A stretch of 57,384 nucleotides of DNA from Accumulibacter sp. (lineage in GTDB: Bacteria; Pseudomonadota; Gammaproteobacteria; Burkholderiales; Rhodocyclaceae), in assembly GCF_023806565.1 (NCBI RefSeq), contig NZ_JAMTDV010000139.1, forward strand, positions 1 through 57,384, written 5' to 3'. The translations under genes and the position numbers were made by a program. Each line of letters opens with the position of its first letter. Position 1 is the first letter of the stretch. A model generated the notes under the pieces. That model was given only the letters and a program-made list of their open reading frames with translations, was not told where the DNA came from and did not search any database. Positions 1-57,384 of the stretch are shown here, in pieces.

Positions 1-338
1 GCTCGCCAACAACCTCGCCCCAGACCCCTCTTGTGTTGTGTAGATACTCATGCCTGCAGACGCGGGAGGGGAATCGCGATGCGAGGAAAGGGCTCGCGAT
101 CTTCCTGATCGACTGCCGTAAAATGGCGAAAGTTCTGCACGCTCTGCCCGATACTCATCGGTCGCATTGCCCGGACGATGCGGTTCGTCGCGGGACGGCA
201 AGGCACGACGGCCCGTGGACGCGCCAATTGACCAGAGTCTCGGGCGAATAGATACTACCGGCCGTTCACCCGCATTCCGCGGCACGTCAAATCCGGCTGG
301 CGCCTGGCCGGACTTTCGGTCTGGAGGCTGGCATCGTA
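1..338. other. Gene-free left edge
   Basis: No convincing coding region is seen in this stretch; the short open frames crossing it have no recognisable domain and are shadows of the gene that follows. A GGAGG at 323-327 lies 11 bases before the GTG at 339 and is the probable ribosome binding site of that gene. The upstream neighbour lies outside the window. Confidence 0.5.
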
Positions 339-1412
339 GTGGACATCCATGGGAAACCGATCGCGGAACGGATCGACTGGCTGTTCGGTCTGGCCGACCG
401 CCACAGCGCGATCTTCCGCAGCCCGGAAGCCTGGCTCGCCCGCGAACGCTACTTGGCCGAGCATCCGACCGCGATTGCCGTGCTCAAGTGCATGGACGGT
501 CGCATCAACATTCCGGTCGCGACCAACACGCCGGTCGGCATCCTGATGCCGTTCCGCAACCTCGGCGGCATTTTCGACCTCGGCTGGCCACATCTCGGAG
601 AGGTGCTCGCACACCACGTGCAGCGCGTGGTCGGTGCCGGACGCCACGTCGTCTTCCTGGTCACCTACCACTATTCCCAGGGCGATCCGCGGCGCGGCTG
701 TGCCGGCTTTCAGTACGACACGCAGGCTGCGATCGCCCACACTCACGAAATCCGTCGGCAGGTCGAACATATCTTCGGCAGCGACCACGGCACCGTCTAC
801 CCGCTGGTCTGTGGATTCGAAACCGATGAGGATGCCCTGGTGATCCACGGTACTACCGGCGACAAGCTCGACCTGGCAACCCTGACCTCGAGCGACCGGG
901 CGACTCTCGAACTGCGCCTCGCGGCGCTGCTGCCGGACATGCCGGCACGTATGCGCGCTGACCTGCTGCCCCTGCTCTACGGCAACCTGACCCATATCGA
1001 AAACGTGCGCACGCAAATTCGCCGCGGCGAACGCCTGCTCGACATCGAGCACCGCGAGTGGATGATCTGCCTTGGCCGCGGATTCGATTTCCTGCATACG
1101 CCCAACATCGCGCTGATCATCGGGCCCTACAGCCCGAATCTCGATGTCCCGATTCGCCGCGCGGCGGGCATCATCGAGGCCAACATGCAGGCAGGGCGGA
1201 TTCCCGACGATGGCTTCCTGCTTCTGGCGTCGGTGCCTTACGACGAAATCGGAGTGGACCGCGCCCGCGCCGAACTCAAGTCGCGATTTCTTTCGGGTTT
1301 CGCCGCCGACGTCATCCGCACCGAGTTTCCGCGCCTGAGCGAGCAGACGACGATCCGTACGGCAGTGCTCGACTGGCGATCACGGACGCTCGAGACGATC
1401 GCAATCGACTAG
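339..1412 (+). CDS. CsoSCA/beta-type carbonic-anhydrase-like zinc protein
   Basis: A 357-residue soluble protein without signal peptide or membrane segment. It carries a Cys-x-Asp-x-Arg motif (C51, D53, R55, in [11 protein letters not shown]) followed by H111 and C121 in a Tyr-His...Gly-Cys-Ala context. A Cys/His/Cys zinc site plus an Asp-Arg dyad next to the first Cys is the active-site signature of beta-carbonic anhydrases, and the wide His-to-Cys spacing resembles the carboxysomal shell enzyme CsoSCA rather than the HxxC of ordinary beta enzymes. No carboxysome or Rubisco gene is nearby, so a free-standing CO2-hydrating enzyme or a divergent zinc protein is inferred. The GTG start at 339 is chosen because a GGAGG precedes it. 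The family assignment is from motif spacing only. Confidence 0.5.
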
Positions 1413-1501
1413 CAAGCGGCCGGAGCAGAGGAATCCGCCGGCATCGGATTCGCCGACGAACTGATAGAATCCAGAACTCCTCTTTGGCCTCGGCTTCGTC
1501 C

Positions 1502-2284
1502 ATGTCCGCACAATCGCGTCTGGTCTTCGGTTTTCATTCGGTTCTCGCCAAGTTGCGCCACGACCCGGGCGCAGTCCATGAAGTGTACGTCGATGCCGAT
1601 CGCCATGACGCCCGCTTGCGTGACCTGCTGGCACACGCCGAATTCGCCAAAGTGCGCGTCCTGCCGGTGGCGGCAGCGCGCCTCGACGCCATCGCCCCCG
1701 GCGCGCGACACCAGGGGGTGGTCGCTGCGGTAGATGCCGCGCCCCGCCACCTGCGCCTCGACGATATTCTCGACACCCTCGACGAACCGGCCTTTCTGCT
1801 GGTGCTCGACGGTGTCCAGGACCCACACAATCTCGGGGCCTGCCTGCGTGTGGCCGATGCCGTCGGTGCGCACGCCGTGATCGCTCCGAAGGATCGTGCT
1901 GTCGGGCTGACGCAGACAGCCGTCAAGGTAGCGAGCGGCGCTGCCGAAGCGGTGCCGTACGTGACGGTCACCAATCTGGCGCGCACCCTGCGCGAACTCA
2001 AGCAACGGGACATCTGGGTGATCGGAACCGACGCCGGCGCCCGGGAAGACCTGTACGTCGCGCAGTGGCCCGCCGCATGCGCCTGGGTGCTCGGTGCCGA
2101 GGGCGACGGCCTGCGCCGCCTGACCAGGGAAACCTGCGATCAGCTCGTCAGTATCCCGATGCTTGGCTCGGTTGCCAGCCTCAATGTGTCGGTTGCTACC
2201 GGAGTCTGTCTGTACGAGGCGCGGCGGCGATCCGGTCGGAGGGCAGAGCAGGCGTCGAACAGCTCGCGCTGCCACAACGCCTAG
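1502..2284 (+). CDS. rlmB: 23S rRNA (guanosine-2'-O-)-methyltransferase RlmB
   Basis: A 260-residue SPOUT-class methyltransferase that 2'-O-methylates a guanosine (G2251 in E. coli numbering) of 23S rRNA in the peptidyl-transferase region. The N-terminal substrate-binding domain (about residues 1-80, starting with a Gly-Phe-His-Ser-Val motif) is followed by the knotted SPOUT domain. The latter shows [15 protein letters not shown] (motif 1), [12 protein letters not shown] (motif 2) and [16 protein letters not shown] (motif 3), which form the S-adenosylmethionine pocket. The ATG at 1502 gives the normal family length; the frame is open further upstream but without homology. A TAGAAT at about 1464-1469 is a possible -10 element. 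The stop codon is shared with the convergent tyrosine-kinase gene in a single CTAG. Confidence 0.93.
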
Positions 2285-4551
2285 TTCTTGTAGGAATACC
2301 GATACACGTAGCCCTTGTAGCCGTAGCGGTAACTCTGGCGACTGACATTGAGATCGTTGAAGACGAAACCCTTGACCTGGACACCCGCCTGATTGAGCCG
2401 CTTGATGGCCTGCTCGAGTTCCCGAATCGGGTGCTTGCCGGCGCGAGCGACCATCAGCGTAGCGCCGACATGGCGGCCGATGATTGCCGCATCGGAAACG
2501 GCGAGCACCGGTGGCGCATCAACGATCACCGTGTCGAAGCGCGCCGAAAGTTCGGCCAGAAGCACTGCAAAGCGCCGATGCATCAACAACTCCGAGGGAT
2601 TGGGCGGAATCTGGCCGGTGGTAACGACCGACAGGTTGGGTACCATGGTGTCTTTGGTGATCTCTTCGAGCGTCGCCTGTCCGGATACATACTCGGAGAG
2701 ACCGACGGCCCGCTCGATGGCGAATTCCTTGTGGAGATGCCCTCGCCGCAGGTCGCCATCGATGATCACGACGCGCTTGTCGACCTGTGCCAGGACCGCG
2801 CCCAGATTCTTGGAGATGAAACTCTTGCCGAGACTCGGACTCGATCCGGTAATCAGCAACGAGTTGCGCTGTGCGTCTAGGAGAGCGAAGTGGAGAGTGG
2901 TTCGTAATCCACGCAGACTCTCGACCGCGTCTTCCTCCGGGTAGGCGACGGCCAGCAGTTCGGCAATCCCTTCGCGTGCCGTGCGATTGAGTTCCACTTC
3001 GGTCTTGCTGTGCGGTACCGTGGCATACACTGGCAACCCGAGTTGCGACTCGATGCTTTCGGGGTCTTCGATGACGACTCGCAGCGAACGCAACACCCAG
3101 ATTGCCACCATGCTGACCAGCAAACCGAGCAACAGCGCGACTCCCAGAACCGCCAGCGGTCCGAGACTCACCGGCTTTCGCCCGACCGCAGCCGTATCGA
3201 TGACGCGCACATCGCCGACGGTGCCCGCCTTGGTGACCCGCAACTGCTGCGCGGTGTTGAGCAGGTCCGTGTACAGGTTCTTGGAAACTTCGACGTCACG
3301 AGCGAGGCGGAGAACGGTCTGCTGGGTCTCCGGCAAGCGTTGAACTTGCGCCAGAACCTGATCCCGGCGCGCCCTTACTCGATCCATCTGGTCCTTCAAT
3401 GCTTCCATGCGCGGGTGCTCCGCCTTGAACAACTGGCGCAGTTCGTCGTTTTGCATCTGGAGCTTGATTGCCGCATCGTCGGCGTCGACCAGCAATTTCA
3501 GAATGCCCTGGGTCTCCATGTCGAGATCGAGCGAGCCGCGGCTTTGGCGATAGCTGTTGTACGCCGCTTCCGCGTTGTCGAGCTGCGTCTTGAGTGCCGG
3601 CAATTGCGTTTCGAGGAACTTCAGCGTCTTCTCGGCTTCGGCCGAACGCCGCTCGACGTTCTGGCGAACGTAGGTGTTTTCGATGTCGTCGAGGATCACG
3701 ACCATCTGTTCGGGATCCTTGCCCAGCAGGCTCAATTCGAGTATGCCCGATTTCTTGCCGCGCTCCTTGACCGTGTAGTCACGCCGCAGATCGTCGATCG
3801 CGGTTTCCGCGGCAAGCTTCTTCAGCCGAAACACCGTCCCCGGCCTGGCCTTCAGCTGTGAGACAAAGATCGAGTAGCCGTGGTCACTGGTACGTGTCCC
3901 CACCCTCCCTTTCAGCACGGACTCGTCGTCCTTGTTGAAGATCTCGAATGCACCCTCTTCGCCCGCAATCAGCGTGTGCTTCTCGTCCAGCGCCTGCTGC
4001 GGAACGTCCAGAGAATCGACCTGAATTCGCTCTCCCCCCCAGGCAAAGCTTGAAAGACCGAGCCAGGCCGAATTCGGCTCGTCGCCCTGGTATCTTCGGG
4101 AAACGATGCCACCGATCAGCGGAAAGGTCCGCGGGGTGGCGACGATGTCGAGCTTGAGCTTGCTGACCACCCGGCCGAGCACCATCCGCGAACTCAGGAT
4201 CTCGATTTCGGCGGAGACCGTCGTATCGTCACCGAGCAGTGGTTGGAGAGCCTTGAGCGAGCCAATTCCTCCCTGTGTCTTCTCTTCGACCTGGATCAGA
4301 CCATCGGCCCGGTACACCGGTTTGACCACCAACACCCAGGCGAGACCGACGGCGAGCGCGAAAAGGCTGATCGCGGCAATCAACCAGCGATAGTCCATCA
4401 GAATGGCAATGATTTCGCCGAGCGCCAGGCCTTCCTCGCCCTCCTCCGGGGAAAGCTGCTGCATGGGCTGCGTGCTCACCGCGGGCGACAGCGAAGCGCC
4501 ACTCGTGTTGGCAGAGGATCTAAACTGGTCGTTGTCCATTTTTTTTTCCAT
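2281..4551 (-). CDS. Polysaccharide-biosynthesis tyrosine autokinase (Wzc/BY-kinase type)
   Basis: A 756-residue inner-membrane protein controlling chain length and export of exopolysaccharide. An N-terminal transmembrane segment (roughly 60-85) opens a Wzz-type periplasmic domain with long coiled coils, closed by a second membrane segment near 470-495. The C-terminal cytoplasmic kinase has a Walker A ([11 protein letters not shown], about 578-588), a Walker A' (VVIIDGDLR, about 605) and a Walker B (VIVDAPPVL, about 685). It ends in a tyrosine cluster ([18 protein letters not shown]), the usual autophosphorylation tail. The ATG at 4551 is preferred; a second ATG four codons later (4539) is equally possible. 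It lies 109 bases downstream of the export lipoprotein gene, and the phosphatase that would remove its phosphates is encoded just upstream, the classic Wza-Wzb-Wzc set. Confidence 0.9.
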
Positions 4552-4597
4552 GGTTTGGCTCGCCCGGCCGCGACCCGGCGGGTAAAGCCTGCAAACA

Positions 4598-4631
4598 GGC
4601 TGCCAGTTCTCATCCTGAACAACTGGCAGCC
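4598..4631 (-). promoter_or_regulatory. Intercistronic stem-loop between export lipoprotein and kinase genes
   Basis: GGCTGCCAGTT at 4598-4608 and its exact complement AACTGGCAGCC at 4621-4631 form an 11-bp stem with a 12-nt loop. No T-run follows on the minus strand, so a simple Rho-independent terminator is unlikely. An attenuator, a 3'-end stabiliser or an RNA processing site within the operon is possible. Confidence 0.45.
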
Positions 4632-4660
4632 AAAGGGTCCTCAGAGAAGCCGCGGCAGGG

Positions 4661-5860
4661 TCAGTAGCCAAGCTGTCGCCCGCCAAACAACGGGTACTTG
4701 ATTCCGCTCGTGAGGTTGAGCATGTCCACCGTCGGGAAGATGTGGTTGATCACGCGCGACCAGCGTGCAATCGGCGCGGTCTCCACGTAGAGGACGTCAC
4801 GCGGTCGCAACGGGAAACGGTCCGCAAGTAACATCGAGTCCGGGAGACTGCCATTCAGATAGAACAGCTCGGGGGTATCGCTGTCGCCACGCATGACATA
4901 GATCCAGCGTGGATCGGAAGTGTTCTGGTTGATGTAGCCGACTTCGCTGAGGGCTTCCGCCAGCGTCGAACGCTTCTTGTTCATTGGCACATAGCCCGGT
5001 TTGGTCACTTCGCCCAGCACGAAGATCTTGTTGTAGCTCCGATCGGGAACATTGACGATATCTCCCTGCTCGAGCAGGGCATTCTGCTCAGTGGCACCAT
5101 AGTCGTACATCGCCTGAATATCGACCAGATAGGTGGTACCCCGCCGCGTCAGCAGCACGCGGCTGTAGTCCGCCTCGGGCGAAAAGCCTCCCGACCGGTT
5201 GACCGCATCGACGATCCTCATGGGTATATCCGTGATCTGTTGCGTGCCAGGCTGGCGGACCTCGCCTACGACGTATACGAGCTGACTGCGAAACGCCGCC
5301 ATGCGCACGTCGAGTTGCACCTTTTCGATATACTTGGTCAGCTTCGCCGTCAACATGTCGCGAACCTCGCCGGTCGTCTTGCCGACGACCTTGAGCACGC
5401 CCGCGTAGGGAAAGAAGATCGTGCCATCCTGGTTGATCACGGTTCCCGCTTGGTCAGCCGTACGGAAGCTACCCGCCGGAATCGTCAACTCGGGGTGGTC
5501 CCAGACGATGATCGAAATGATGTCGCCCGGCCCGAGCCTGTAATCCGGCACGACCGGAGGCTGATTTCCGACCGACCGAAGATCGTCTTTCGCCACCACC
5601 TTCGCCGAGCTCGTACCGTCGCCAATCGGTGGACGCGCCGCCTTGAACATCTCGATGATCAGCTCGGCAGTGATCGGTCTGATCTTCAAGTTTGCGGGAG
5701 CAAGCGTCTCGCCCTCCTGCACCGGCAAACGCACATCCGACTCGTCGCGGTTACTATAGGACTGGTTGCCGGGAATGATGCTGCAACCCGCCAACGCGCT
5801 CGCAGCGAGACACAACAACATCGGGCGAAGCCTGCCGAACAATGCTGGAGACACGTTCAT
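4661..5860 (-). CDS. Polysaccharide export lipoprotein (Wza/EpsE type, SLBB)
   Basis: A 399-residue outer-membrane lipoprotein expected to form the export channel for exopolysaccharide. The signal peptide ends in a lipobox (ALAGC, lipidated C26). The central part contains the Poly_export domain (around residues 105-195: YRLGPGDIISIIVWDHPEL, then a hydrophilic strand-rich segment), followed by SLBB-type repeats (VYVVGEVRQPG and FVLGEVTKPGYVP). Its length is close to Wza (379) and longer than short EpsE proteins. The start at 5860 has GAGGA eight bases upstream. It leads the kinase gene on the same strand and is separated from the phosphatase by 312 bases, so it probably has its own promoter. 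Confidence 0.9.
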   Translation of the reverse strand: MNVSPALFGRLRPMLLCLAASALAGCSIIPGNQSYSNRDESDVRLPVQEGETLAPANLKIRPITAELIIEMFKAARPPIGDGTSSAKVVAKDDLRSVGNQPPVVPDYRLGPGDIISIIVWDHPELTIPAGSFRTADQAGTVINQDGTIFFPYAGVLKVVGKTTGEVRDMLTAKLTKYIEKVQLDVRMAAFRSQLVYVVGEVRQPGTQQITDIPMRIVDAVNRSGGFSPEADYSRVLLTRRGTTYLVDIQAMYDYGATEQNALLEQGDIVNVPDRSYNKIFVLGEVTKPGYVPMNKKRSTLAEALSEVGYINQNTSDPRWIYVMRGDSDTPELFYLNGSLPDSMLLADRFPLRPRDVLYVETAPIARWSRVINHIFPTVDMLNLTSGIKYPLFGGRQLGY

Positions 5861-6172
5861 GCCGAATTCCTCATAGCGGATCCTCTTTTCCTTTGCTGAC
5901 CATCAATCTACGGCAACATGCGCCGCGAAGTTTACATTGCGTGAAGGTCTGCCGCCAAGCCGGGCCGACCGCGGCCGGTCGGGGCGACCGCGCTGGTACC
6001 ATCCCGGGCACACCAAACCGCTCGCTCTGGTCGGCTTTCAGGACGGAACCATGAGCTTCGCTACGGGTGCTTTCAGGGAGATTCAGACCACGAAGAGAGA
6101 ATAGCGCTGATTTTTGCGGCGGCGGGTGTTATTTTTCACACTCACGCGAAGAACTGGGGCGGTTCGCGGTGG
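5861..6172. other. Intergenic region ahead of the export lipoprotein gene
   Basis: 312 bases without a credible gene. On the minus strand a weak sigma-70-like pair (TTGGCG, 18-base spacer, TAAACT) lies about 60 bases before the lipoprotein start; both hexamers deviate from consensus. A GC-rich inverted repeat (CCGACC/GGTCGG near 5969-5986) is also present. The region probably holds the promoter of the lipoprotein-kinase pair. Confidence 0.4.
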
Positions 6173-6616
6173 TCAATCGGCGAGCTTGCTGACCCAGGGT
6201 TCAAGCGCCTCGTCGATCAACTGCAGCGCTTCGGCGTGCGCCGCGTCGCCTCGCTGGTAGGGGTCGGGAATTTCCTTCCTGGTCCAGTGTCCGAGCAGGA
6301 AAGTCTTGCCGCGCGCCGTCGGGTCCATGGCCAACACTGCATCCCGATGGTGTTTTTCCATCACCAGCACGAGTTCCGCCCAGCGCAGGCGCTCGCGGGT
6401 CAGCTGGCGGGCACGATGGGAGCTCAGGTCCACGCCACGCGCACGCAGCATCGTGCTTGTCGCATCTTCTGCCGGATGGTCAATCAACGCGCCGATACCG
6501 GCCGAGCGTGCCTCCACTCGCTTTCCCGTCTTCTCGATGCGCTGCCGCAGGAGGAACTCGGCCGCGGGACTGCGACAGATATTGCCAGTACAAACTGTGA
6601 GGATTCTGTTGAACAT
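6173..6616 (-). CDS. Low-molecular-weight protein tyrosine phosphatase (Wzb type)
   Basis: A 147-residue cytoplasmic phosphatase. The P-loop VCTGNICRSP near the N-terminus contains the nucleophile C9 and the phosphate-binding R15 (C-x5-R), and the general acid lies in the IPDPYQRGD loop (the Asp-Pro-Tyr motif) near residue 115. Full length for the family (about 145-155). In the Wza-Wzb-Wzc arrangement this enzyme dephosphorylates the tyrosine tail of the autokinase to keep polymer export cycling. It sits six bases downstream of the WecA-type transferase gene, so the two are probably co-transcribed. Confidence 0.92.
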   Translation of the reverse strand: MFNRILTVCTGNICRSPAAEFLLRQRIEKTGKRVEARSAGIGALIDHPAEDATSTMLRARGVDLSSHRARQLTRERLRWAELVLVMEKHHRDAVLAMDPTARGKTFLLGHWTRKEIPDPYQRGDAAHAEALQLIDEALEPWVSKLAD

Positions 6617-6622
6617 GTAAAG

Positions 6623-8173
6623 TCAGCTACAACCGGGCGGAACGCTGAGCCCGAAGCCGTGTGCTTCACTTGGCATCGAGCCGTCACCACGCTCCATGGA
6701 GTAAATGAGGGTACTGCGCACGCCGCGACGCTCACCAGTTCGGCTGCCACCACCGACTATCGGAGAATAGGCGGTCCGAGGGTCATTTTCACTCTTGCGG
6801 CACAGGAACAAGCGAACCTCGACCCCCGGCTGCCTGGCGAGCCGCCTCCTGATTCGCATCGCGTCGCGCTGAATCTTGCCGATCAACTGATCGTTTCCCT
6901 CGGACGGAATGTGAACCACGCAGTACACGTTCCGCCCGTCGGTTCGCGAGCTTCCCAGTTCATGGATGCTCAACTGATAATCATAGCCGCGAGTCAAGCC
7001 GGCCGAGATCACCCCGATCACTTCGGAGATTCTCTCCTTGCGCAGATAGCCGACGAAGATGCCGCGAACTTGCACCGAGGGCAGACCGAGAGAGTTGTTC
7101 AGCCGTCGCAGCCCCGGCACCAGTCGCCATGGTCGCACGATAAGCAGGAAGTACACCCCGAACACGCCGACAAAACTCCAGAACATCAGATAGTCGGGCA
7201 CCCCAAGCAGCATGCCCAATATCCCACACAACCCAAAGAGGAATTGCATGACCGCTGCAAACGCAACCACGTCGCAGGTACGGAAGCCGGCACGAAGGAA
7301 GAGGTGATGCAGATGGTGACGGTCGGGCCGAAACGGCGATTTGCCCAACCAGATTCGGCGCAGCATGATGCCGACGGTGTCCATCAACGGCAATGCGAAC
7401 AACCACAAGGCGACAACCGGCGGCATTGCCGCTTGCTGCCCTCCCCGATTCTGTGAAAGCGCGATGAACAGCCAAACAAAGAGGAAACCCAGCAGCATGC
7501 TGCCGTTGTCTCCGAGAAAGACACGCGCCCGACTATTGCCAGGGTAACGCAGGTTGTAATAGAGAAAGCCGCCAACGCCTCCCATCAGGGCCACAATGAA
7601 AATCGTGTAGCCGGTATTGTTCGCCAAGTGAGCAACGACTGCCGTGAGCGCCAGACAGACCAGACTGATCGACCCCGACAGACCGTCTATGCCGTCGATC
7701 ATATTCACTGCGTTTATCAAGCCAATCGTCGCGAATACGGTCACAGGGATGGCCAGCCAACCAAGATCGACACGCACCCCTGGAAGAAGCTCGCCAAGCG
7801 ACCGAAGCTCCACTCCGCCGATGAATACCATCGACAGGGCAACCACTGCCTGGATCATGAATCGCGGCTTGAAGCCGAGGCGCCAGATGTCATCGGCAAG
7901 GCCCGTGAGAAAGATCAGCAGACCGCCAAGCAGCATCCCCCGGATCCGGAATAGTGCGGAATCCCCGAAAAACCAGCCAACCAGCAGAGGAACGCTGACG
8001 ACTACCGCGATCAACCCACAGCCGCCAACGAATGGTGTGCTGGCTTCATGCTGCTTGTGCCCGCCAGGGCGGTCCACGATGCCTAGCTGACTGGCGAGCA
8101 TGGCACTCACCCGGATTGCCACCCCCGAAATCAACAGACACGCACCGAACAGAACGGCCAGCTCCAATGCCAT
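6623..8173 (-). CDS. WecA/MraY-family undecaprenyl-phosphate sugar-1-phosphate transferase with C-terminal extension
   Basis: A 516-residue polytopic membrane enzyme (about ten hydrophobic helices in the first 350 residues) that loads a HexNAc-1-phosphate onto undecaprenyl phosphate, the first step of polysaccharide repeat-unit synthesis. Family motifs are present: FLTGLADDIWR (Asp pair), NAVNMIDGIDGL (catalytic Asp region), FLGDNGSM and the basic PDRHHLHHLF loop. After the last helix an additional, largely soluble stretch of about 160 residues (Ser/Arg-rich at its end) is not found in E. coli WecA (367 residues). The start at 8173 places the first helix where the family has it; a GTG at 8179 with a GGACGG upstream, or the TTG/ATG-type start at 8224, are alternatives. 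It precedes the phosphatase gene by six bases. Confidence 0.87.
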   Translation of the reverse strand: MALELAVLFGACLLISGVAIRVSAMLASQLGIVDRPGGHKQHEASTPFVGGCGLIAVVVSVPLLVGWFFGDSALFRIRGMLLGGLLIFLTGLADDIWRLGFKPRFMIQAVVALSMVFIGGVELRSLGELLPGVRVDLGWLAIPVTVFATIGLINAVNMIDGIDGLSGSISLVCLALTAVVAHLANNTGYTIFIVALMGGVGGFLYYNLRYPGNSRARVFLGDNGSMLLGFLFVWLFIALSQNRGGQQAAMPPVVALWLFALPLMDTVGIMLRRIWLGKSPFRPDRHHLHHLFLRAGFRTCDVVAFAAVMQFLFGLCGILGMLLGVPDYLMFWSFVGVFGVYFLLIVRPWRLVPGLRRLNNSLGLPSVQVRGIFVGYLRKERISEVIGVISAGLTRGYDYQLSIHELGSSRTDGRNVYCVVHIPSEGNDQLIGKIQRDAMRIRRRLARQPGVEVRLFLCRKSENDPRTAYSPIVGGGSRTGERRGVRSTLIYSMERGDGSMPSEAHGFGLSVPPGCS

Positions 8174-8245
8174 CTCCACAATCGACCGTCCAGGCAGAAA
8201 ACCTGGCCAGCACCAGTCATACAACCATTCGCCCGCTTGGCCCTA

Positions 8246-8277
8246 TACACACAGAGCCCTTGCGGGCTCTGTGTGTA
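8246..8277 (-). terminator. Strong stem-loop downstream of PEP-CTERM gene
   Basis: A 14-bp perfect stem (8246-8259 with 8264-8277, arms TACACACAGAGCCC and its complement) around a four-base loop. It lies 43 bases beyond the stop of the PEP-CTERM gene and ahead of the transferase gene on the same strand. A U-run is lacking, so termination would be imperfect or factor-dependent; mRNA 3'-end protection is the alternative. Confidence 0.55.
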
Positions 8278-8319
8278 CATCCCGACGGCGCTCTCGCGCC
8301 AAATCTTCTGTGGGTCGTC

Positions 8320-9105
8320 TTACGACAACCGCCGACGACCAAAGAAAAGACCAAACAAACTGGCCCCGAAAAGTGCAACGGTTCCCGGCTCCGGCGTAGG
8401 ATAACCGCCGCTGTACGACCCATCTGCAGAACTGTAACCTGTGGGGAACGCAGAGAAACCATAGCGATACGTCCAGGCGCCACCATCGACCTGCATCTTG
8501 ACGACCTCGCTCGCTTGCGAGAAGGCTGGCACATCGGCCGGATTGATATCGTTGGCCGTGCCGGGAATGATTGCATTGACTGCATTCACCAAGCCCAGCA
8601 AGACGGGACTCGTGTTATAAAAGCCGTCCAGCGTGACCACGATATTTCCACCTTGGTCCGAGATGCTCGAAACGTTGGGATCACTGAGACGCGCATAGAG
8701 CGTCGGATTGGCCATCGCCTGTACGGCCGCTGCCAACTGGCTCGCGGTCAGAGTCATTCCCGCAGACGCAAAGGCACGCGTGACGTACTGGGTGCGCAGA
8801 TCCACAGTCCAGTCACTTGCCACCAGACTGCTCAGCACCACGCTATGACCGCCGACGTTACCACTCAGCGTGGTCACGGGCGTCGAGGCCAACTTGCCCA
8901 GCTCGACGTTACCGTCCCCACTCAAGGCCGCTGCCACGTTCGCATCGGAACAAGAGTTGGATACCAAGAGATGAGAACCCGGCGCGCTGGGCAGCCATGT
9001 TTGGCAAGTCCCTCCGTCAGCGTGCCAAGTGGCGGCATGCACGCTGCCAGCCGCCATTGCCAAGGAAAGCACTGCTATCGATGTATTGCTACGAGATACG
9101 CTCAT
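8320..9105 (-). CDS. PEP-CTERM sorting-domain protein (secreted, unknown role)
   Basis: A 261-residue secreted protein. An N-terminal signal peptide (ending near SVHA-AT) is followed by a Ser/Thr/Ala-rich body without recognised domain and a C-terminal PEP-CTERM tag: PEPGTVALFGASLFGLF followed by the basic stop GRRRLS. Known biology: such tags are recognised by an exosortase that cleaves and attaches the protein at the envelope, and these proteins co-occur with exopolysaccharide loci, as here. The start at 9105 is chosen for its AAGGAG six bases upstream; the in-frame start at 9132 lacks one. No exosortase gene is present in the window. Confidence 0.85.
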   Translation of the reverse strand: MSVSRSNTSIAVLSLAMAAGSVHAATWHADGGTCQTWLPSAPGSHLLVSNSCSDANVAAALSGDGNVELGKLASTPVTTLSGNVGGHSVVLSSLVASDWTVDLRTQYVTRAFASAGMTLTASQLAAAVQAMANPTLYARLSDPNVSSISDQGGNIVVTLDGFYNTSPVLLGLVNAVNAIIPGTANDINPADVPAFSQASEVVKMQVDGGAWTYRYGFSAFPTGYSSADGSYSGGYPTPEPGTVALFGASLFGLFFGRRRLS

Positions 9106-9854
9106 GGAAAACTCCTTCACTTCAGTCACCACCCTTTCCAGAATCCGGTTGATGAGGTTGATATGGCTTCATTAGCCTTGGCCTTCAGGACATCGGCGAG
9201 AAAACCCCGCTCGTCCTCGAAAAAACCTGACCTGCCAAACATAGAGCAAATTCCATGCCCGCAATACAATTTCCCATAAAACCAAAGCCCTGAGATTTTG
9301 TTGATGAACCACCAAACCCACCATGTAAAAAAACCCGACACCCGCTTCCCACACCTGATCGCCATCTGCCACAGCCAGAACACGTGCCGTGGCCGGCACC
9401 TGCCCGGCTGCTGACAATCCCGGCCCGGCGAATCATATGAACAGTATAGCATTCGGCAAGTTCCGCCACCGCGGATAGCGTCTTCCGGATACGCCGACCT
9501 ATCGTGCAATCGTCATGCAGCCGAGCGGAGGACCAGCGCAGCCGAGCGACGTCGGGAACCTTGGCCCGAAAGTCAGCGTGGTCCTAGAAAACGGATCGGC
9601 GAAGTTCTTCGCTGCCAAGGCGTCACAGGGCCGGTCCCAGTCTTGGGGATTCCCGGGCTCAGGCAAGAACTGCGAACGAAGGATGCATCGCTCTTGCGAA
9701 GCCAACAGCCTGCGCAAGCGCCGCGAGTGATGTTGCCGCAGGGCGTCCGAAATCTTGCTCGCCAGGACCGGCTGACGCGGTGACCATTTCTTGCCCGGAA
9801 TAGAAGACAGCTCAGGACTCCGATATCGAGTCGCAGCAGACGCAATGGATTTGC
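9106..9854. other. Long intergenic region between PEP-CTERM gene and tRNA-Thr
   Basis: About 750 bases without a gene that can be supported. The part next to the PEP-CTERM gene (about 9140-9360) is visibly richer in A+T than its surroundings and should hold that gene's promoter. Open frames on the minus strand here encode Trp/Cys/Arg-rich peptides without homology and with poor starts. The segment abuts the 3' end of a tRNA gene, a usual integration site, but no integrase or attachment repeat was recognised. Confidence 0.4.
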
Positions 9855-9930
9855 TGGTGCCGCTGGACGGAATCGAACTGTCGACCTACGCATTACGAAT
9901 GCGCTGCTCTACCGACTGAGCTACAGCGGC
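9855..9930 (-). tRNA. tRNA-Thr (CGU)
   Basis: The minus strand folds into a standard 76-nt cloverleaf: acceptor stem GCCGCTG with CAGCGGC, discriminator A and an encoded CCA (plus-strand TGG at 9855-9857). The D arm reads AGCTCAGTCGGTAGAGC, and a TTCGTAA anticodon loop gives anticodon CGT (reads ACG, threonine). The T arm contains GTTCGATTC. Confidence 0.95.
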
Positions 9931-10054
9931 ACGGCACCGGGAGGGGGCGTGAGAAGGGTCATTGTAACAGCGCCGCGCAAGCTTTGGAAAGTCTACCTTG
10001 CCTTCGGGAACCGCCCGTCGTTGCCAAGCGATTGGCTCGCGGCGCAGCTACCCC

Positions 10055-11455
10055 TCAGTCCAGTCTGGCCAGCGTAGACTTGGCGAGCGGCGGATTCTTC
10101 GCGAAGTATTTCTTGATCCCCGAGAAAATGGCCTCGGCCATCTTGTCCTGGTAGGCGTCATCGTTCAGCCGCTTCTCCTCCTCGGGGTTCGATATGAACG
10201 CGGTCTCGACGAGGATCGACGGGATGTCGGGTGCCTTGAGAACAGCGAAACCTGCCTGCTCGACACTGGCCTTGTGCAGGCGATTGATGCCTCCGAGTTC
10301 GCCGAGCACCGCTTTGCCAAGCTTGAGGCTATCGTTGATCGTGGCGGTCTGCGAGAGATCCAGCAAAGTACGCGCCAGCACCGGATCCTTGACATCGATA
10401 TTCACCCCGCCGATCAGATCGGCGGCGTTTTCCTTCTGCGCCAGATAGCGCGCGGCGGAGCTCGAAGCGCCATTCTCCGACAGAACAAAGACCGACGATC
10501 CGTTGGCATCCGGCCGGACAAAACCGTCGGCGTGAATCGAAACGAAAAGGTCGGACTGGATTCGTCTCGCCTTCTGCACCCGCGCGTGCAATGGCACGAA
10601 ATAATCGGAGTCACGCGTCAGGACCGCGCGCATGTTCGGCTCGCTTTCGATCTTGGCACGCAAGCGCTTGGCGACTGCCAGCGTAACGTTCTTCTCGTAG
10701 CTGCCACCGCTCCCGACGGCCCCCGGATCCTCGCCACCATGCCCGGGATCGAGGGTGATCGTGACCAGTCGATCGACCACCGGTCGGCCCGGACGCTTGA
10801 CCGCGGCTTTCGCTTCGCTGACCGGTTGCGACTCCGGCCGGGCATCCGATTTCACTTCCGGCTTCGGTTCGGACCTCGTCTCCGGCTTCGCCTCGACCGG
10901 TGATTCCGTGCGTGCTTCTGGCTTGCCGTTGCTCCTGTTGTCGGCAACCGTGGTCCGCGCCTCCTTGCCATCGATCAGCGAAAGCAGGGGATCCGGCGGG
11001 TTTACCGGATAGACATCGAGAACCAGCCGGTAACCGTAATTGCCCACCGGCGGCAGAACGAAAACCTGCGGATTGGCCTCTACCTTGAGTTCCATCACCA
11101 GACGGACGATTCCAGGTTTGTAACGACCGGCACGCAACAGGCGAATGTTGGGATCATCGGCCGCCACCTTGTTGGCCAGGCTTTCGAGCACGCTGTTCAA
11201 CTCGATGCCTTCGAGGTCTACGACGAGGCGCTCCGGATTCTTGACGATGAAATAGGTGTATTTGAGGGGGGTACCGTATTCGATGGCCACGCGCGTGTAG
11301 TCCGCCGCCGGCCAGATGCGAACTGCGAGAATGCCCGGGTTACGATTCGCCGCGGCTTGCGACAGCGGGCTGACGGTCAGCAGCAGCGACGCACCGGTAA
11401 ACTTGATCAGTCTGCGGCGTGCGGCTGCCAGTTCCTCTTGAGTGCTCTCAGGCAT
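10055..11455 (-). CDS. amiC: N-acetylmuramoyl-L-alanine amidase AmiC
   Basis: A 466-residue periplasmic zinc amidase that cuts the peptide stem from septal peptidoglycan during daughter-cell separation. The N-terminus has a twin-arginine signal (RRRLIKFTGAS...), as in E. coli AmiC. An AMIN domain (about 45-140) is followed by a Lys/Pro/Glu-rich linker (about 165-215) and the Amidase_3 catalytic domain. The latter shows ITLDPGHGGEDPGA (zinc His), the Glu in YEKNVTLAVAKRL, FVSIHADGF (zinc His) and VLVETAFISNPEEE (catalytic Glu). AGGAGG seven bases before the ATG supports the start, which makes the gene overlap the end of tsaE by 49 bases, a common tsaE-amiC pairing. Confidence 0.94.
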   Translation of the reverse strand: MPESTQEELAAARRRLIKFTGASLLLTVSPLSQAAANRNPGILAVRIWPAADYTRVAIEYGTPLKYTYFIVKNPERLVVDLEGIELNSVLESLANKVAADDPNIRLLRAGRYKPGIVRLVMELKVEANPQVFVLPPVGNYGYRLVLDVYPVNPPDPLLSLIDGKEARTTVADNRSNGKPEARTESPVEAKPETRSEPKPEVKSDARPESQPVSEAKAAVKRPGRPVVDRLVTITLDPGHGGEDPGAVGSGGSYEKNVTLAVAKRLRAKIESEPNMRAVLTRDSDYFVPLHARVQKARRIQSDLFVSIHADGFVRPDANGSSVFVLSENGASSSAARYLAQKENAADLIGGVNIDVKDPVLARTLLDLSQTATINDSLKLGKAVLGELGGINRLHKASVEQAGFAVLKAPDIPSILVETAFISNPEEEKRLNDDAYQDKMAEAIFSGIKKYFAKNPPLAKSTLARLD

Positions 11456-11913
11456 TCCTGTCCCTCCTCGCTACATGCGACGACGTCCAGCGTCCGACCG
11501 TTGCCTGCAAAGTGAAAGCGAATGACGAGATCGGCTGCCGGCAGGTAACCGGCAGCCTTCTCCGGCCATTCGACCAGGCACACTGCGTCGTCACGGAAAT
11601 ACTCGCCAAGCCCGGCATCCAAAAACTCTTCTGGAAAGTTGAAACGATAGAAATCAAAGTGATACCAGTATATCCTCGAAATCACATAAATTTCAATCAG
11701 AGTGTACGTCGGACTTCTCACCGGACCCGAATGATTGCGTGCACGCAACAGCGAGCGCACCAGCGTCGTCTTGCCGGCACCCAGATCGCCGTCGAGCCAG
11801 ACGATCATGCCAGGTTGCAGCAAGGGGGCGAGTTGACGGCCAAGAGCAGCAGTCGCCGCCTCATCTGCGAGCTGCACGGTCAGCGTGGACTGGTTATCAT
11901 CCGGGCTATGCAC
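11407..11913 (-). CDS. tsaE: tRNA threonylcarbamoyladenosine biosynthesis ATPase TsaE
   Basis: A 168-residue cytoplasmic P-loop protein that works with TsaB/TsaD in making the t6A modification at position 37 of ANN-decoding tRNAs. It contains a Walker A (LDGDLGAGKTTLVR, about residues 35-48), the family motif SPTYTLIE, the HFDFYRF strand and CLVEWPEKA. The GTG at 11913 is the proposed start, with GGGAG about eight bases upstream; it lies inside the start region of the divergent queG gene (6-bp head-to-head overlap). A much longer open frame upstream on this strand is only the antisense of queG. Confidence 0.9.
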   Translation of the reverse strand: MHSPDDNQSTLTVQLADEAATAALGRQLAPLLQPGMIVWLDGDLGAGKTTLVRSLLRARNHSGPVRSPTYTLIEIYVISRIYWYHFDFYRFNFPEEFLDAGLGEYFRDDAVCLVEWPEKAAGYLPAADLVIRFHFAGNGRTLDVVACSEEGQECLRALKRNWQPHAAD

Positions 11914-13038
11914 GAAGGGAACTCCCGTACAAGCGGCGGCAAAGAATTGCAAGAGGTCCGACCGGATTATGCCGAACTGGTCCGGCGGATCAAGGAGTGG
12001 GGGCAGGAACTTGGCTTTGCCGCGATCGGCGTCGCCCGGGCGGACGTCTCGGCAGCGACGCCGTGGTTGTTGCGCTGGCTGGAACTCGGCCGGCACGGCG
12101 AGATGGATTATATGGCGAAACACGCGGCCCTGCGTGCTGCTCCCCAACGGCTGCTGCCGGGCACCTTGTCGGTGATCTCGGCCCGCCTCCCCTACTGGCC
12201 TGCAGCCGCCGACGCCGGAACGGTTCTCGCGGACGGAGACCTGGCGTACGTTTCGCGCTATGCGCTGGGGCGCGACTACCACAGGAGCGTGCGACAACGG
12301 TTGCAGAAGATCGTGGACCGTCTCATCGAAGAAGCCGGTGCACAGGGTTTGCAACCGACCTGCCGCGCTTTTTCCGATTCCGCTCCGGTAATGGAAACCG
12401 AACTCGCCATCCGCGCAGGTCTCGCATGGCGGGGCAAGCACACGCTGTCGTTGACGCGTGCCGGATCCTGGTTCTTTCTCGGCGAAATCTACACCACCCT
12501 GCCGCTGCCGGCAGACCCGCCGATCGGAGAGCACTGCGGCGACTGTCGCCGCTGCCTCGACGCCTGCCCGACGTCGGCGATCCTTGCTCCCTACGAGGTA
12601 GACGCCCGCCGTTGTATTTCGTACCTGACGATCGAATTGCCGGGGGAGATTCCGGTCGCGCTGCGCCGCCCGATCGGCAATCGCATTTACGGCTGTGATG
12701 ACTGCCAGTTGTGCTGCCCGTGGAACCGCTTCGCCCGTCTCGGCGACCCGGATTTCGCCGTTCGCAACGGCCTGGACGCAACGCCCCTGCCGGTGCTCTT
12801 TGCCTGGAACGAGGACGAGTTCAACAGGCGGCTGGCGGGCAGCGCGATTCGCCGCATCGGTCATCGGCGCTGGCTGCGCAACATCGCCGTCGCGCTCGGC
12901 AACGCGGCCAGCTCACCGGCAGTACTCGCGGCACTCGCCGCGCGGCAGGACGATCCCTCGCCGATGCTGCGCGAGCACGTCGGCTGGGCGCTTGCCGAGC
13001 ACGCCGGCAAAGCGCAGGAAACGCGCGGCATCGCCTGA
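11908..13038 (+). CDS. queG: Epoxyqueuosine reductase QueG
   Basis: A 376-residue cobalamin- and Fe-S-dependent reductase that converts epoxyqueuosine to queuosine in tRNA. The N-terminal DUF1730/cobalamin-binding domain begins around residue 20 (IKEWGQELGFAAIGVARAD). Two 4Fe-4S motifs follow, CGDCRRCLDACPTSAI (about 211-226) and CDDCQLCCPWNR (about 263-274), and then a HEAT-like C-terminal helical region. The ATG at 11908 overlaps the tsaE start on the opposite strand; a TTG near 11950 would shorten the unconserved N-terminus and cannot be excluded. The gene converges with the ETF-QO gene, 24 bases away. Confidence 0.92.
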   Translation: MHEGNSRTSGGKELQEVRPDYAELVRRIKEWGQELGFAAIGVARADVSAATPWLLRWLELGRHGEMDYMAKHAALRAAPQRLLPGTLSVISARLPYWPAAADAGTVLADGDLAYVSRYALGRDYHRSVRQRLQKIVDRLIEEAGAQGLQPTCRAFSDSAPVMETELAIRAGLAWRGKHTLSLTRAGSWFFLGEIYTTLPLPADPPIGEHCGDCRRCLDACPTSAILAPYEVDARRCISYLTIELPGEIPVALRRPIGNRIYGCDDCQLCCPWNRFARLGDPDFAVRNGLDATPLPVLFAWNEDEFNRRLAGSAIRRIGHRRWLRNIAVALGNAASSPAVLAALAARQDDPSPMLREHVGWALAEHAGKAQETRGIA

Positions 13039-13062
13039 CGCCAAAGGCAGCCCCTCCCCCCT

Positions 13063-14703
13063 TTACATGTTCGGGTAGTTTGGTCCGCCGCCGCCCTCGG
13101 GTGCCACCCAGCGGATATTCTGGGTCGGATCCTTGATGTCGCAGGTCTTGCAGTGCAGACAATTCGACGCGTTGATCTGCAGGCGCGGCCCGCCCGACTC
13201 TTCGACGATCTCGTAGACGCCTGCCGGACAGTAACGCTGCTCCGGCGAAGCATACTCCTTGTAGTTGATCGCGATCGCCTTGCTGCTGTCGAGCAAACGC
13301 AGATGAACCGGCTGTTCTTCCTCGTGCGCCGTGTTCGAAACGAATACCGACGACAGGCGATCGAATGTGAGGATCCCATCGGGCTTGGCATACTCGATCG
13401 ACTGCGCCTGGGCGGCCGGGGCGAGCTGCTCGTGATCGCTGGTCCTGTCCTTGAGTGTGAAAAACATGCGGCCACCGAACAGATTCTGCTGGATCCAGTT
13501 GAAGGCGCCACCAAGAAAGGTGCCAAACCTGTGCAGCGCAGGCCCGAAATTGCGCGCCCGATGCAGTTCGGCGTACAGCCACGAAGCTTCAAAAGCAGTT
13601 GCATACGCGCGCAGATCGCTGCGCCCCTGGTCTCCCGCCTGCAGGGCCGCGCCCACCGTCTCGGCCGCGAGCATCCCCGACTTCATGGCGGTATGCACCC
13701 CCTTGATCTTGGCGAAGTTGAGCGTGCCCGCATCACATCCGAGCAGCAGCCCGCCGGGGAAAGTCTGCTTTGGCAGGCTGTTGAGCCCGCCCTTCGTGAT
13801 CGCTCGCGCCCCGTAGCAAAGGCGCTTGCCACCTTCGAGATACTTGCGAATTCCGGCCTGCAGCTTGAAGCGCTGGAACTCCTCGAAGGGAGAGAGATAG
13901 GGATTGGCGTAATTGAGATCGGCGATCAGGCCCACCGCCACCTGATTGTCTTCCATGTGGTAGAGGAACGAGCCGCCGGTGGCGCCGTGTTCGCTGAGCG
14001 GCCAGCCCGCACCGTGCACCACCAGACCGGGCTGGTGTTTCGCCGGATCGATCTGCCACAGCTCCTTGATGCCGAGGCCGTAGTGTTGGGCGGTGGCGGC
14101 TGCGGCCAGATCAAAGCGGGCGATCAGTTCCTTGCCGAGTTGCCCACGCGCACCTTCGGCAAACAGCGTGTACCTGGCGTGCAACTCCAGCCCTGGCTGG
14201 AAACCGTCTTTCGGTTCGCCATGTTTGTCGCGGCCCATGTCGCCCGTCGCCACGCCTTTGACCGAGCCGTCTTCGTGATAGAGAATCTCCGCTGCAGCGA
14301 AGCCCGGGAAGATCTCGACGCCGAGCGCTTCCGCCTGCTCCGCCAGCCAGCGACACAGGCTGCCGAGACTGATGATGTAGTTGCCGGTGTTGTGCATCGG
14401 CGCCGGAACGGCGAAATTGGGAAGTTTCACCGCCGAGCTTTCGCTGCGATAGAGATAGACCTGATCCTCGCTCACCGGAGTGTGCAAGGGGGCACCCCGC
14501 TCCTGCCAGTCGGGCAGCAGTTCGTCGAGTGCCCGCGTCTCGAACAGGGCACCGGACAGGATGTGGGCGCCTACCTCCGAGCCCTTCTCCAGGACCATCA
14601 CCGCCAGCTCGGGATTCACCTGCTTGAGGCGAATGGCCGCGCTCAATCCCGCCGGACCGGCGCCGACCACCACCACGTCGTACTCCATCGCTTCACGTTC
14701 CAT
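13063..14703 (-). CDS. Electron transfer flavoprotein-ubiquinone oxidoreductase (ETF-QO)
   Basis: A 546-residue membrane-associated enzyme that passes electrons from reduced ETF (fatty-acid and amino-acid oxidation) to the quinone pool. The FAD-binding Rossmann motif DVVVVGAGPAGLSAAIRL is at the N-terminus, followed by GAHILSGALFE. The quinone-binding and second FAD regions follow (GGLLLGCDAGTLNFAKIKG). The C-terminal ferredoxin domain carries the 4Fe-4S ligands in CLHCKTCDIKDPTQNI and ends GGGGPNYPNM, typical for the family. The ATG at 14703 has GGGGAG upstream; a second ATG (codon 6) is possible. The gene stands alone with its own promoter and no etfAB nearby. Confidence 0.94.
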   Translation of the reverse strand: MEREAMEYDVVVVGAGPAGLSAAIRLKQVNPELAVMVLEKGSEVGAHILSGALFETRALDELLPDWQERGAPLHTPVSEDQVYLYRSESSAVKLPNFAVPAPMHNTGNYIISLGSLCRWLAEQAEALGVEIFPGFAAAEILYHEDGSVKGVATGDMGRDKHGEPKDGFQPGLELHARYTLFAEGARGQLGKELIARFDLAAAATAQHYGLGIKELWQIDPAKHQPGLVVHGAGWPLSEHGATGGSFLYHMEDNQVAVGLIADLNYANPYLSPFEEFQRFKLQAGIRKYLEGGKRLCYGARAITKGGLNSLPKQTFPGGLLLGCDAGTLNFAKIKGVHTAMKSGMLAAETVGAALQAGDQGRSDLRAYATAFEASWLYAELHRARNFGPALHRFGTFLGGAFNWIQQNLFGGRMFFTLKDRTSDHEQLAPAAQAQSIEYAKPDGILTFDRLSSVFVSNTAHEEEQPVHLRLLDSSKAIAINYKEYASPEQRYCPAGVYEIVEESGGPRLQINASNCLHCKTCDIKDPTQNIRWVAPEGGGGPNYPNM

Positions 14704-14806
14704 GACCGCTCCCCAAGATTTCTCGTTCGCTCCGGATTCGCCGCGAGGTCTGGCGAATCTGCTCCGTAGCTGGACCGACGCGCGCGCGTCCTCCCTGCCT
14801 GTTCGT

Positions 14807-14836
14807 CATATACCCCAAGTCCGGGACGCGGGTCAA
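14807..14836 (-). promoter_or_regulatory. Predicted sigma-70 promoter of the ETF-QO gene
   Basis: On the minus strand TTGACC (plus 14831-14836) and TATATG (14807-14812) are separated by 18 bases, about 105 bases before the ETF-QO start. The -35 matches consensus at five of six positions. Confidence 0.45.
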
Positions 14837-14915
14837 CGCCCCGTCGACGCGACGATACCCGGCCCGCGAGGGTCCGCAGCAGGCATCCGCGCTGCGCGCA
14901 AGCCGCGCGACCGGT

Positions 14916-16226
14916 TCAGCCCACCGCTTTCAGGCGCCAGCCAGGAAACTCGGCACGAAAGCTGCTGCCCTTTCCGACCTGCGACTCGACCACCAGCGTC
15001 GCCTGATGGCGCAGCAGGATGTGCTTGACGATCGCCAGACCGAGACCGGTGCCACCACTGTCGCGCGAGCGGCCGCGGTCGACCCGGTAAAAGCGTTCGG
15101 TCAGCCGCGGCAGATGTTCCGCCGGAATGCCGACGCCCGAATCGCGCACACAAAATGCACCAAGGCCCTCGCGGATCCGCCACTCGATGCGAATGTCGCC
15201 ACCGGCGGGCGTGTATCGGATGGCGTTCGAAACGAGGTTCCCGAACGCACTGTGCAGCTCCTTGCGGTTTCCCTGCAATGCCTGTCCATCGCAGATCAGT
15301 TCGAGCCGGTGACGACCTTCGCTCAGGCTGTGCGCTTCGGCCAGCAACTGTGCGAGCAGATCGTCCATCTCGACTTCCTCTTCGCTCGCCGGGGCGTCCT
15401 CCGACTCCAGCCGCGACAAGGTCAGCAGATCGTCGACCAGACTCAGCATGCGCGTCGTCTGATCGCTCATCAGGCGCGTGAAGTGCTGGCGCTGCTCGGC
15501 GGTCATCGTGTCATCGTCGGCAAAGTGCTCGAGAAAGCCGCTGACCACGGTCAAAGGCGTCCGCAACTCGTGCGACACGTTGGCGACGAAGGTGCTGCGC
15601 ATCGATTCGACCCGCCGGGCGTCACTGATGTCGAGACTGACCAGGAGCTGGCTGTGCTCGCCCAGAGAAACCACGCGAACGGCATAATAACGGGTGCGCA
15701 CGGCCGGCGACTGCACGACGAAGGGTGCATTCACGTCCGGGTTGCCGAGATACTCGGCAAAACCCGGCGCACGTACCAGTTGCTCGATGATCGCGCCGCC
15801 ATCGCGCGGCAGACAAATGCCCAGATGCACGGCAGCAGCACGATTGCTCCACTGGATCCGATGCTGCGTATCGATGATCACCAGTCCATCGGGAACGGCA
15901 TCCATCGCCTCGCGAAACGAGTGCAGCCCCGCCTCGGCCTGGGCGAGTTTGCGGCTGTCATCGCGCAATCTGCGCCCGAGCCGGCGCACGAGTTCGCTGC
16001 AGAAACCACGCACATTCGCCGGTTCGCGGCTGTCGGGAGCATCGAGCCAGGCGGCGAGATTCGACAACTCCCGGAGCTGGACGAGAATGACGAACAACCA
16101 GCCCAATGCCGCCACCGCCCAGCCCCAGTCCGCGCCGAGCGTCAGTCCGGCGAGCACGGCGGTGGCGAGGACCGGCAGGACGCCAGTCAGCACCGCCGTC
16201 GCGAGCCACTGCCGGCGTGGCGTCAT
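14916..16226 (-). CDS. phoR: Phosphate-regulon sensor histidine kinase PhoR
   Basis: A 436-residue membrane-bound sensor kinase that phosphorylates PhoB when phosphate is scarce and is held in check by the Pst transporter and PhoU. Two N-terminal membrane helices (about 8-31 and 33-50) are followed by a linker and a PAS domain (about 104-195). Next come the HisKA domain with phospho-acceptor H219 (in NVSHELRTPLTVV) and an HATPase domain (N-box NLVSNAIRYTP, G boxes DSGVGIP and GGTGLGLAIVKHIL). The start at 16226 gives an ATGA overlap with phoB, so the two are translationally coupled. It is the last gene of the phoU1-phoB-phoR run. Confidence 0.93.
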   Translation of the reverse strand: MTPRRQWLATAVLTGVLPVLATAVLAGLTLGADWGWAVAALGWLFVILVQLRELSNLAAWLDAPDSREPANVRGFCSELVRRLGRRLRDDSRKLAQAEAGLHSFREAMDAVPDGLVIIDTQHRIQWSNRAAAVHLGICLPRDGGAIIEQLVRAPGFAEYLGNPDVNAPFVVQSPAVRTRYYAVRVVSLGEHSQLLVSLDISDARRVESMRSTFVANVSHELRTPLTVVSGFLEHFADDDTMTAEQRQHFTRLMSDQTTRMLSLVDDLLTLSRLESEDAPASEEEVEMDDLLAQLLAEAHSLSEGRHRLELICDGQALQGNRKELHSAFGNLVSNAIRYTPAGGDIRIEWRIREGLGAFCVRDSGVGIPAEHLPRLTERFYRVDRGRSRDSGGTGLGLAIVKHILLRHQATLVVESQVGKGSSFRAEFPGWRLKAVG

Positions 16227-16948
16227 CGTTCGCTGGGATGCAGTTCCGACGATGCGATGAGCTTGTAGCCGGCACCCCGCACCGTTTCGACCATCTGTTC
16301 GGCGCGTGCTCCGAGGGCGACGCGCAAGCGCCGGATGTGGATGTCGACCGTCCGATCTTCGATGTACACGTGGTCTCCCCAGACATTGTCGAGCAATTGC
16401 TGGCGAGTATATACGCGTCCGGGGCTCGCCATGAGGAAGCGCAGCAGTCGGAATTCGGTCGGCGTCAAGGTGATCCGCCGTCCGTCGACGCGCGCTTCGT
16501 AGGCGACCGTATCGAGTTCGATCGGCCCGACGCGAAGCGTCCCCTTGACGAACTCGGGGGCGCATCGGCGCAGCACGGCCTGCACGCGGGCCAGCAGTTC
16601 CTTCGGGCTGAACGGTTTGACGATGTAGTCGTCAGCCCCCCCTTCGAGTCCGGCCACGCGATCGGTTTCCTCGCCACGGGCGGTCAGCAATATGATCGGC
16701 AGACTGCGCGTTCGTCGCTCGCCGCGCAGCTTGCCGATCAGCGCCAGCCCGGACTTGCCGGGCAGCATCCAGTCGATCAGCGCGATGTCGGGCAGCGTTT
16801 CGCGCAGCAGTTCTTCGGCTTCTTCGGCGGTGTCCGCACAGAGCGGTTGGTAGCCGCCGCAGACGAGCGTGAAGCGCAGCAGTTCCTGAATGCCCTTGTC
16901 GTCCTCGACGACCAGCACGAGCGGCAGCGTGCTTGACGTTCGCATCAT
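16223..16948 (-). CDS. phoB: Phosphate-regulon response regulator PhoB
   Basis: A 241-residue OmpR/PhoB-type regulator. The receiver domain has the acidic pair in VVEDD (E15-D17), phospho-acceptor D59 (ALIDWMLPG) and the conserved Lys in YIVKPFSP. The C-terminal winged helix (about 140-235) shows LTPTEFRLLRFLM, the VWGD loop and RTVDIHIRRLR recognition helix. It activates Pst and other Pho genes from PHO boxes, two of which are proposed in this locus. The start at 16948 (ATGATG) overlaps the phoU1 stop by four bases; the second ATG is equally possible. It overlaps phoR by four bases at its end. Confidence 0.94.
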   Translation of the reverse strand: MMRTSSTLPLVLVVEDDKGIQELLRFTLVCGGYQPLCADTAEEAEELLRETLPDIALIDWMLPGKSGLALIGKLRGERRTRSLPIILLTARGEETDRVAGLEGGADDYIVKPFSPKELLARVQAVLRRCAPEFVKGTLRVGPIELDTVAYEARVDGRRITLTPTEFRLLRFLMASPGRVYTRQQLLDNVWGDHVYIEDRTVDIHIRRLRVALGARAEQMVETVRGAGYKLIASSELHPSER

Positions 16949-17643
16949 TCCCTGACCGCCTTCCTGGCCGCAGGACCGGTGTGCCGCACGTCGATGCCGC
17001 TGACCGTGTAGATCACGTTCTCGGCGATGTTGGTCGCATGGTCTCCGACGCGTTCGATTGCCTTGGCGATCCAGATGACGTCCAACGCTTCGCTGATCGT
17101 GCGCGGATCTTCCATCATGTAGGTGACCAACTGTCGCAGGATGGCGTTGAACGCTTCGTCGATCTCCTTGTCGGCACCGATCACCTGGCGAGCGGCATCG
17201 ACGTCCATGCGCGCCAGCGCGTCGAGCGCACCATGCAGCATGTCGGTCGCCAGTTGTCCGCAATGCTCGACATCCGAGATGCGGGGAATGCGCCGCGCCC
17301 CGGCGCGGTACACCTTGCGCGACTTGTTGGCAATCTTAGCCGCCTTGTCGCCACTGCGCTCGAGGTCGGTGACGATGCGCGAGATCGCCATGACCAGGCG
17401 GAGATCGCGTGCCGTCGGTTGCCGCCGGGCGATCAGCAGGGTGCAGTCCTCGTCGATGCCGACTTCGTAGGCGTCGACCTCGCGATCGTTGCGGATGACC
17501 TGTTGCATTTCTTCGATATTCCCCGTGCCGAAGGCCTCGATCGCCGCCAGCACCTGCCTTTCGACGAGGCCGCCCATCTGCAGGATGCGCGTCCGGATGT
17601 TTTCCAGTTCTAGATCGAACTGTTTGCTGAGGTGAGTGTTCAT
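16945..17643 (-). CDS. phoU: Phosphate-signalling protein PhoU (copy 1)
   Basis: A 232-residue all-helical peripheral protein built of two PhoU three-helix bundles that links the Pst transporter to PhoR and damps phosphate uptake. It begins MNTHLSKQFDLELENIR and contains two copies of the metal-binding E/D-x-x-x-D pattern (EVGIDEDCTLLIARRQP with DLERSGDKAAKI, and AIERVGDHATNIAENVIY). It is about 65-70% identical by eye to the second PhoU encoded upstream of pstS. It heads the phoU-phoB-phoR run, 156 bases downstream of pstB, and is preceded by a PHO-box-like promoter of its own. Confidence 0.95.
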   Translation of the reverse strand: MNTHLSKQFDLELENIRTRILQMGGLVERQVLAAIEAFGTGNIEEMQQVIRNDREVDAYEVGIDEDCTLLIARRQPTARDLRLVMAISRIVTDLERSGDKAAKIANKSRKVYRAGARRIPRISDVEHCGQLATDMLHGALDALARMDVDAARQVIGADKEIDEAFNAILRQLVTYMMEDPRTISEALDVIWIAKAIERVGDHATNIAENVIYTVSGIDVRHTGPAARKAVRE

Positions 17644-17682
17644 CTGGCTGCGTTCATGTTCTCGTCAAGTACCGATGCGCCC

Positions 17683-17716
17683 AGGATACGGCCGGAATGT
17701 TACTGCAAGATGACGA
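17683..17716 (-). promoter_or_regulatory. PHO-box-like promoter of phoU1-phoB-phoR
   Basis: On the minus strand two heptamers, TCGTCAT and CAGTAAC, separated by CTTG (plus 17699-17716), resemble CTGTCAT-N4-CTGTCAT, the PhoB site. Exactly ten bases later follows TATCCT (plus 17683-17688), a -10 element, the same distance as in E. coli phoA. The -10 lies 40 bases before the phoU1 start. The same architecture precedes the second phoU. Confidence 0.55.
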
Positions 17717-17799
17717 AGCGCCAGCCGCGGGGAACGTCCGGCCGACCGCCTGCAGATGTCCTCGCACATGCTGCCACCCGGCGGAAACGCCAGCGGCAA

Positions 17800-18579
17800 T
17801 CAGCCGAAGCGCCCCGTGATGTAGTCCTCGGTCTGCTGGCATCTCGGTTTGACGAACACTTCATTGGTCCTGCCGAACTCGATCAGTTCGCCAACGTACA
17901 TGAACGCCGTGTAGTCCGAGATGCGCGCGGCCTGCTGCATGTTGTGGGTGACGATCGCGATCGTGTAATCGGACTTCAGTTCGTTGATCAACTCCTCGAT
18001 CTTGGCCGTGGACAGCGGATCGAGTGCGGACGTCGGTTCATCGAGCAAGACGATTTCCGGCTTCACGGCGATCGTGCGCGCGATGCACAGACGCTGCTGC
18101 TGCCCACCCGAGAGCGAGAGGCCGCTCTGCTGCAGCTTGTTCCGCGTCTCTTCCCAGAGCGCCGCCTTGCGCAGTGCCCACTCGACGCGCAGGTCCATCT
18201 CGGATTTGGACAAGCGCTCGTAAAGACGTACGCCGAAGGCGATGTTTTCGTAAATGCTCATCGGGAAAGGCGTGGGCTTCTGAAAAACCATGCCGATCTT
18301 GGCGCGCACCAGGTTCACATCCTGTTTTCTGTCGAGCAGGTTACGGCCATGGAAGAGCACCTGTCCTTCCGCGCGCTGCCCCGGATAGAGGTCGTACATG
18401 CGGTTGAACGTGCGCAGCAGAGTGGATTTGCCGCAACCAGAGGGGCCGATGAACGCCGTGACCTTGCTTTTCGCGATGTCCAGCGACACATTGCTCAGAC
18501 CGCGGAAATCGCCGTAATAGAAACTCAGGTCGCGGACCGCAAGAATGTTTTCGTCGACGGTTTGTGGCAGGTCGGACAT
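17800..18579 (-). CDS. pstB: Phosphate ABC transporter ATP-binding protein PstB
   Basis: A 259-residue ABC ATPase energising high-affinity phosphate import. Motifs in order: Walker [15 protein letters not shown]-loop [17 protein letters not shown], signature [16 protein letters not shown], Walker [15 protein letters not shown], and the switch His in [13 protein letters not shown]. The start at 18579 has a CGGAG upstream; the longer frame to 18630 overlaps pstA without homology. It lies 13 bases downstream of pstA in the pst operon. Confidence 0.96.
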
Positions 18580-18592
18580 ATGGACTCCGGAA

Positions 18593-19435
18593 TCATTCTG
18601 AGGATCTCTTGCGAAACAGGACGCGTGCAAGCACGTTGATCGTGAGGACCATGAGCGCGATCAGCAGCGCACCGCCCCAGGCCAGGCTGACCCAGTTGTC
18701 GTACGGACTCATGGCAAACTGGAAAATCACCACCGGCAGATTCCCCATCGGCTGCGACATGTCGATACTGAAAAACTGGTTGTTCAAGGCAGTAAACAAC
18801 AAGGGGGCGGTCTCGCCCGTGATCCGGGCGATCGCCAGCAGAATGCCGGTCACCACTCCCGCCTTGACCGCAGGCAGGGTAACTTTCAACGATACCTGCC
18901 AGTGCGGTGCGCCCACTGCGAATGCCGCTTCGCGCAGGCTGCCGGGAACCAGCAGCAGCATGTTCTCGGTGGTTCGCACCACTACCGGGATCGCGATCAG
19001 CGACAGTGCCAGCGACCCCGCCCAGCCGGAAAAGCCACCGCAGGTGACCACGGCCAGGGCATAGACAAAAAGGCCGACGACGATCGACGGCGCCGACAGC
19101 ATGATGTCGGTAACGAACCGGGTGGCAGCAGCGAAACGTGATCTGCCACCGAACTCGGCCAGATATACGCCAGCGAGAATGCCGACCGGGGTGGACACCG
19201 CGCTCGTCACGCCAACGATCAGCAGACTGCCGACGATGGCGTTGCGCAGTCCACCGCCTTCGCTTCCCGGCGCCGGCGTATCCCGCGTGAAGAAATCCCA
19301 GTTCAGCGCAGAAAAACCATTATAAATCAGCGTCCATAAAATCCACAGCAAGGCCAGCAGACCGAAAAGCATCGCTGCCATCGACAGGCCGACACCGATA
19401 CGATTGGTCAGCACGCGACGGGAATACAGATTCAT
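18593..19435 (-). CDS. pstA: Phosphate ABC transporter permease PstA
   Basis: A 280-residue inner-membrane permease with about six hydrophobic helices, the second half of the phosphate channel. The EAA-type cytoplasmic loop that docks on PstB is visible in [20 protein letters not shown], followed by [14 protein letters not shown], a PstA hallmark. The start at 19435 is 26 bases after the pstC stop; the longer open frame upstream is antisense-like shadow over pstC and is not coding. Confidence 0.94.
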
Positions 19436-19461
19436 CGTAGGGCTCCGAAGTGCATTCGCTC

Positions 19462-20457
19462 TCACTGAGTGCCTCGTTTGGCATTGCCTCGCCGGATCAG
19501 CCAGCGGGAAATCGCCAGCACGATGAAGGTGATGACGAAGAGAATCAGGCCGAGAGCGAACAGGGCGGAGATGTACAGGCCGGGACTGGCTTCCCCGAAT
19601 TCGTTGGCCAGCGTCGATGCGATCGAGGTACCCGGCGCAAACAGGCTGCCGACGATGCGGTTGGCGTTGCCGATGACGAAAGTGACGGCCATCGTTTCCC
19701 CGAGCGCGCGGCCCAATCCAAGCATGATGCCGCCAATGACGCCGACGCGGGTGTAAGGCAGGACGACGCAGGTCACGACTTCCCAGGTCGTGCAACCGAT
19801 TCCGTAAGCCGACTCCTTGAGCTGTGGCGGCACGGTTTCGAAAACGTCGCGCATGACCGAGGCCACGAAAGGAATCACCATCAGCGACAGCACCAGGCCG
19901 GCGGTGAGAATGCCGACGCCGATCGGCGGACCGGCAAACCATCGGCCAATTCCGGGAACCCCGCCGAGAACCGCCTGCAGATGGGGCTGCACATGTTTGG
20001 CGAACAGCGGCGCAAACACGAACAGGCCCCAGATGCCGTAAATGATCGAGGGCACTCCGGCCAGCAGCTCGATCGCCGTGCCCAAGGGACGGCGCATCCA
20101 GGCCGGGCAGGTTTCGGTAAGGAACAGCGCGATACCAAAGCTGACCGGCACGGCGATGACCAGCGCGATGAACGAGGTAACGACCGTGCCATAGATCGCG
20201 CTGAGCGCGCCGAAATTTTCCTCCGGCGCATTCCAGACGCTGCTCCACAGGAAGGCCATGCCGAATTGCCCGAACGCCGGCCTCGCTTCCACTGCCAGGG
20301 CAATCAGGATTCCGGCGAGAGCGGCCAGCACGATCAGGGCGAAGAGCAGGGTCACCCGATGAAAGACCGTATCCTGCCACTTGAACTCGCTGACGCGCCG
20401 CGCCTGGCGCGCCTGGAATTCGATCGGACCCGCATTGCCGTTCATCACTGCGCTCAT
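19462..20457 (-). CDS. pstC: Phosphate ABC transporter permease PstC
   Basis: A 331-residue permease with about six to seven membrane helices. Family features are [36 protein letters not shown], the EAA loop [20 protein letters not shown] and [18 protein letters not shown]. The start at 20457 has AGGGG upstream and matches the family; the frame extends to 20523 but over a stretch rich in Arg and without homology. It is the second gene after pstS, 71 bases downstream of it. Confidence 0.94.
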
Positions 20458-20528
20458 TGGATCACCCCTGAATGGCAAGTACACGCTGCGGAGCCTTCGA
20501 CAGCAACGGCGAGGCCACCGCAAGCAAG

Positions 20529-21545
20529 CTAGCGGATGGCTTTCATCTCGGTTTCGACCATCCTCACCACACCCGCAGGCAGCGGCACGAAGCCGAGTTC
20601 CTCGGCCATCGTCTGGCCATTGTTCAGAGCCCAGGCAAAGAAATCGACGACTCCCTTCTGCTTGCCCGGATCGCTGCCCTTGCCGTAGACCAGGACGTAG
20701 GTGGCACTGGTAATTGGCCAGGCATCCTTGCCCGTCTGATCGAGAAGATCGGGAGCCATTCCCTTGACCTTGAAGTTGGCTCCTGCGGCGGCCGCCTCGA
20801 CAGCCGTCTGGGTCGGCACGATGTAGTTGCCCGCCCTGTTCTTCAGTGCCACGAAGCGCATGTTGTTCTTGCTGGCATCGGCGATGTCGACATAGCCGAT
20901 GGCGCCGGAAATCTTCTGTACGTTGGCGGCGACGCCAGGATTACCCTTGCCGCCGACCCCGTTGGCGGGCCAGTTCACCGTGTTGCCGGTGCCGACCTCA
21001 TTCCTGAACGACGCCGACTGTCGGGCCAGGTAGTTCGAAAAAACGTAGGTGGTTCCGGACCCGTCGGAACGGAAGGCGACGGTGATGGCCAGGTCGGGCA
21101 GCTTCAGGCCGGGATTCTGCGCGGCGATGAGCGGATCGTTCCACTTCCTGATTGCGCCGCGGAAGATGTCGGCAGCCGTGGGCCCGTCGAGCTTCAGCTT
21201 GCCGGAGTCTACCCCGGGGACGTTGCCCACGATGGTCACGCCACCCATGACCGTCGGGAATTGCACGAGACCGGCAGCGTCGAGATCGGCCTCGCTGAGG
21301 GGAGCATCGGTACCACCGAAATCGACGGTTTTCGCCTTGATCTGCTTGACGCCGCCGGAAGAACCGATGCCCTGGTAGTTCACCTGGTTCTTCGTGACGG
21401 CCTTGTAGGCTTCGGCCCACTTGGTGTACACGGCGTAGGGAAAAGTGGCGCCGGCGCCGGTGATGTCGGCGGCACGCGCGACAATGCTCAGGAAGACGGC
21501 TGCGGCGAAAGCGCACAGCCGCGGAACGGAAGGATGGATTCGCAT
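20529..21545 (-). CDS. pstS: Periplasmic phosphate-binding protein PstS
   Basis: A 338-residue secreted binding protein delivering phosphate to PstCA. A signal peptide (cleavage near VARAAD) is followed by the mature start [20 protein letters not shown]. The phosphate-binding residues lie in [23 protein letters not shown] and [13 protein letters not shown]. The ATG at 21545 has GGAG upstream. It is encoded 131 bases after phoU2 on the same strand; no PHO-box-like site was found in that gap, so transcription probably starts ahead of phoU2. Confidence 0.96.
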
Positions 21546-21676
21546 GAGGGATCTCCGGACTGACTCTTTTCAGTAGGCGGGCGACATGCCCAATTTGTTG
21601 ATCATTGGACGCTGCGGCTGGCGCAGCGGGCAGTTCGCGGCGAGCATCCGCGCCTGCGGCGGCCGAGGGGAACGGA

Positions 21677-22369
21677 TCAGGCGCCCTCCTCCGGCTTTGC
21701 CACCGTGTGCCGAATGTCGATGCCGCTGACAATGTAGACGACGTCTTCGGCAATGTTGGTCGCGTGGTCCCCGACGCGCTCGATCGCCTTGGCGATCCAG
21801 ATGATGTCGAGCGCTTCGCTGACCGTGCGCGAGTCTTCCATCATGTAGGTGACGAGTTGCCGGAGAATCGCGTTGAAAGCCTGATCGACCGCGCTGTCCG
21901 CGCCGATCACCTGACGCGCTGCATCGACGTCCCTGCGGGCGAGAGCGTCGAGCGCCGCGCGCAGCATCTCGGTGGCCAGCTGCGCCTCTTGATCGAGGTC
22001 CGGCAAGCGCGGGATACGCGGTTCGCCGGCGAGACGCCGCAAGCGCGACATGTTGGCGATTTGCACCGCCTTGTCACCGATCCGTTCGAGGTCGGTGACA
22101 ATCCGCAGGATCGCGAGAATCAGGCGCAAGTCTCCGGCAGCCGGCTGCCGCCGGGCGATCAGCCGGGTACATTCCTCGTCGATACCCACTTCGCAGGCAT
22201 CGACCTCGCGGTCGTTGCGCATGACTTCGTTCATTCGTTCGAGGTTGCCCGTGTGGAACGCGATGATCGCACCCAGCACCTGCCTCTCGACGAGAGCACC
22301 CATTTCCAGGATGCGATTGCGGATTTCTTCGAGTTCCAGGTCGAACTGTCTGCTGAGGTGGTGAGTCAT
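21677..22369 (-). CDS. phoU: Phosphate-signalling protein PhoU (copy 2)
   Basis: A 230-residue PhoU paralogue with the same two-bundle design (MTHHLSRQFDLELEEIRNRI, EVGIDEECTRLIARRQP, DLERIGDKAVQIANMS, AIERVGDHATNIAEDVVY). Its position is unusual: it precedes pstS instead of following pstB. The start at 22369 is chosen by comparison with copy 1; an in-frame start at 22420 would add an unrelated hydrophobic stretch covering the predicted promoter. Divergence between the copies is concentrated in the loop around residues 120-140 and at the C-terminus, so distinct roles are possible. Confidence 0.94.
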   Translation of the reverse strand: MTHHLSRQFDLELEEIRNRILEMGALVERQVLGAIIAFHTGNLERMNEVMRNDREVDACEVGIDEECTRLIARRQPAAGDLRLILAILRIVTDLERIGDKAVQIANMSRLRRLAGEPRIPRLPDLDQEAQLATEMLRAALDALARRDVDAARQVIGADSAVDQAFNAILRQLVTYMMEDSRTVSEALDIIWIAKAIERVGDHATNIAEDVVYIVSGIDIRHTVAKPEEGA

Positions 22370-22404
22370 GAAATTCGTGTTGGCGAATGGAACGGACGCC
22401 AACA

Positions 22405-22438
22405 AGAATAGGCACGCCATGTTTCGGGAAGATGACGG
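22405..22438 (-). promoter_or_regulatory. PHO-box-like promoter of phoU2-pstSCAB
   Basis: Minus-strand heptamers CCGTCAT and CCGAAAC, separated by CTTC (plus 22421-22438), are followed after exactly ten bases by TATTCT (plus 22405-22410). The second heptamer is weak against consensus, but spacing and several bases are identical to the site before phoU1 (shared GTCATCTT, AAC-AT and TAT-CT). The -10 lies 36 bases before the phoU2 start. Confidence 0.45.
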
Positions 22439-22536
22439 AACAAGCGCCGCCGAAGCGGGCGGGCACCGGCAAGGCTCGGATGGAGCACTGCGGCCGCCAT
22501 CACAGGTCGGCAGTAGCGTGCCGGACGCAGCAAGAG

Positions 22537-22558
22537 CAACCCCGCCGAAGCGGGGTTG
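22537..22558 (-). terminator. Probable terminator of the second PEP-CTERM gene
   Basis: CAACCCCGC (22537-22545) and GCGGGGTTG (22550-22558) form a nine-bp GC-rich stem with a CGAA tetraloop, 22 bases past the stop codon of the PEP-CTERM gene. The following minus-strand sequence (CTCTTGCTGCG) is only weakly T-rich. Confidence 0.55.
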
Positions 22559-22579
22559 TGTGGTTGAAGTTCGCTGCAG

Positions 22580-23509
22580 CTACGCCTGCCGCCGGCACCG
22601 CAGGCGAAGGCCGCCCAATCCGATGGCGCAAAGCAGCAGGGAGGCCGGCTCCGGCACAACGGCGAAAGTGGCGGGAAGCCAGGGGCCCAGGTTGTTGCTG
22701 TGCGGCGCCATCGGCGGGTCGTACCGCTCGTCGAGTGCGCCGAGCGTGTACTCTCCGCCCGAAGAAGCACCGACGGCGATCAGGTTGTACACCCGGACCG
22801 TGTCCTGCGCCGGAAAAGTGAAGCCCGACGAAAGCTGCGAAAGATGAAGCGGGGAGGGATGAAGCACGCCGGGAATATCGAAACGGGCAAACAGGTCGCC
22901 CGTGGCGTTGCCGTCGATCAGCTGGCCGCTCGAATCGAATACGAACTGCAGCGCACCACCCAGGGCAATGTCCGGCAAACCGTCCGAGGGGAAGCTGTCG
23001 GGCCCGACCGTGACCGCCCCGGCCACGGCCTGCCGGAGATCGGCGCTGAGGAGCGGTCCCGACGACGGATTGCGAGTGACGTCGTAGAAGAAACCGGTGA
23101 CCTGCAAGGAAGCAATGTTGCCGGCGTTTACCGACCAGGTAGAAGGACCATCGAAGCGCAAACCAGGGTCCGCCGGATTGCCCGCCAGCGGCAGCACCGC
23201 GATGCTGCCCGCGGCCGCCGGCATCGCGTTGCCGAAAGCATGCGAAAACACACCGCCGCCGCTTGGATCGATCAGCGGCATGCTGCTCAGCGAACTCGGA
23301 TGATACAGAATGGCATCCAGCAGAACGTCGTCTGAAGGAAAGACCGGTGCCAGCAGCGGCTTGAAATTCGAGAACGTGAGGCCGTCGACCTGGACCGTGC
23401 CGCCACCCAGCAGGTCCGCGAGAGAAGGGGTAGCGGCGGTGGCCGGTACCGCCGTGTACAAGCAAGCGCACATGGCCGCCGCCCATGCAATGGGTCGAAC
23501 AGTACACAT
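22580..23509 (-). CDS. PEP-CTERM sorting-domain protein (secreted, unknown role)
   Basis: A 309-residue secreted protein with a signal peptide (cleavage near ATAA-TP) and a Gly/Ser/Asp-rich beta-type body without recognised domain. It ends in the PEP-CTERM tag VPEPASLLLCAIGLGGL with the basic end RLRCRRQA. The ATG at 23509 has AGGAGG eight bases upstream, which decides the start; the frame stays open to 23590. It is a single-gene unit between the pho locus and the copper island, with its own promoter and stem-loop. Like the gene at 8.3-9.1 kb it would need an exosortase encoded elsewhere. Confidence 0.86.
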   Translation of the reverse strand: MCTVRPIAWAAAMCACLYTAVPATAATPSLADLLGGGTVQVDGLTFSNFKPLLAPVFPSDDVLLDAILYHPSSLSSMPLIDPSGGGVFSHAFGNAMPAAAGSIAVLPLAGNPADPGLRFDGPSTWSVNAGNIASLQVTGFFYDVTRNPSSGPLLSADLRQAVAGAVTVGPDSFPSDGLPDIALGGALQFVFDSSGQLIDGNATGDLFARFDIPGVLHPSPLHLSQLSSGFTFPAQDTVRVYNLIAVGASSGGEYTLGALDERYDPPMAPHSNNLGPWLPATFAVVPEPASLLLCAIGLGGLRLRCRRQA

Positions 23510-23592
23510 AACATGATCCTCCTGAAGTCCGCTGCCGTGACGATCCACCGAGAAAGGAACAGGGGCAGGAAACCCGAGCACACGCCGCAAGT

Positions 23593-23622
23593 ATAGTAGG
23601 TTCCACGTTCAGCCGGAGTCAA
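23593..23622 (-). promoter_or_regulatory. Predicted sigma-70 promoter of the PEP-CTERM gene
   Basis: Minus-strand TTGACT (plus 23617-23622) and TACTAT (23593-23598) are separated by 18 bases, about 85 bases before the start codon. The rest of the gap up to the sensor-kinase gene (to 23858) holds nothing recognisable and marks the left edge of the copper island. Confidence 0.45.
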
Positions 23623-23858
23623 TCAGTTTATTCCGGTGAGCACTGCAGACGCCGAAACGTCGATCCACCTCTGGCTCGCCCGGATCGGCGCCAACGGAGC
23701 ATCCCAATGGCGCCACCGGGAACTCGCGTAGCCAATGCGCGCGGGGGAAGCACCCCGACTCCGCTACACGCGTGCTTGTCACCTTGCACGCGGCGTTCCC
23801 GCGCCGAACAGCAAGAAGGCGCCGCGAGTCGCTGCCAGACCACGGTTGTATCGCCTCC

Positions 23859-25232
23859 TCACTCGTACGCCGGCAGCCTGAGTTCGAAGACTGTCAGGCC
23901 GTCGCTGGAGGAGACTGTGGCGTCGCCCCCATGCGCGCGCATGATCGAGCGCGTGATCGCCAATCCCAGTCCCGCGCCTTCGGAATTCCTCTGTCGTGAC
24001 GGGTCGGCCCGGTAGAAACGGTCGAACAGCCGTGGGAGATGTTCCGGGGGAATGGTGACGCCAGTGTTGGTAACCTCGACTTTCGCAAGTCCATTGGAGC
24101 AGGTCAAGGCCACCTCCACACGTCCGCCTTTCGGAGTATGCCGGAAAGCGTTTGAAAGAAGGTTTCCCATGGCTCGCCGCAGCATCAACCTATCCCCTGG
24201 AACCTCTGCTCGTCCCCTCACGGACAGCTCGACACAATTCTCTTCGGAGACGGCCTCATAGAATTCCAGAAGGCCATCGGCCTCTCTGCGCAGATCAACC
24301 GCCTCCGTGGCGGCCACAACGAGATCGTTCTCAGCCTTTGCGAGGAAGAGCATGTCGGCCACTGTCCGCGAGAGCCTCTCGAATTCTTCGGCGTTTGAGG
24401 CCAAGACGTCCCGATATTCGTCGCTTGTCCGAGCCATCGAGAGTGTCACCTGTGTCTGGGTAAGGAGGTTGCTCAGCGGAGTGCGCAACTCGTGGGCCAG
24501 ATCCGAAGAGAACTCCGATAGCCTTCGGAACGACTCTTCGAGCCTCTCAAACATCTCGTTGAGGGTTCGGGCGACCTCAGCCAACTCATCGGGAAAGGCT
24601 TCAGCGCGCAGCCTGCGGTCCAGGCGGTCGGCTGTGATCTCTGCGGCGTCCCGGCAGATGTCACGCAGGGGTGCGAGTCCCTGGCGGGCTGCAGCCCAGC
24701 CGAGCAACCCGCTGGCCACAGCCGCGAGCGCCACGACGCTCCACAGGATTTCATCAAAGGAGCGCATAAAGTGCTCGTGAACGTCCAGTTCGGTGGAAAC
24801 TGCCACAATCGCCGGGCCCGATGGCCCCGGAACCTTTGTGGCCAGTCCGCGGAAAGAGTGTCCCTCGGCGTCCACCCATTTCAAGGGGCGATACGCCGGA
24901 TGCCTCCCCGCCATTTTCAGTTCGGCCGGAAATTTGGCGTCGCCATACGAGTAGATCTTCGCGCCGTCCGCGTCCCAGACCTCCACGGCTAATCCGTGGT
25001 GTCCAACAAGAGCCGCCTCCAGACGTGGGCGTAGAGTGACCACGTCCGCATCGCCCAGGGCGCGTCCCACGAGTCTGATTTTTCCGCTGAGCAGTTCGGC
25101 ATCCATTTCCTCGAAATGGCGCTCAACAAGGGACCCCACCACGAATCCGAGGGCCAGCAAAACCGAGGTCGATACCAACGCGAAAAGGAATGTCAGTCGA
25201 AGCGTGACGGACTTTCCCTCGAACGGCGTCAA
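23859..25232 (-). CDS. cusS: Heavy-metal sensor histidine kinase (CusS type)
   Basis: A 457-residue inner-membrane sensor kinase of the CusS/IrlS family that would detect periplasmic copper or silver. The first membrane helix (about 12-33), a periplasmic sensor loop (about 35-160) and the second helix (about 162-182) are followed by a HAMP linker. Then come HisKA with H247 ([15 protein letters not shown]) and HATPase boxes [20 protein letters not shown] and [13 protein letters not shown]. The TTG start at 25232 overlaps the stop of the regulator gene by four bases, so the pair is coupled. The orientation is opposite to the resistance genes it presumably controls. Confidence 0.88.
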
Positions 25233-25909
25233 TTCCCTTCGTCCTCGATTACGTAGCCCATGCCTCGAGCCGTCCGGATCAGTTTGGGCTCGAAACCGTC
25301 GTCCACCTTTGAGCGCAGGCGCCGGACCGCCACTTCGATGACGTTGGTGTCGCTGTCGAAATTCATGTCCCAGACCTGCGAGGCGATGAGCGAGCGAGGA
25401 AGCACTTCTCCCCGCCGGCGCAGCAGCAGTTCCAGCAACGAAAATTCCTTGCTGGTGAGGTCGATCTTCTTTCCCCCACGCGTCACCCTGCGGCGGCGCA
25501 AATCAAGCTCGAGATCGGCGACAGACAGGACTTCCTCCTCGCGCGCCTTCGAACCCCGGCGCAGCAGGGTGCGCACCCGGGCGAGCAATTCGGCGAAGGC
25601 GAACGGCTTGACGAGATAGTCGTCGGCGCCGAGATCGAGTCCCTTGACCCGGTCGTCTACAGAATCGCGGGCGGTCAGGAACAGCACTGGCATGTCCTTG
25701 CCGGCCTTGCGGACGCCCTGGAGCACCCGCCAGCCGTCGATACCCGGAAGCGTGACGTCCAGGACGGCCAAATCGTAGGCCTCGGTGAGAGCCAAATGCA
25801 ACCCGTCCAGGCCGTCACGGGCCAGATCCACGACAAAGCCCGCCTCCGTAAGTCCCTGTCTGAGATAATCGCCTGTCTTGGTCTCGTCTTCCACGACCAG
25901 TATCTTCAC
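25229..25909 (-). CDS. cusR: Heavy-metal response regulator (CusR/CopR type)
   Basis: A 226-residue OmpR-family activator. The receiver domain has the VVEDE acidic cluster, phospho-acceptor D51 (AVLDVTLPG) and the LVKPFAF Lys. The winged helix shows [15 protein letters not shown], the [21 protein letters not shown] recognition region and ends GMGYVIED, as in CusR/CopR/CzcR. The GTG at 25909 with GGGAG upstream gives the canonical N-terminus (VKILVVEDE); upstream in-frame codons are not conserved. It is transcribed divergently from the cytochrome c gene, with a copy of the island's 20-nt motif between them. Confidence 0.91.
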
Positions 25910-25980
25910 GCTTTTCTCCCGAATTTCGCACTGGCCCATTGTGCGCCGGCTGCCTGCTTCCGATGCAGATCCTTACCGAA

Positions 25981-26000
25981 ATGTAATTCCGCCGTCAGCC
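25981..26000 (+). promoter_or_regulatory. Island motif copy 1 (candidate metal-regulator site)
   Basis: ATGTAATTCCGCCGTCAGCC lies in the divergent promoter region between the cusR-type gene and the cytochrome c gene. Seventeen of 20 bases match copy 2 at 26695. The halves GTAAT and GTCAG recall heavy-metal regulator boxes, but binding by the neighbouring CusR-type protein is an inference. Confidence 0.5.
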
Positions 26001-26056
26001 TTTCGTTATGTGCGACGGGTCAGAATCCGGCCGGACAATCCCCGGAAGTCCCACCC

Positions 26057-26686
26057 ATGAAACGAATCCTGCTCGGTGCGCTCGGTGCCGTTGTTCTCGC
26101 GGCCGTCTCGGCGATGGCCGCCGTCAGCCTCGGCCTCATTCCCTTCTCGGCCGACGAGCCCCATTCGGAGGCCGTCCGCTCCCTGATCGTTTTCGCCAGG
26201 GAGAGATCCATCGCGATGGCTGCTGTCGGCGTCACCATCCCCGACGACCTCGCCTCGCCCGAACGGATCCGCCGCGGGGCCGGCAACTACGAGGCCATGT
26301 GCGCGGGCTGCCACCTCTCGCCGGGCGCCGCGGACACGGAAATCCGCAAGGGCCTCTACCCGCAGCCAACTAACCTCTCAACGAAGGCCGAAGGCCAAGC
26401 CGTCGAGGCTGCGGACGCCAGGCGCTTCCAGATCGTCAAACACGGTGTCAAGGGCTCCGGCATGCCGGCCTGGTCAAAGGGCGGCATGGACGACGGCGCG
26501 ATATGGGATCTGGTGGCGTTTGTGCGCGTCCTCCCCGACACGTCGCCAGCGGGCTACCGCGCCTTGGTGGAGGTCAGCGACGGCCACTCGCACGCGGGCA
26601 TGGAAGGAATGGGTCACGAACATGGGCAGCACGACCACGGCGCCCATCCCCACGCGCATGCGGGGCACGACCACCATGGACATTGA
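26057..26686 (+). CDS. Class I cytochrome c with His-rich C-terminal tail
   Basis: A 209-residue periplasmic or membrane-anchored c-type cytochrome. An N-terminal signal/anchor helix (about 4-28) precedes a single heme site CAGCH (C82, C85, H86) and a likely axial Met in GSGMPAWS (about 155). The final 35 residues are dominated by His, Met and Gly (for example GHEHGQHDHGAHPHAHAGHD), a plausible metal-binding tail. The fold is the small cytochrome c domain seen in many copper-resistance loci. It opens the plus-strand island, divergent from the sensor-regulator pair. Confidence 0.82.
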   Translation: MKRILLGALGAVVLAAVSAMAAVSLGLIPFSADEPHSEAVRSLIVFARERSIAMAAVGVTIPDDLASPERIRRGAGNYEAMCAGCHLSPGAADTEIRKGLYPQPTNLSTKAEGQAVEAADARRFQIVKHGVKGSGMPAWSKGGMDDGAIWDLVAFVRVLPDTSPAGYRALVEVSDGHSHAGMEGMGHEHGQHDHGAHPHAHAGHDHHGH

Positions 26687-26694
26687 TTACACGA

Positions 26695-26714
26695 ATGTAA
26701 TCCGGCGGTCAGCC
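26695..26714 (+). promoter_or_regulatory. Island motif copy 2 (candidate metal-regulator site)
   Basis: ATGTAATCCGGCGGTCAGCC starts nine bases after the cytochrome c stop codon and 76 bases before the DUF411 gene. It matches copy 1 at 17 of 20 positions and has the same orientation relative to the downstream gene. Confidence 0.5.
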
Positions 26715-26770
26715 TCCCGTAGGAATTGGAAAGCCAAACTGCCGACATCCGAAACGACAGGAGCGACGCC

Positions 26771-27220
26771 ATGAACCGATTCGCCAAAACCCTCCGACCA
26801 CTCTTGCTGCCCCTCGCCCTGGCCGCCCCGGGCTTCGCCTTGGCCGACGCCGCGGTCCGCGTCGAGGTCTTCAAGAGCCCCTATTGTGGCTGCTGCGAGA
26901 GGTGGGTTGAGCAGATGCGCAGGAACGGCTTCGAGGTCGTCACCAAGGACGTCCAGGACGTTCCGGCCGCCCGTAGGGCTGTCGGCATGCCCGACCGCTA
27001 CGGCTCGTGCCACACCGCCAAGATCGCCGGCTACGCCATCGAGGGCCATGTGCCGGCCGAGGACGTGCGGCGACTCCTCCGGGAGAACCCCAAGGTCGTC
27101 GGCCTGTCGGGCCCGGGCATGCCACAGGGTTCCCCCGGTATGGAGACCGTCACGCCCAAACCCTACGACACGCTGCTCGTCCGCGCAGACGGTGGCTACG
27201 AAACCTTCGCCAAACACTGA
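26771..27220 (+). CDS. DUF411 periplasmic metal-binding protein
   Basis: A 149-residue exported protein. The signal peptide (residues 1 to about 25, ending FALADA) precedes the DUF411 core, a thioredoxin-like small domain with the Cys cluster KSPYCGCCERW. The conserved YGSCHTAKIAGYAIEGHVPA and GLSGPGMPQGSPGME segments follow. DUF411 proteins are recurrent members of copper-resistance loci and are thought to bind Cu(I). The start at 26771 has AGGAG upstream; an earlier in-frame ATG (26726) would cover the regulatory region. Confidence 0.88.
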   Translation: MNRFAKTLRPLLLPLALAAPGFALADAAVRVEVFKSPYCGCCERWVEQMRRNGFEVVTKDVQDVPAARRAVGMPDRYGSCHTAKIAGYAIEGHVPAEDVRRLLRENPKVVGLSGPGMPQGSPGMETVTPKPYDTLLVRADGGYETFAKH

Positions 27221-27245
27221 CCGAAAGAGAATCCGCGATGAACCT

Positions 27246-27404
27246 AAAAACCGCAGTTACCCACGGAAAATCCCGCTCATGCTTCGACAAGCTCAGCACG
27301 AACGGGATTTTTGCCTCTCACCCAGCGGGTGAGGCCCCGTTCGCCCTGAGCAGCCCGCGTAGCGGGCGTGTCGAAGGGTTCGTGTGTTTTCAACTGCGGT
27401 TTCC
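27246..27404. repeat. Palindromic MITE/REP-like element upstream of cusF
   Basis: The roughly 155-bp segment is a large imperfect palindrome. Its ends are AAACCGCAGTT (27248-27258) and AACTGCGGTTT (27392-27402), exact inverted repeats. Inside them, the segment at 27281-27304 (core CTTCGACAAGCTCAGCACG) is roughly mirrored by the segment at 27345-27378 (CCGTTCGCCCTGAGC, then GTCGAAGGG), and small hairpins (CTCACCC/GGGTGAG and GCCCGC/GCGGGC) fill the centre. Such palindromes are dispersed repeats in many proteobacteria. Here it separates the DUF411 gene from cusF and reaches to within four bases of the cusF ATG. Confidence 0.6.
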
Positions 27405-27407
27405 AGG

Positions 27408-27737
27408 ATGAAGATCATCCTGATCGCAGCCTTTCTCGCCTTCGCGCTCACGTCCGGAGCGAACGCTGCCAACTCTACGGAGCGGAAGAAGTACGGAGAC
27501 GGAGCCGCGGCCCGAAAGACCGACACCCCGCTGACCGAAGGCGTCGTCAAGAAAGTGGACAAGGCCTCCGGCAAGATCACGCTTACGCATGGCCCACTGC
27601 CCAATGGGATGCCCGGCATGACCATGGCCTTCAAGGTCAAGGAAACCGCCCGCCTCGAAGGCATCAAGGAGGGGGAGAAGGTTCTGTTCGCCATCGACGA
27701 CGGCATGATGATCATCCTTCTCGAGGCAGCCAAGTAA
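27408..27737 (+). CDS. cusF: CusF-type periplasmic copper-binding protein
   Basis: A 109-residue exported protein. A signal peptide (about 1-22) is followed by a CusF domain (about 45-105) of small beta-barrel type: GVVKKVDKASGKITLTHGPL, then GMPGMTMAFKVKE with the Met pair used for Cu(I)/Ag(I), then GEKVLFAIDDG. CusF hands metal to the CusCBA pump. The ATG at 27408 follows the palindromic element almost directly, and only a weak CCAGG precedes it, so translation initiation may have been altered by the element. Confidence 0.87.
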   Translation: MKIILIAAFLAFALTSGANAANSTERKKYGDGAAARKTDTPLTEGVVKKVDKASGKITLTHGPLPNGMPGMTMAFKVKETARLEGIKEGEKVLFAIDDGMMIILLEAAK

Positions 27738-27743
27738 GCGGCA

Positions 27744-29015
27744 ATGGCAGCGAGACCGTTCCGTCTGCTTCCGGCCCTCCTCGCTTCGCTCTGGTTGGCG
27801 ACCGAGGCCCTGTCGCAGGAAGCCGCACTCGGACGAAGCGTAGACAGCCTGCTCGAGCTCGCCCGCGGGAGCAACCCCGAATATGCAGCCGCGCAGGCGG
27901 AGGCCACCGCCGCCGGTGAGCGGGTGGTGCCCGCCGGGGCGCTGGCCGACCCACGCCTGCGGGTGGAACTGCGCGACATCACCCGTTCCGGCGAGCAGAA
28001 CCCGACGATCTCGCCCAGCCGCGTCGGCAGTACCCGTTATCTGCTGTCACAGGATCTGCCCTGGTTCGGGAAGCGGGAACTGCGCCGCGAGATCGCCGAA
28101 TTCGAAGCGGAGGGAGCGAAGAATCGCGCCAGCGGCACCTGGGCCGAGCTCGCGGCGAAGATCAAGACGGCGTACGCGCAGCGCTACTACGTCCAACGCA
28201 ACCTGCAACTCATGCGCGAAATTCTCGACCTGACCCGGCGCCTCGAGAAGATCGCGCAGGCGCGCTATTCGGGCGGTCTCGCGGCACTCGCCGACGTGAT
28301 CCGCGCGCAGGTCGAACAGACTGGCCTGCAGAGCGAACTGTTGGTTCTGGAGGGCGAGAGCCGGCAGCTAGACGCACGTATCAACGCCTTGCTGGCTCGG
28401 CCTGCAGCGGCGCCGCTGGCCGCGCCGGAACGCCTGCGCGCGCTGCCAGCGGCAGCGAATTTCGATCCGGCGACGCTCGAAGAGCGGCTGCGCGCCCGCA
28501 ATCCGGTGCTGTTCGCCGAAACGTCCCGGGTCCAGGCGGCCGAGCGCAGCCGGGAACTGGTATACCGGAATCGCTACCCGGATGTCACGGTCGGCGCCGG
28601 TCCGATCCAGTACCAGAGTGCGATCCGGGAGTGGGAACTGATGGTCGAACTGAACCTTCCGCTGCAACTCTCGTCGCGCCGTTCGCAGGAGCGCGAAGCC
28701 GAGGCAACGCTGGCCGCCGCGCGGGCGCGCAAGGAAGCAACGGCCAATCAGTTGCTGGCCGAACTCTCGGAAAATCTCGTCGGCATCGAGACGGCGCGGC
28801 GTACCGAGTTGCTCGCTTCGACCAGCCTCCTGCCTGAAGCGGAACTCACCTATCGCGCCGCCCTCGCCGGCTACGAGACCGGCAAGGTCGACTTCGCGAC
28901 GCTGCTCGAAGCGCAGCGAAAGATCCGGCAGGCCCGACAGAGCGAGATCAAGGCGCAAAGCGAAGCGCGGATCCGCCTCGGCGAAATCGAACGACTCCTG
29001 GGGGATGACCTATGA
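27744..29015 (+). CDS. cusC: TolC-family outer-membrane efflux protein (CusC role)
   Basis: A 423-residue outer-membrane channel component. The signal peptide (about 1-24) is followed by two OEP repeats of long alpha-hairpins, as seen in LLELARGSNPEYAAAQAEA and LEERLRARNPVLFAETSRV, each about 190 residues. There is no lipobox, unlike E. coli CusC. It starts six bases after cusF and overlaps the adaptor gene by four bases, so it is the first gene of the tripartite copper/silver pump. Confidence 0.88.
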   Translation: MAARPFRLLPALLASLWLATEALSQEAALGRSVDSLLELARGSNPEYAAAQAEATAAGERVVPAGALADPRLRVELRDITRSGEQNPTISPSRVGSTRYLLSQDLPWFGKRELRREIAEFEAEGAKNRASGTWAELAAKIKTAYAQRYYVQRNLQLMREILDLTRRLEKIAQARYSGGLAALADVIRAQVEQTGLQSELLVLEGESRQLDARINALLARPAAAPLAAPERLRALPAAANFDPATLEERLRARNPVLFAETSRVQAAERSRELVYRNRYPDVTVGAGPIQYQSAIREWELMVELNLPLQLSSRRSQEREAEATLAAARARKEATANQLLAELSENLVGIETARRTELLASTSLLPEAELTYRAALAGYETGKVDFATLLEAQRKIRQARQSEIKAQSEARIRLGEIERLLGDDL

Positions 29016-30565
29016 AACCCACCGCCGCCTTAGCCGTCGTCGGCGTCGCGCTGCTTGCCGCCGGCAGCGGCTACTGGCTGGGCAGTCACCCGGAGCCGAC
29101 CAGCAGCGCCATCGAAACGTCTGCGCCCGCGGCAAAGCGCGGCAAGCTCCTGTACTACCGCAACCCGATGGGACTTCCCGACACTTCTCCGGTGCCGAAG
29201 AAGGACCCGATGGGGATGGACTATCTGCCCGTCTATGAGGGCGAAGAGGACAACACGCCGGCGTCCGCCAACCAGATCAGGATTAGCGTCGAAAAGGTGC
29301 AGAAACTGGGCGTGCGTACGGAGCCAGCGGTCCTCGCCCCAATCGAGCGGATCGTCTCCGCGGCGGGCCGAATCGAGCCGGACGAACGGCGCGTCTATAC
29401 CGTCGCTCCGAAGTTCGAGGGTTACGTCGAGCGCCAGTACGTCAATGTCACCGGGCAGCCGATCGCCAAGGGGCAGCCCCTGTTCGAGGTGTATGGTCCC
29501 GAGCTGGTTTCCGCCCAGCGCGAGTATGCGATCGCGATGCAGGGGCTGGCCGCGCTGCACGAGGCTGAGCGCGACAAGCAGGCGGCGATGCGCGAAGTGG
29601 CGGAATCGAGCCTGCAACGCCTGCGCAACTGGGACATCTCCGAGGAGCAGATCAAGGTCCTGGCCAATTCCGGTGAGGTCCGGAGGACGCTGATCCTGAG
29701 ATCGCCCGTCTCCGGCGTCGTCACCGAGAAGAAGTCCGTCCAGGGCATGCGCTTCATGCCGGGCGAGACGCTCTACCAGGTAGCCGACCTGTCCTCGGTC
29801 TGGGTCGTCGCCGACGTCCCCGAACAGGACGTCGGGTCGGTCTCCGTCGGTGCCAAGGCCAAGGTCTCCATCGACGCCTATCCCGACAAAGCCTTCGAGG
29901 GCACCGTCTCCTACGTCTACCCGACCCTTAAGGCCGAGACCCGCACCGTACCGGTGCGCATCGAACTGGCCAACCCCGGGACGCTCCTCAAGCCGGGCAT
30001 GTTCGCCCGCGTCGAGACACGCTCCGCCGGGAAGGCCCGGGCCCTGACGATCCCCGCGTCGGCCGTCATCGACAGCGGTACGCGCCGGATCATCCTCATC
30101 CAGGCGGGCGAGGGCCGCTTCGAGCCGCGCGAGGTCAAGACAGGGATACGCTCCGGGGACCGCGTAGAGGTCCTCGAAGGGGTGCGGGAGGACGAGCGGG
30201 CGGTTGTCGCTGCCAACTTCCTCATCGACGCCGAAAGCAACCTCAAGGCGGCCGTCGGCGGCTTCGGCCATGCCGCGCACGGCAAGCCGGCGGATGGCGG
30301 CGCCAAGCCCGCGCCCGCGGGCCACTCGGCCGCCGGGAAGGTCGAGGGGACCGACGCCAAAGCGGGGACGGTCAGCATCGCCCACGGCCCCGTCGCCGAC
30401 CTCAAATGGCCAGCGATGACCATGGAGTTCAAGGTCGCCAACGACGCGCTGATGTCATCGCTAAAGCCCGGTGCCGAGGTCTCCTTCGAGTTCGTCGAGC
30501 GCGCGCAAGGGGAATGGGTGATCACGCGGGTCACTCCCGCCTCCGGCGCCCATGCGGGCCACTGA
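29012..30565 (+). CDS. cusB: RND efflux periplasmic adaptor CusB with heavy-metal-binding and fused CusF domains
   Basis: A 517-residue membrane-fusion protein. An N-terminal helix (about 5-24) leads into a heavy-metal-binding segment (about 48-75; YYRNPMGLPDTS then PMGMDYLPVY). The lipoyl/barrel-sandwich and alpha-hairpin domains follow (GYVERQYVNVTGQPIAKGQ, SPVSGVVTEKKSVQGM), then the beta-barrel (VWVVADVPEQDVGSVS). After an Ala/Pro/His-rich linker (about 415-440) the C-terminal ~70 residues form a second CusF-type domain (GKVEGTDAKAGTVSIAHGPV, WPAMTMEFKV). It overlaps the cusC-type gene (ATGA) and ends 10 bases before cusA. Confidence 0.92.
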   Translation: MKPTAALAVVGVALLAAGSGYWLGSHPEPTSSAIETSAPAAKRGKLLYYRNPMGLPDTSPVPKKDPMGMDYLPVYEGEEDNTPASANQIRISVEKVQKLGVRTEPAVLAPIERIVSAAGRIEPDERRVYTVAPKFEGYVERQYVNVTGQPIAKGQPLFEVYGPELVSAQREYAIAMQGLAALHEAERDKQAAMREVAESSLQRLRNWDISEEQIKVLANSGEVRRTLILRSPVSGVVTEKKSVQGMRFMPGETLYQVADLSSVWVVADVPEQDVGSVSVGAKAKVSIDAYPDKAFEGTVSYVYPTLKAETRTVPVRIELANPGTLLKPGMFARVETRSAGKARALTIPASAVIDSGTRRIILIQAGEGRFEPREVKTGIRSGDRVEVLEGVREDERAVVAANFLIDAESNLKAAVGGFGHAAHGKPADGGAKPAPAGHSAAGKVEGTDAKAGTVSIAHGPVADLKWPAMTMEFKVANDALMSSLKPGAEVSFEFVERAQGEWVITRVTPASGAHAGH

Positions 30566-30575
30566 CGGGAGGGGC

Positions 30576-33500
30576 ATGCTTTCGAAAATCATCGACTGGT
30601 CCGGACGCAACCGCTTCCTTGTCCTGCTGGCCACCCTGTTCGTGATCGTCGGCGGGACCGTCGCCGTGCTGCGCACGCCGCTCGACGCGCTGCCGGACCT
30701 CTCCGACGTGCAGGTCATCGTCTACACCGAGTATCCGGGACAAGCGCCGCAGGTGGTCGAGGACCAAGTCACCTACCCGCTCACCACGGCCATGCTCTCG
30801 GTGCCCAAGTCGAAGGTGGTGCGCGGCTTCTCCTTCTTCGGCGCCTCCTTCGTCTATGTCATCTTCGAGGATGGCACCGACATCTACTGGGCCCGCTCGC
30901 GGGTGCTCGAATACCTCAACTCGGCTGCCGGGCGGATGCCCAAGGGCGTCGTCCCCCAGATGGGCCCGGACGCGACCGGCGTCGGCTGGGTCTACGAATA
31001 CGCCGTGCTCGCCAGGGACAAGACGCTGGCCGAACTACGGACGCTGCAGGACTGGTATCTGCGCTATCAACTGACCAAGGCCCACGGCGTCGCCGAGGTC
31101 GCCTCCATCGGCGGCTTCGTCCAGACCTACCAGGTCACCGTCGATCCGGTGAGGCTGCGCGCCTACGGGATCCCGCTTGCCAAGGTTTCGCAGGTCATTC
31201 GCGACTCCAACCGCGACGTCGGTGGTCGGGTGGTGGAGATGGCCGAGACCGAATACATGGTCCGCGGCAAGGGCTACCTGCGCGGCGTTCAGGACATCGA
31301 GAAACTCGTCCTCAAGAGCGACAAGGGAACCCCAGTGCTGGTGCGCGACGTCGCCCGGGTCGAACTCGTCCCGGACGAGCGCCGGGGCTTGACGGAACTG
31401 AACGGCGAGGGCGAGGTCGTCTCCGGCATCGCCATGGCACGCTACGGCCAGAACGCCCTCGAAGTCATCCACAACCTCAGGGAGAAGATCGCCGAGGTCT
31501 CCACTGGTCTGCCCGAGGGGGTGAGCATCGAGGCCGTTTACGACCGTTCCGAGCTCATCCATCGGGCCATCGACACCTTGAAGCGCACGCTGACCGAGGA
31601 GTCGATCATCGTCGCCTTGGTCTGTGTCGTCTTCCTGATGCACGTGCGCTCGGCCTTGGTCGCCATCGTGATGCTACCGGTCGGTGTGCTCATCGCTTTC
31701 ATCGCCATGCGCCTGCTCGGCATGAACTCGAACCTGATGAGCCTGGGCGGTATCGCCATCGCCATCGGGGCCATGGTCGACGCCGCCATCGTGATGATCG
31801 AGAACGCCCACAAGCACCTTGAGCGGCTGCCCGAGGGCCACTCGGCCGCGGAGCGGGCCGAGGCGATGCTGGCCGCCTGCCGCGAGGTAGGCCCGGCCCT
31901 GTTCTTCTCGCTGCTCATCATCACGGTCTCCTTCCTGCCGGTCTTCACTCTCGAGTCCCAGGAAGGTCGGCTCTTCTCGCCGCTGGCCTACACCAAGACC
32001 TTCGCCATGGCCGGCGCGGCGCTGCTCTCCGTCACACTCGTGCCCGTGCTGATGGCCTTCTTCATCCGCGGCAAAATCATGCCCGAGCAAAAGAATCCGG
32101 TGAACCGCATCCTTATCCGGCTTTACCGGCCCGTCATCACCCGGGTAATGGAGTGGAAGAAGGCCAGCGTCGCGATCGCCATCCTCGCCCTGGCGGCCAC
32201 GATCTGGCCGGCGTCGCGCCTGGGCTCCGAGTTCATGCCCACCCTCAACGAGGGCACACTGTTCTATATGCCGGCCTCGCTGCCGGGGATGTCGATCACC
32301 AAGGCGGCCGAACTCCTCCAGACCCAGAACAAAATCATCAAGAGTTTCCCCGAGGTCGCCTCGGTTTACGGCAAGGCCGGGCGGGCCAACACCGCCACCG
32401 ACCCGGCGCCGACCGAGATGTTCGAAACGGTCATCAACCTTAAGCCCGAGTCAGCGTGGCGTCCCGGGATGACGGTGGACAAACTGATCTCCGAGATGGA
32501 CAAGGCCCTCCAGTTTCCCGGCGTCTCCAACGCCTGGACCATGCCTATCAAGGCGCGCATCGACATGCTCTCCACCGGCATCCGCACCCCCATCGGGATC
32601 AAGGTCTTCGGCAAGGACCTGGGCGAGATGGAGCGCCTCGCCAAGGAGATCGAGTCTGTCGTCAAGGCCGTCCCCGGAACCACCTCGGCCTTCGCCGAGC
32701 GCATCACCGGCGGGTTCTACCTCAACGTGGAGCCCGACCGGGAGCAACTGGCCCGCTACGGGCTGGCCGTCGGTGACTTACAGGACGTCATCGGCACCGC
32801 CTTGGGTGGGGAGATGGTGACGACGACCGTCGAGGGCCGCGAGCGCTTCGCGGTCAACGTGCGCTACCTGAGGGAACTGCGCTCCGATCCCGACCGCATC
32901 GCCCGCGAGGTGCTCGTTCCGACCATGGACGGGGCCATGGTTCCGCTCGGCCAACTGGCCAGGGTGGAAATCGCCAAGGGCACCCCGGGCATCCGCACGG
33001 AGAACGCCCTGCTGTCGGCCTACGTCTACGTGGACATTCGTGACCGCGACATCGGAGGCTACGTGGCCGACGCCAGGAAGGCCGTCGCCGGGAAGGTCAA
33101 GTTCCCACCGGGCTACTACGCAACGTGGAGCGGTCAGTTCGAATCCATGGAGCGCGCCGTCGAGAAGATGAAGATCGTCGTTCCCGTCACGCTGCTGCTC
33201 ATCTTCGTGTTGCTCTACCTCAACTTCAAGCGCCTGACCGAGACCCTCATCGTCATGCTCTCCGTGCCCTTCGCTCTCGTCGGCGGGGTCTGGCTGATGT
33301 GGGCCTTGGGCTACAACCTCTCCGTGGCCGTCGCCGTCGGCTTCATCGCCCTGGCGGGCGTGGCCGCCGAGACCGGCGTCGTCATGCTGATCTACCTCGA
33401 CCACGCCTGGGAGGAACTCAAGGCGGCGAGACGAGCCGAGGGCCGGACGCCCGACCTCTCCGACCTCTACGCCGCGGTCATGGAGGGCGCCGTCGAGCGC

Positions 33501-33710
33501 GTGCGTCCGAAGATGATGACGGTCGTCGCCATCATGGCCGGCCTCCTGCCCATCATGTGGGGCACGGGCACCGGTTCCGAGGTCATGAGCCGGATTGCTG
33601 CCCCGATGGTCGGCGGCATGGTCTCCTCGACGATCCTCACACTCGCCGTCATTCCGGCCATCTACGCCCTGATCAAACAGTGGCGGTTGAGCCGGGGGCT
33701 GGAAAAATGA
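30576..33710 (+). CDS. cusA: Copper/silver RND efflux transporter CusA
   Basis: A 1044-residue inner-membrane heavy-metal efflux RND pump with twelve membrane helices and two large periplasmic loops. Recognisable features: the N-terminal RNRFLVLLATLFVIVGG helix, the porter-domain segments DALPDLSDVQVIVYTEYPG and GYVRQ-type loops, and VRSALVAIVMLPVGVLIAF. The charged motif on TM4 is seen in GGIAIAIGAMVDAAIVMIEN, the Met-rich cleft region is at SLPGMSITKA, and the final helices include GFIALAGVAAETGVVMLIYL. The ATG at 30576 has GGGAGGGG upstream. Proton-driven export of Cu(I)/Ag(I) is the known role of the family. Confidence 0.95.
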   Translation: MLSKIIDWSGRNRFLVLLATLFVIVGGTVAVLRTPLDALPDLSDVQVIVYTEYPGQAPQVVEDQVTYPLTTAMLSVPKSKVVRGFSFFGASFVYVIFEDGTDIYWARSRVLEYLNSAAGRMPKGVVPQMGPDATGVGWVYEYAVLARDKTLAELRTLQDWYLRYQLTKAHGVAEVASIGGFVQTYQVTVDPVRLRAYGIPLAKVSQVIRDSNRDVGGRVVEMAETEYMVRGKGYLRGVQDIEKLVLKSDKGTPVLVRDVARVELVPDERRGLTELNGEGEVVSGIAMARYGQNALEVIHNLREKIAEVSTGLPEGVSIEAVYDRSELIHRAIDTLKRTLTEESIIVALVCVVFLMHVRSALVAIVMLPVGVLIAFIAMRLLGMNSNLMSLGGIAIAIGAMVDAAIVMIENAHKHLERLPEGHSAAERAEAMLAACREVGPALFFSLLIITVSFLPVFTLESQEGRLFSPLAYTKTFAMAGAALLSVTLVPVLMAFFIRGKIMPEQKNPVNRILIRLYRPVITRVMEWKKASVAIAILALAATIWPASRLGSEFMPTLNEGTLFYMPASLPGMSITKAAELLQTQNKIIKSFPEVASVYGKAGRANTATDPAPTEMFETVINLKPESAWRPGMTVDKLISEMDKALQFPGVSNAWTMPIKARIDMLSTGIRTPIGIKVFGKDLGEMERLAKEIESVVKAVPGTTSAFAERITGGFYLNVEPDREQLARYGLAVGDLQDVIGTALGGEMVTTTVEGRERFAVNVRYLRELRSDPDRIAREVLVPTMDGAMVPLGQLARVEIAKGTPGIRTENALLSAYVYVDIRDRDIGGYVADARKAVAGKVKFPPGYYATWSGQFESMERAVEKMKIVVPVTLLLIFVLLYLNFKRLTETLIVMLSVPFALVGGVWLMWALGYNLSVAVAVGFIALAGVAAETGVVMLIYLDHAWEELKAARRAEGRTPDLSDLYAAVMEGAVERVRPKMMTVVAIMAGLLPIMWGTGTGSEVMSRIAAPMVGGMVSSTILTLAVIPAIYALIKQWRLSRGLEK

Positions 33711-33760
33711 GTCCTCCGGCAACCCCAAGCCCCTTCGTCCACCAGCAAAGGAGAAATGCC

Positions 33761-34213
33761 ATGAACGCCAAGACGAGGCTCGCGACACTCGCTCTGGGTC
33801 TCGGCCTGACCGTCCCGGCCCTCGCCAACGACGAGCACCACCCTGAGAAGGCCGCTGGAGCCTCTACCACCGCCACGGCCCCGGCGCCGAATGCCGACGC
33901 CAAGGCCATAGAAGCCAATGCCGCCAAACTTCAGGCCCAGGCCAAGCGAATTGCAAGAACGAAGCCGGGTCCCGAGCGCGACAGACTCGTCGCCGAGCAC
34001 ATGCGCTCCCTGCACGAGAGCATGGAGATGGCCAAGGGCATGATGTCCGGAATGGACATGGAGAACTGTCCGATGATGGAAGGCATGATGGGCGCCAAGG
34101 GCGTGGACGGCGCCGGGAAACCCTCGGGCGGATACGGCGAGCGCATGGACCGCATAGAGAAGCGTATGGACATGGTGGAGCAGATGATGAAGGGCGGGAT
34201 GTCCAAGCCGTGA
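33761..34213 (+). CDS. Met-rich periplasmic protein, probable copper binder
   Basis: A 150-residue exported protein with a signal peptide (about 1-22, ending PALAND). The mature part has an Ala-rich helix (about 35-75) and a Met/Glu/Asp-rich half (HESMEMAKGMMSGMDMENC, then PMMEGMMGAKG, and a tail with a MVEQMMKGGM run), giving more than fifteen Met in about 80 residues. No named domain was recognised. Repeated Met-x-x-Met spacing, periplasmic location and position after cusA suggest Cu(I)/Ag(I) sequestration; this is inference. AAAGGAG precedes the ATG. Confidence 0.75.
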   Translation: MNAKTRLATLALGLGLTVPALANDEHHPEKAAGASTTATAPAPNADAKAIEANAAKLQAQAKRIARTKPGPERDRLVAEHMRSLHESMEMAKGMMSGMDMENCPMMEGMMGAKGVDGAGKPSGGYGERMDRIEKRMDMVEQMMKGGMSKP

Positions 34214-34434
34214 GCGGCCCGGATGGGACACCAAACATGGCAACGCCCGAGGGCCTCCGACCCGCCTGCTTGAGTCACGGCCCCCTGGAATGCCGTTGCG
34301 AAGGCTGCCTGCACGAAATCCGCTCCGGCGCCGGACCGGGCCGCGCGTTTCCCAAGGGGCTCTACGACCGGTTTGTGGAAGCCCTCTCCGAGGCTCTCGA
34401 CATCCGGGAGATGGAGACGGGTGTCAGCAGCGGA
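34210..34434 (+). pseudogene. HD-GYP protein, 5' fragment (interrupted)
   Basis: A GTG start overlapping the previous stop (GTGA) opens a frame of about 75 residues containing a Cys/His cluster (CLSHGPLECRCEGCLHEI) and then FVEALSEALDIREMETGVSS. The latter is the usual beginning of HD-GYP cyclic-di-GMP phosphodiesterase domains (ALDIRE...TG..S). The frame then enters foreign sequence and stops at 34461. The catalytic HD and GYP core is missing; the 3' end of the same domain resumes at 34671. The gene is therefore broken by an insertion plus a deletion. Confidence 0.7.
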
Positions 34435-34670
34435 TGTAAATTGATACATCGCAGCGGTTGAAAGTTGATACACCGAGTTGAGAAGATCGGCGACTTTCTT
34501 GGGGCGCCGGTGATTACGAGAGAGGTGTATGTGGAAATGGAGGTCTTGAGGAAGCATGGATTCAGTCTGCGGCGGATTGCGGTGGAAGTGGGGTGTGCGG
34601 TGAACACGGTACGCCGGCACTTGGCAGCGGGCGGGGTACCGCGGTATGAGCGACGCCAACGGCGGGAGAG
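34435..34670 (+). mobile_element. istA: IS21-family remnant (left end plus truncated istA)
   Basis: The segment opens with TGTAAATTGATACA, followed by a second near-copy (TTGAAAGTTGATACACC), the tandem sub-terminal repeats typical of IS21-family ends. A GTG at 34510 then begins an IstA N-terminus (ITREVYVEMEVLRKHGFSLR, VEVGCAVNTVRRHLAAGG, PRYERRQRRERP), the helix-turn-helix of the transposase. Only about 55 residues of the usual 400-500 remain. There is no istB and no right end: the element has been deleted from inside istA into the HD-GYP gene it had entered. Confidence 0.72.
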
Positions 34671-34964
34671 GCCGCAGAGCTCGTTCTATGCCACGAGGAG
34701 CGCCACGACGGCGGCGGTTACCCACGAGGGCTCAAGGGGGAGGAGATTCCTCTCGGGGCCAGGCTTTTCGCCGTCATCGACACGCTCGACACGATGACCT
34801 CCGACCGTCCCTATAGGAAGGCCATGCCCTTCGACGAGGCCAAGGAGGAGATCCTGCGCATGGGCGGCAGTCAGTTCCACCCGGACGCCGTCGAGGTATT
34901 CCTCCTCGAGGAGCCCACACTGCGCGAAATGGTCGCCGCCAAATGCAGCCTTCCAAGAACCTGA
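34671..34964 (+). pseudogene. HD-GYP protein, 3' fragment
   Basis: In the frame beginning at 34671 the sequence reads AAELVLCHEERHDGGGYPRG and continues with EEIPLGARLFAVIDTLDTMT and [20 protein letters not shown], ending after about 97 codons at 34964. This is the C-terminal half of an HD-GYP domain, including the HHExxDGxGYP-like metal motif region. No start codon or ribosome binding site belongs to it. It is the continuation of the fragment that starts at 34210. Its stop overlaps an ATG in the copA frame. Confidence 0.75.
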
Positions 34965-34984
34965 TGACCCAAGAGGTGAACGAC

Positions 34985-37273
34985 ATGGCCGACATCGATC
35001 CCGTCTGCGGCATGACCGTCAAACTCGAGTCCCCCCATGTGTCGGACCACGACGGCGTCCATTACCGGTTTTGCAGCGGCAAATGCAAGGCCAGGTTCGA
35101 CGCGGACCCTGGAAAGTATCTCGCACCGCGAGTCGAGGAGGCCACTCACGCGGGCACCGAATACACCTGCCCGATGCATCCGGAGGTTCGCCAATTCGGC
35201 CCGGGTTCCTGCCCCAAATGTGGCATGGCCCTGGAACCTGTGCTACCCGAGGCGGGGACCGAGCAGGACGACTCGGAATATCGGGACTTCCGGCTGCGCT
35301 TCTGGGGCAGCCTGCCGCTCACGGTCATCGTCGTCGTCCTCGCCATGGTCGGCCACCGCATCGGAACCCTTCCGGCCGCCGTCAGGACGTGGACGGAAAT
35401 GCTCATGACGGCTCCCATCGTCCTTTGGGCCGGCGCCCCCTTCTTCAGGCGCTGTCTGGAATCCATTGTCCGACGCAGCCCCAACATGTGGACGCTCATC
35501 GGGATCGGCACCGGCGCGGCTTTCCTTTACAGCGTGGTCGCCGCGCTCGCCCCGGATCTCTTCCCTACCTCCTTCGAGGCCCACGGCCGCATTGGCGTCT
35601 ACTTCGAGGCCGCCGCCGTCATCATCTCCCTGACCCTGCTCGGCCAGATGCTCGAATTGCGGGCCCGCGCCCAAACCTCGGAGGCGATCAAGTCCCTGCT
35701 CGGGCTCGCCCCGAAGACGGCCCGCCGGATCAACCCGGACGGATCCGAGGAGGACGTGGCCCTGACCCACGTCCATGTCGGCGATCTGCTGCGCGTGCGC
35801 CCTGGCGAGAAGGTGCCGACGGACGGCGAGGTGGTCGAGGGAGCGAGCGCGGTGGACGAGTCGATGCTCACCGGCGAGCCGCTCCCCGCGCCCAAGGCGC
35901 CGGGCGACAAGGTGATCGGCGCCACCCTGAACGGCTTCGGCAGCCTCGTGATGCGTTCGCAGAAGGTCGGCTCGGCGACCGTCCTCTCCCAGATCGTCCA
36001 GATGGTGGCCCAAGCCCAGCGTTCCAAGGCCCCCATGCAGCGCATGGCCGACGTAGTGGCTGGCTGGTTCGTCCTCGCCGTGGTCGGCGTCGCCCTGGCC
36101 AGCCTCCTTGGCTGGTGCCTCTTCGGCGGTGAGCGCGGCTGGCTCTTCGGCCTGATCAACGCCGTCTCCGTCCTCATCATCGCCTGTCCTTGCGCCCTCG
36201 GCCTGGCCACTCCCATGTCGGTGATGGTCGCCACGGGCAGGGCCGCTACCCAGGGCATCCTGTTCCGCGACGCGGCCGCAATCGAGCGCCTGCGCGAGAT
36301 CGACACCTTGATCGTGGACAAGACGGGAACCCTGACTGAAGGCCGCCCTGCGTTCGAGCGAGCGATCGCCATCTCAGGCATTTCCGAGGACGAGATCCTG
36401 CGACTCGGGGCGAGCCTCGACCAAGGCAGCGAGCATCCTCTCGCCGACGCAATCGTCAAGGCCGCCCGGGAGCGTGGGCTCGATCTGGAGAAAGCCGAAG
36501 GCTTCGAGTCCTCAAGCGGGATCGGTGCGAGCGGCTCCGTCGGCGGCCGCAGACTCGCCCTGGGCAATGCCACACTGATGGCCCAGGTGGGCGTGGACGT
36601 CTCCCCTTTGACCGGTCCGGCCGAGGAACTGCGACGGGGCGGGGCGAGCGTCATGCACCTGTCGGCTGACGGCCGGCTGCTAGGGCTCCTCGCGGTTTCC
36701 GATCCGATCAAGGCCAGCACGCCGGAGGCCCTCTCGGCGCTGCGCCGGGCCGGGTTACGGGTGGTGATGGCCACCGGCGACGGCGAGACCACTGCCAGGG
36801 CCGTCGGGGCGAGACTCGGCATCGACGAGATCCATGGCGAGGTGAAGCCGGCCGACAAACTCGCCCTGGTCGAGCGTCTCCAGAAGGAGGGTCGCTTGGT
36901 CGCCATGGCCGGAGACGGCATCAACGACGCCCCTGCCCTCGCCAAGGCCGACGTGGGCATCGCCATGGGCACGGGGACGGACGTCGCCATGAACAGCGCA
37001 CAGGTCACGCTCGTCAAGGGCGATCTGCGCGGCATCGCCCGCGCCCGTCTCATCTCGTCGGCCACCGTGGACAACATGCGTCAGAACCTCGCCTTCGCCT
37101 TTCTCTACAACGCCTTGGGCGTCCCCGTAGCGGCCGGCGTCCTCTACCCCGCGTTCGGGCTCGTCCTTTCCCCGATCATCGCGGCCGCGGCCATGAGTCT
37201 GTCTTCGCTGAGCGTGGTCGGCAATGCCCTACGTCTGCGTGCCGGGGGCGCCGAAAACCTTACCGAGAAGTAA
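34985..37273 (+). CDS. copA: Copper-translocating P1B-type ATPase CopA
   Basis: A 762-residue membrane ATPase exporting Cu(I) (or Ag(I)) from the cytoplasm. Instead of HMA domains the N-terminus has a YHS domain (about 1-45; [23 protein letters not shown]) and a heavy-metal-binding segment (about 58-85; [20 protein letters not shown]). Eight membrane helices follow, with the actuator TGEP loop, the ion-binding CPC ([13 protein letters not shown], about residue 400), the phosphorylated Asp in DKTGTLTEG (about 446), HPLADAIV and [24 protein letters not shown] before 34985 decides the start. It belongs to the same transcriptional direction as cusCBA. Confidence 0.95.
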
Positions 37274-37287
37274 TCCCGCGGTCACCA
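37268..37287 (+). promoter_or_regulatory. Island motif copy 3 (candidate metal-regulator site)
   Basis: AAGTAATCCCGCGGTCACCA overlaps the last codons of copA and lies 87 bases before a small secreted-peptide gene. It shares GTAATCC-GCGGTCA with copies 1 and 2 and has the same orientation and comparable distance to the next start codon. Confidence 0.45.
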
Positions 37288-37373
37288 TTTTGACGGTGTC
37301 GCCGGAGCAGCATATGAACCGTCTGGAGCCTCCGGGTCTTTGCACAGTCCCAACCAACGCGAGGAGAAACGTC

Positions 37374-37520
37374 ATGAAAGCCCCCACCGTCCTCCCGGCC
37401 TCCCTGTTCAACGCCGCCTTCATCATCTCCGCAGGCGCCTTCGTTACCGGGTCGGAGAAGACTCCCGCGGACAGGAAAGCCGACAGGAAGCGCCACCATC
37501 ATCCCCGCGACGGCAAATAA
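37374..37520 (+). CDS. Small exported His/Lys/Arg-rich peptide
   Basis: A 48-residue peptide with GAGGAG eight bases before the ATG. The first half is a hydrophobic signal-like helix (MKAPTVLPASLFNAAFIISA) and the second half is strongly basic and ends KRHHHPRDGK, a possible metal-binding tail. No family was recognised. Its strong ribosome binding site and the copy of the island motif upstream argue that it is real. Its job is unknown; a periplasmic or membrane-tethered metal ligand is one possibility. Confidence 0.55.
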   Translation: MKAPTVLPASLFNAAFIISAGAFVTGSEKTPADRKADRKRHHHPRDGK

Positions 37521-37813
37521 TGCCGCCATCAGCGTCATGCCGACGAACGAAAACCGCGGCCATGGGAATCTCTGTTCGTGCAGGCTTCTCGCCGAAGCCG
37601 CCGGATGCGATCCGAAACAAATCGGGGTCGGATATTGCCGGAACGTCTTGATGCGTCGCTGGATCGTCGAATGCAACCATGGCTGTGCCAACGGTGTTCC
37701 CGCCCAAGCCCAACACGCGCGATGGAAGGATTTTGGGGCGATCGACCCCGTCAAAGCCATTCTCATATGCAACGAATAGCCCACGATCCGACCAAGCGCC
37801 CAGGAGAATCGAC

Positions 37814-38317
37814 ATAAGAGCGCAACCGGAAACTACCCGCGACCCCGTGTCCGGCAGGGAGGTTCGCACGGCCGACACCGGAGTATCGGTCGAATGGAGC
37901 GGTGTGAGGTACCGCTTCTGCTCCGAGCGGTGCCGTGCACGGTTCGTCGTTACCCCATTGTTCCCTACCAAAGGAATCAGAATCGTGGACATCGAGCCCA
38001 TTTTGAAAATTCGCCGCCTTCGCTTCGTTGCCCCCACCGCAGAAATGCTGCACACGGCCTGCGACGTCCTTCTCGGGATGATGGGAGTACGTTCGGCGAC
38101 GGCGGTTGATAAGGCTATCGCAGTGCAATACGACCTGCGTCAGGCGACGCTCGAACAATTGGAAAAGACTTGTACGGAATCTGGCCTAGTCCTCCGGGGC
38201 GGCCTGCACGGATGGCGGCGTGCCCTGTGGCGCTTCAAGGAAGGCAACGAAATCGAAAACGCGGCGCGCCCGGCTGGTGGGGCCTGCTGCAACCATCCTC
38301 CCGCCAGAACCCATTAA
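37814..38317 (+). CDS. YHS-like/HMA-like two-domain metal protein with uncertain start
   Basis: The frame encodes a degenerate YHS segment (DPVSGREVRTADTG, RYRFCSERCRARF; the usual first Cys is Ser). An HMA-like ferredoxin fold of about 70 residues follows (ILKIRRLRF, VLLGMMGVRSATAVDKAIAV, LEKTCTESGLVL) that lacks the CxxC metal motif. A good AGGAG lies seven bases before an in-frame ATA at 37814, as if an ATG had mutated. The legal in-frame starts (ATG 37679, TTG 37733, GTG 37850) have poorer sites. Either AUA is used, another start is used, or the gene is decaying. The 290 bases before it (37521-37813) hold no gene I can support. Confidence 0.6.
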   Translation: MRAQPETTRDPVSGREVRTADTGVSVEWSGVRYRFCSERCRARFVVTPLFPTKGIRIVDIEPILKIRRLRFVAPTAEMLHTACDVLLGMMGVRSATAVDKAIAVQYDLRQATLEQLEKTCTESGLVLRGGLHGWRRALWRFKEGNEIENAARPAGGACCNHPPARTH

Positions 38318-38341
38318 GGAATTTCACGAAGGAGAGCGGAA

Positions 38342-38587
38342 ATGGACCCGAGGCAAAACGACGAGGAAGGCCGCCACAAGCACAGGATCGCGTGGGGATG
38401 GTGGTTCTTCGCCGTCGTCGCCCTGTTCTACCTGCTCTCCGAGCACCGCGCCCACCTTTTCGGGATACTCCCCTACCTGCTCCTGCTGGCCTGCCCGCTG
38501 ATGCACATTTTCATGCACCATGGACATCATGGGCAGGGGGAGACTGGCCAAGGTGGAGGGACTGACGGGAAGGAGGACGGAAAATGA
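38342..38587 (+). CDS. DUF2933 small membrane protein
   Basis: An 81-residue protein with one or two hydrophobic helices (about 19-53: [35 protein letters not shown]), a His-rich turn ([12 protein letters not shown]) and a hydrophilic Gly/Asp tail. This matches the DUF2933 family, which is common in copper/silver resistance loci and of unknown biochemical role. GAAGGAG precedes the ATG. Its stop overlaps the next start by four bases, so the two membrane proteins are coupled. Confidence 0.85.
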
Positions 38588-39228
38588 ACCACGGCGACAC
38601 CGGCTACGGCCTCTGGACCCTGGCCGTCCTCAACTCGGCGTTCTTCATCCTTTTCGCTGCGAGTTTCTTCAAACCCAGGACGAGACAGGACTGGCGCACC
38701 CTCGGGATGTTCTCGGCCTTCCTCGTCGCCCTTTTCACCGAGATGTACGGCTTCCCGCTGACAATCTACCTGTTTTCCGGATGGCTGACCAAGCAGTTCC
38801 CAGGCATCGACTGGATGTCGCACGATGCCGGCCATCTACCGGAGATGTTCTTCGGCTGGACGGCCCATCCGCACTTTGGGCCATTCCATCTGCTTTCCGG
38901 TGTATTCATCATCGGCGGCTTCTGGTTGCTGGCCAAGGCATGGCCTGTGCTCTACGAGGCCCAAAGGAAGGGGACGCTTGCGGCGGATGGCCCGTACGCG
39001 AGGATTCGCCATCCGCAGTACGCCGCGTTTGTCCTGGTCATGTTCGGATTCCTGCTGCAATGGCCGACGATCGTAACGCTTATCCTCTTCCCGATCCTCG
39101 TTGCAACCTACGTCAGGCTCGCGCAACGCGAGGAACGCGACGCGGAGGCCGCATTCGGTGAATCGTGGCGGGAATACGCCCGCAGGACGCCGAGATGGCT
39201 CCCTCATTTCGGCGACCGATCGGATTAG
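38584..39228 (+). CDS. Isoprenylcysteine/phospholipid methyltransferase-like membrane protein
   Basis: A 214-residue integral membrane protein with about five hydrophobic helices. The C-terminal half carries the ICMT/PEMT signature: [18 protein letters not shown], then [18 protein letters not shown] and RRTPRWLP, which form the S-adenosylmethionine-binding region in this superfamily. The substrate in bacteria is unknown. The DUF2933-methyltransferase pair is a recurrent end of Cus-type operons. It starts within the stop of the DUF2933 gene (ATGA overlap). Confidence 0.86.
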
Positions 39229-39811
39229 CCGGACGGGTCTCTTGCAGAACTCCGCCGCCGAAGGTGGCGGGGGCGACTATGGCAATTTAATTCGAGCCGC
39301 ACCCTTTTGCGCCTTTTTTAGACATTTATGTGCCCGGCGCAGTCGCCTCGACTCACAGACGTCATAGTAGACCAGGTATTTCTTCGCGCCGCATCGCTTA
39401 TGTCGCCACGATAGACCGGCGCGACGCCCCGCTGCCTGCTACGGCAAGCCTATCGCCAGGATCAACGCGGCAAGCAGTGAGGGTGCCGATCCATTGTCTT
39501 TCTGGTTTCCGACGCGCGTACGGGTATTGGTCTGAACGCGGCAACGGTTCACAATCTCTTTGTTTTCAGGGCTGATACTGACCAATTATAGGGAACCGCT
39601 GATCGGCTTGGGAAAAACTGATCTGCTTCATCGCCAGTTTCCTCGTCGGCAACGGGCAGACTATACCCAAAGCATCGCCGGCAAGAGAGATTAAATCCGC
39701 GTTTCCATAGCGACGAAGATATTGAAATGTCGACCAGAATTCTCCCGACCGACGTTGCATATCAGAACAAAAAAGGGGACTTTGAGGAGCCCCGCCCTTG
39801 CTTGTCGCGAA
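39229..39811. other. Intergenic region between the cus/cop genes and copK
   Basis: About 580 bases with no supported gene. It is less GC-rich than its flanks. The one recognisable item is a 116-bp element with imperfect inverted ends (39591-39706). The end of the copK gene lies just to the right, convergent with the methyltransferase gene. Confidence 0.45.
39591..39706 (-). mobile_element. MITE-like remnant of an IS5-type element
   Basis: The two ends, GGGAACCGCTGATC at 39591 and GGAAACGCGGATT read inwards from 39706 on the other strand, are imperfect inverted repeats. The flanking bases are TATA and TATGG-side TAT. Between them the minus strand encodes MKQISFSQAD, which resembles the first ten residues of IS5-family transposases, and then runs directly into the opposite end. 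An internally deleted insertion sequence is the best reading; the resemblance is short and from memory. Confidence 0.35.
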
Positions 39812-40216
39812 TTAGCCGCCACCGCCGTGGTCCTTGTGCAGCAAACCGTTGACGCGCCAGATCTCGTTCCCGTTCATGATGATCTGCTTGTCGTCCTTGG
39901 TTTCCATGACGTGGCCGGACTCCATGTAGGTCGGACGACCAAATTTGTCCTCCATCCCCATCTTCCCGTCTTTGAAGATGTAGACCGTACTGCCGTCCTT
40001 CAACTCGATCGATTCCTCAACCTGAGCTTTGTCCACTGCGAACGAAGTTATGGAAGACGGCTTTGCGGTCGGCGCGCTCTTGGCGGCCGGGCCGTGTGAA
40101 GGCCAGTGAATGCGGCCCTTTCTGAGAGCGTCGTTTTGGGCATCGGCCAACGCCGTCGCGGTGCCTGCGGTGGCCACAATGGCGGTCAAGGCCAGGTTGA
40201 AAAAAATCTTTTTCAT
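39812..40216 (-). CDS. copK: CopK-family periplasmic copper-binding protein (long copy)
   Basis: A 134-residue exported protein: signal peptide (about 1-26, ending ALADA), then a 40-residue spacer rich in Ala/Lys/Ser. The CopK domain follows (about 68-128), with SIELKDGSTVYIFKDGKMGM, PTYMESGHVMETKD and IIMNGNEIWRV. CopK of Cupriavidus metallidurans binds Cu(I) and Cu(II) through Met-rich surfaces; the Met residues of MGMED, YMESGHVMET and IIMNG are all present. It differs from the neighbouring paralogue by the inserted spacer. CAGGAG precedes the ATG. It is expressed from a promoter block shared with the czcE-like gene. Confidence 0.87.
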   Translation of the reverse strand: MKKIFFNLALTAIVATAGTATALADAQNDALRKGRIHWPSHGPAAKSAPTAKPSSITSFAVDKAQVEESIELKDGSTVYIFKDGKMGMEDKFGRPTYMESGHVMETKDDKQIIMNGNEIWRVNGLLHKDHGGGG

Positions 40217-40265
40217 GGAGATTCTCCTGACGAGATGACATTGATCAGATCCGACCAATGCCGCC

Positions 40266-40336
40266 TGACCGTGATGCCATCGTAGGTGCCGCATCCCAAC
40301 AGAACGGTGGACCCGGGGATTAACTTTTGGTCAACC
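40266..40336 (-). promoter_or_regulatory. Shared promoter block, copy A (before the long copK)
   Basis: About 71 bases, 50-120 bases upstream of the long copK start, are roughly 75% identical to the block before the czcE-like gene (41156-41225). Both begin TGACCGTGATGCCAT and end TTTTGGTCA-CC when read on the plus strand. The outer TGACC and GGTCA are inverted repeats. TACGATGG on the minus strand occupies the place of TATTATGG in the other copy, probably the -10. Confidence 0.6.
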
Positions 40337-40348
40337 CTTGGAATGCTG

Positions 40349-40636
40349 TCAGCGTCCGCCACCCTTCTGGTTCTTGTACAGCAGAGTGTCGACACGCCAG
40401 ATCTCGTTCCCGTTCATGATGATCTGCTTGCCATCCTTGGTTTCCATGACGTGGCCGGACTCCATGTAGGTCGGGCGACCGTATTTGTCCTCCATCCCCA
40501 TCTTCCCGTCCTTGAAGACGAAGACCGTACTGCCGTCCTTCAACTCGATGGATTGTTGAACCTGACTCAGGTCCGCCGCTGACGCAGTGAGAGTAGCTGC
40601 GCCCATCACAGCCGCCGTCAATAGATATTTCAACAT
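40349..40636 (-). CDS. copK: CopK-family periplasmic copper-binding protein (short copy)
   Basis: A 95-residue exported protein. The signal peptide (about 1-20, ending ASAAD) leads directly into the CopK domain (SIELKDGSTVFVFKDGKMGM, PTYMESGHVMETKD, IIMNGNEIWRVDTLLY), the usual CopK length. It is nearly identical in its domain to the neighbouring long copy, also at DNA level, indicating a tandem duplication. TAGGAG precedes the ATG. Its upstream region differs from that of the other copy and carries two palindromes. Confidence 0.9.
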   Translation of the reverse strand: MLKYLLTAAVMGAATLTASAADLSQVQQSIELKDGSTVFVFKDGKMGMEDKYGRPTYMESGHVMETKDGKQIIMNGNEIWRVDTLLYKNQKGGGR

Positions 40637-40677
40637 TGTCTTTCTCCTAGAAAAAGTGGAACTAGTGGAACTGCATT

Positions 40678-40737
40678 GACAATGATAATGTCGACCAGCT
40701 TACGGCTTGCCGACCACTTGATGACATTTGCGTCATC
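40678..40737 (-). promoter_or_regulatory. Palindromes upstream of the short copK
   Basis: Two inverted repeats lie 42-101 bases before the short copK start: GACA-N7-TGTC at 40678-40692 and GATGAC-N6-GTCATC at 40720-40737. Dyads with TGACA/TGTCA halves are typical targets of CusR/CopR-type regulators, but which protein binds here is unknown. Confidence 0.4.
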
Positions 40738-40754
40738 GTCCGGTAAGTCTGAGG

Positions 40755-41093
40755 TCAGCGACCAGCCCCCCGATAGAGCGGGTTCTTGGCCACATAGACC
40801 GTAACCCCGTCAGCACCTGGGATAATCTTCGTGAGCGGGAACGAAGTCGTGCCGAGCGTATCGAAAGTCCAAGTAGTGATTCTGCCGTTCACATTGAGCT
40901 GAATCGTTTCGGACTGTGTGACATTCAGCGACTTGCTCTCGCTGCCCAAATTCACGACCCTACTGCCGGCCGTACCGCTTGCCGGATAGCCATACGGGGC
41001 AAGCTGATTTGTCGTTGGCTCGGCCGCAAAGGTTGTTGCGCCTATGGCGGCCAAGGTGACAGCCATCGCCAGCTTGGTACAGGTATTATTCAT
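40755..41093 (-). CDS. CzcE-like periplasmic metal-binding protein
   Basis: A 112-residue exported protein with a signal peptide (about 1-23, ending FAAEP). The mature domain resembles CzcE: LNVTQSETIQLNVNGRITTW, TFDTLGTTSFPLTKI and VTVYVAKNPLYRG, a small beta-rich metal-binding fold. CzcE of C. metallidurans binds copper although named after the czc locus. CAGGAG lies upstream of the ATG. The upstream region is the second copy of the block found before the long copK, pointing to common control. Confidence 0.8.
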   Translation of the reverse strand: MNNTCTKLAMAVTLAAIGATTFAAEPTTNQLAPYGYPASGTAGSRVVNLGSESKSLNVTQSETIQLNVNGRITTWTFDTLGTTSFPLTKIIPGADGVTVYVAKNPLYRGAGR

Positions 41094-41155
41094 GACAATT
41101 CTCCTGATAACTTTGGGTGGATCGGATATCTCGGGTCAATCAGACTGATTTTGTG

Positions 41156-41225
41156 TGACCGTGATGCCATAATAGGACCCGCCTCCTAACGACACGGTGA
41201 CCCAGAGGTTACGTTTTGGTCAGCC
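41156..41225 (-). promoter_or_regulatory. Shared promoter block, copy B (before the czcE-like gene)
   Basis: This is the 70-base counterpart of the block at 40266-40336, located 63-132 bases before the czcE-like start. The minus strand contains CCTATTATGG, a good -10. The block stops just where the DUF1214 fragment on the other strand begins. Confidence 0.6.
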
Positions 41226-41540
41226 TGACGGACATTGCACGATGGCGTGATTCCGGCAAAGAACTTCTGGGCATTCACGGCGTATGACAACCAGTCCCGT
41301 TCGCTCCTGCCGACTGACCAGAAATTGGCAAGCTTCAAGAGTACGCTGCCGCGCCAGCAGAAAAATCCGGACGATGGCGTCACCATCTGGTTCGGACCAA
41401 CCGCCCCTGCCGGCCATGTGGAGAACTGGGTACAGACGATGCCTGGCAAGAACTACAACGTCCTCCTGCGGATCTACGGGCCGCTGGAGCCGTGGTTCGA
41501 CAAGAGTTGGCAGCCGGGCGACCTCGAATTGCGGCCGTGA
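41226..41540 (+). pseudogene. DUF1214-family protein, 3' fragment
   Basis: About 100 codons encode the end of a DUF1254/DUF1214 protein: IPAKNFWAFTAYDNQSRSLL, VTIWFGPTAPAG, NWVQTMPGKNYNVLLRIYG and PLEPWFDKSWQPGDLELRP. Complete members are around 450-500 residues with a signal peptide, so roughly four fifths is missing. An ATG at 41235 exists but no ribosome binding site. The break coincides with the right edge of the czcE promoter block, which marks a recombination junction at the end of the metal island. Confidence 0.7.
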
Positions 41541-41892
41541 GTCTCGCCATCGCTCTCCGCGGGGTGCGACAGCACCACGTGACCGGCACCCGGACAGTAG
41601 CGCCACGCTTGCCGTTCGAGTGCTGCTCAGCAGGCACGGGCGTCTATGGGTTGATTCGCCTGCCACCGGCACACTTCCCCGCCTTCCGGCCACTGCATCG
41701 AGTCTGGCCGCGCCATGCGCGCGAGTCCCGGGGTCCAGGCGCTGACCGGCATCTCGGCGAAGTCGCCTCGATTCGAGCGGGAAAAAGGCGAGCGGCTGGC
41801 GGCCAGTCACGGGCGACCAAGCCCGTTATAATCGCGCCGTCGACCCATCGGCCGCGGCATCCCGACTACCCCCAAACCTGCCAGGGCGCCCT
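41541..41892. other. Intergenic region ahead of the mrp operon
   Basis: 352 bases without a supported gene. A perfect TATAAT at 41828-41833, about 60 bases before the mrpA start, is the likely -10; the -35 position (CAGTCA, 17 bases upstream) is poor. AGGGCGCCC directly precedes the TTG start of mrpA. Confidence 0.45.
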
Positions 41893-44697
41893 TTGAACTC
41901 GAGCCTGCTGCTTGCCGGCATCCCCGTGACGGCTTTTGCCATGTTTCCGCTGCCGCTGCTGCTGCAGCGCCACGGGCGGGCCAGTGCGGCGCTGGCGGCG
42001 GCCGGCGTGATGACCGTCTGCCTGGCGCTGCTGCTGCCGCTGGCGCCAGATGCCCTGAGCGGCCACTGCGAGCTCGTGCGCCTCGCCTGGCTGCCGAACT
42101 ACGGACTGCATCTCAGCCTGCGTCTCGACGGCCTCGGCCTGCTGTTTTGCCTGCTGATCTGCGGCATCGGTCTGCTCGTGGTGCTCTACGCTGCGTACTA
42201 TCTGCCGGAGAGCGATCGGCTCGGACGCTTCTACGCCATCCTGCTGCTGTTCATGGCGGCGATGCTCGGTGTCGTGCTTTCCGAGAACCTGCTTCTGCTG
42301 CTGGTTTTCTGGGAAATTACCAGCCTTTCGTCATTCCTGCTCGTCGCCTATCAGAGTGACAAGTACAAGGCACGCAGTGGCGCCCGCATGGCCCTGGCGG
42401 TCACCGGCGGCGGCGGTCTGGCACTGCTCGCCGGTATCCTGCTGCTTGGCCACGTCGTCGGCAGCTTCGAGCTGTCGGCGATCCTGGCTGCCGGCGAGCA
42501 AATTCGTGGGCACGCGTTGTACGCGCCGATGCTGATCCTGATCCTGCTCGGCGCATTCAGCAAGTCGGCGCAGTTTCCCTTCCACTTCTGGCTGCCGAAT
42601 GCGATGGCGGCGCCGACACCCGTTTCCGCGTACCTGCATTCGGCGACCATGGTGAAGGCCGGCATCTTCCTGCTCGCCCGCCTTTACCCGGCATTCGGCG
42701 GCAGCGAGCTTTGGTTCTGGCTGGTGGGCGGCAGCGGTGCGATAACCCTGGTCTACGCCGCGACGCTGGCCCTGTTTCGCCACGACATCAAGGGATTGCT
42801 GGCCTACTCGACGATCAGCCAACTCGGCCTGATCACCCTGCTGTTTGGTCTCGACACGCCACTTTCGGTGGTGGCCGGCGTCTTCCACGTAATCAACCAC
42901 GCGATCTTCAAGGCGTCGCTGTTCATGGCTGCCGGCGTCATCGACCACGAATGCGGCACGCGCGACATGCGCCGGGTCAACGGCATGTTCCGCTACATGC
43001 CGATCACCGCGACGCTGGCGATCATTGCTGCCGGCTCGATGGCCGGCGTGCCACTACTCAACGGCTTCCTGAGCAAGGAAATGTTCTTCGCGGAAACCAC
43101 TGCCAATCCACAGTTTGCGCCCCTGGGCTGGGCGCTGCCGCTGTTTGCGACGATCGCCGGCATGCTGGCGGTAGCCTATTCCGCACGCTTTGTGCACGAC
43201 GTCTTCTTCCATGGCGAACCGATCGATCTGCCGCGTCAGCCGCATGAGCCACCGCGCTGGATGCGCGTACCGATCGAGTTGCTGGTGCTGCTCTGCCTGC
43301 TGGTCGGCATCGTGCCGCGCTGGACGGTCGAACCGCTGCTCGCCGCGGCGGCGACGGCAACGCTGCAGGTGCCGCCGCCGACGTTCCAGCTGGCGCTCTG
43401 GCATGGCTTCAATCAGCCTCTGCTGATGAGCCTTGTCGCACTGGCCGGCGGCGTCCTGATCTACGCGCTGCGGGTTCCGCTGTTCGCCTGGCAGGAGCAA
43501 TTGCCTGCGATGCATCCGCGCACCGCTTTCGAACGCTTCCATCGCCAGCTCACCCGAAGCGCGCATGTGATCGTCACGCTGCTCGACAACGGTTCGCTGC
43601 AGCGCTATTGCGCGCTGCTCTTCGGCTTCGTCGTCGTCCTCGGCGGCTGGTCGTTTTTCTCCGCGCCCAGCGGCAGTCACCGCCTGCCCATGCAGGCGGC
43701 CGACGAGGCCGCCGTCTTCGCACTGCTCGCGCTGCTGATCGGTGCGGTCGGCGCCACGATGCTGTACCGCGAACGCTTGCTGGCGGTGATCCTGGTCAGC
43801 GTCGTCGGGCTGGTCGTGGCGCTGACCTTCCTCCGTTTCTCCGCGCCGGACCTCTCACTGACCCAGCTCGCCGTCGAGACCGGAACGGTCATTCTGATGC
43901 TGCTGGTGCTGTATTACCTGCCGCCGCGCAGTGCCCCGAAGAGCAGCGCTCGCCGTCTGGCGCGCGACCTGCTGCTGGCACTGTTCGTCGGCGGTGGACT
44001 GGGGCTGATCACCTTGCGGATGCTCACTGCCCCACACGAGACGATCGCCGATTTCTATGTGCAGCAGTCACTTCCCGGCGGTGGTGGCGCCAACGTCGTC
44101 AATGTCATCCTGGTCGATTTCCGCGGCTTCGACACCCTCGGAGAAATCACCGTCCTGGCCATGGTCGCCCTCGCCTCGCATGCCCTGCTCGACCGCCTGG
44201 TGCTGGTCGCGCCGAGGCGTGATGCCGACGGCCGCCGCTGGGCCAGCGACGCGCACCCGCTCTTTCTCTCGATGATGATGCAGCCCCTGCTGCCCCTGGC
44301 TCTGACCGTTTCGGCGTATGTCTTTCTGCGCGGACACAATGCGCCCGGGGGTGGTTTCGTCGCCGGCCTGATCACCGGGGTCGCGCTGATCATGCAGTAT
44401 CTGGCGAATGGAATCGCCTACGGCCAACGGCGCATGCCGGACGAGCAGCCGGGGCTGCTCGCCCTGGGACTGCTGCTGGCGGCCGGCATCGGTGTTGCGA
44501 GCTGGGCTTTCGGGCGGCCTTTCCTTACCGGCGCGCATGGTCACCTGCGGCTTCCGCTGCTCGGCGAAATCGAACTGGCATCGGCGATGATTTTTGATCT
44601 CGGTGTGTATATCGTCGTCGTGACCGTCGTCCTGATCGTGCTCGCGGGTCTCGGCCGACTGTCACTCGTCGCCCACCGGCATGGGGAGGAAAGCTGA
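41893..44697 (+). CDS. mrpA: Mrp Na+/H+ antiporter subunit A fused to subunit B (MrpAB)
   Basis: A 934-residue membrane protein with some twenty-plus helices. The NuoL-like proton-channel domain covers about the first 500 residues (LLLVFWEITSLSSFLLVAYQ, AQFPFHFWLPNAMAAPTPVS, YLHSATMVKAGIFLLARL, MAGVPLLNGFLSKEMFF). The MrpA-specific C-terminal domain follows (RFSAPDLSLTQLAVETG, FRGFDTLGEITVL). The last ~150 residues correspond to MrpB (FLRGHNAPGGGFVAGLITG), so A and B are one polypeptide, as in the AB-fused group 2 systems. The TTG start has AGGGCG upstream. The complex exchanges monovalent cations for protons and supports pH and salt homeostasis. Confidence 0.93.
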   Translation: MNSSLLLAGIPVTAFAMFPLPLLLQRHGRASAALAAAGVMTVCLALLLPLAPDALSGHCELVRLAWLPNYGLHLSLRLDGLGLLFCLLICGIGLLVVLYAAYYLPESDRLGRFYAILLLFMAAMLGVVLSENLLLLLVFWEITSLSSFLLVAYQSDKYKARSGARMALAVTGGGGLALLAGILLLGHVVGSFELSAILAAGEQIRGHALYAPMLILILLGAFSKSAQFPFHFWLPNAMAAPTPVSAYLHSATMVKAGIFLLARLYPAFGGSELWFWLVGGSGAITLVYAATLALFRHDIKGLLAYSTISQLGLITLLFGLDTPLSVVAGVFHVINHAIFKASLFMAAGVIDHECGTRDMRRVNGMFRYMPITATLAIIAAGSMAGVPLLNGFLSKEMFFAETTANPQFAPLGWALPLFATIAGMLAVAYSARFVHDVFFHGEPIDLPRQPHEPPRWMRVPIELLVLLCLLVGIVPRWTVEPLLAAAATATLQVPPPTFQLALWHGFNQPLLMSLVALAGGVLIYALRVPLFAWQEQLPAMHPRTAFERFHRQLTRSAHVIVTLLDNGSLQRYCALLFGFVVVLGGWSFFSAPSGSHRLPMQAADEAAVFALLALLIGAVGATMLYRERLLAVILVSVVGLVVALTFLRFSAPDLSLTQLAVETGTVILMLLVLYYLPPRSAPKSSARRLARDLLLALFVGGGLGLITLRMLTAPHETIADFYVQQSLPGGGGANVVNVILVDFRGFDTLGEITVLAMVALASHALLDRLVLVAPRRDADGRRWASDAHPLFLSMMMQPLLPLALTVSAYVFLRGHNAPGGGFVAGLITGVALIMQYLANGIAYGQRRMPDEQPGLLALGLLLAAGIGVASWAFGRPFLTGAHGHLRLPLLGEIELASAMIFDLGVYIVVVTVVLIVLAGLGRLSLVAHRHGEES

Positions 44698-45023
44698 TGG
44701 AAGCGCTGCTCGCCACCGCGGTCGGAATACTCGCTGGCTGCGGCGTGTTCCTCATCCTGCGTGCCCGTACGTTTCCCGTATTGCTCGGGCTGACGCTGCT
44801 CTCGTACGCCGTCAACCTTTTCCTGTTTGCCAGCGGCCGTCTGCGCCTCGACGCACCGCCGTTGATTGGCAGCGGCGCGAGCTACGCCGACCCCCTGCCG
44901 CAAGCGCTGGTGCTCACGGCGATCGTCATCGGCTTCGGCATGACGGCCTATCTGGCGATGTTGGCGCTTCGCGGCCTGTCCGAATCGGGCTGCGATCACA
45001 TCGACGTGGACCAGGGGCGGTGA
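44697..45023 (+). CDS. mrpC: Mrp antiporter subunit C
   Basis: A 108-residue, three-helix NuoK-like subunit. The glutamate/leucine-rich helices and PLPQALVLTAIVIGFGMTAY near residue 60-80 are characteristic of MrpC. The ATG shares one base with the mrpA stop (TGATG) and the stop overlaps the GTG of mrpD, so translation is coupled on both sides. Confidence 0.92.
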   Translation: MEALLATAVGILAGCGVFLILRARTFPVLLGLTLLSYAVNLFLFASGRLRLDAPPLIGSGASYADPLPQALVLTAIVIGFGMTAYLAMLALRGLSESGCDHIDVDQGR

Positions 45024-46519
45024 ATACACACGCGCCGATCCTGCCGATCCTGATTCCCTTCGCGGCCGCCCTGCTGCAGATCGCCTGTGACCGCCCGGCA
45101 TTCCAGCGCGGCGTCGGAATTTCCGCCGCCGCGCTGCTGATCATCGCCACGAGCTGGCTGGCGTGGCTCGCCGACGCTGGCCAGTTGCACATCTACGCGC
45201 TAGGAGACTGGCCGGCGCCGTTCGGCATCGTGCTCGTCGTCGACCGCCTGGCAGCGGCCATGACAATGCTTACGGCAGTGCTCGCATTCGCCTGTCTGCT
45301 CTACGCCAACGCGGGATTCGACCTGCGCGGCAGACACTTTCAACCGTTGTTCCAGTTGCAACTGTTCGGCGTGCTCGGAGCCTTTCTGACTGGCGACCTG
45401 TTCAATCTGTTTGTCTTCTTCGAGGTGATGCTGCTCGCCTCCTACACGCTGCTTGCGCACGGCGGCGGAATCCGGAGAACGCGCGCGGGAATCGCCTACG
45501 TGGTGCTCAATCTCGTCGGCTCGGCATTTTTTCTGCTCGCACTGGGACTGCTTTACGGCACGATGGGCACGCTCAATCTGGCGCACCTGGCGGATCGCCT
45601 GACGCTGCCCGGGTATGACCAGGCGCTGACGCGACTGGCGTTCGCCCTGTTGATCGCCGTCTTCGCGCTCAAGGCCGGTCTGCTGCCACTGTCCTTCTGG
45701 TTGCCGCATACCTATGCTGCCGCCGGGGTGCCGGTTGCTGCACTGTTTGCCATCATGACCAAAGTCGGGATCGTCGCCATCCTGCGGGTGCACGCCGTTG
45801 TCCTTGCGCCGACGATGCCCGACCTGCTCGGGCACTGGCTGACGACGCTGGCTTTGGCCACCGTCGTCTTCGCGGCACTCGGCACGCTTGCCGCCACGCG
45901 CCTGCGGACACTTGCCGCCTGGCTGATCCTGCTTTCGGCCGGAAGCTTGCTGCTCGCACCGGCACAACCGAGGCCGGGGGTCACCGCAGCCGCCATCTAT
46001 TACCTGCTACATTCGACCGTCTCCGGCGCAGCGTTCTTCCTGCTCGCCGGAGTCATCGCCGAACAGCGCGGCAACGCTGCCGACCATTTCACGGGACGAT
46101 CGACTTCAACCGCCGTCTGGGTACGGCTGGCCTTCCTCGCCGCAGCGACGACGGCCGCCGGACTGCCGCCCTTCTCCGGTTTCCTCGGCAAGCTGATGCT
46201 GCTGACGACACTGCGTGACGCCACGGCCGGACCGGCGATCTGGGTAATCCTCCTGGGCGCCGGCTTCGTCGTCCTGATCGCGCTGGCGCGCGACGGCAGC
46301 GAACTGTTCTGGAAAGGGCCGTTCACCGCCAGCGCAAGTCCGAATGTCATCGCATGGCAAAAAGTGACGGCGACACTGCTGCTGGTCGCTGGCGGCCCGT
46401 TGCTGGCGCTGTTCGCAGGCCCGCTTGCCAACTACGCAGAACGGGCCGCCGAGCAGCTGTACGCGTCCGAGGCGTACGTGGCTCACATCCTTGGCCCGCA
46501 GCGGCCGCATCGGCAATGA
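45020..46519 (+). CDS. mrpD: Mrp antiporter subunit D
   Basis: A 499-residue NuoN/NuoM-like channel subunit with about fourteen helices. It includes DLFNLFVFFEVMLLASYTLL (with the conserved Glu on helix 5), AVFALKAGLLPLSFWLPHTY (conserved Lys and His), AGVPVAALFAIMTKVGIVAI and AAGLPPFSGFLGKLMLL. The GTG at 45020 overlaps the mrpC stop by four bases and is chosen over upstream starts that would run through mrpC. It overlaps mrpE by four bases. Confidence 0.92.
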   Translation: MNTHAPILPILIPFAAALLQIACDRPAFQRGVGISAAALLIIATSWLAWLADAGQLHIYALGDWPAPFGIVLVVDRLAAAMTMLTAVLAFACLLYANAGFDLRGRHFQPLFQLQLFGVLGAFLTGDLFNLFVFFEVMLLASYTLLAHGGGIRRTRAGIAYVVLNLVGSAFFLLALGLLYGTMGTLNLAHLADRLTLPGYDQALTRLAFALLIAVFALKAGLLPLSFWLPHTYAAAGVPVAALFAIMTKVGIVAILRVHAVVLAPTMPDLLGHWLTTLALATVVFAALGTLAATRLRTLAAWLILLSAGSLLLAPAQPRPGVTAAAIYYLLHSTVSGAAFFLLAGVIAEQRGNAADHFTGRSTSTAVWVRLAFLAAATTAAGLPPFSGFLGKLMLLTTLRDATAGPAIWVILLGAGFVVLIALARDGSELFWKGPFTASASPNVIAWQKVTATLLLVAGGPLLALFAGPLANYAERAAEQLYASEAYVAHILGPQRPHRQ

Positions 46520-47007
46520 AACGCGGGCTTCTGCCGCGACCGCTTCTGTCGGCCACCGTCCTGCTGCTCTGGCTGGTGATCAGCAGTCCCGTGTCGGCCG
46601 GCCTGCTCGTACTCGGCAGTCTGCTCGCCGTCGCCGTGCCCTTGCTGACGCAAGCGTTCTGGCCGGACCCGCCGCGCCTCGTTCGCCCGGCACGGGCGCT
46701 GCATTTCGTCGGCGTTGTCGCGGCCGATATCTTTACCGCCAACTGGCGCGTCGCCCGCCAGGTGATCGGTCCGCTTTGCCGGCTGTCACCGGCGCTCGTC
46801 GAAGTGCCGCTCGACCTGCGCGATCCCTTCGTCGTCACGCTGCTCGCCAGCGTCGTCTCGCTGACGCCGGGAACGGTGGCGATTGACGTCGATCGGCGGC
46901 GCTGGATTCTGCTCGTGCACGCCCTGGATGCACCCGACCCGCAGGTGCTGGCGCGCGCGATCAAGCAACGATACGAACTGCCACTCCGGGAGATTTTTGC
47001 ATGCTGA
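46516..47007 (+). CDS. mrpE: Mrp antiporter subunit E
   Basis: A 163-residue subunit with two N-terminal helices and a cytoplasmic C-terminal domain. The family segments DIFTANWRVARQVIGP, LLASVVSLTPGTVAIDV and WILLVHALDAPDP are present. It overlaps mrpD (ATGA) and mrpF (seven bases), consistent with one translationally coupled operon. Confidence 0.92.
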   Translation: MKRGLLPRPLLSATVLLLWLVISSPVSAGLLVLGSLLAVAVPLLTQAFWPDPPRLVRPARALHFVGVVAADIFTANWRVARQVIGPLCRLSPALVEVPLDLRDPFVVTLLASVVSLTPGTVAIDVDRRRWILLVHALDAPDPQVLARAIKQRYELPLREIFAC

Positions 47008-47270
47008 ACGCCGCCATCGAAATCGCCTTCGTCCTGATCGGCGCTGCTCAGGCGCTCAACCTCTATCGTCTGGTGCGGGGCCCGGACACCGTCGACCGTG
47101 TTCTGGCGCTAGACACCATGGGCATCAACACCATCGCACTGATCATCCTGTTCGCAATTCGCGCGGCGACCACGACGTATTTCGAGACGGCGCTGTTGCT
47201 CGCGCTGCTGGGTTTCGTCGCTACCGCGGCGTTCTGCAAGTTTCTGCTGCGCGGAGACCTCATCGAATGA
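47001..47270 (+). CDS. mrpF: Mrp antiporter subunit F
   Basis: An 89-residue three-helix subunit. The conserved LYRLVRGPDTVDRVLALDTM segment follows the first helix, and the end LALLGFVATAAFCKFLLRGD is typical of MrpF. It overlaps both neighbours by a few bases. Confidence 0.92.
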   Translation: MLNAAIEIAFVLIGAAQALNLYRLVRGPDTVDRVLALDTMGINTIALIILFAIRAATTTYFETALLLALLGFVATAAFCKFLLRGDLIE

Positions 47271-47635
47271 GTACGGCGACTGAATCGGCTGTCGCGGTGC
47301 TGATCGTTCTCGGCGCGCTCGTCGTCCTGCTCGGCTCGATCGGCCTGGCGCGCCTGCCCAATTTTCTCGACCGGCTGCATGGCCCGACCAAGGCCACCAC
47401 TCTCGGCGTCGGTGCACTGCTGCTCGCATCGGCGATCTTCTTCTCGAACCGCGACGGCGGCGTCAGCCTGCACGAACTGGCAATCCTGCTCTTCCTGTTC
47501 CTCAGCGCGCCGGTCAGCGCGCATCTGCTCGCCAAAGCGGCTCTGCATCGGCAGCACGCCGTGAACCGAAGGGATCACGAAGCACTCACCGCGAGCGACA
47601 GCAGTCTGCCCGGAGACATCGACGAGGCATCGTAA
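47267..47635 (+). CDS. mrpG: Mrp antiporter subunit G
   Basis: A 122-residue three-helix subunit with the MrpG signature GLARLPNFLDRLHGPTKATT and a final helix FLFLSAPVSAHLLAKAALH, followed by a hydrophilic tail. The ATG at 47267 overlaps the mrpF stop. An eight-bp GC-rich hairpin at 47642-47666, directly after the stop, may close the operon, without a T-run. Confidence 0.92.
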   Translation: MSTATESAVAVLIVLGALVVLLGSIGLARLPNFLDRLHGPTKATTLGVGALLLASAIFFSNRDGGVSLHELAILLFLFLSAPVSAHLLAKAALHRQHAVNRRDHEALTASDSSLPGDIDEAS

Positions 47636-47770
47636 ACGCCCGCTGCCGCGGACGCGAAGCGGCGGCAGATGGTAGAATCGCGCTTCCCCGACTTGCTGCC
47701 CAGGCGCCGCCACCGATGACGCTGCACCAGCGGCGGGAATCCGGTCGATCACAGCGAGGAGACGCACGCA

Positions 47771-49210
47771 ATGGCTGAGGAGGGTCAGTTTTTTCGCCCG
47801 GTGAAGGATTTCTGCCAGCGCAACGTCGTCACCTGCGGGCCCGACGACGCGCTCGTCGAGGTGGTCCGAATCATGCGCGACAAGAACATCTCCAGCGTCG
47901 TGGTCTGTGAGAACACGCTGCCCAGCGGCATGATCACCGATCGCGATCTGCGCAACAAGGTGGTCGCCAACGGAGTCGATCCGTCCTCCCTCAGCGTGCG
48001 ATCGATCATGCACAGCCCGCTGTCGGTGATTGGCGAGGACGATTTTCTCTACGAAGCGCTGTACCGGATGTCCCGCGAGAAGATACATCGCCTGGCACTG
48101 GTCAACGACAAGGGGGAGCTTTCGGGAATCATCACCGACAGCGACATCATCCGCCTGCAGTCACATTCGCCGCATCAACTGGTACTCGACATCGAAACGG
48201 CGAAGGACTTCGACGAACTGAAGACGGTCTATTCGAGAATCCAGAGCCTGGTCCTCCACCTGAACGGCACCGGCGCCAAGACGCGCGACGTGGTGCGCAT
48301 GATCGCCCACCTGAACGACCAGATCCTCCTGCGGCTGATTGCGCTGATTCGCCGGGATCATTTCAACGACCTGCCGGAGCGCTTTGCCTTTGTCGTTCTC
48401 GGCAGCGAGGGGCGCGGCGAGCAGACGCTGCTCACCGACCAGGACAACGCGATCATCTATGGCGACGAACTCGGGCCGGAGCAGATCGCCAAGATCGAGG
48501 GGTTTTCACAGCTGCTGATCGATTCCCTGGTCGCCATCGGCATCCCGCCCTGCAGCGGCGGGATCATGGCGAACAACAAGGAGTGGCGGCGCAGCCTGAG
48601 CAAATGGAGCGATCAGCTCGATCGCTGGATGCAGGTGCCGAGTCCGAACCACGTCCTCAGTTGCGGGACTTTCGCGGACATCCGGACCATTTACGGCGAC
48701 ACCTCATTCGAGCAGGAACTGAAGGCGCAGGTGTACAGGCACGCGCAACAGAACAAGCTGTTCCTGATGCGAATGGTCGAGAACACCCTGCGCTTCGTCC
48801 CTCCGATCGGCTGGTTTGGCAAGATCAAGGGCGAGAAGGAAGGGGAGCACTCGGGCATGCTGGAAATCAAGAAAGCGGGAATTTTTGCGCTTTCCGAAGG
48901 CGTCAAGGCGCTCGCGATTCAGGCCGGCAAGCTCGAAGGAAGCACCCACCAGCGACTGGAAATGCTGGTCAAGGACAAGGTGGTCAACAAGAAGATGGCC
49001 GCCAACATTGCCGAGAGCTTCGATTTCCTGGTTCTGATGCGCCTGCGCGGACAGGTCGAAGCGGTGCACGAAGGGCGCAAGCCGGACAACTACATCTCGC
49101 TCGAACGACTAAACATGATGGAACTGGGCAGGCTGCAGATCGCCCTGAAGGGAGTGGAGAAATTTCAGGAATTCGTCAAGGGCCATTTCAAGCTGCATTT
49201 GCTCAGGTAA
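47771..49210 (+). CDS. CBS-domain / DUF294 nucleotidyltransferase-like protein
   Basis: A 479-residue cytoplasmic protein. Two CBS motifs (about 10-65 and 75-130; SVVVCENTLPSGMITDRDLR and LALVNDKGELSGIITDSDII) form an adenine-nucleotide-sensing Bateman module. The DUF294 nucleotidyltransferase-like domain follows (about 195-330), with the polymerase-beta-type motif GSEGRGEQTLLTDQDNAIIY. A helical DUF294_C domain ends the protein. Family members are thought to modify or sense nucleotides in control of transporters or signalling, but the substrate is unknown. CGAGGAG upstream of the ATG and a TAGAAT at about 47672 support an own transcription unit. It follows the mrp operon by 135 bases. Confidence 0.88.
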   Translation: MAEEGQFFRPVKDFCQRNVVTCGPDDALVEVVRIMRDKNISSVVVCENTLPSGMITDRDLRNKVVANGVDPSSLSVRSIMHSPLSVIGEDDFLYEALYRMSREKIHRLALVNDKGELSGIITDSDIIRLQSHSPHQLVLDIETAKDFDELKTVYSRIQSLVLHLNGTGAKTRDVVRMIAHLNDQILLRLIALIRRDHFNDLPERFAFVVLGSEGRGEQTLLTDQDNAIIYGDELGPEQIAKIEGFSQLLIDSLVAIGIPPCSGGIMANNKEWRRSLSKWSDQLDRWMQVPSPNHVLSCGTFADIRTIYGDTSFEQELKAQVYRHAQQNKLFLMRMVENTLRFVPPIGWFGKIKGEKEGEHSGMLEIKKAGIFALSEGVKALAIQAGKLEGSTHQRLEMLVKDKVVNKKMAANIAESFDFLVLMRLRGQVEAVHEGRKPDNYISLERLNMMELGRLQIALKGVEKFQEFVKGHFKLHLLR

Positions 49211-49363
49211 GCACAACCGCGCGATGTTGGGGCAGCGGCGAGATGTCGGCCGATCGCAGTTCCCCCTGCGCGGCGAGTGAGTCTGGGAAGAAATCGCAGC
49301 GAACAGGCGCGCAACTCCGCCGGCCGACTGGGTAGTAAATTGCGTTTACAGGCTTCGACGCCA

Positions 49364-49639
49364 TCAGAACAGGCTTGCCTCGGCGTCGTCGTCCTTCTTG
49401 ACGCCGGGCTTGCGACCACGTGCCGGCGTTGGCGGATCGCACGACAGCCGGCAGCTGATGCCCTCGATCTTGCGGCCATCGAGGAAACGGGTCACCCGGC
49501 AACAGATCACGTCGCCCGATGCAGCAAGCCGGGAAATCTCTTCGCGCAGTTCGCTGAGCGGGATGTTCAGTGCCTCGGCCATGTCGACATCGAGTTGTTC
49601 GGCGTTGGCTCGCAGGTAGGCAACAATCGTTTCGGTCAT
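49364..49639 (-). CDS. Small winged-helix (FaeA-like) DNA-binding protein
   Basis: A 91-residue cytoplasmic protein. The first 60 residues form a short winged-helix pattern (TETIVAYLRANAEQLDVDMA, EALNIPLSELREEISRLAAS) followed by a wing-like strand with two Cys (GDVICCRVTRF) and a Pro/Arg/Lys/Asp tail. It resembles small FaeA/MarR-like regulators found next to housekeeping genes in betaproteobacteria. Target genes are unknown. GGGAG precedes the ATG at 49639; the longer open frame upstream is not conserved in character. The 243 bases to the phasin gene hold only a stem-loop. Confidence 0.65.
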   Translation of the reverse strand: MTETIVAYLRANAEQLDVDMAEALNIPLSELREEISRLAASGDVICCRVTRFLDGRKIEGISCRLSCDPPTPARGRKPGVKKDDDAEASLF

Positions 49640-49812
49640 CGGACTACTCCCAAGAATGCCGTTACCAGTTGGCAAAGAATCGCAGTGTGCACCGCGAATC
49701 GCTTTCTGGCAATTCCTGCGAACGTTTCTCCCGGCATTCCTGGCGATACCTCTGCCTTGGCGATCCGCTTGGCAAGCCACTTTGCCGCGCCGCGTGACGG
49801 ATTCCGGGCAGA

Positions 49813-49837
49813 GCGCCCGGCGGCCGGCGCCGGGTGC
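49813..49837 (-). terminator. GC-rich stem-loop downstream of phasin gene
   Basis: A ten-bp stem with one G-T pair (49813-49822 with 49828-49837) and a five-base loop lies 46 bases past the phasin stop on the minus strand. It is stable but lacks a T-run, so factor-independent termination is uncertain. Confidence 0.4.
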
Positions 49838-49882
49838 GGTTGCAGCGGCTTGCCCGCGAGCACAGGCTGGCCGGCAGGCTTG

Positions 49883-50383
49883 TCAGGCAGCTTTCTCGAT
49901 CAGCGGCAGGGCGGGTGTGCCGGTCGCCGGAACTTCCGTCTCCGGCCGCACAATCTTGGCGGCCCTCGAAAACAGCGACTTGACATTTGCCACGGCAGAC
50001 TGGAGGGTGGGGGAGACTGCTTGCCACTGCTTGTCGATGCCTGTCACCAAGCCCCGGCCGATACCTCCGAACTGTCCTTCCACGATCTGGGCGACCGTCG
50101 TCGACGACTCGCTGTAGATCTCGTAGATACGCCGCGAGTAAGCCAGCGACTGCTCGGCGGCTGCGATGATCGCCGGTTTCTGCACCGCCAGCAGCCCCTG
50201 CAGGTCTCGTGCTTGTGCCAGCGCGGCGAGGTTTTCGGCGCTCCGCTCGGTAAAGGCGCGAGCCGTCTCCACGTTCAGCGTCGCCAGTTGGCCAATGCCA
50301 TCGAGCGAGGTGTTGACGATGGTTCTGAGGTCGTTCAGGCCAGTCTGGCTGGCGCTGGTCAATTTCTCTGTAAGCTTGTTCAT
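49883..50383 (-). CDS. Phasin-family protein (PHA granule associated)
   Basis: A 166-residue, largely alpha-helical amphipathic protein without signal peptide. The phasin_2 core runs from about residue 5 to 115 (LTSASQTGLNDLRTIVNTSL, LATLNVETARAFTERSAENL, LLAVQKPAIIAAAEQSLAYS) with a Pro/Ala-rich end. Phasins coat polyhydroxyalkanoate granules and control their number and size, fitting a PHA-cycling organism. AAGGAG precedes the ATG at 50383. No PHA synthase is in the window. Confidence 0.88.
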   Translation of the reverse strand: MNKLTEKLTSASQTGLNDLRTIVNTSLDGIGQLATLNVETARAFTERSAENLAALAQARDLQGLLAVQKPAIIAAAEQSLAYSRRIYEIYSESSTTVAQIVEGQFGGIGRGLVTGIDKQWQAVSPTLQSAVANVKSLFSRAAKIVRPETEVPATGTPALPLIEKAA

Positions 50384-50464
50384 GCTTGATCTCCTTGGGA
50401 ATACGAAAAATCGCAGGGGCTCGACTCGGCCCGCAGCGAATTGCTGCAATGCAGCATAACGTTC

Positions 50465-50493
50465 ATTCTTGTCCATCAGGTGACGTTTGTCAA
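50465..50493 (-). promoter_or_regulatory. Predicted sigma-70 promoter of the phasin gene
   Basis: Minus-strand TTGACA (plus 50488-50493, perfect -35) and AAGAAT (50465-50470, -10) are 17 bases apart, giving an untranslated leader of about 75 bases before the phasin ATG. Confidence 0.55.
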
Positions 50494-50631
50494 CTTCTCA
50501 TGTTGCATTGCGGAAGTGCCGGATTTGACAGTACGGTGGAAATGACCCACCGAGAGAGCCCATCCGCGACAAGAACGCCAGCGAACGCGGCACAGGGTAG
50601 AATTCTTCCTTTCTTGGCAGGCAACACACTC

Positions 50632-51018
50632 GTGCAGGAACAGACTCCCTATTCGCTGATTGGCGGCGAAAACGGCGTCGCCCGGCTATGCGACCGCTTC
50701 TACGAACTGATGGATTCGGTTCCGCAGTTCGCGGCAATACGTGCGATGCACCCCGCCGATTTGCAGGCGTCGCGCGACAAGCTGTTCATGTTTCTCTCCG
50801 GCTGGCTCGGCGGGCCGGACCTCTACGTGCAGCAAATCGGTCATCCGATGCTGCGCCGTCGCCACCTCCCCTTTGCCATTGGCACGGCCGAGCGTGACCA
50901 GTGGGTCGCCTGCATGTACCTGGCGATGGAGTCGATCGGCATCGACGAAACAGTGCGCGAGAAACTGCTGACCGCCTTCTTCGACACTGCCGACTTCATG
51001 CGCAACCAGCCTGCCTGA
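50632..51018 (+). CDS. Group II truncated haemoglobin (TrHb2)
   Basis: A 128-residue cytoplasmic globin of the 2-on-2 fold. Family landmarks are SLIGGENGVARLCDRFYELM, FAAIRAMHPADLQASRDKLF, FLSGWLGGPDLYVQQIGHP and RRRHLPFAIGTAERDQWVAC, containing the proximal His and the G8 Trp diagnostic of group II. Such proteins handle O2, NO or H2O2 chemistry. The GTG at 50632 gives the normal length and lies downstream of a TAGAAT at about 50598; an ATG at 50542 in the same frame would add 30 unconserved residues. Both have weak ribosome binding sites. Confidence 0.86.
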   Translation: MQEQTPYSLIGGENGVARLCDRFYELMDSVPQFAAIRAMHPADLQASRDKLFMFLSGWLGGPDLYVQQIGHPMLRRRHLPFAIGTAERDQWVACMYLAMESIGIDETVREKLLTAFFDTADFMRNQPA

Positions 51019-51094
51019 GCGATACGCGCTGCGCCGCAGCAATCTGGGCGACCCGTGCTAGAATGTCGCCCCTTCCTCCATAGCCGCAACCGAC

Positions 51095-52936
51095 ATGTCC
51101 CGCCCCGTCCGCAACATCGCCATCATCGCCCACGTCGACCATGGCAAGACCACCCTCGTGGACAAGCTGCTGGTGCAGGCCGGAAGCTTCGCGGCACACC
51201 AGCACATCACCGAGCGGATGATGGATTCCAACGAACTCGAGAAGGAGCGTGGAATCACCATCCTCGCCAAGAATCTGGCGGTGGATTACGCTGGCGTCCA
51301 TATCAACATCGTGGACACGCCGGGCCACGCCGATTTTGGCGGCGAAGTCGAGCGCGTCCTGTCGATGGTCGATGGCGTGTTGCTGCTGGTCGATGCCGTC
51401 GAAGGCCCGATGCCGCAGACCCGCTTCGTCACCAAGAAAGCGCTGGCACTCGGCCTGCAACCGATCGTCGTGGTCAATAAGATAGACCGTGACGGCGCGC
51501 GGCCGGACTGGGTGGTCGATCATACCTTCGACCTCTTCGACAAGCTCGGGGCGAACGACCAGCAACTCGATTTCCCCGTACTTTATGCATCCGCCATCAA
51601 CGGTTACGCGACGCGCGATCCGGCGACACCGTCGCCCGACCTGCGGCCGATGTTCGAGACCATTCTCGAACACGTCCCGCCGCCGCGAGCGGACGGCATC
51701 GACGGCGCACTGCAACTGCAGATTTCGGCACTCGATTATTCGAGCTACGTCGGCCGCATCGGCATCGGCCGCCTGCAGCGCGGACGCCTGCGACCAGCAC
51801 AGCAGGTGCTCGTGATGTTCGGCCAGGCAGATTCCCAGGGCAGGTTCGAGCATGGTGCGCCAAGAAACGCCAAAGTCGGACAAATTTTCGGGTTTCGCGG
51901 TCTCGAACGCGTACCGCTCGAAGAAGCGTTGGCCGGCGACATCGTGCTCGTCACCGGAATCGACGATCTCGCGATCGGCTGCACGGTCACCGATCTGGAC
52001 AAGCCGGAAGCGCTGCCGATGCTGAAGATCGACGAGCCGACGCTGAACATGACGTTCATGGTGAACAATTCGCCGCTGGCCGGCACGGAAGGAAAATTCG
52101 TCACCAGCCGCCAGATCGGCGAGCGCCTGCGCAAGGAATTGCTGACCAACATGGCGCTGCGTGTCGAAGAGACGTCCGATACGGACAGTTTCCTGGTCTC
52201 TGGACGTGGCGAACTGCACCTGACGATCCTGCTCGAGAACATGCGCCGCGAAGGGTACGAGCTGGCGGTCGGGCGGCCAAAGGTGATCATCAAGGAAATC
52301 AACGGCGAACCGTGCGAGCCTTACGAGATGCTCACGCTCGATGTCGAGGAGTCGCACCAGGGCGGCGTCATGGAAGCGCTTGGCTATCGGCGCGGCGAAC
52401 TGCAGGACATGTCTTCGGACGGACGTGGCCGGGCTCGCCTCGAATACCGCATCCCCGCGCGTGGCCTGATCGGCTTCCAGGGCGAGTTCCTCAATCTGAC
52501 GCGCGGCACCGGCCTGATGAGTCACGTTTTCGACGAGTACGCACCGCTGAAGGGTGACATCCCGGGGCGCCGCAACGGCGTCCTGATTTCGGCCGAAAAG
52601 GGCGAAGCGGTCGCCTACGCCTTGTGGAAACTGCAGGATCGCGGACGGATGTTCAGCAGTCCCGGCGACAGACTCTACGAGGGCATGATAATCGGCATCC
52701 ACAGCCGCGAAAACGACCTGGTCGTCAATCCGATCAAGGGCAAGCAGCTGACCAACATCCGCGCCGCGGGCAACGACGAGGCGGTGCGCCTGGTGCCACC
52801 GGTGGCGCTGACGCTGGAATCCGCAGTCGAATTCATCGATGACGACGAACTGGTCGAAATCACGCCGAAAAGCATCCGCATCCGCAAACGCCTGCTGACC
52901 GACAACGAGCGCCGCCGGGCTGCGCGCGAAGGCTAG
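51095..52936 (+). CDS. typA: Ribosome-associated GTPase TypA/BipA
   Basis: A 613-residue translational GTPase of the EF-G superfamily, involved in 50S assembly and stress adaptation. G motifs: G1 [17 protein letters not shown]2 around RGITILAK, G3 [16 protein letters not shown]4 [15 protein letters not shown] and G5 [11 protein letters not shown]-like domains follow ([32 protein letters not shown]) with the TypA-specific C-terminal domain ending [27 protein letters not shown] at about 51059-51064 is a likely -10 for a short leader. Confidence 0.96.
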
Positions 52937-52970
52937 ACTCGCCGTCCGGTGCCGACCAGGGGTACGCACG

Positions 52971-54596
52971 ATGCACACACAGTCCACTCTGCCGCACACC
53001 AGCCGGCTGATCAGCGGCGCCGAGTACCGCGAATCTCTGCGACAGTATGCGCCGAAGGTTTACGTCGACGGCCGATTGATCGAATCGGTAGCCGACGCCC
53101 CGTCGCTGCAACCGGGAATCAATGCGCTGGCCGTGAGCTACGATTTCGCTCTCGATCCGGCGAGAGCACCACTGATGACTGCCGTGCAAACTTTCCGTGG
53201 AGCGACGGTCAATCGCATGCTGCACATCGATGAGTCGTCGGGCGACCTGTTGAACAAGCTTGAAGCCGTGCGCCTCCTCTGTCAGGAAACAGGCTGCGCA
53301 CAACGCTACCTGGCACACGACGCGCTGAATGCGATCCACCAACTCGCTGCCAGAGTCGACGACGCGCTGGACAGCAACGAGTACCGCACGCGCTTCGCTG
53401 CCTATCTCGCGGAAGTACAGGCGCGCGACCTCTCACTTGGTATCGCAATGACCGATGCCAAGGGTGACCGCTCGCGCCGGCCGCATCAGCAGGACAATCC
53501 TGAGACCTATGTGCACATCGTTGAACGCAGTGGCAAGGGGATCGTCATCTCGGGAACCAAGGCGATCGTCACTGGCGCCCCGTACATGCACGAGTTCCTG
53601 GTCATGCCCAGCCGCAACATGGGCGTGGCCGATGCCGACTTCGCGGTGTGCTGCGCCGTGCCGATCGACGCCCCCGGAGTGACCATCGTGGCGCGGCCGG
53701 CGGGGCGGCCTGGCGAAAGGCTCGAGCATGGCGCTGCACTGTTTTCACGCCGCTACGGACAATCGACCGCCGTGGTGATTTTCGACCGCGTTTTCGTCCC
53801 CTGGGAACGGGTATTCCTCGCTGGCGAGTGGGAGCATTCCGGCTCGTTGACTTACGATTATGCCACGCACCATCGACACAGCTGCATCGCTGCCCGAGCC
53901 GGTTTCGGCGACCTTCTGATCGGCGCCGGCGCCTTGATCTGCGAGGCTAACGGCTTCGACCCCGGGCGCAAGGCCAGCCTGCGCGAGCCGATGGTCGAGC
54001 TGATCAAGATCACCGAAGGCTTCTTCGCCTGCGGTGTGGCAGCCAGCGTCTACGGCACGCCGGACCGACACAGCGGAAGCTTCGTACCCGAACCGGTGTT
54101 CGCCAACATTGGCAAGCTCCTGCTGGCCACACAGATATACGACATGCATCGCTTGGCGCACGAGGTCTCCGGCGGACTGATCGTCGCCCTGCCCGGCCCC
54201 GACGAGGACCATAACCCGGCGACCGCGGCAACGCTTGCCGAGGTACTGCGCGCCAATCCCGACGTTCCCTACGACAAACGGATCGAAGTGGCCCGCTTCA
54301 TCGAGGATTTGACCGCCTCGTATCAGGGCGGCTGGTACTCGGTGATCAGCCTGCACGGCGGCGGCTCGCCGGCGGCCATGAAGCAGGAGATCTGGCGCAA
54401 TTACCCGCTGGGCAGCAAGGTGGAACTGGTCGAAAGGCTTCTTGAACGGGGCGTGCTGCACGACGAGTCACGCCCGGTCACGCGCAATCGCCAGCCGGGA
54501 CGCTGTTGCGACGCCGGCTGTTCGCGACCGTGGCAGGCAATCATGGTGCCGTTGCCGAACACCGACGATACTCGCGGCAATCCGGACCAGCAGTAA
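52971..54596 (+). CDS. HpaB/4-hydroxybutyryl-CoA-dehydratase-like flavoprotein with altered Fe-S ligands
   Basis: A 541-residue soluble protein of the 4-hydroxyphenylacetate 3-hydroxylase superfamily, acyl-CoA-dehydrogenase-like fold. It resembles 4-hydroxybutyryl-CoA dehydratase (AbfD) in ETYVHIVERSGKGIVISGTK, AIVTGAPYMHEFLVMPSRN, DRVFVPWERVFLAGEW and GGWYSVISLHGGGSPAAMK. In AbfD the 4Fe-4S cluster is held by two Cys three residues apart plus a His and a Cys. Here the first Cys appears as C109 but the second position is Tyr113 (TGCAQRYLAHDALN), and the His...Cys pair near 300 is compressed to HHRHSC. A C-terminal extension has a new cluster, GRCCDAGC. The true reaction and substrate are therefore open. 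Confidence 0.75.
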   Translation: MHTQSTLPHTSRLISGAEYRESLRQYAPKVYVDGRLIESVADAPSLQPGINALAVSYDFALDPARAPLMTAVQTFRGATVNRMLHIDESSGDLLNKLEAVRLLCQETGCAQRYLAHDALNAIHQLAARVDDALDSNEYRTRFAAYLAEVQARDLSLGIAMTDAKGDRSRRPHQQDNPETYVHIVERSGKGIVISGTKAIVTGAPYMHEFLVMPSRNMGVADADFAVCCAVPIDAPGVTIVARPAGRPGERLEHGAALFSRRYGQSTAVVIFDRVFVPWERVFLAGEWEHSGSLTYDYATHHRHSCIAARAGFGDLLIGAGALICEANGFDPGRKASLREPMVELIKITEGFFACGVAASVYGTPDRHSGSFVPEPVFANIGKLLLATQIYDMHRLAHEVSGGLIVALPGPDEDHNPATAATLAEVLRANPDVPYDKRIEVARFIEDLTASYQGGWYSVISLHGGGSPAAMKQEIWRNYPLGSKVELVERLLERGVLHDESRPVTRNRQPGRCCDAGCSRPWQAIMVPLPNTDDTRGNPDQQ

Positions 54597-54739
54597 GACC
54601 GGCAGGCGGGTGTGCCTCGTCGGCACGAGTCGACGAAACCGGCGGCGGCATTCGCCCGCGGGGCAAAGAGTGCTCCGCGGGATTCATCAGCGCTGGCCGA
54701 TCGTGCGGCGACGGGAGCACCGCAACCCGCGCCAATCCA

Positions 54740-55111
54740 CTACGAAAGCCGTTGCGGAGGCTCTCGCTGCACGTCGCCGCTCGACACGAGGCGCAACCGG
54801 GATCGCCCGGACGGCGTCAGGCTCACCATTTCCAGTTCGCTGCCGAGCAGCGTCACTCGACCCGGACGACGATTGTCCCCGGTATCGCTGTACTCGAAGT
54901 GATAGACGCGCCGCAGGCGCAGCCGGCCTTGGTCATCACGCGCCGGGCGCAACGAGCCAAGCGCCACGGTGTCGTCGAGCAGCAACAGGCCTTCCGCCGC
55001 ACAGGCGGCGCGCGCAGCAGCCATGCCGGCGGCGCGCGCCTGGAAGCTGCCGAACCAGAACCAGCCGAAGGCGAACAGAACCAACAGGCTGATCGTTTCC
55101 ATCCACGGCAT
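54740..55111 (-). CDS. DUF3301-family membrane-anchored protein
   Basis: A 123-residue protein with one N-terminal membrane helix (SLLVLFAFGWFWFGSFQARA), a helical stretch AAGMAAARAACAAEGLLLL, and a conserved cytoplasmic or periplasmic strand region (DDTVALGSLRPARDDQGRL, VYHFEYSDTGDNRRPGRV). This matches DUF3301, function unknown. AGGGA lies seven bases before the ATG at 55111; a second ATG at 55102 is possible. It stands alone between two plus-strand genes. Confidence 0.82.
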   Translation of the reverse strand: MPWMETISLLVLFAFGWFWFGSFQARAAGMAAARAACAAEGLLLLDDTVALGSLRPARDDQGRLRLRRVYHFEYSDTGDNRRPGRVTLLGSELEMVSLTPSGRSRLRLVSSGDVQREPPQRLS

Positions 55112-55236
55112 CTGACGATCCCTGAAAGAATGACTGCCCGCGGCGGCGCGAACGTTCGTCCGGGGGAGCCGTGATAGGCGTCGCGCCGCGTCGTCCCCGC
55201 ACAAAACCGCAGGCGAGCTGGCTATACTAGCGAAAA

Positions 55237-55383
55237 ATGGCTCACACGACACCTCGCACGAATTCGCTGGAGAACGACGTCAAGCGTTTCCGACACGTAC
55301 GCGGCCTCGCCATTGCGATCTTGCTCACCCGAGCAGAGAAAAACTGCCTAAGGACGGTGAGCCCACGGTCAGACGCTCCGTGA
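55237..55383 (+). CDS. Possible short leader ORF before the adaptor gene
   Basis: An ATG at 55237, nine bases after a TATACT, opens 48 codons (MAHTTPRTNSLENDVKRFRH...) whose TGA overlaps the GTG start of the adaptor gene (GTGA). There is no ribosome binding site of note and no homology. It may be a leader peptide coupling translation to the adaptor, or chance. Confidence 0.2.
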   Translation: MAHTTPRTNSLENDVKRFRHVRGLAIAILLTRAEKNCLRTVSPRSDAP

Positions 55384-56576
55384 TACGCTTGGCGAGGCGG
55401 GCCGCCGTCATCCTGCTGCTTGCCGGCCTGCTCGGCGGTGCCTACTGGTGGTACCTGCAGACCGGCAACCGATCGCTCGAACAGCGCTACAAGCTGCAGG
55501 CGATCGAAAGAGGCGACCTTACCCAGACGGTTTCGGCCAACGGCACGCTCAATCCGGTGGTGCTGGTCAATGTCGGCACACAGGTCTCCGGCACGGTCAC
55601 CAAACTCTACGTCGATTTCAACGACAAGGTCGAAAAGGGGCAGCCGCTGCTCGAACTGGACGACGCACTCCTTGCCGCGCAGGCCCGACAATCGGCGGCC
55701 AACGTCGGCAATATCGCTGCCGCCCTCGATCTTGCACGCGCCAGCGAAGCGCGCATGAAAGCGCTGTTCGAGCAGGAATACGTCTCTCGACAGGAACTCG
55801 AACAGGCGATCCAGACACGGCGTTCGAGCGAAGCGCAACTGCTCCAGGCGAAAGCTGCAGCCGACAAGGACCGGGCGAATCTCGGCTACACGCTGATCCG
55901 TTCGCCGGTATCGGGAGTCGTCGTCGACCGCGTGGTCGACCTCGGGCAGACCGTCGCCGCCAGCCTGCAGACGCCGACATTGATCAAGATCGCACAGGAC
56001 TTGTCCGAAATGCGCATCGATTCGAGCTTCGCCGAGGCCGACATCGGCAAGATTCGCCCAGGACAGAAAGTGCGCTTCACGGTCGACGCTTTTCCCAACC
56101 GCATTTTCCACGGCGCGGTCGAGCAGCTTCGCCTCAACCCGACGATCCAGCAGAACGTCGTCACCTACAATGTGCGTGTTTCGCTCTCCAACCCCGAACA
56201 GATCCTGCTGCCGGGCATGACCGCGTATGTCAGCATCGCCGTCGCCAGCCGGGAGAACGTGCTGTTGGTGCCCAACGCCGCGCTCCGTTTCCGACCGAGC
56301 GACGATCGTCCGGGGGCCGGTGACAGCACGGCGCCGAAAGCGGCAGGCGACGCGACCAGCGGAGTCCAACCGGGCAGGAAGCGGGACGGCGCCAGCGGTA
56401 CCGTTTTCCGGGTTGACCATGGCGAGCTGAAAGCGGTGAACTTGCAGCTCGGGATCACGGACAACCGCAATACGGAGGTGACTGGCGGCGACCTCAAGGT
56501 CGGTGACATGGTGGTGACCGGGGAAAACGTCCCCGCCGGTGGGAAACCGAGCAGCGTCGGGATGAGGCTGTTCTGA
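55380..56576 (+). CDS. MacA/HlyD-type efflux periplasmic adaptor
   Basis: A 398-residue membrane-fusion protein anchored by one N-terminal helix (about 6-26). The barrel-sandwich halves (TVSANGTLNPVVLVNVGTQV, RSPVSGVVVDRVVDLGQTVA) flank a coiled-coil hairpin (about 95-165). The beta-barrel domain follows (IDSSFAEADIGKIRPGQKVR, LLPGMTAYVSIAVASRENVL) and then a C-terminal membrane-proximal domain with a Gly/Asp/Lys-rich insert. This is the architecture of MacA, which partners an ABC-type MacB and a TolC; neither is encoded downstream in the window. The GTG start lacks a clear ribosome binding site. Confidence 0.85.
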   Translation: MIRLARRAAVILLLAGLLGGAYWWYLQTGNRSLEQRYKLQAIERGDLTQTVSANGTLNPVVLVNVGTQVSGTVTKLYVDFNDKVEKGQPLLELDDALLAAQARQSAANVGNIAAALDLARASEARMKALFEQEYVSRQELEQAIQTRRSSEAQLLQAKAAADKDRANLGYTLIRSPVSGVVVDRVVDLGQTVAASLQTPTLIKIAQDLSEMRIDSSFAEADIGKIRPGQKVRFTVDAFPNRIFHGAVEQLRLNPTIQQNVVTYNVRVSLSNPEQILLPGMTAYVSIAVASRENVLLVPNAALRFRPSDDRPGAGDSTAPKAAGDATSGVQPGRKRDGASGTVFRVDHGELKAVNLQLGITDNRNTEVTGGDLKVGDMVVTGENVPAGGKPSSVGMRLF

Positions 56577-56652
56577 GAAGCGAGGCGCCGCGACATTGGC
56601 CTCGCAACGGGCTACAATCTTCCCCTCCTGCAACGACTACGAGATACTGCAC

Positions 56653-57174
56653 ATGCCCATTTACGCCCTTGGCGCAAAGCGCCCGCAGCTCCATCCGCAA
56701 AGCTGGGTCGCCCCGAACGCCATCGTGATCGGCGACGTTCAGCTGGCGAGAAACGCTTCGATCTGGTGGAACACGACGGTACGCGGCGACAATGATCCGG
56801 TCTACATCGGCGAGAACAGCAACGTCCAGGACAACTGCGTTCTGCACACGGACGAGGGCGTTTCCCTGACGCTAGGCCGCGACGTCACCATCGGCCACCT
56901 CGTGATGCTGCACGGCTGCAAGATCGGCGACGGGTCGCTGATCGGCATCGGCTCGGTGCTGCTCAACCACGTAGTCGTCGGCGAAGGCTGCATCGTCGGC
57001 GCCAACACGTTGATTCCCGAGGGCAAGGTGATCCCGGACCATTCGCTGGTTGTCGGCTCACCGGGGAAGGTCGTGCGTCAACTCAGCGCGGAAGAGGTCG
57101 CACGCATCCGGCACAGTGCCGATCACTATGTCGACAACTGGCAGCGGTATCTGCGCGACCTGCAGGCGATGTGA
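56653..57174 (+). CDS. Gamma-carbonic-anhydrase-family hexapeptide-repeat protein (YrdA type)
   Basis: A 173-residue left-handed beta-helix protein. Hexapeptide repeats run from about 15 to 140 (PNAIVIGDVQLARNASIWWN, VRGDNDPVYIGENSNVQDNC). Three His in the positions of the gamma-CA zinc ligands are visible (NCVLHTDEG, VTIGHLVMLHGC). Carbonic anhydrase activity is not universal in this subfamily. The ATG at 56653 (MPIYALG) matches family N-termini; the upstream TTG in frame is not supported. A TACAAT at about 56613 may be a -10. Confidence 0.92.
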   Translation: MPIYALGAKRPQLHPQSWVAPNAIVIGDVQLARNASIWWNTTVRGDNDPVYIGENSNVQDNCVLHTDEGVSLTLGRDVTIGHLVMLHGCKIGDGSLIGIGSVLLNHVVVGEGCIVGANTLIPEGKVIPDHSLVVGSPGKVVRQLSAEEVARIRHSADHYVDNWQRYLRDLQAM

Positions 57175-57187
57175 TGGCCGGCGTAGC

Positions 57188-57384
57188 TTAATGTGCGCTG
57201 GCCGCAGGCGTGCATGACCGGCGGCGCGACACCGACAAGGCTGCACCGCCGAGCAAGAGCAGCGCAAGCGAAGCGGGCTCGGGTGCCGCCCGCGGCGCCA
57301 GGTCACCGAGCAAACGGTCCACCGGGTTGGCGGGATGCAAGCCATCGGAAGAAGCAGAAACGCGGCCGTTGGGGACGGGTGTTT
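57188..57384 (-). CDS. PEP-CTERM sorting-domain protein, 3' end (runs off window)
   Basis: On the minus strand the frame ending with TAA at 57188-57190 is open to the window edge (about 65 codons). It reads ...DGLHPANPVDRLLGDLAP, then PEPASLALLLLGGAALSV and the basic RRRSC followed by a short tail. The Pro-Glu-Pro, hydrophobic helix and Arg cluster make it the C-terminus of a third PEP-CTERM protein. The 5' part and signal peptide lie outside the window. The gene converges with the gamma-CA-like gene, 13 bases apart. Confidence 0.75.
   Translation of the reverse strand, partial: TPVPNGRVSASSDGLHPANPVDRLLGDLAPRAAPEPASLALLLLGGAALSVSRRRSCTPAASAH

Follow-up and report, generated by a model that had tools for sequence, protein, structure and literature searches.

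A probable extended operator in the copper island

We asked whether a short motif repeated ahead of several genes in a copper island of Accumulibacter sp. is a regulatory site and, if so, which regulator and which genes it would connect. The window (the whole 57,384-nt stretch analyzed, from contig NZ_JAMTDV010000139.1) had been described as carrying three similar 20-mers in the same orientation, 57–87 bases before genes for a cytochrome c, a DUF411 protein, and a small His-rich peptide. All three were confirmed on the plus strand (25981, 26695, and 37268), with 56, 56, and 86 bases from the end of the 20-mer to the ATG (26057, 26771, and 37374). A degenerate 15-mer built from them showed no significant excess at up to three mismatches (13 matches vs. 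9.0 expected); at zero mismatches it matched only the three copies in the window and, across the 3.71-Mb assembly, one extra position in a second copper island (C28:10601).

The copies are real, but the motif was incomplete. Each GTAAT is preceded by a TTAC starting 10 bases upstream, so what was described makes up one half of a longer site, and the full core, TTACN6GTAAT, has four matches at three places in the window, compared with 0.01 expected. We rejected the idea that the 15-mer is the complete site, since it lacks the left half-site and everything beyond GTCA; the full site is ∼54 bp rather than 20 bp. It belongs to the known CopR/CusR/AgrR operator type and is ordinary in kind.

A scoring matrix built solely from other organisms' sites recovered five sites in the window (Table 1), against a maximum of 16.3 bits in 60 simulated windows. 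Two of them, on the minus strand (41212, 37.0 bits; 40725, 30.4 bits), precede czcE and copK, so the earlier statement that there is no fourth intergenic copy was wrong. A sixth match (40732, plus strand), at the null level with 16.4 bits, is the 40725 repeat in the opposite reading direction. All five sites have an inverted repeat (IR) of the form TKAC-N6-GTMA, with the strict AgrR form, ATKACA-N4-TGTMAT, found among them only at 26687. Counting offsets from the G of GTAAT, all five have a half-site at +11 (GTCAGC twice, GTCACC twice, and GTCGGC), followed by a second direct half-site at +22 and a fixed −10. Spacer bases vary between sites; half-sites and −10 are kept.

The three original copies do precede genes, although the third is not purely intergenic because its IR overlaps the stop codon of a P-type ATPase gene (TAA, 37271–37273). 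A plausible sigma-70 promoter, TTGACG-N17-TATGAA (37290–37318), is also present at operator 3. Peptides with an HPRDGK end similar to that of the peptide encoded after operator 3 are found downstream of sites in loci L041 and L069. The stretch in the DUF411–cusF gap was considered as a repeated element and rejected, the tested 23-mer being single-copy within two mismatches.

Table 1. Operators and associated genes of the copper island, with model scores given against their cutoffs
Feature	Position	Strand	Elements	Support
copS/cusS, heavy-metal sensor histidine kinase	23859..25232	−		TIGR01386 482.3 vs. 292.55 bits
copR/cusR, OmpR-family heavy-metal response regulator, 226 aa	25229..25909	−	GTG start 25909	TIGR01387, Response_reg, Trans_reg_C
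−10-like element facing copR	25938..25943	−	CACAAT, +33 from shared IR	
Operator 1, faces cytochrome c gene	25973..26026	+	IR 25973-25986; GTCAGC 25994-25999; GTTAT 26005-26009; −10-like CAGAAT 26021-26026	Matrix 44.8 bits; 0-mismatch genome match
Cytochrome c (cbb3 subunit III-like), first after operator 1	26057..26686	+		PF13442 48.1 vs. 27 bits
Operator 2, between cytochrome c and DUF411	26687..26740	+	IR 26687-26700; GTCAGC 26708-26713; GTAGG 26719-26723; −10-like CAAACT 26735-26740	Matrix 51.6 bits; 0-mismatch genome match
DUF411 gene, then cusF, cusC, cusB, cusA, others	26771..27220	+		PF04214 88.8 vs. 27 bits
Operator 3	37260..37313	+	IR 37260-37273; GTCACC 37281-37286; GACGG 37292-37296; −10-like CAGCAT 37308-37313	Matrix 37.4 bits; 1-mismatch genome match
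48-aa secreted-looking His-rich peptide gene, after operator 3	37374..37520	+		
copK, periplasmic copper-binding protein family, after operator 5	40349..40636	−		PF11525 106.1 vs. 23.8 bits
Operator 5, before copK	40682..40735	−	IR 40735-40722; GTCGGC 40714-40709; GTAAG 40703-40699; −10-like TATCAT 40687-40682	Matrix 30.4 bits; 1-mismatch genome match
czcE-family gene, after operator 4	40755..41093	−		PF16986 79.6 vs. 30 bits
Operator 4, before czcE	41169..41222	−	IR 41222-41209; GTCACC 41201-41196; GTTAG 41190-41186; −10-like TATTAT 41174-41169	Matrix 37.0 bits; 2-mismatch genome match

Conservation among relatives and within the genome

Eighty loci of CopR relatives contained 107 core matches in 45 loci, compared with six for the reversed pattern, and GTCA stood at +11 in 55 of the 107, with any other offset seen at most three times. 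Distinct oriented sites numbered 114, spread over 67 of the 80 loci and 102 repeat centers (12 used on both strands); the reversed pattern gave none. The scoring matrix described above was derived from these 114 sites. At positions outside the selection, we observed G at +22 (112/114), A at +39 (108/114), and T at +43 (107/114), the three occurring together in 105 sites. The half-site sequence recurs at 11-bp steps, and a −35 consensus sought at +15 to +20 was not conserved in the 114 sites. A −10 at fixed distance with no −35 signal is the pattern of a class II activator-dependent sigma-70 promoter, operator 3 being a possible exception. For 39 of the 114 sites, no recognized gene was found within 700 bp downstream. 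In 69 of the 80 loci, an IR is found in the 260 bp upstream of copR (a good one near copR is missing in 11), and its better-scoring orientation points away from copR in 61 of those 69. On the copR side, relatives have a −10-like element near +32, with columns 55%–65% conserved.

Of 28 genomes from the same genus, 22 contained the exact full pattern (56 matches); in the class, only eight of 274 genomes did, our own genome included in both counts, with no reversed-pattern match in either set; the low count in the class indicates that the strict layout is not widespread. Outside our own genome, 59 matches were found by DNA pattern alone. The locus could be read for 36 of them, and a recognized copper gene lay within 700 bp downstream in 31 (31/36), including DUF411, cytochrome c, and cusC relatives. 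The motif thus stands upstream of orthologous clusters, where the preliminary description had proposed to look for it, and its recurrence before copper-resistance genes in other bacteria therefore points to genes co-induced under copper stress.

Within the assembly, all seven matches with up to one mismatch fell on two copper-gene contigs, C28 and C139, that make up 2.6% of its length, which rules out a motif spread through the genome. Allowing two mismatches, 13 of 15 matches were on the same contigs, two of the 13 representing one duplicated stretch. Core-only matches in C86 and C45 lack GTCA at +11. We also sought near-identical plasmid copies of the island and rejected them, as none of 111 matching records covers 80% in one place.

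The regulator and its probable regulon

The adjacent regulator, suggested earlier as a CusR-type binder of the motif, passes the heavy-metal regulator model TIGR01387 (356.2 vs. a cutoff of 279.2 bits) and has a receiver and a winged-helix DNA-binding domain (PF00072 and PF00486, above gathering scores). It did not reach the narrower Cu/Ag equivalog NF007346 (345.2 vs. 420). The paired kinase passes TIGR01386. Solved structures related to CopR include the PcoR DNA-binding domain (2jzy) and BasR and KdpE entries. The motif is very probably the operator–promoter of this CopRS (CusRS-type) two-component system, with binding predicted from sequence.

Judging by its family, CopS would sense periplasmic copper and phosphorylate CopR, which would bind the half-site array. 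The array stops just short of the −10-like hexamer at +38, and a conserved −35 is absent; CopR therefore most likely acts in place of the −35 contact and, in the manner of a class II activator, recruits RNA polymerase with sigma-70, the mode of action proposed for AgrR. Facing the other way, the same IR would also serve copR, through a −10 located near +32, suggesting autoregulation. The predicted regulon in the window comprises the cytochrome c gene, DUF411–cusFCBA and the genes that follow, the His-rich peptide gene and those that follow, copK, and czcE. The idea that the motif defines a regulon is thus supported, but that regulon appears larger than first stated, extending to copK, czcE, and the second island. 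Cross-regulation of the two islands is likely, because the C28 island carries the same operator and a paralogous CopR.

The C28 paralog is 83% identical to CopR and is encoded beside operators of the same type, and published text on Pseudomonas describes GTAAT half-sites as common to the related regulators CzcR, CusR, and CopR, so CopR need not be the sole binder. Still, it is somewhat unlikely that another heavy-metal regulator of the subfamily, such as the paralog, is the main binder in the cell: All five window sites are found no more than 16 kb from this copR, whose divergent promoter holds one of them, and, paralog aside, no response regulator of the genome is more than 40% identical to CopR. 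We place very little weight indeed on chance similarity or recent duplication of promoter regions in place of selection on a binding site. The three downstream genes do share one island, but the sites diverge in their spacers and agree in half-sites and −10, and 114 distinct versions occur in 67 loci of other organisms with none for the reversed pattern; the genus search (22 of 28 genomes, no reversed match) contradicts this reading as well. A chance or post-hoc motif is ruled out by the other-organism matrix together with the reversed-pattern controls.

How much of the site CopR contacts is a separate matter. The functional operator could be the 16-bp IR only, with the +11 and +22 elements being promoter sequence, at or close to the −35 region, that is contacted by RNA polymerase rather than CopR. 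The third and fourth elements flank the expected −35 place, and the consensuses quoted for CopR and CusR are inverted repeats. This is rather improbable, however, given that both elements are further copies of the half-site sequence, set 11 bp apart, and that no −35 consensus was found at +15 to +20. Moreover, according to the text of the AgrR report, mutating the promoter-proximal direct repeat lowered AgrR-mediated activation (PMC7380067), and the CopR footprints described for Pseudomonas putida KT2440 are extended, with several TGACA/TGTCA half-site-like motifs to which the authors attribute the extended protection (PMC12428095).

Comparison with known systems

AgrR of Cupriavidus metallidurans is a silver-resistance regulator, compared here with the window CopR on the basis of its operator. 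Its published text reports extra half-sites beside the IR at some operators, upstream and/or downstream (PMC7380067), whereas the window has +11 in all five, a second at +22, and a fixed −10. The AgrR footprint given there for copA2 (−74 to −40) would, if the start is at about +50, cover the IR and the copR side but not the copA-side repeats. CopR of Pseudomonas aeruginosa and CusR of Pseudomonas paraeruginosa and Escherichia coli are likewise OmpR-family proteins with an IR site and copper-resistance targets, and the CusR site lies, as in the window, in the regulator–target intergenic region; the consensuses quoted for them consist of the IR only. We found the same layout at E. coli cusC (27.2 bits; GTCACC at +11 and ATCAG at +22); the +32 spacing was not seen at E. 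coli cusR.

The cop region of Cupriavidus pMOL30 encodes, like the window, DUF411, a P-type ATPase, cytochrome c, CzcE, and CopK. A 37-bp MEME motif, reported ∼50 bp upstream of most cop starts there but absent at copG, copK, and copO, was put forward as a putative CopR1 site (PMC7563307); as given in that text, it resembles the window operator in length and distance to the start, and we liken the two on these grounds rather than by letters. Our matrix gave only four matches above 15 bits on pMOL30 (35.1, 23.1, 20.1, and 15.6). Counted from the G of GTAAT, published Cupriavidus starts at +52 (copA1), +44 (copR1), and +43 (copR2) fit the prediction; of the three copR2 starts, the remaining two are off the predicted positions, as is a secondary copA1 start. 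ArcA of E. coli, of the OmpR/PhoB family, is reported with three to five half-sites at the majority of its sites, mostly at 11-bp steps, but these are direct repeats only and their promoter position is not fixed (PMC3798270). The literature passages covered by our search contained no statement of a fixed layout of four half-sites plus −10, and the text of PMC7763554, PMC13209446, PMC10127602, PMC10920338, and PMC12589874 held nothing decisive.

Implications

We tentatively propose that a single promoter grammar may serve the CopR/CusR family in both Beta- and Gammaproteobacteria, including E. coli cusC: an IR pair, then two direct half-sites spaced 11 bp apart, a −10 at a distance of exactly 38 bases from the core, and no −35, with four monomers replacing the −35 contact. 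The direct-repeat side would set the main direction, and copR would have a second promoter at about +32. The proposal might also explain the P. putida cop promoters. These are reported without any known sigma-factor motif, and the text, which does not recognize a fixed spacing or a −10, suggests sigma factors yet to be found (PMC12428095); the layout fits two of the four footprints described.

The full operator, unlike the half motif, has enough specificity for candidate copper regulons to be picked out of genome sequence, because exact matches came with no reversed-pattern match in the 274 class and 28 genus genomes. It places copK, czcE, DUF411, cytochrome c, and the small His-rich peptide under one probable switch. 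Its interest lies in the fixed geometry and in the bearing of that geometry on the sigma factor suggested for P. putida, whose cop promoters, as far as that text describes them (PMC12428095), may be ordinary sigma-70 promoters in which the regulator replaces the −35.

A probable four-half-site operator in the copper island

The three 20-mers reported at gene starts are present at 25981, 26695 and 37268, ending 56, 56 and 86 bases ahead of the start codons. The shared sequence is real, but it covers only the right half of the core: TTAC starts 10 bases before each GTAAT, making the core TTAC-N6-GTAAT. This core gave four matches at three places in the window versus 0.01 expected; the degenerate 15-mer with up to three mismatches gave 13 versus 9.0 expected, an excess that is not significant.

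We aligned the window sites with those of a second copper island on another contig of the assembly (C28). Numbered from the G of GTAAT, the aligned sites have in common an inverted repeat from -10 to +4. GTCA, or a sequence close to it, follows at +11, then GT or GA at +22, and a hexamer resembling a -10 lies at +38. To avoid circularity, we used as an independent set the best 80 loci listed encoding CopR relatives (71%–87% identical), from which the source genome is absent (at most 32 exact 40-mers in common with the window or C28). TTACN6GTAAT occurred 107 times in 45 of these 80 loci (reversed pattern, six), with GTCA at +11 in 55 of the 107 and at most three times at every other offset. 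Selecting sites with TKACN6GTMATN6GWCA yielded 114 distinct sites in 67 of the 80 loci (reversed pattern, none), representing 102 repeat centers, 12 of them used on both strands. Columns outside the selection were conserved, with G at +22 in 112 sites, A at +39 in 108, T at +43 in 107, and all three in 105. No -35 consensus was found in the 114 sites at +15 to +20, the expected place. The conservation at +11, +22, +39 and +43 without a -35 defines the unit as four half-sites, spaced by about one helical turn, plus a fixed -10.

The preliminary description had seen no fourth intergenic copy; the relatives' matrix finds two more sites, both on the minus strand (see table). A sixth match (16.4 bits; 40732, plus strand) corresponds to the 40725 repeat in the opposite orientation, and scores in 60 simulated windows peaked at 16.3. 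Across the assembly, the degenerate full pattern had seven matches with up to one mismatch, all on C28 and the window contig; 15 with up to two, 13 of them on these contigs (together 94.9 kb of 3,714 kb); and 33 with up to three, versus nine reversed. A 528-base stretch that occurs twice on C28, in identical copies, accounts for two of the 13; its second copy ends 49 bases before the contig end, and either genuine duplication or overlap in the assembly could explain the repeat. C28 encodes a CopR paralog (83% identical), and its sites precede cusC, two DUF411 genes, and copK-like, czcE-like and small peptide genes; no recognized gene follows the site with its G at 33646.

Predicted operators and associated features (operator positions are those of the G of GTAAT)
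Feature	Position	Strand	Remark
Operator 1	25983	plus	precedes cytochrome c gene; 44.8 bits
Operator 2	26697	plus	precedes DUF411 gene; 51.6 bits
Operator 3	37270	plus	precedes His-rich peptide gene; 37.4 bits
New site	41212	minus	precedes czcE (PF16986); 37.0 bits
New site	40725	minus	precedes copK (PF11525); 30.4 bits
copR-side element CACAAT	25943-25938	minus	at +33
Operator 3 overlap with P-type ATPase gene end	37260-37274		GTAA half-site gives the TAA stop
Sigma-70-like promoter TTGACG-N17-TATGAA	37290-37318		good match, in operator 3; overlaps fourth half-site
Palindromic-looking stretch	27260-27400		between DUF411 and cusF, inside the operon
copK-family tandem pair	39812-40636	minus	downstream gene N-terminally extended as called
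His-rich peptide, window	37374-37520		no Pfam match
His-rich peptide, C28	near 34,375		signal-like start and His-rich end in different frames
His-rich peptide, L041 and L069			downstream of sites in these loci of other organisms
528-base repeat, C28	23643-24170; 36893-37420		identical copies

A 23-mer from the palindromic-looking stretch is single-copy in the genome within two mismatches. In three organisms, a small His-rich peptide that looks secreted and ends in an HPRD(G/M)K-type sequence is encoded after CopR-type operators; it may represent an undescribed small copper-protein family.

Conservation and gene context

The exact full pattern was found in 22 of 28 same-genus genomes (56 matches) and is rare in the class sample (eight of 274 genomes, 11 matches); both counts include four own matches, and the reversed pattern was absent from both. 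The 59 non-own matches gave 36 readable loci, 31 of which have a recognized copper gene within 700 bp downstream (cusC, DUF411, cusF, copA, copC or cytochrome c), so the site does lie upstream of orthologous clusters. Among the best 80 copR loci, 75 of the 114 sites are likewise followed by a recognized copper gene within 700 bp (copR itself at 10) and 39 lack one.

In 69 of these 80 loci, the inverted repeat is found no more than 260 bp upstream of copR; in 61 of the 69, its better-scoring orientation faces away from copR. Toward copR, an element resembling CAMAAT starts near +32 (columns 55%–65% conserved), and no conservation was found at +11 or +22.

Comparison with known promoters

The E. 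coli cusC site reads TGACAATTTTGTCAT, then GTCACC at +11, ATCAG at +22 and TAAAGT at +38. It scores 27.2 bits; the runner-up within 3 kb, at 0.7, is this repeat read the other way. Facing cusR, the layout is different, TACTCT lying near +37. At a threshold of 15 bits, the pMOL30 region had four matches (35.1, 23.1, 20.1 and 15.6), Cupriavidus chromid cop2 one (38.6) and the P. syringae plasmid three (35.8, 31.5 and 28.8). The copper-only Cupriavidus copA start at 191,243, checked by 5′ RACE (PMC7563307), falls at +52, and the tabulated copR1 (191346) and copR2 (2431286) starts (PMC9045368) at +44 and +43; the layout does not account for two further copR2 starts (-58 and +14) or a secondary copA1 start. 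A 37-bp motif lying ∼50 bp ahead of Cupriavidus cop starts has been reported as a putative site for CopR1, absent at copG, copK and copO (PMC7563307). In Cupriavidus, the related regulator AgrR recognizes ATKACA-N4-TGTMAT, and some operators carry one more direct repeat in phase; activation fell when the promoter-proximal repeat was mutated (PMC7380067).

For the P. putida cop promoters, a 5′ RACE study found no known -10/-35, noted "CGCACA" near -10 and "AGC" near -35, and suggested unidentified sigma factors or mechanisms (PMC12428095). Going by the published letters, "AGC" may be where GTCAGC ends, and "CGCACA" may belong to a -10 of the CACAAT type. The same source notes several half-site motifs in the CopR footprints (PMC12428095). 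By the published numbers, two of four footprints fit the layout: copA1 (-69 to -23 of the start) is near the four-half-site span, and copR2 (-73 to -35) matches the inverted repeat together with the side upstream of it; the copA2 and copR1 footprints do not match.

A putative CopR promoter grammar

Both the regulator and the kinase score above the cut-offs of their subfamily models, and we consider it highly probable that the motif is a CopR operator-promoter. The inverted repeat, added half-sites (AgrR; P. putida CopR footprints) and autoregulation are already published for this regulator family. In the literature text searched, the fixed geometry, the E. coli cusC occurrence and the differing copR-side spacing were not found stated, which is weak evidence of absence. 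The layout, its conservation, the neighboring genes and the fit to several published starts are observed here. Most likely, CopR would take all four half-sites and, as a class II activator, stand in for the -35, presumably contacting sigma. The predicted operators would respond to copper in Accumulibacter sp., and the C28 and window islands are probably cross-regulated. Whether one promoter grammar serves CopR/CusR-family regulators across Beta- and Gammaproteobacteria, E. coli cusC included, is close to an even call, leaning slightly against; the half-site motifs noted in P. putida and the small number of matches across the class slightly lower the odds of both this and the operator-promoter reading. 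Such a grammar would join four half-sites, with four regulator monomers in place of the -35, to a fixed -10.
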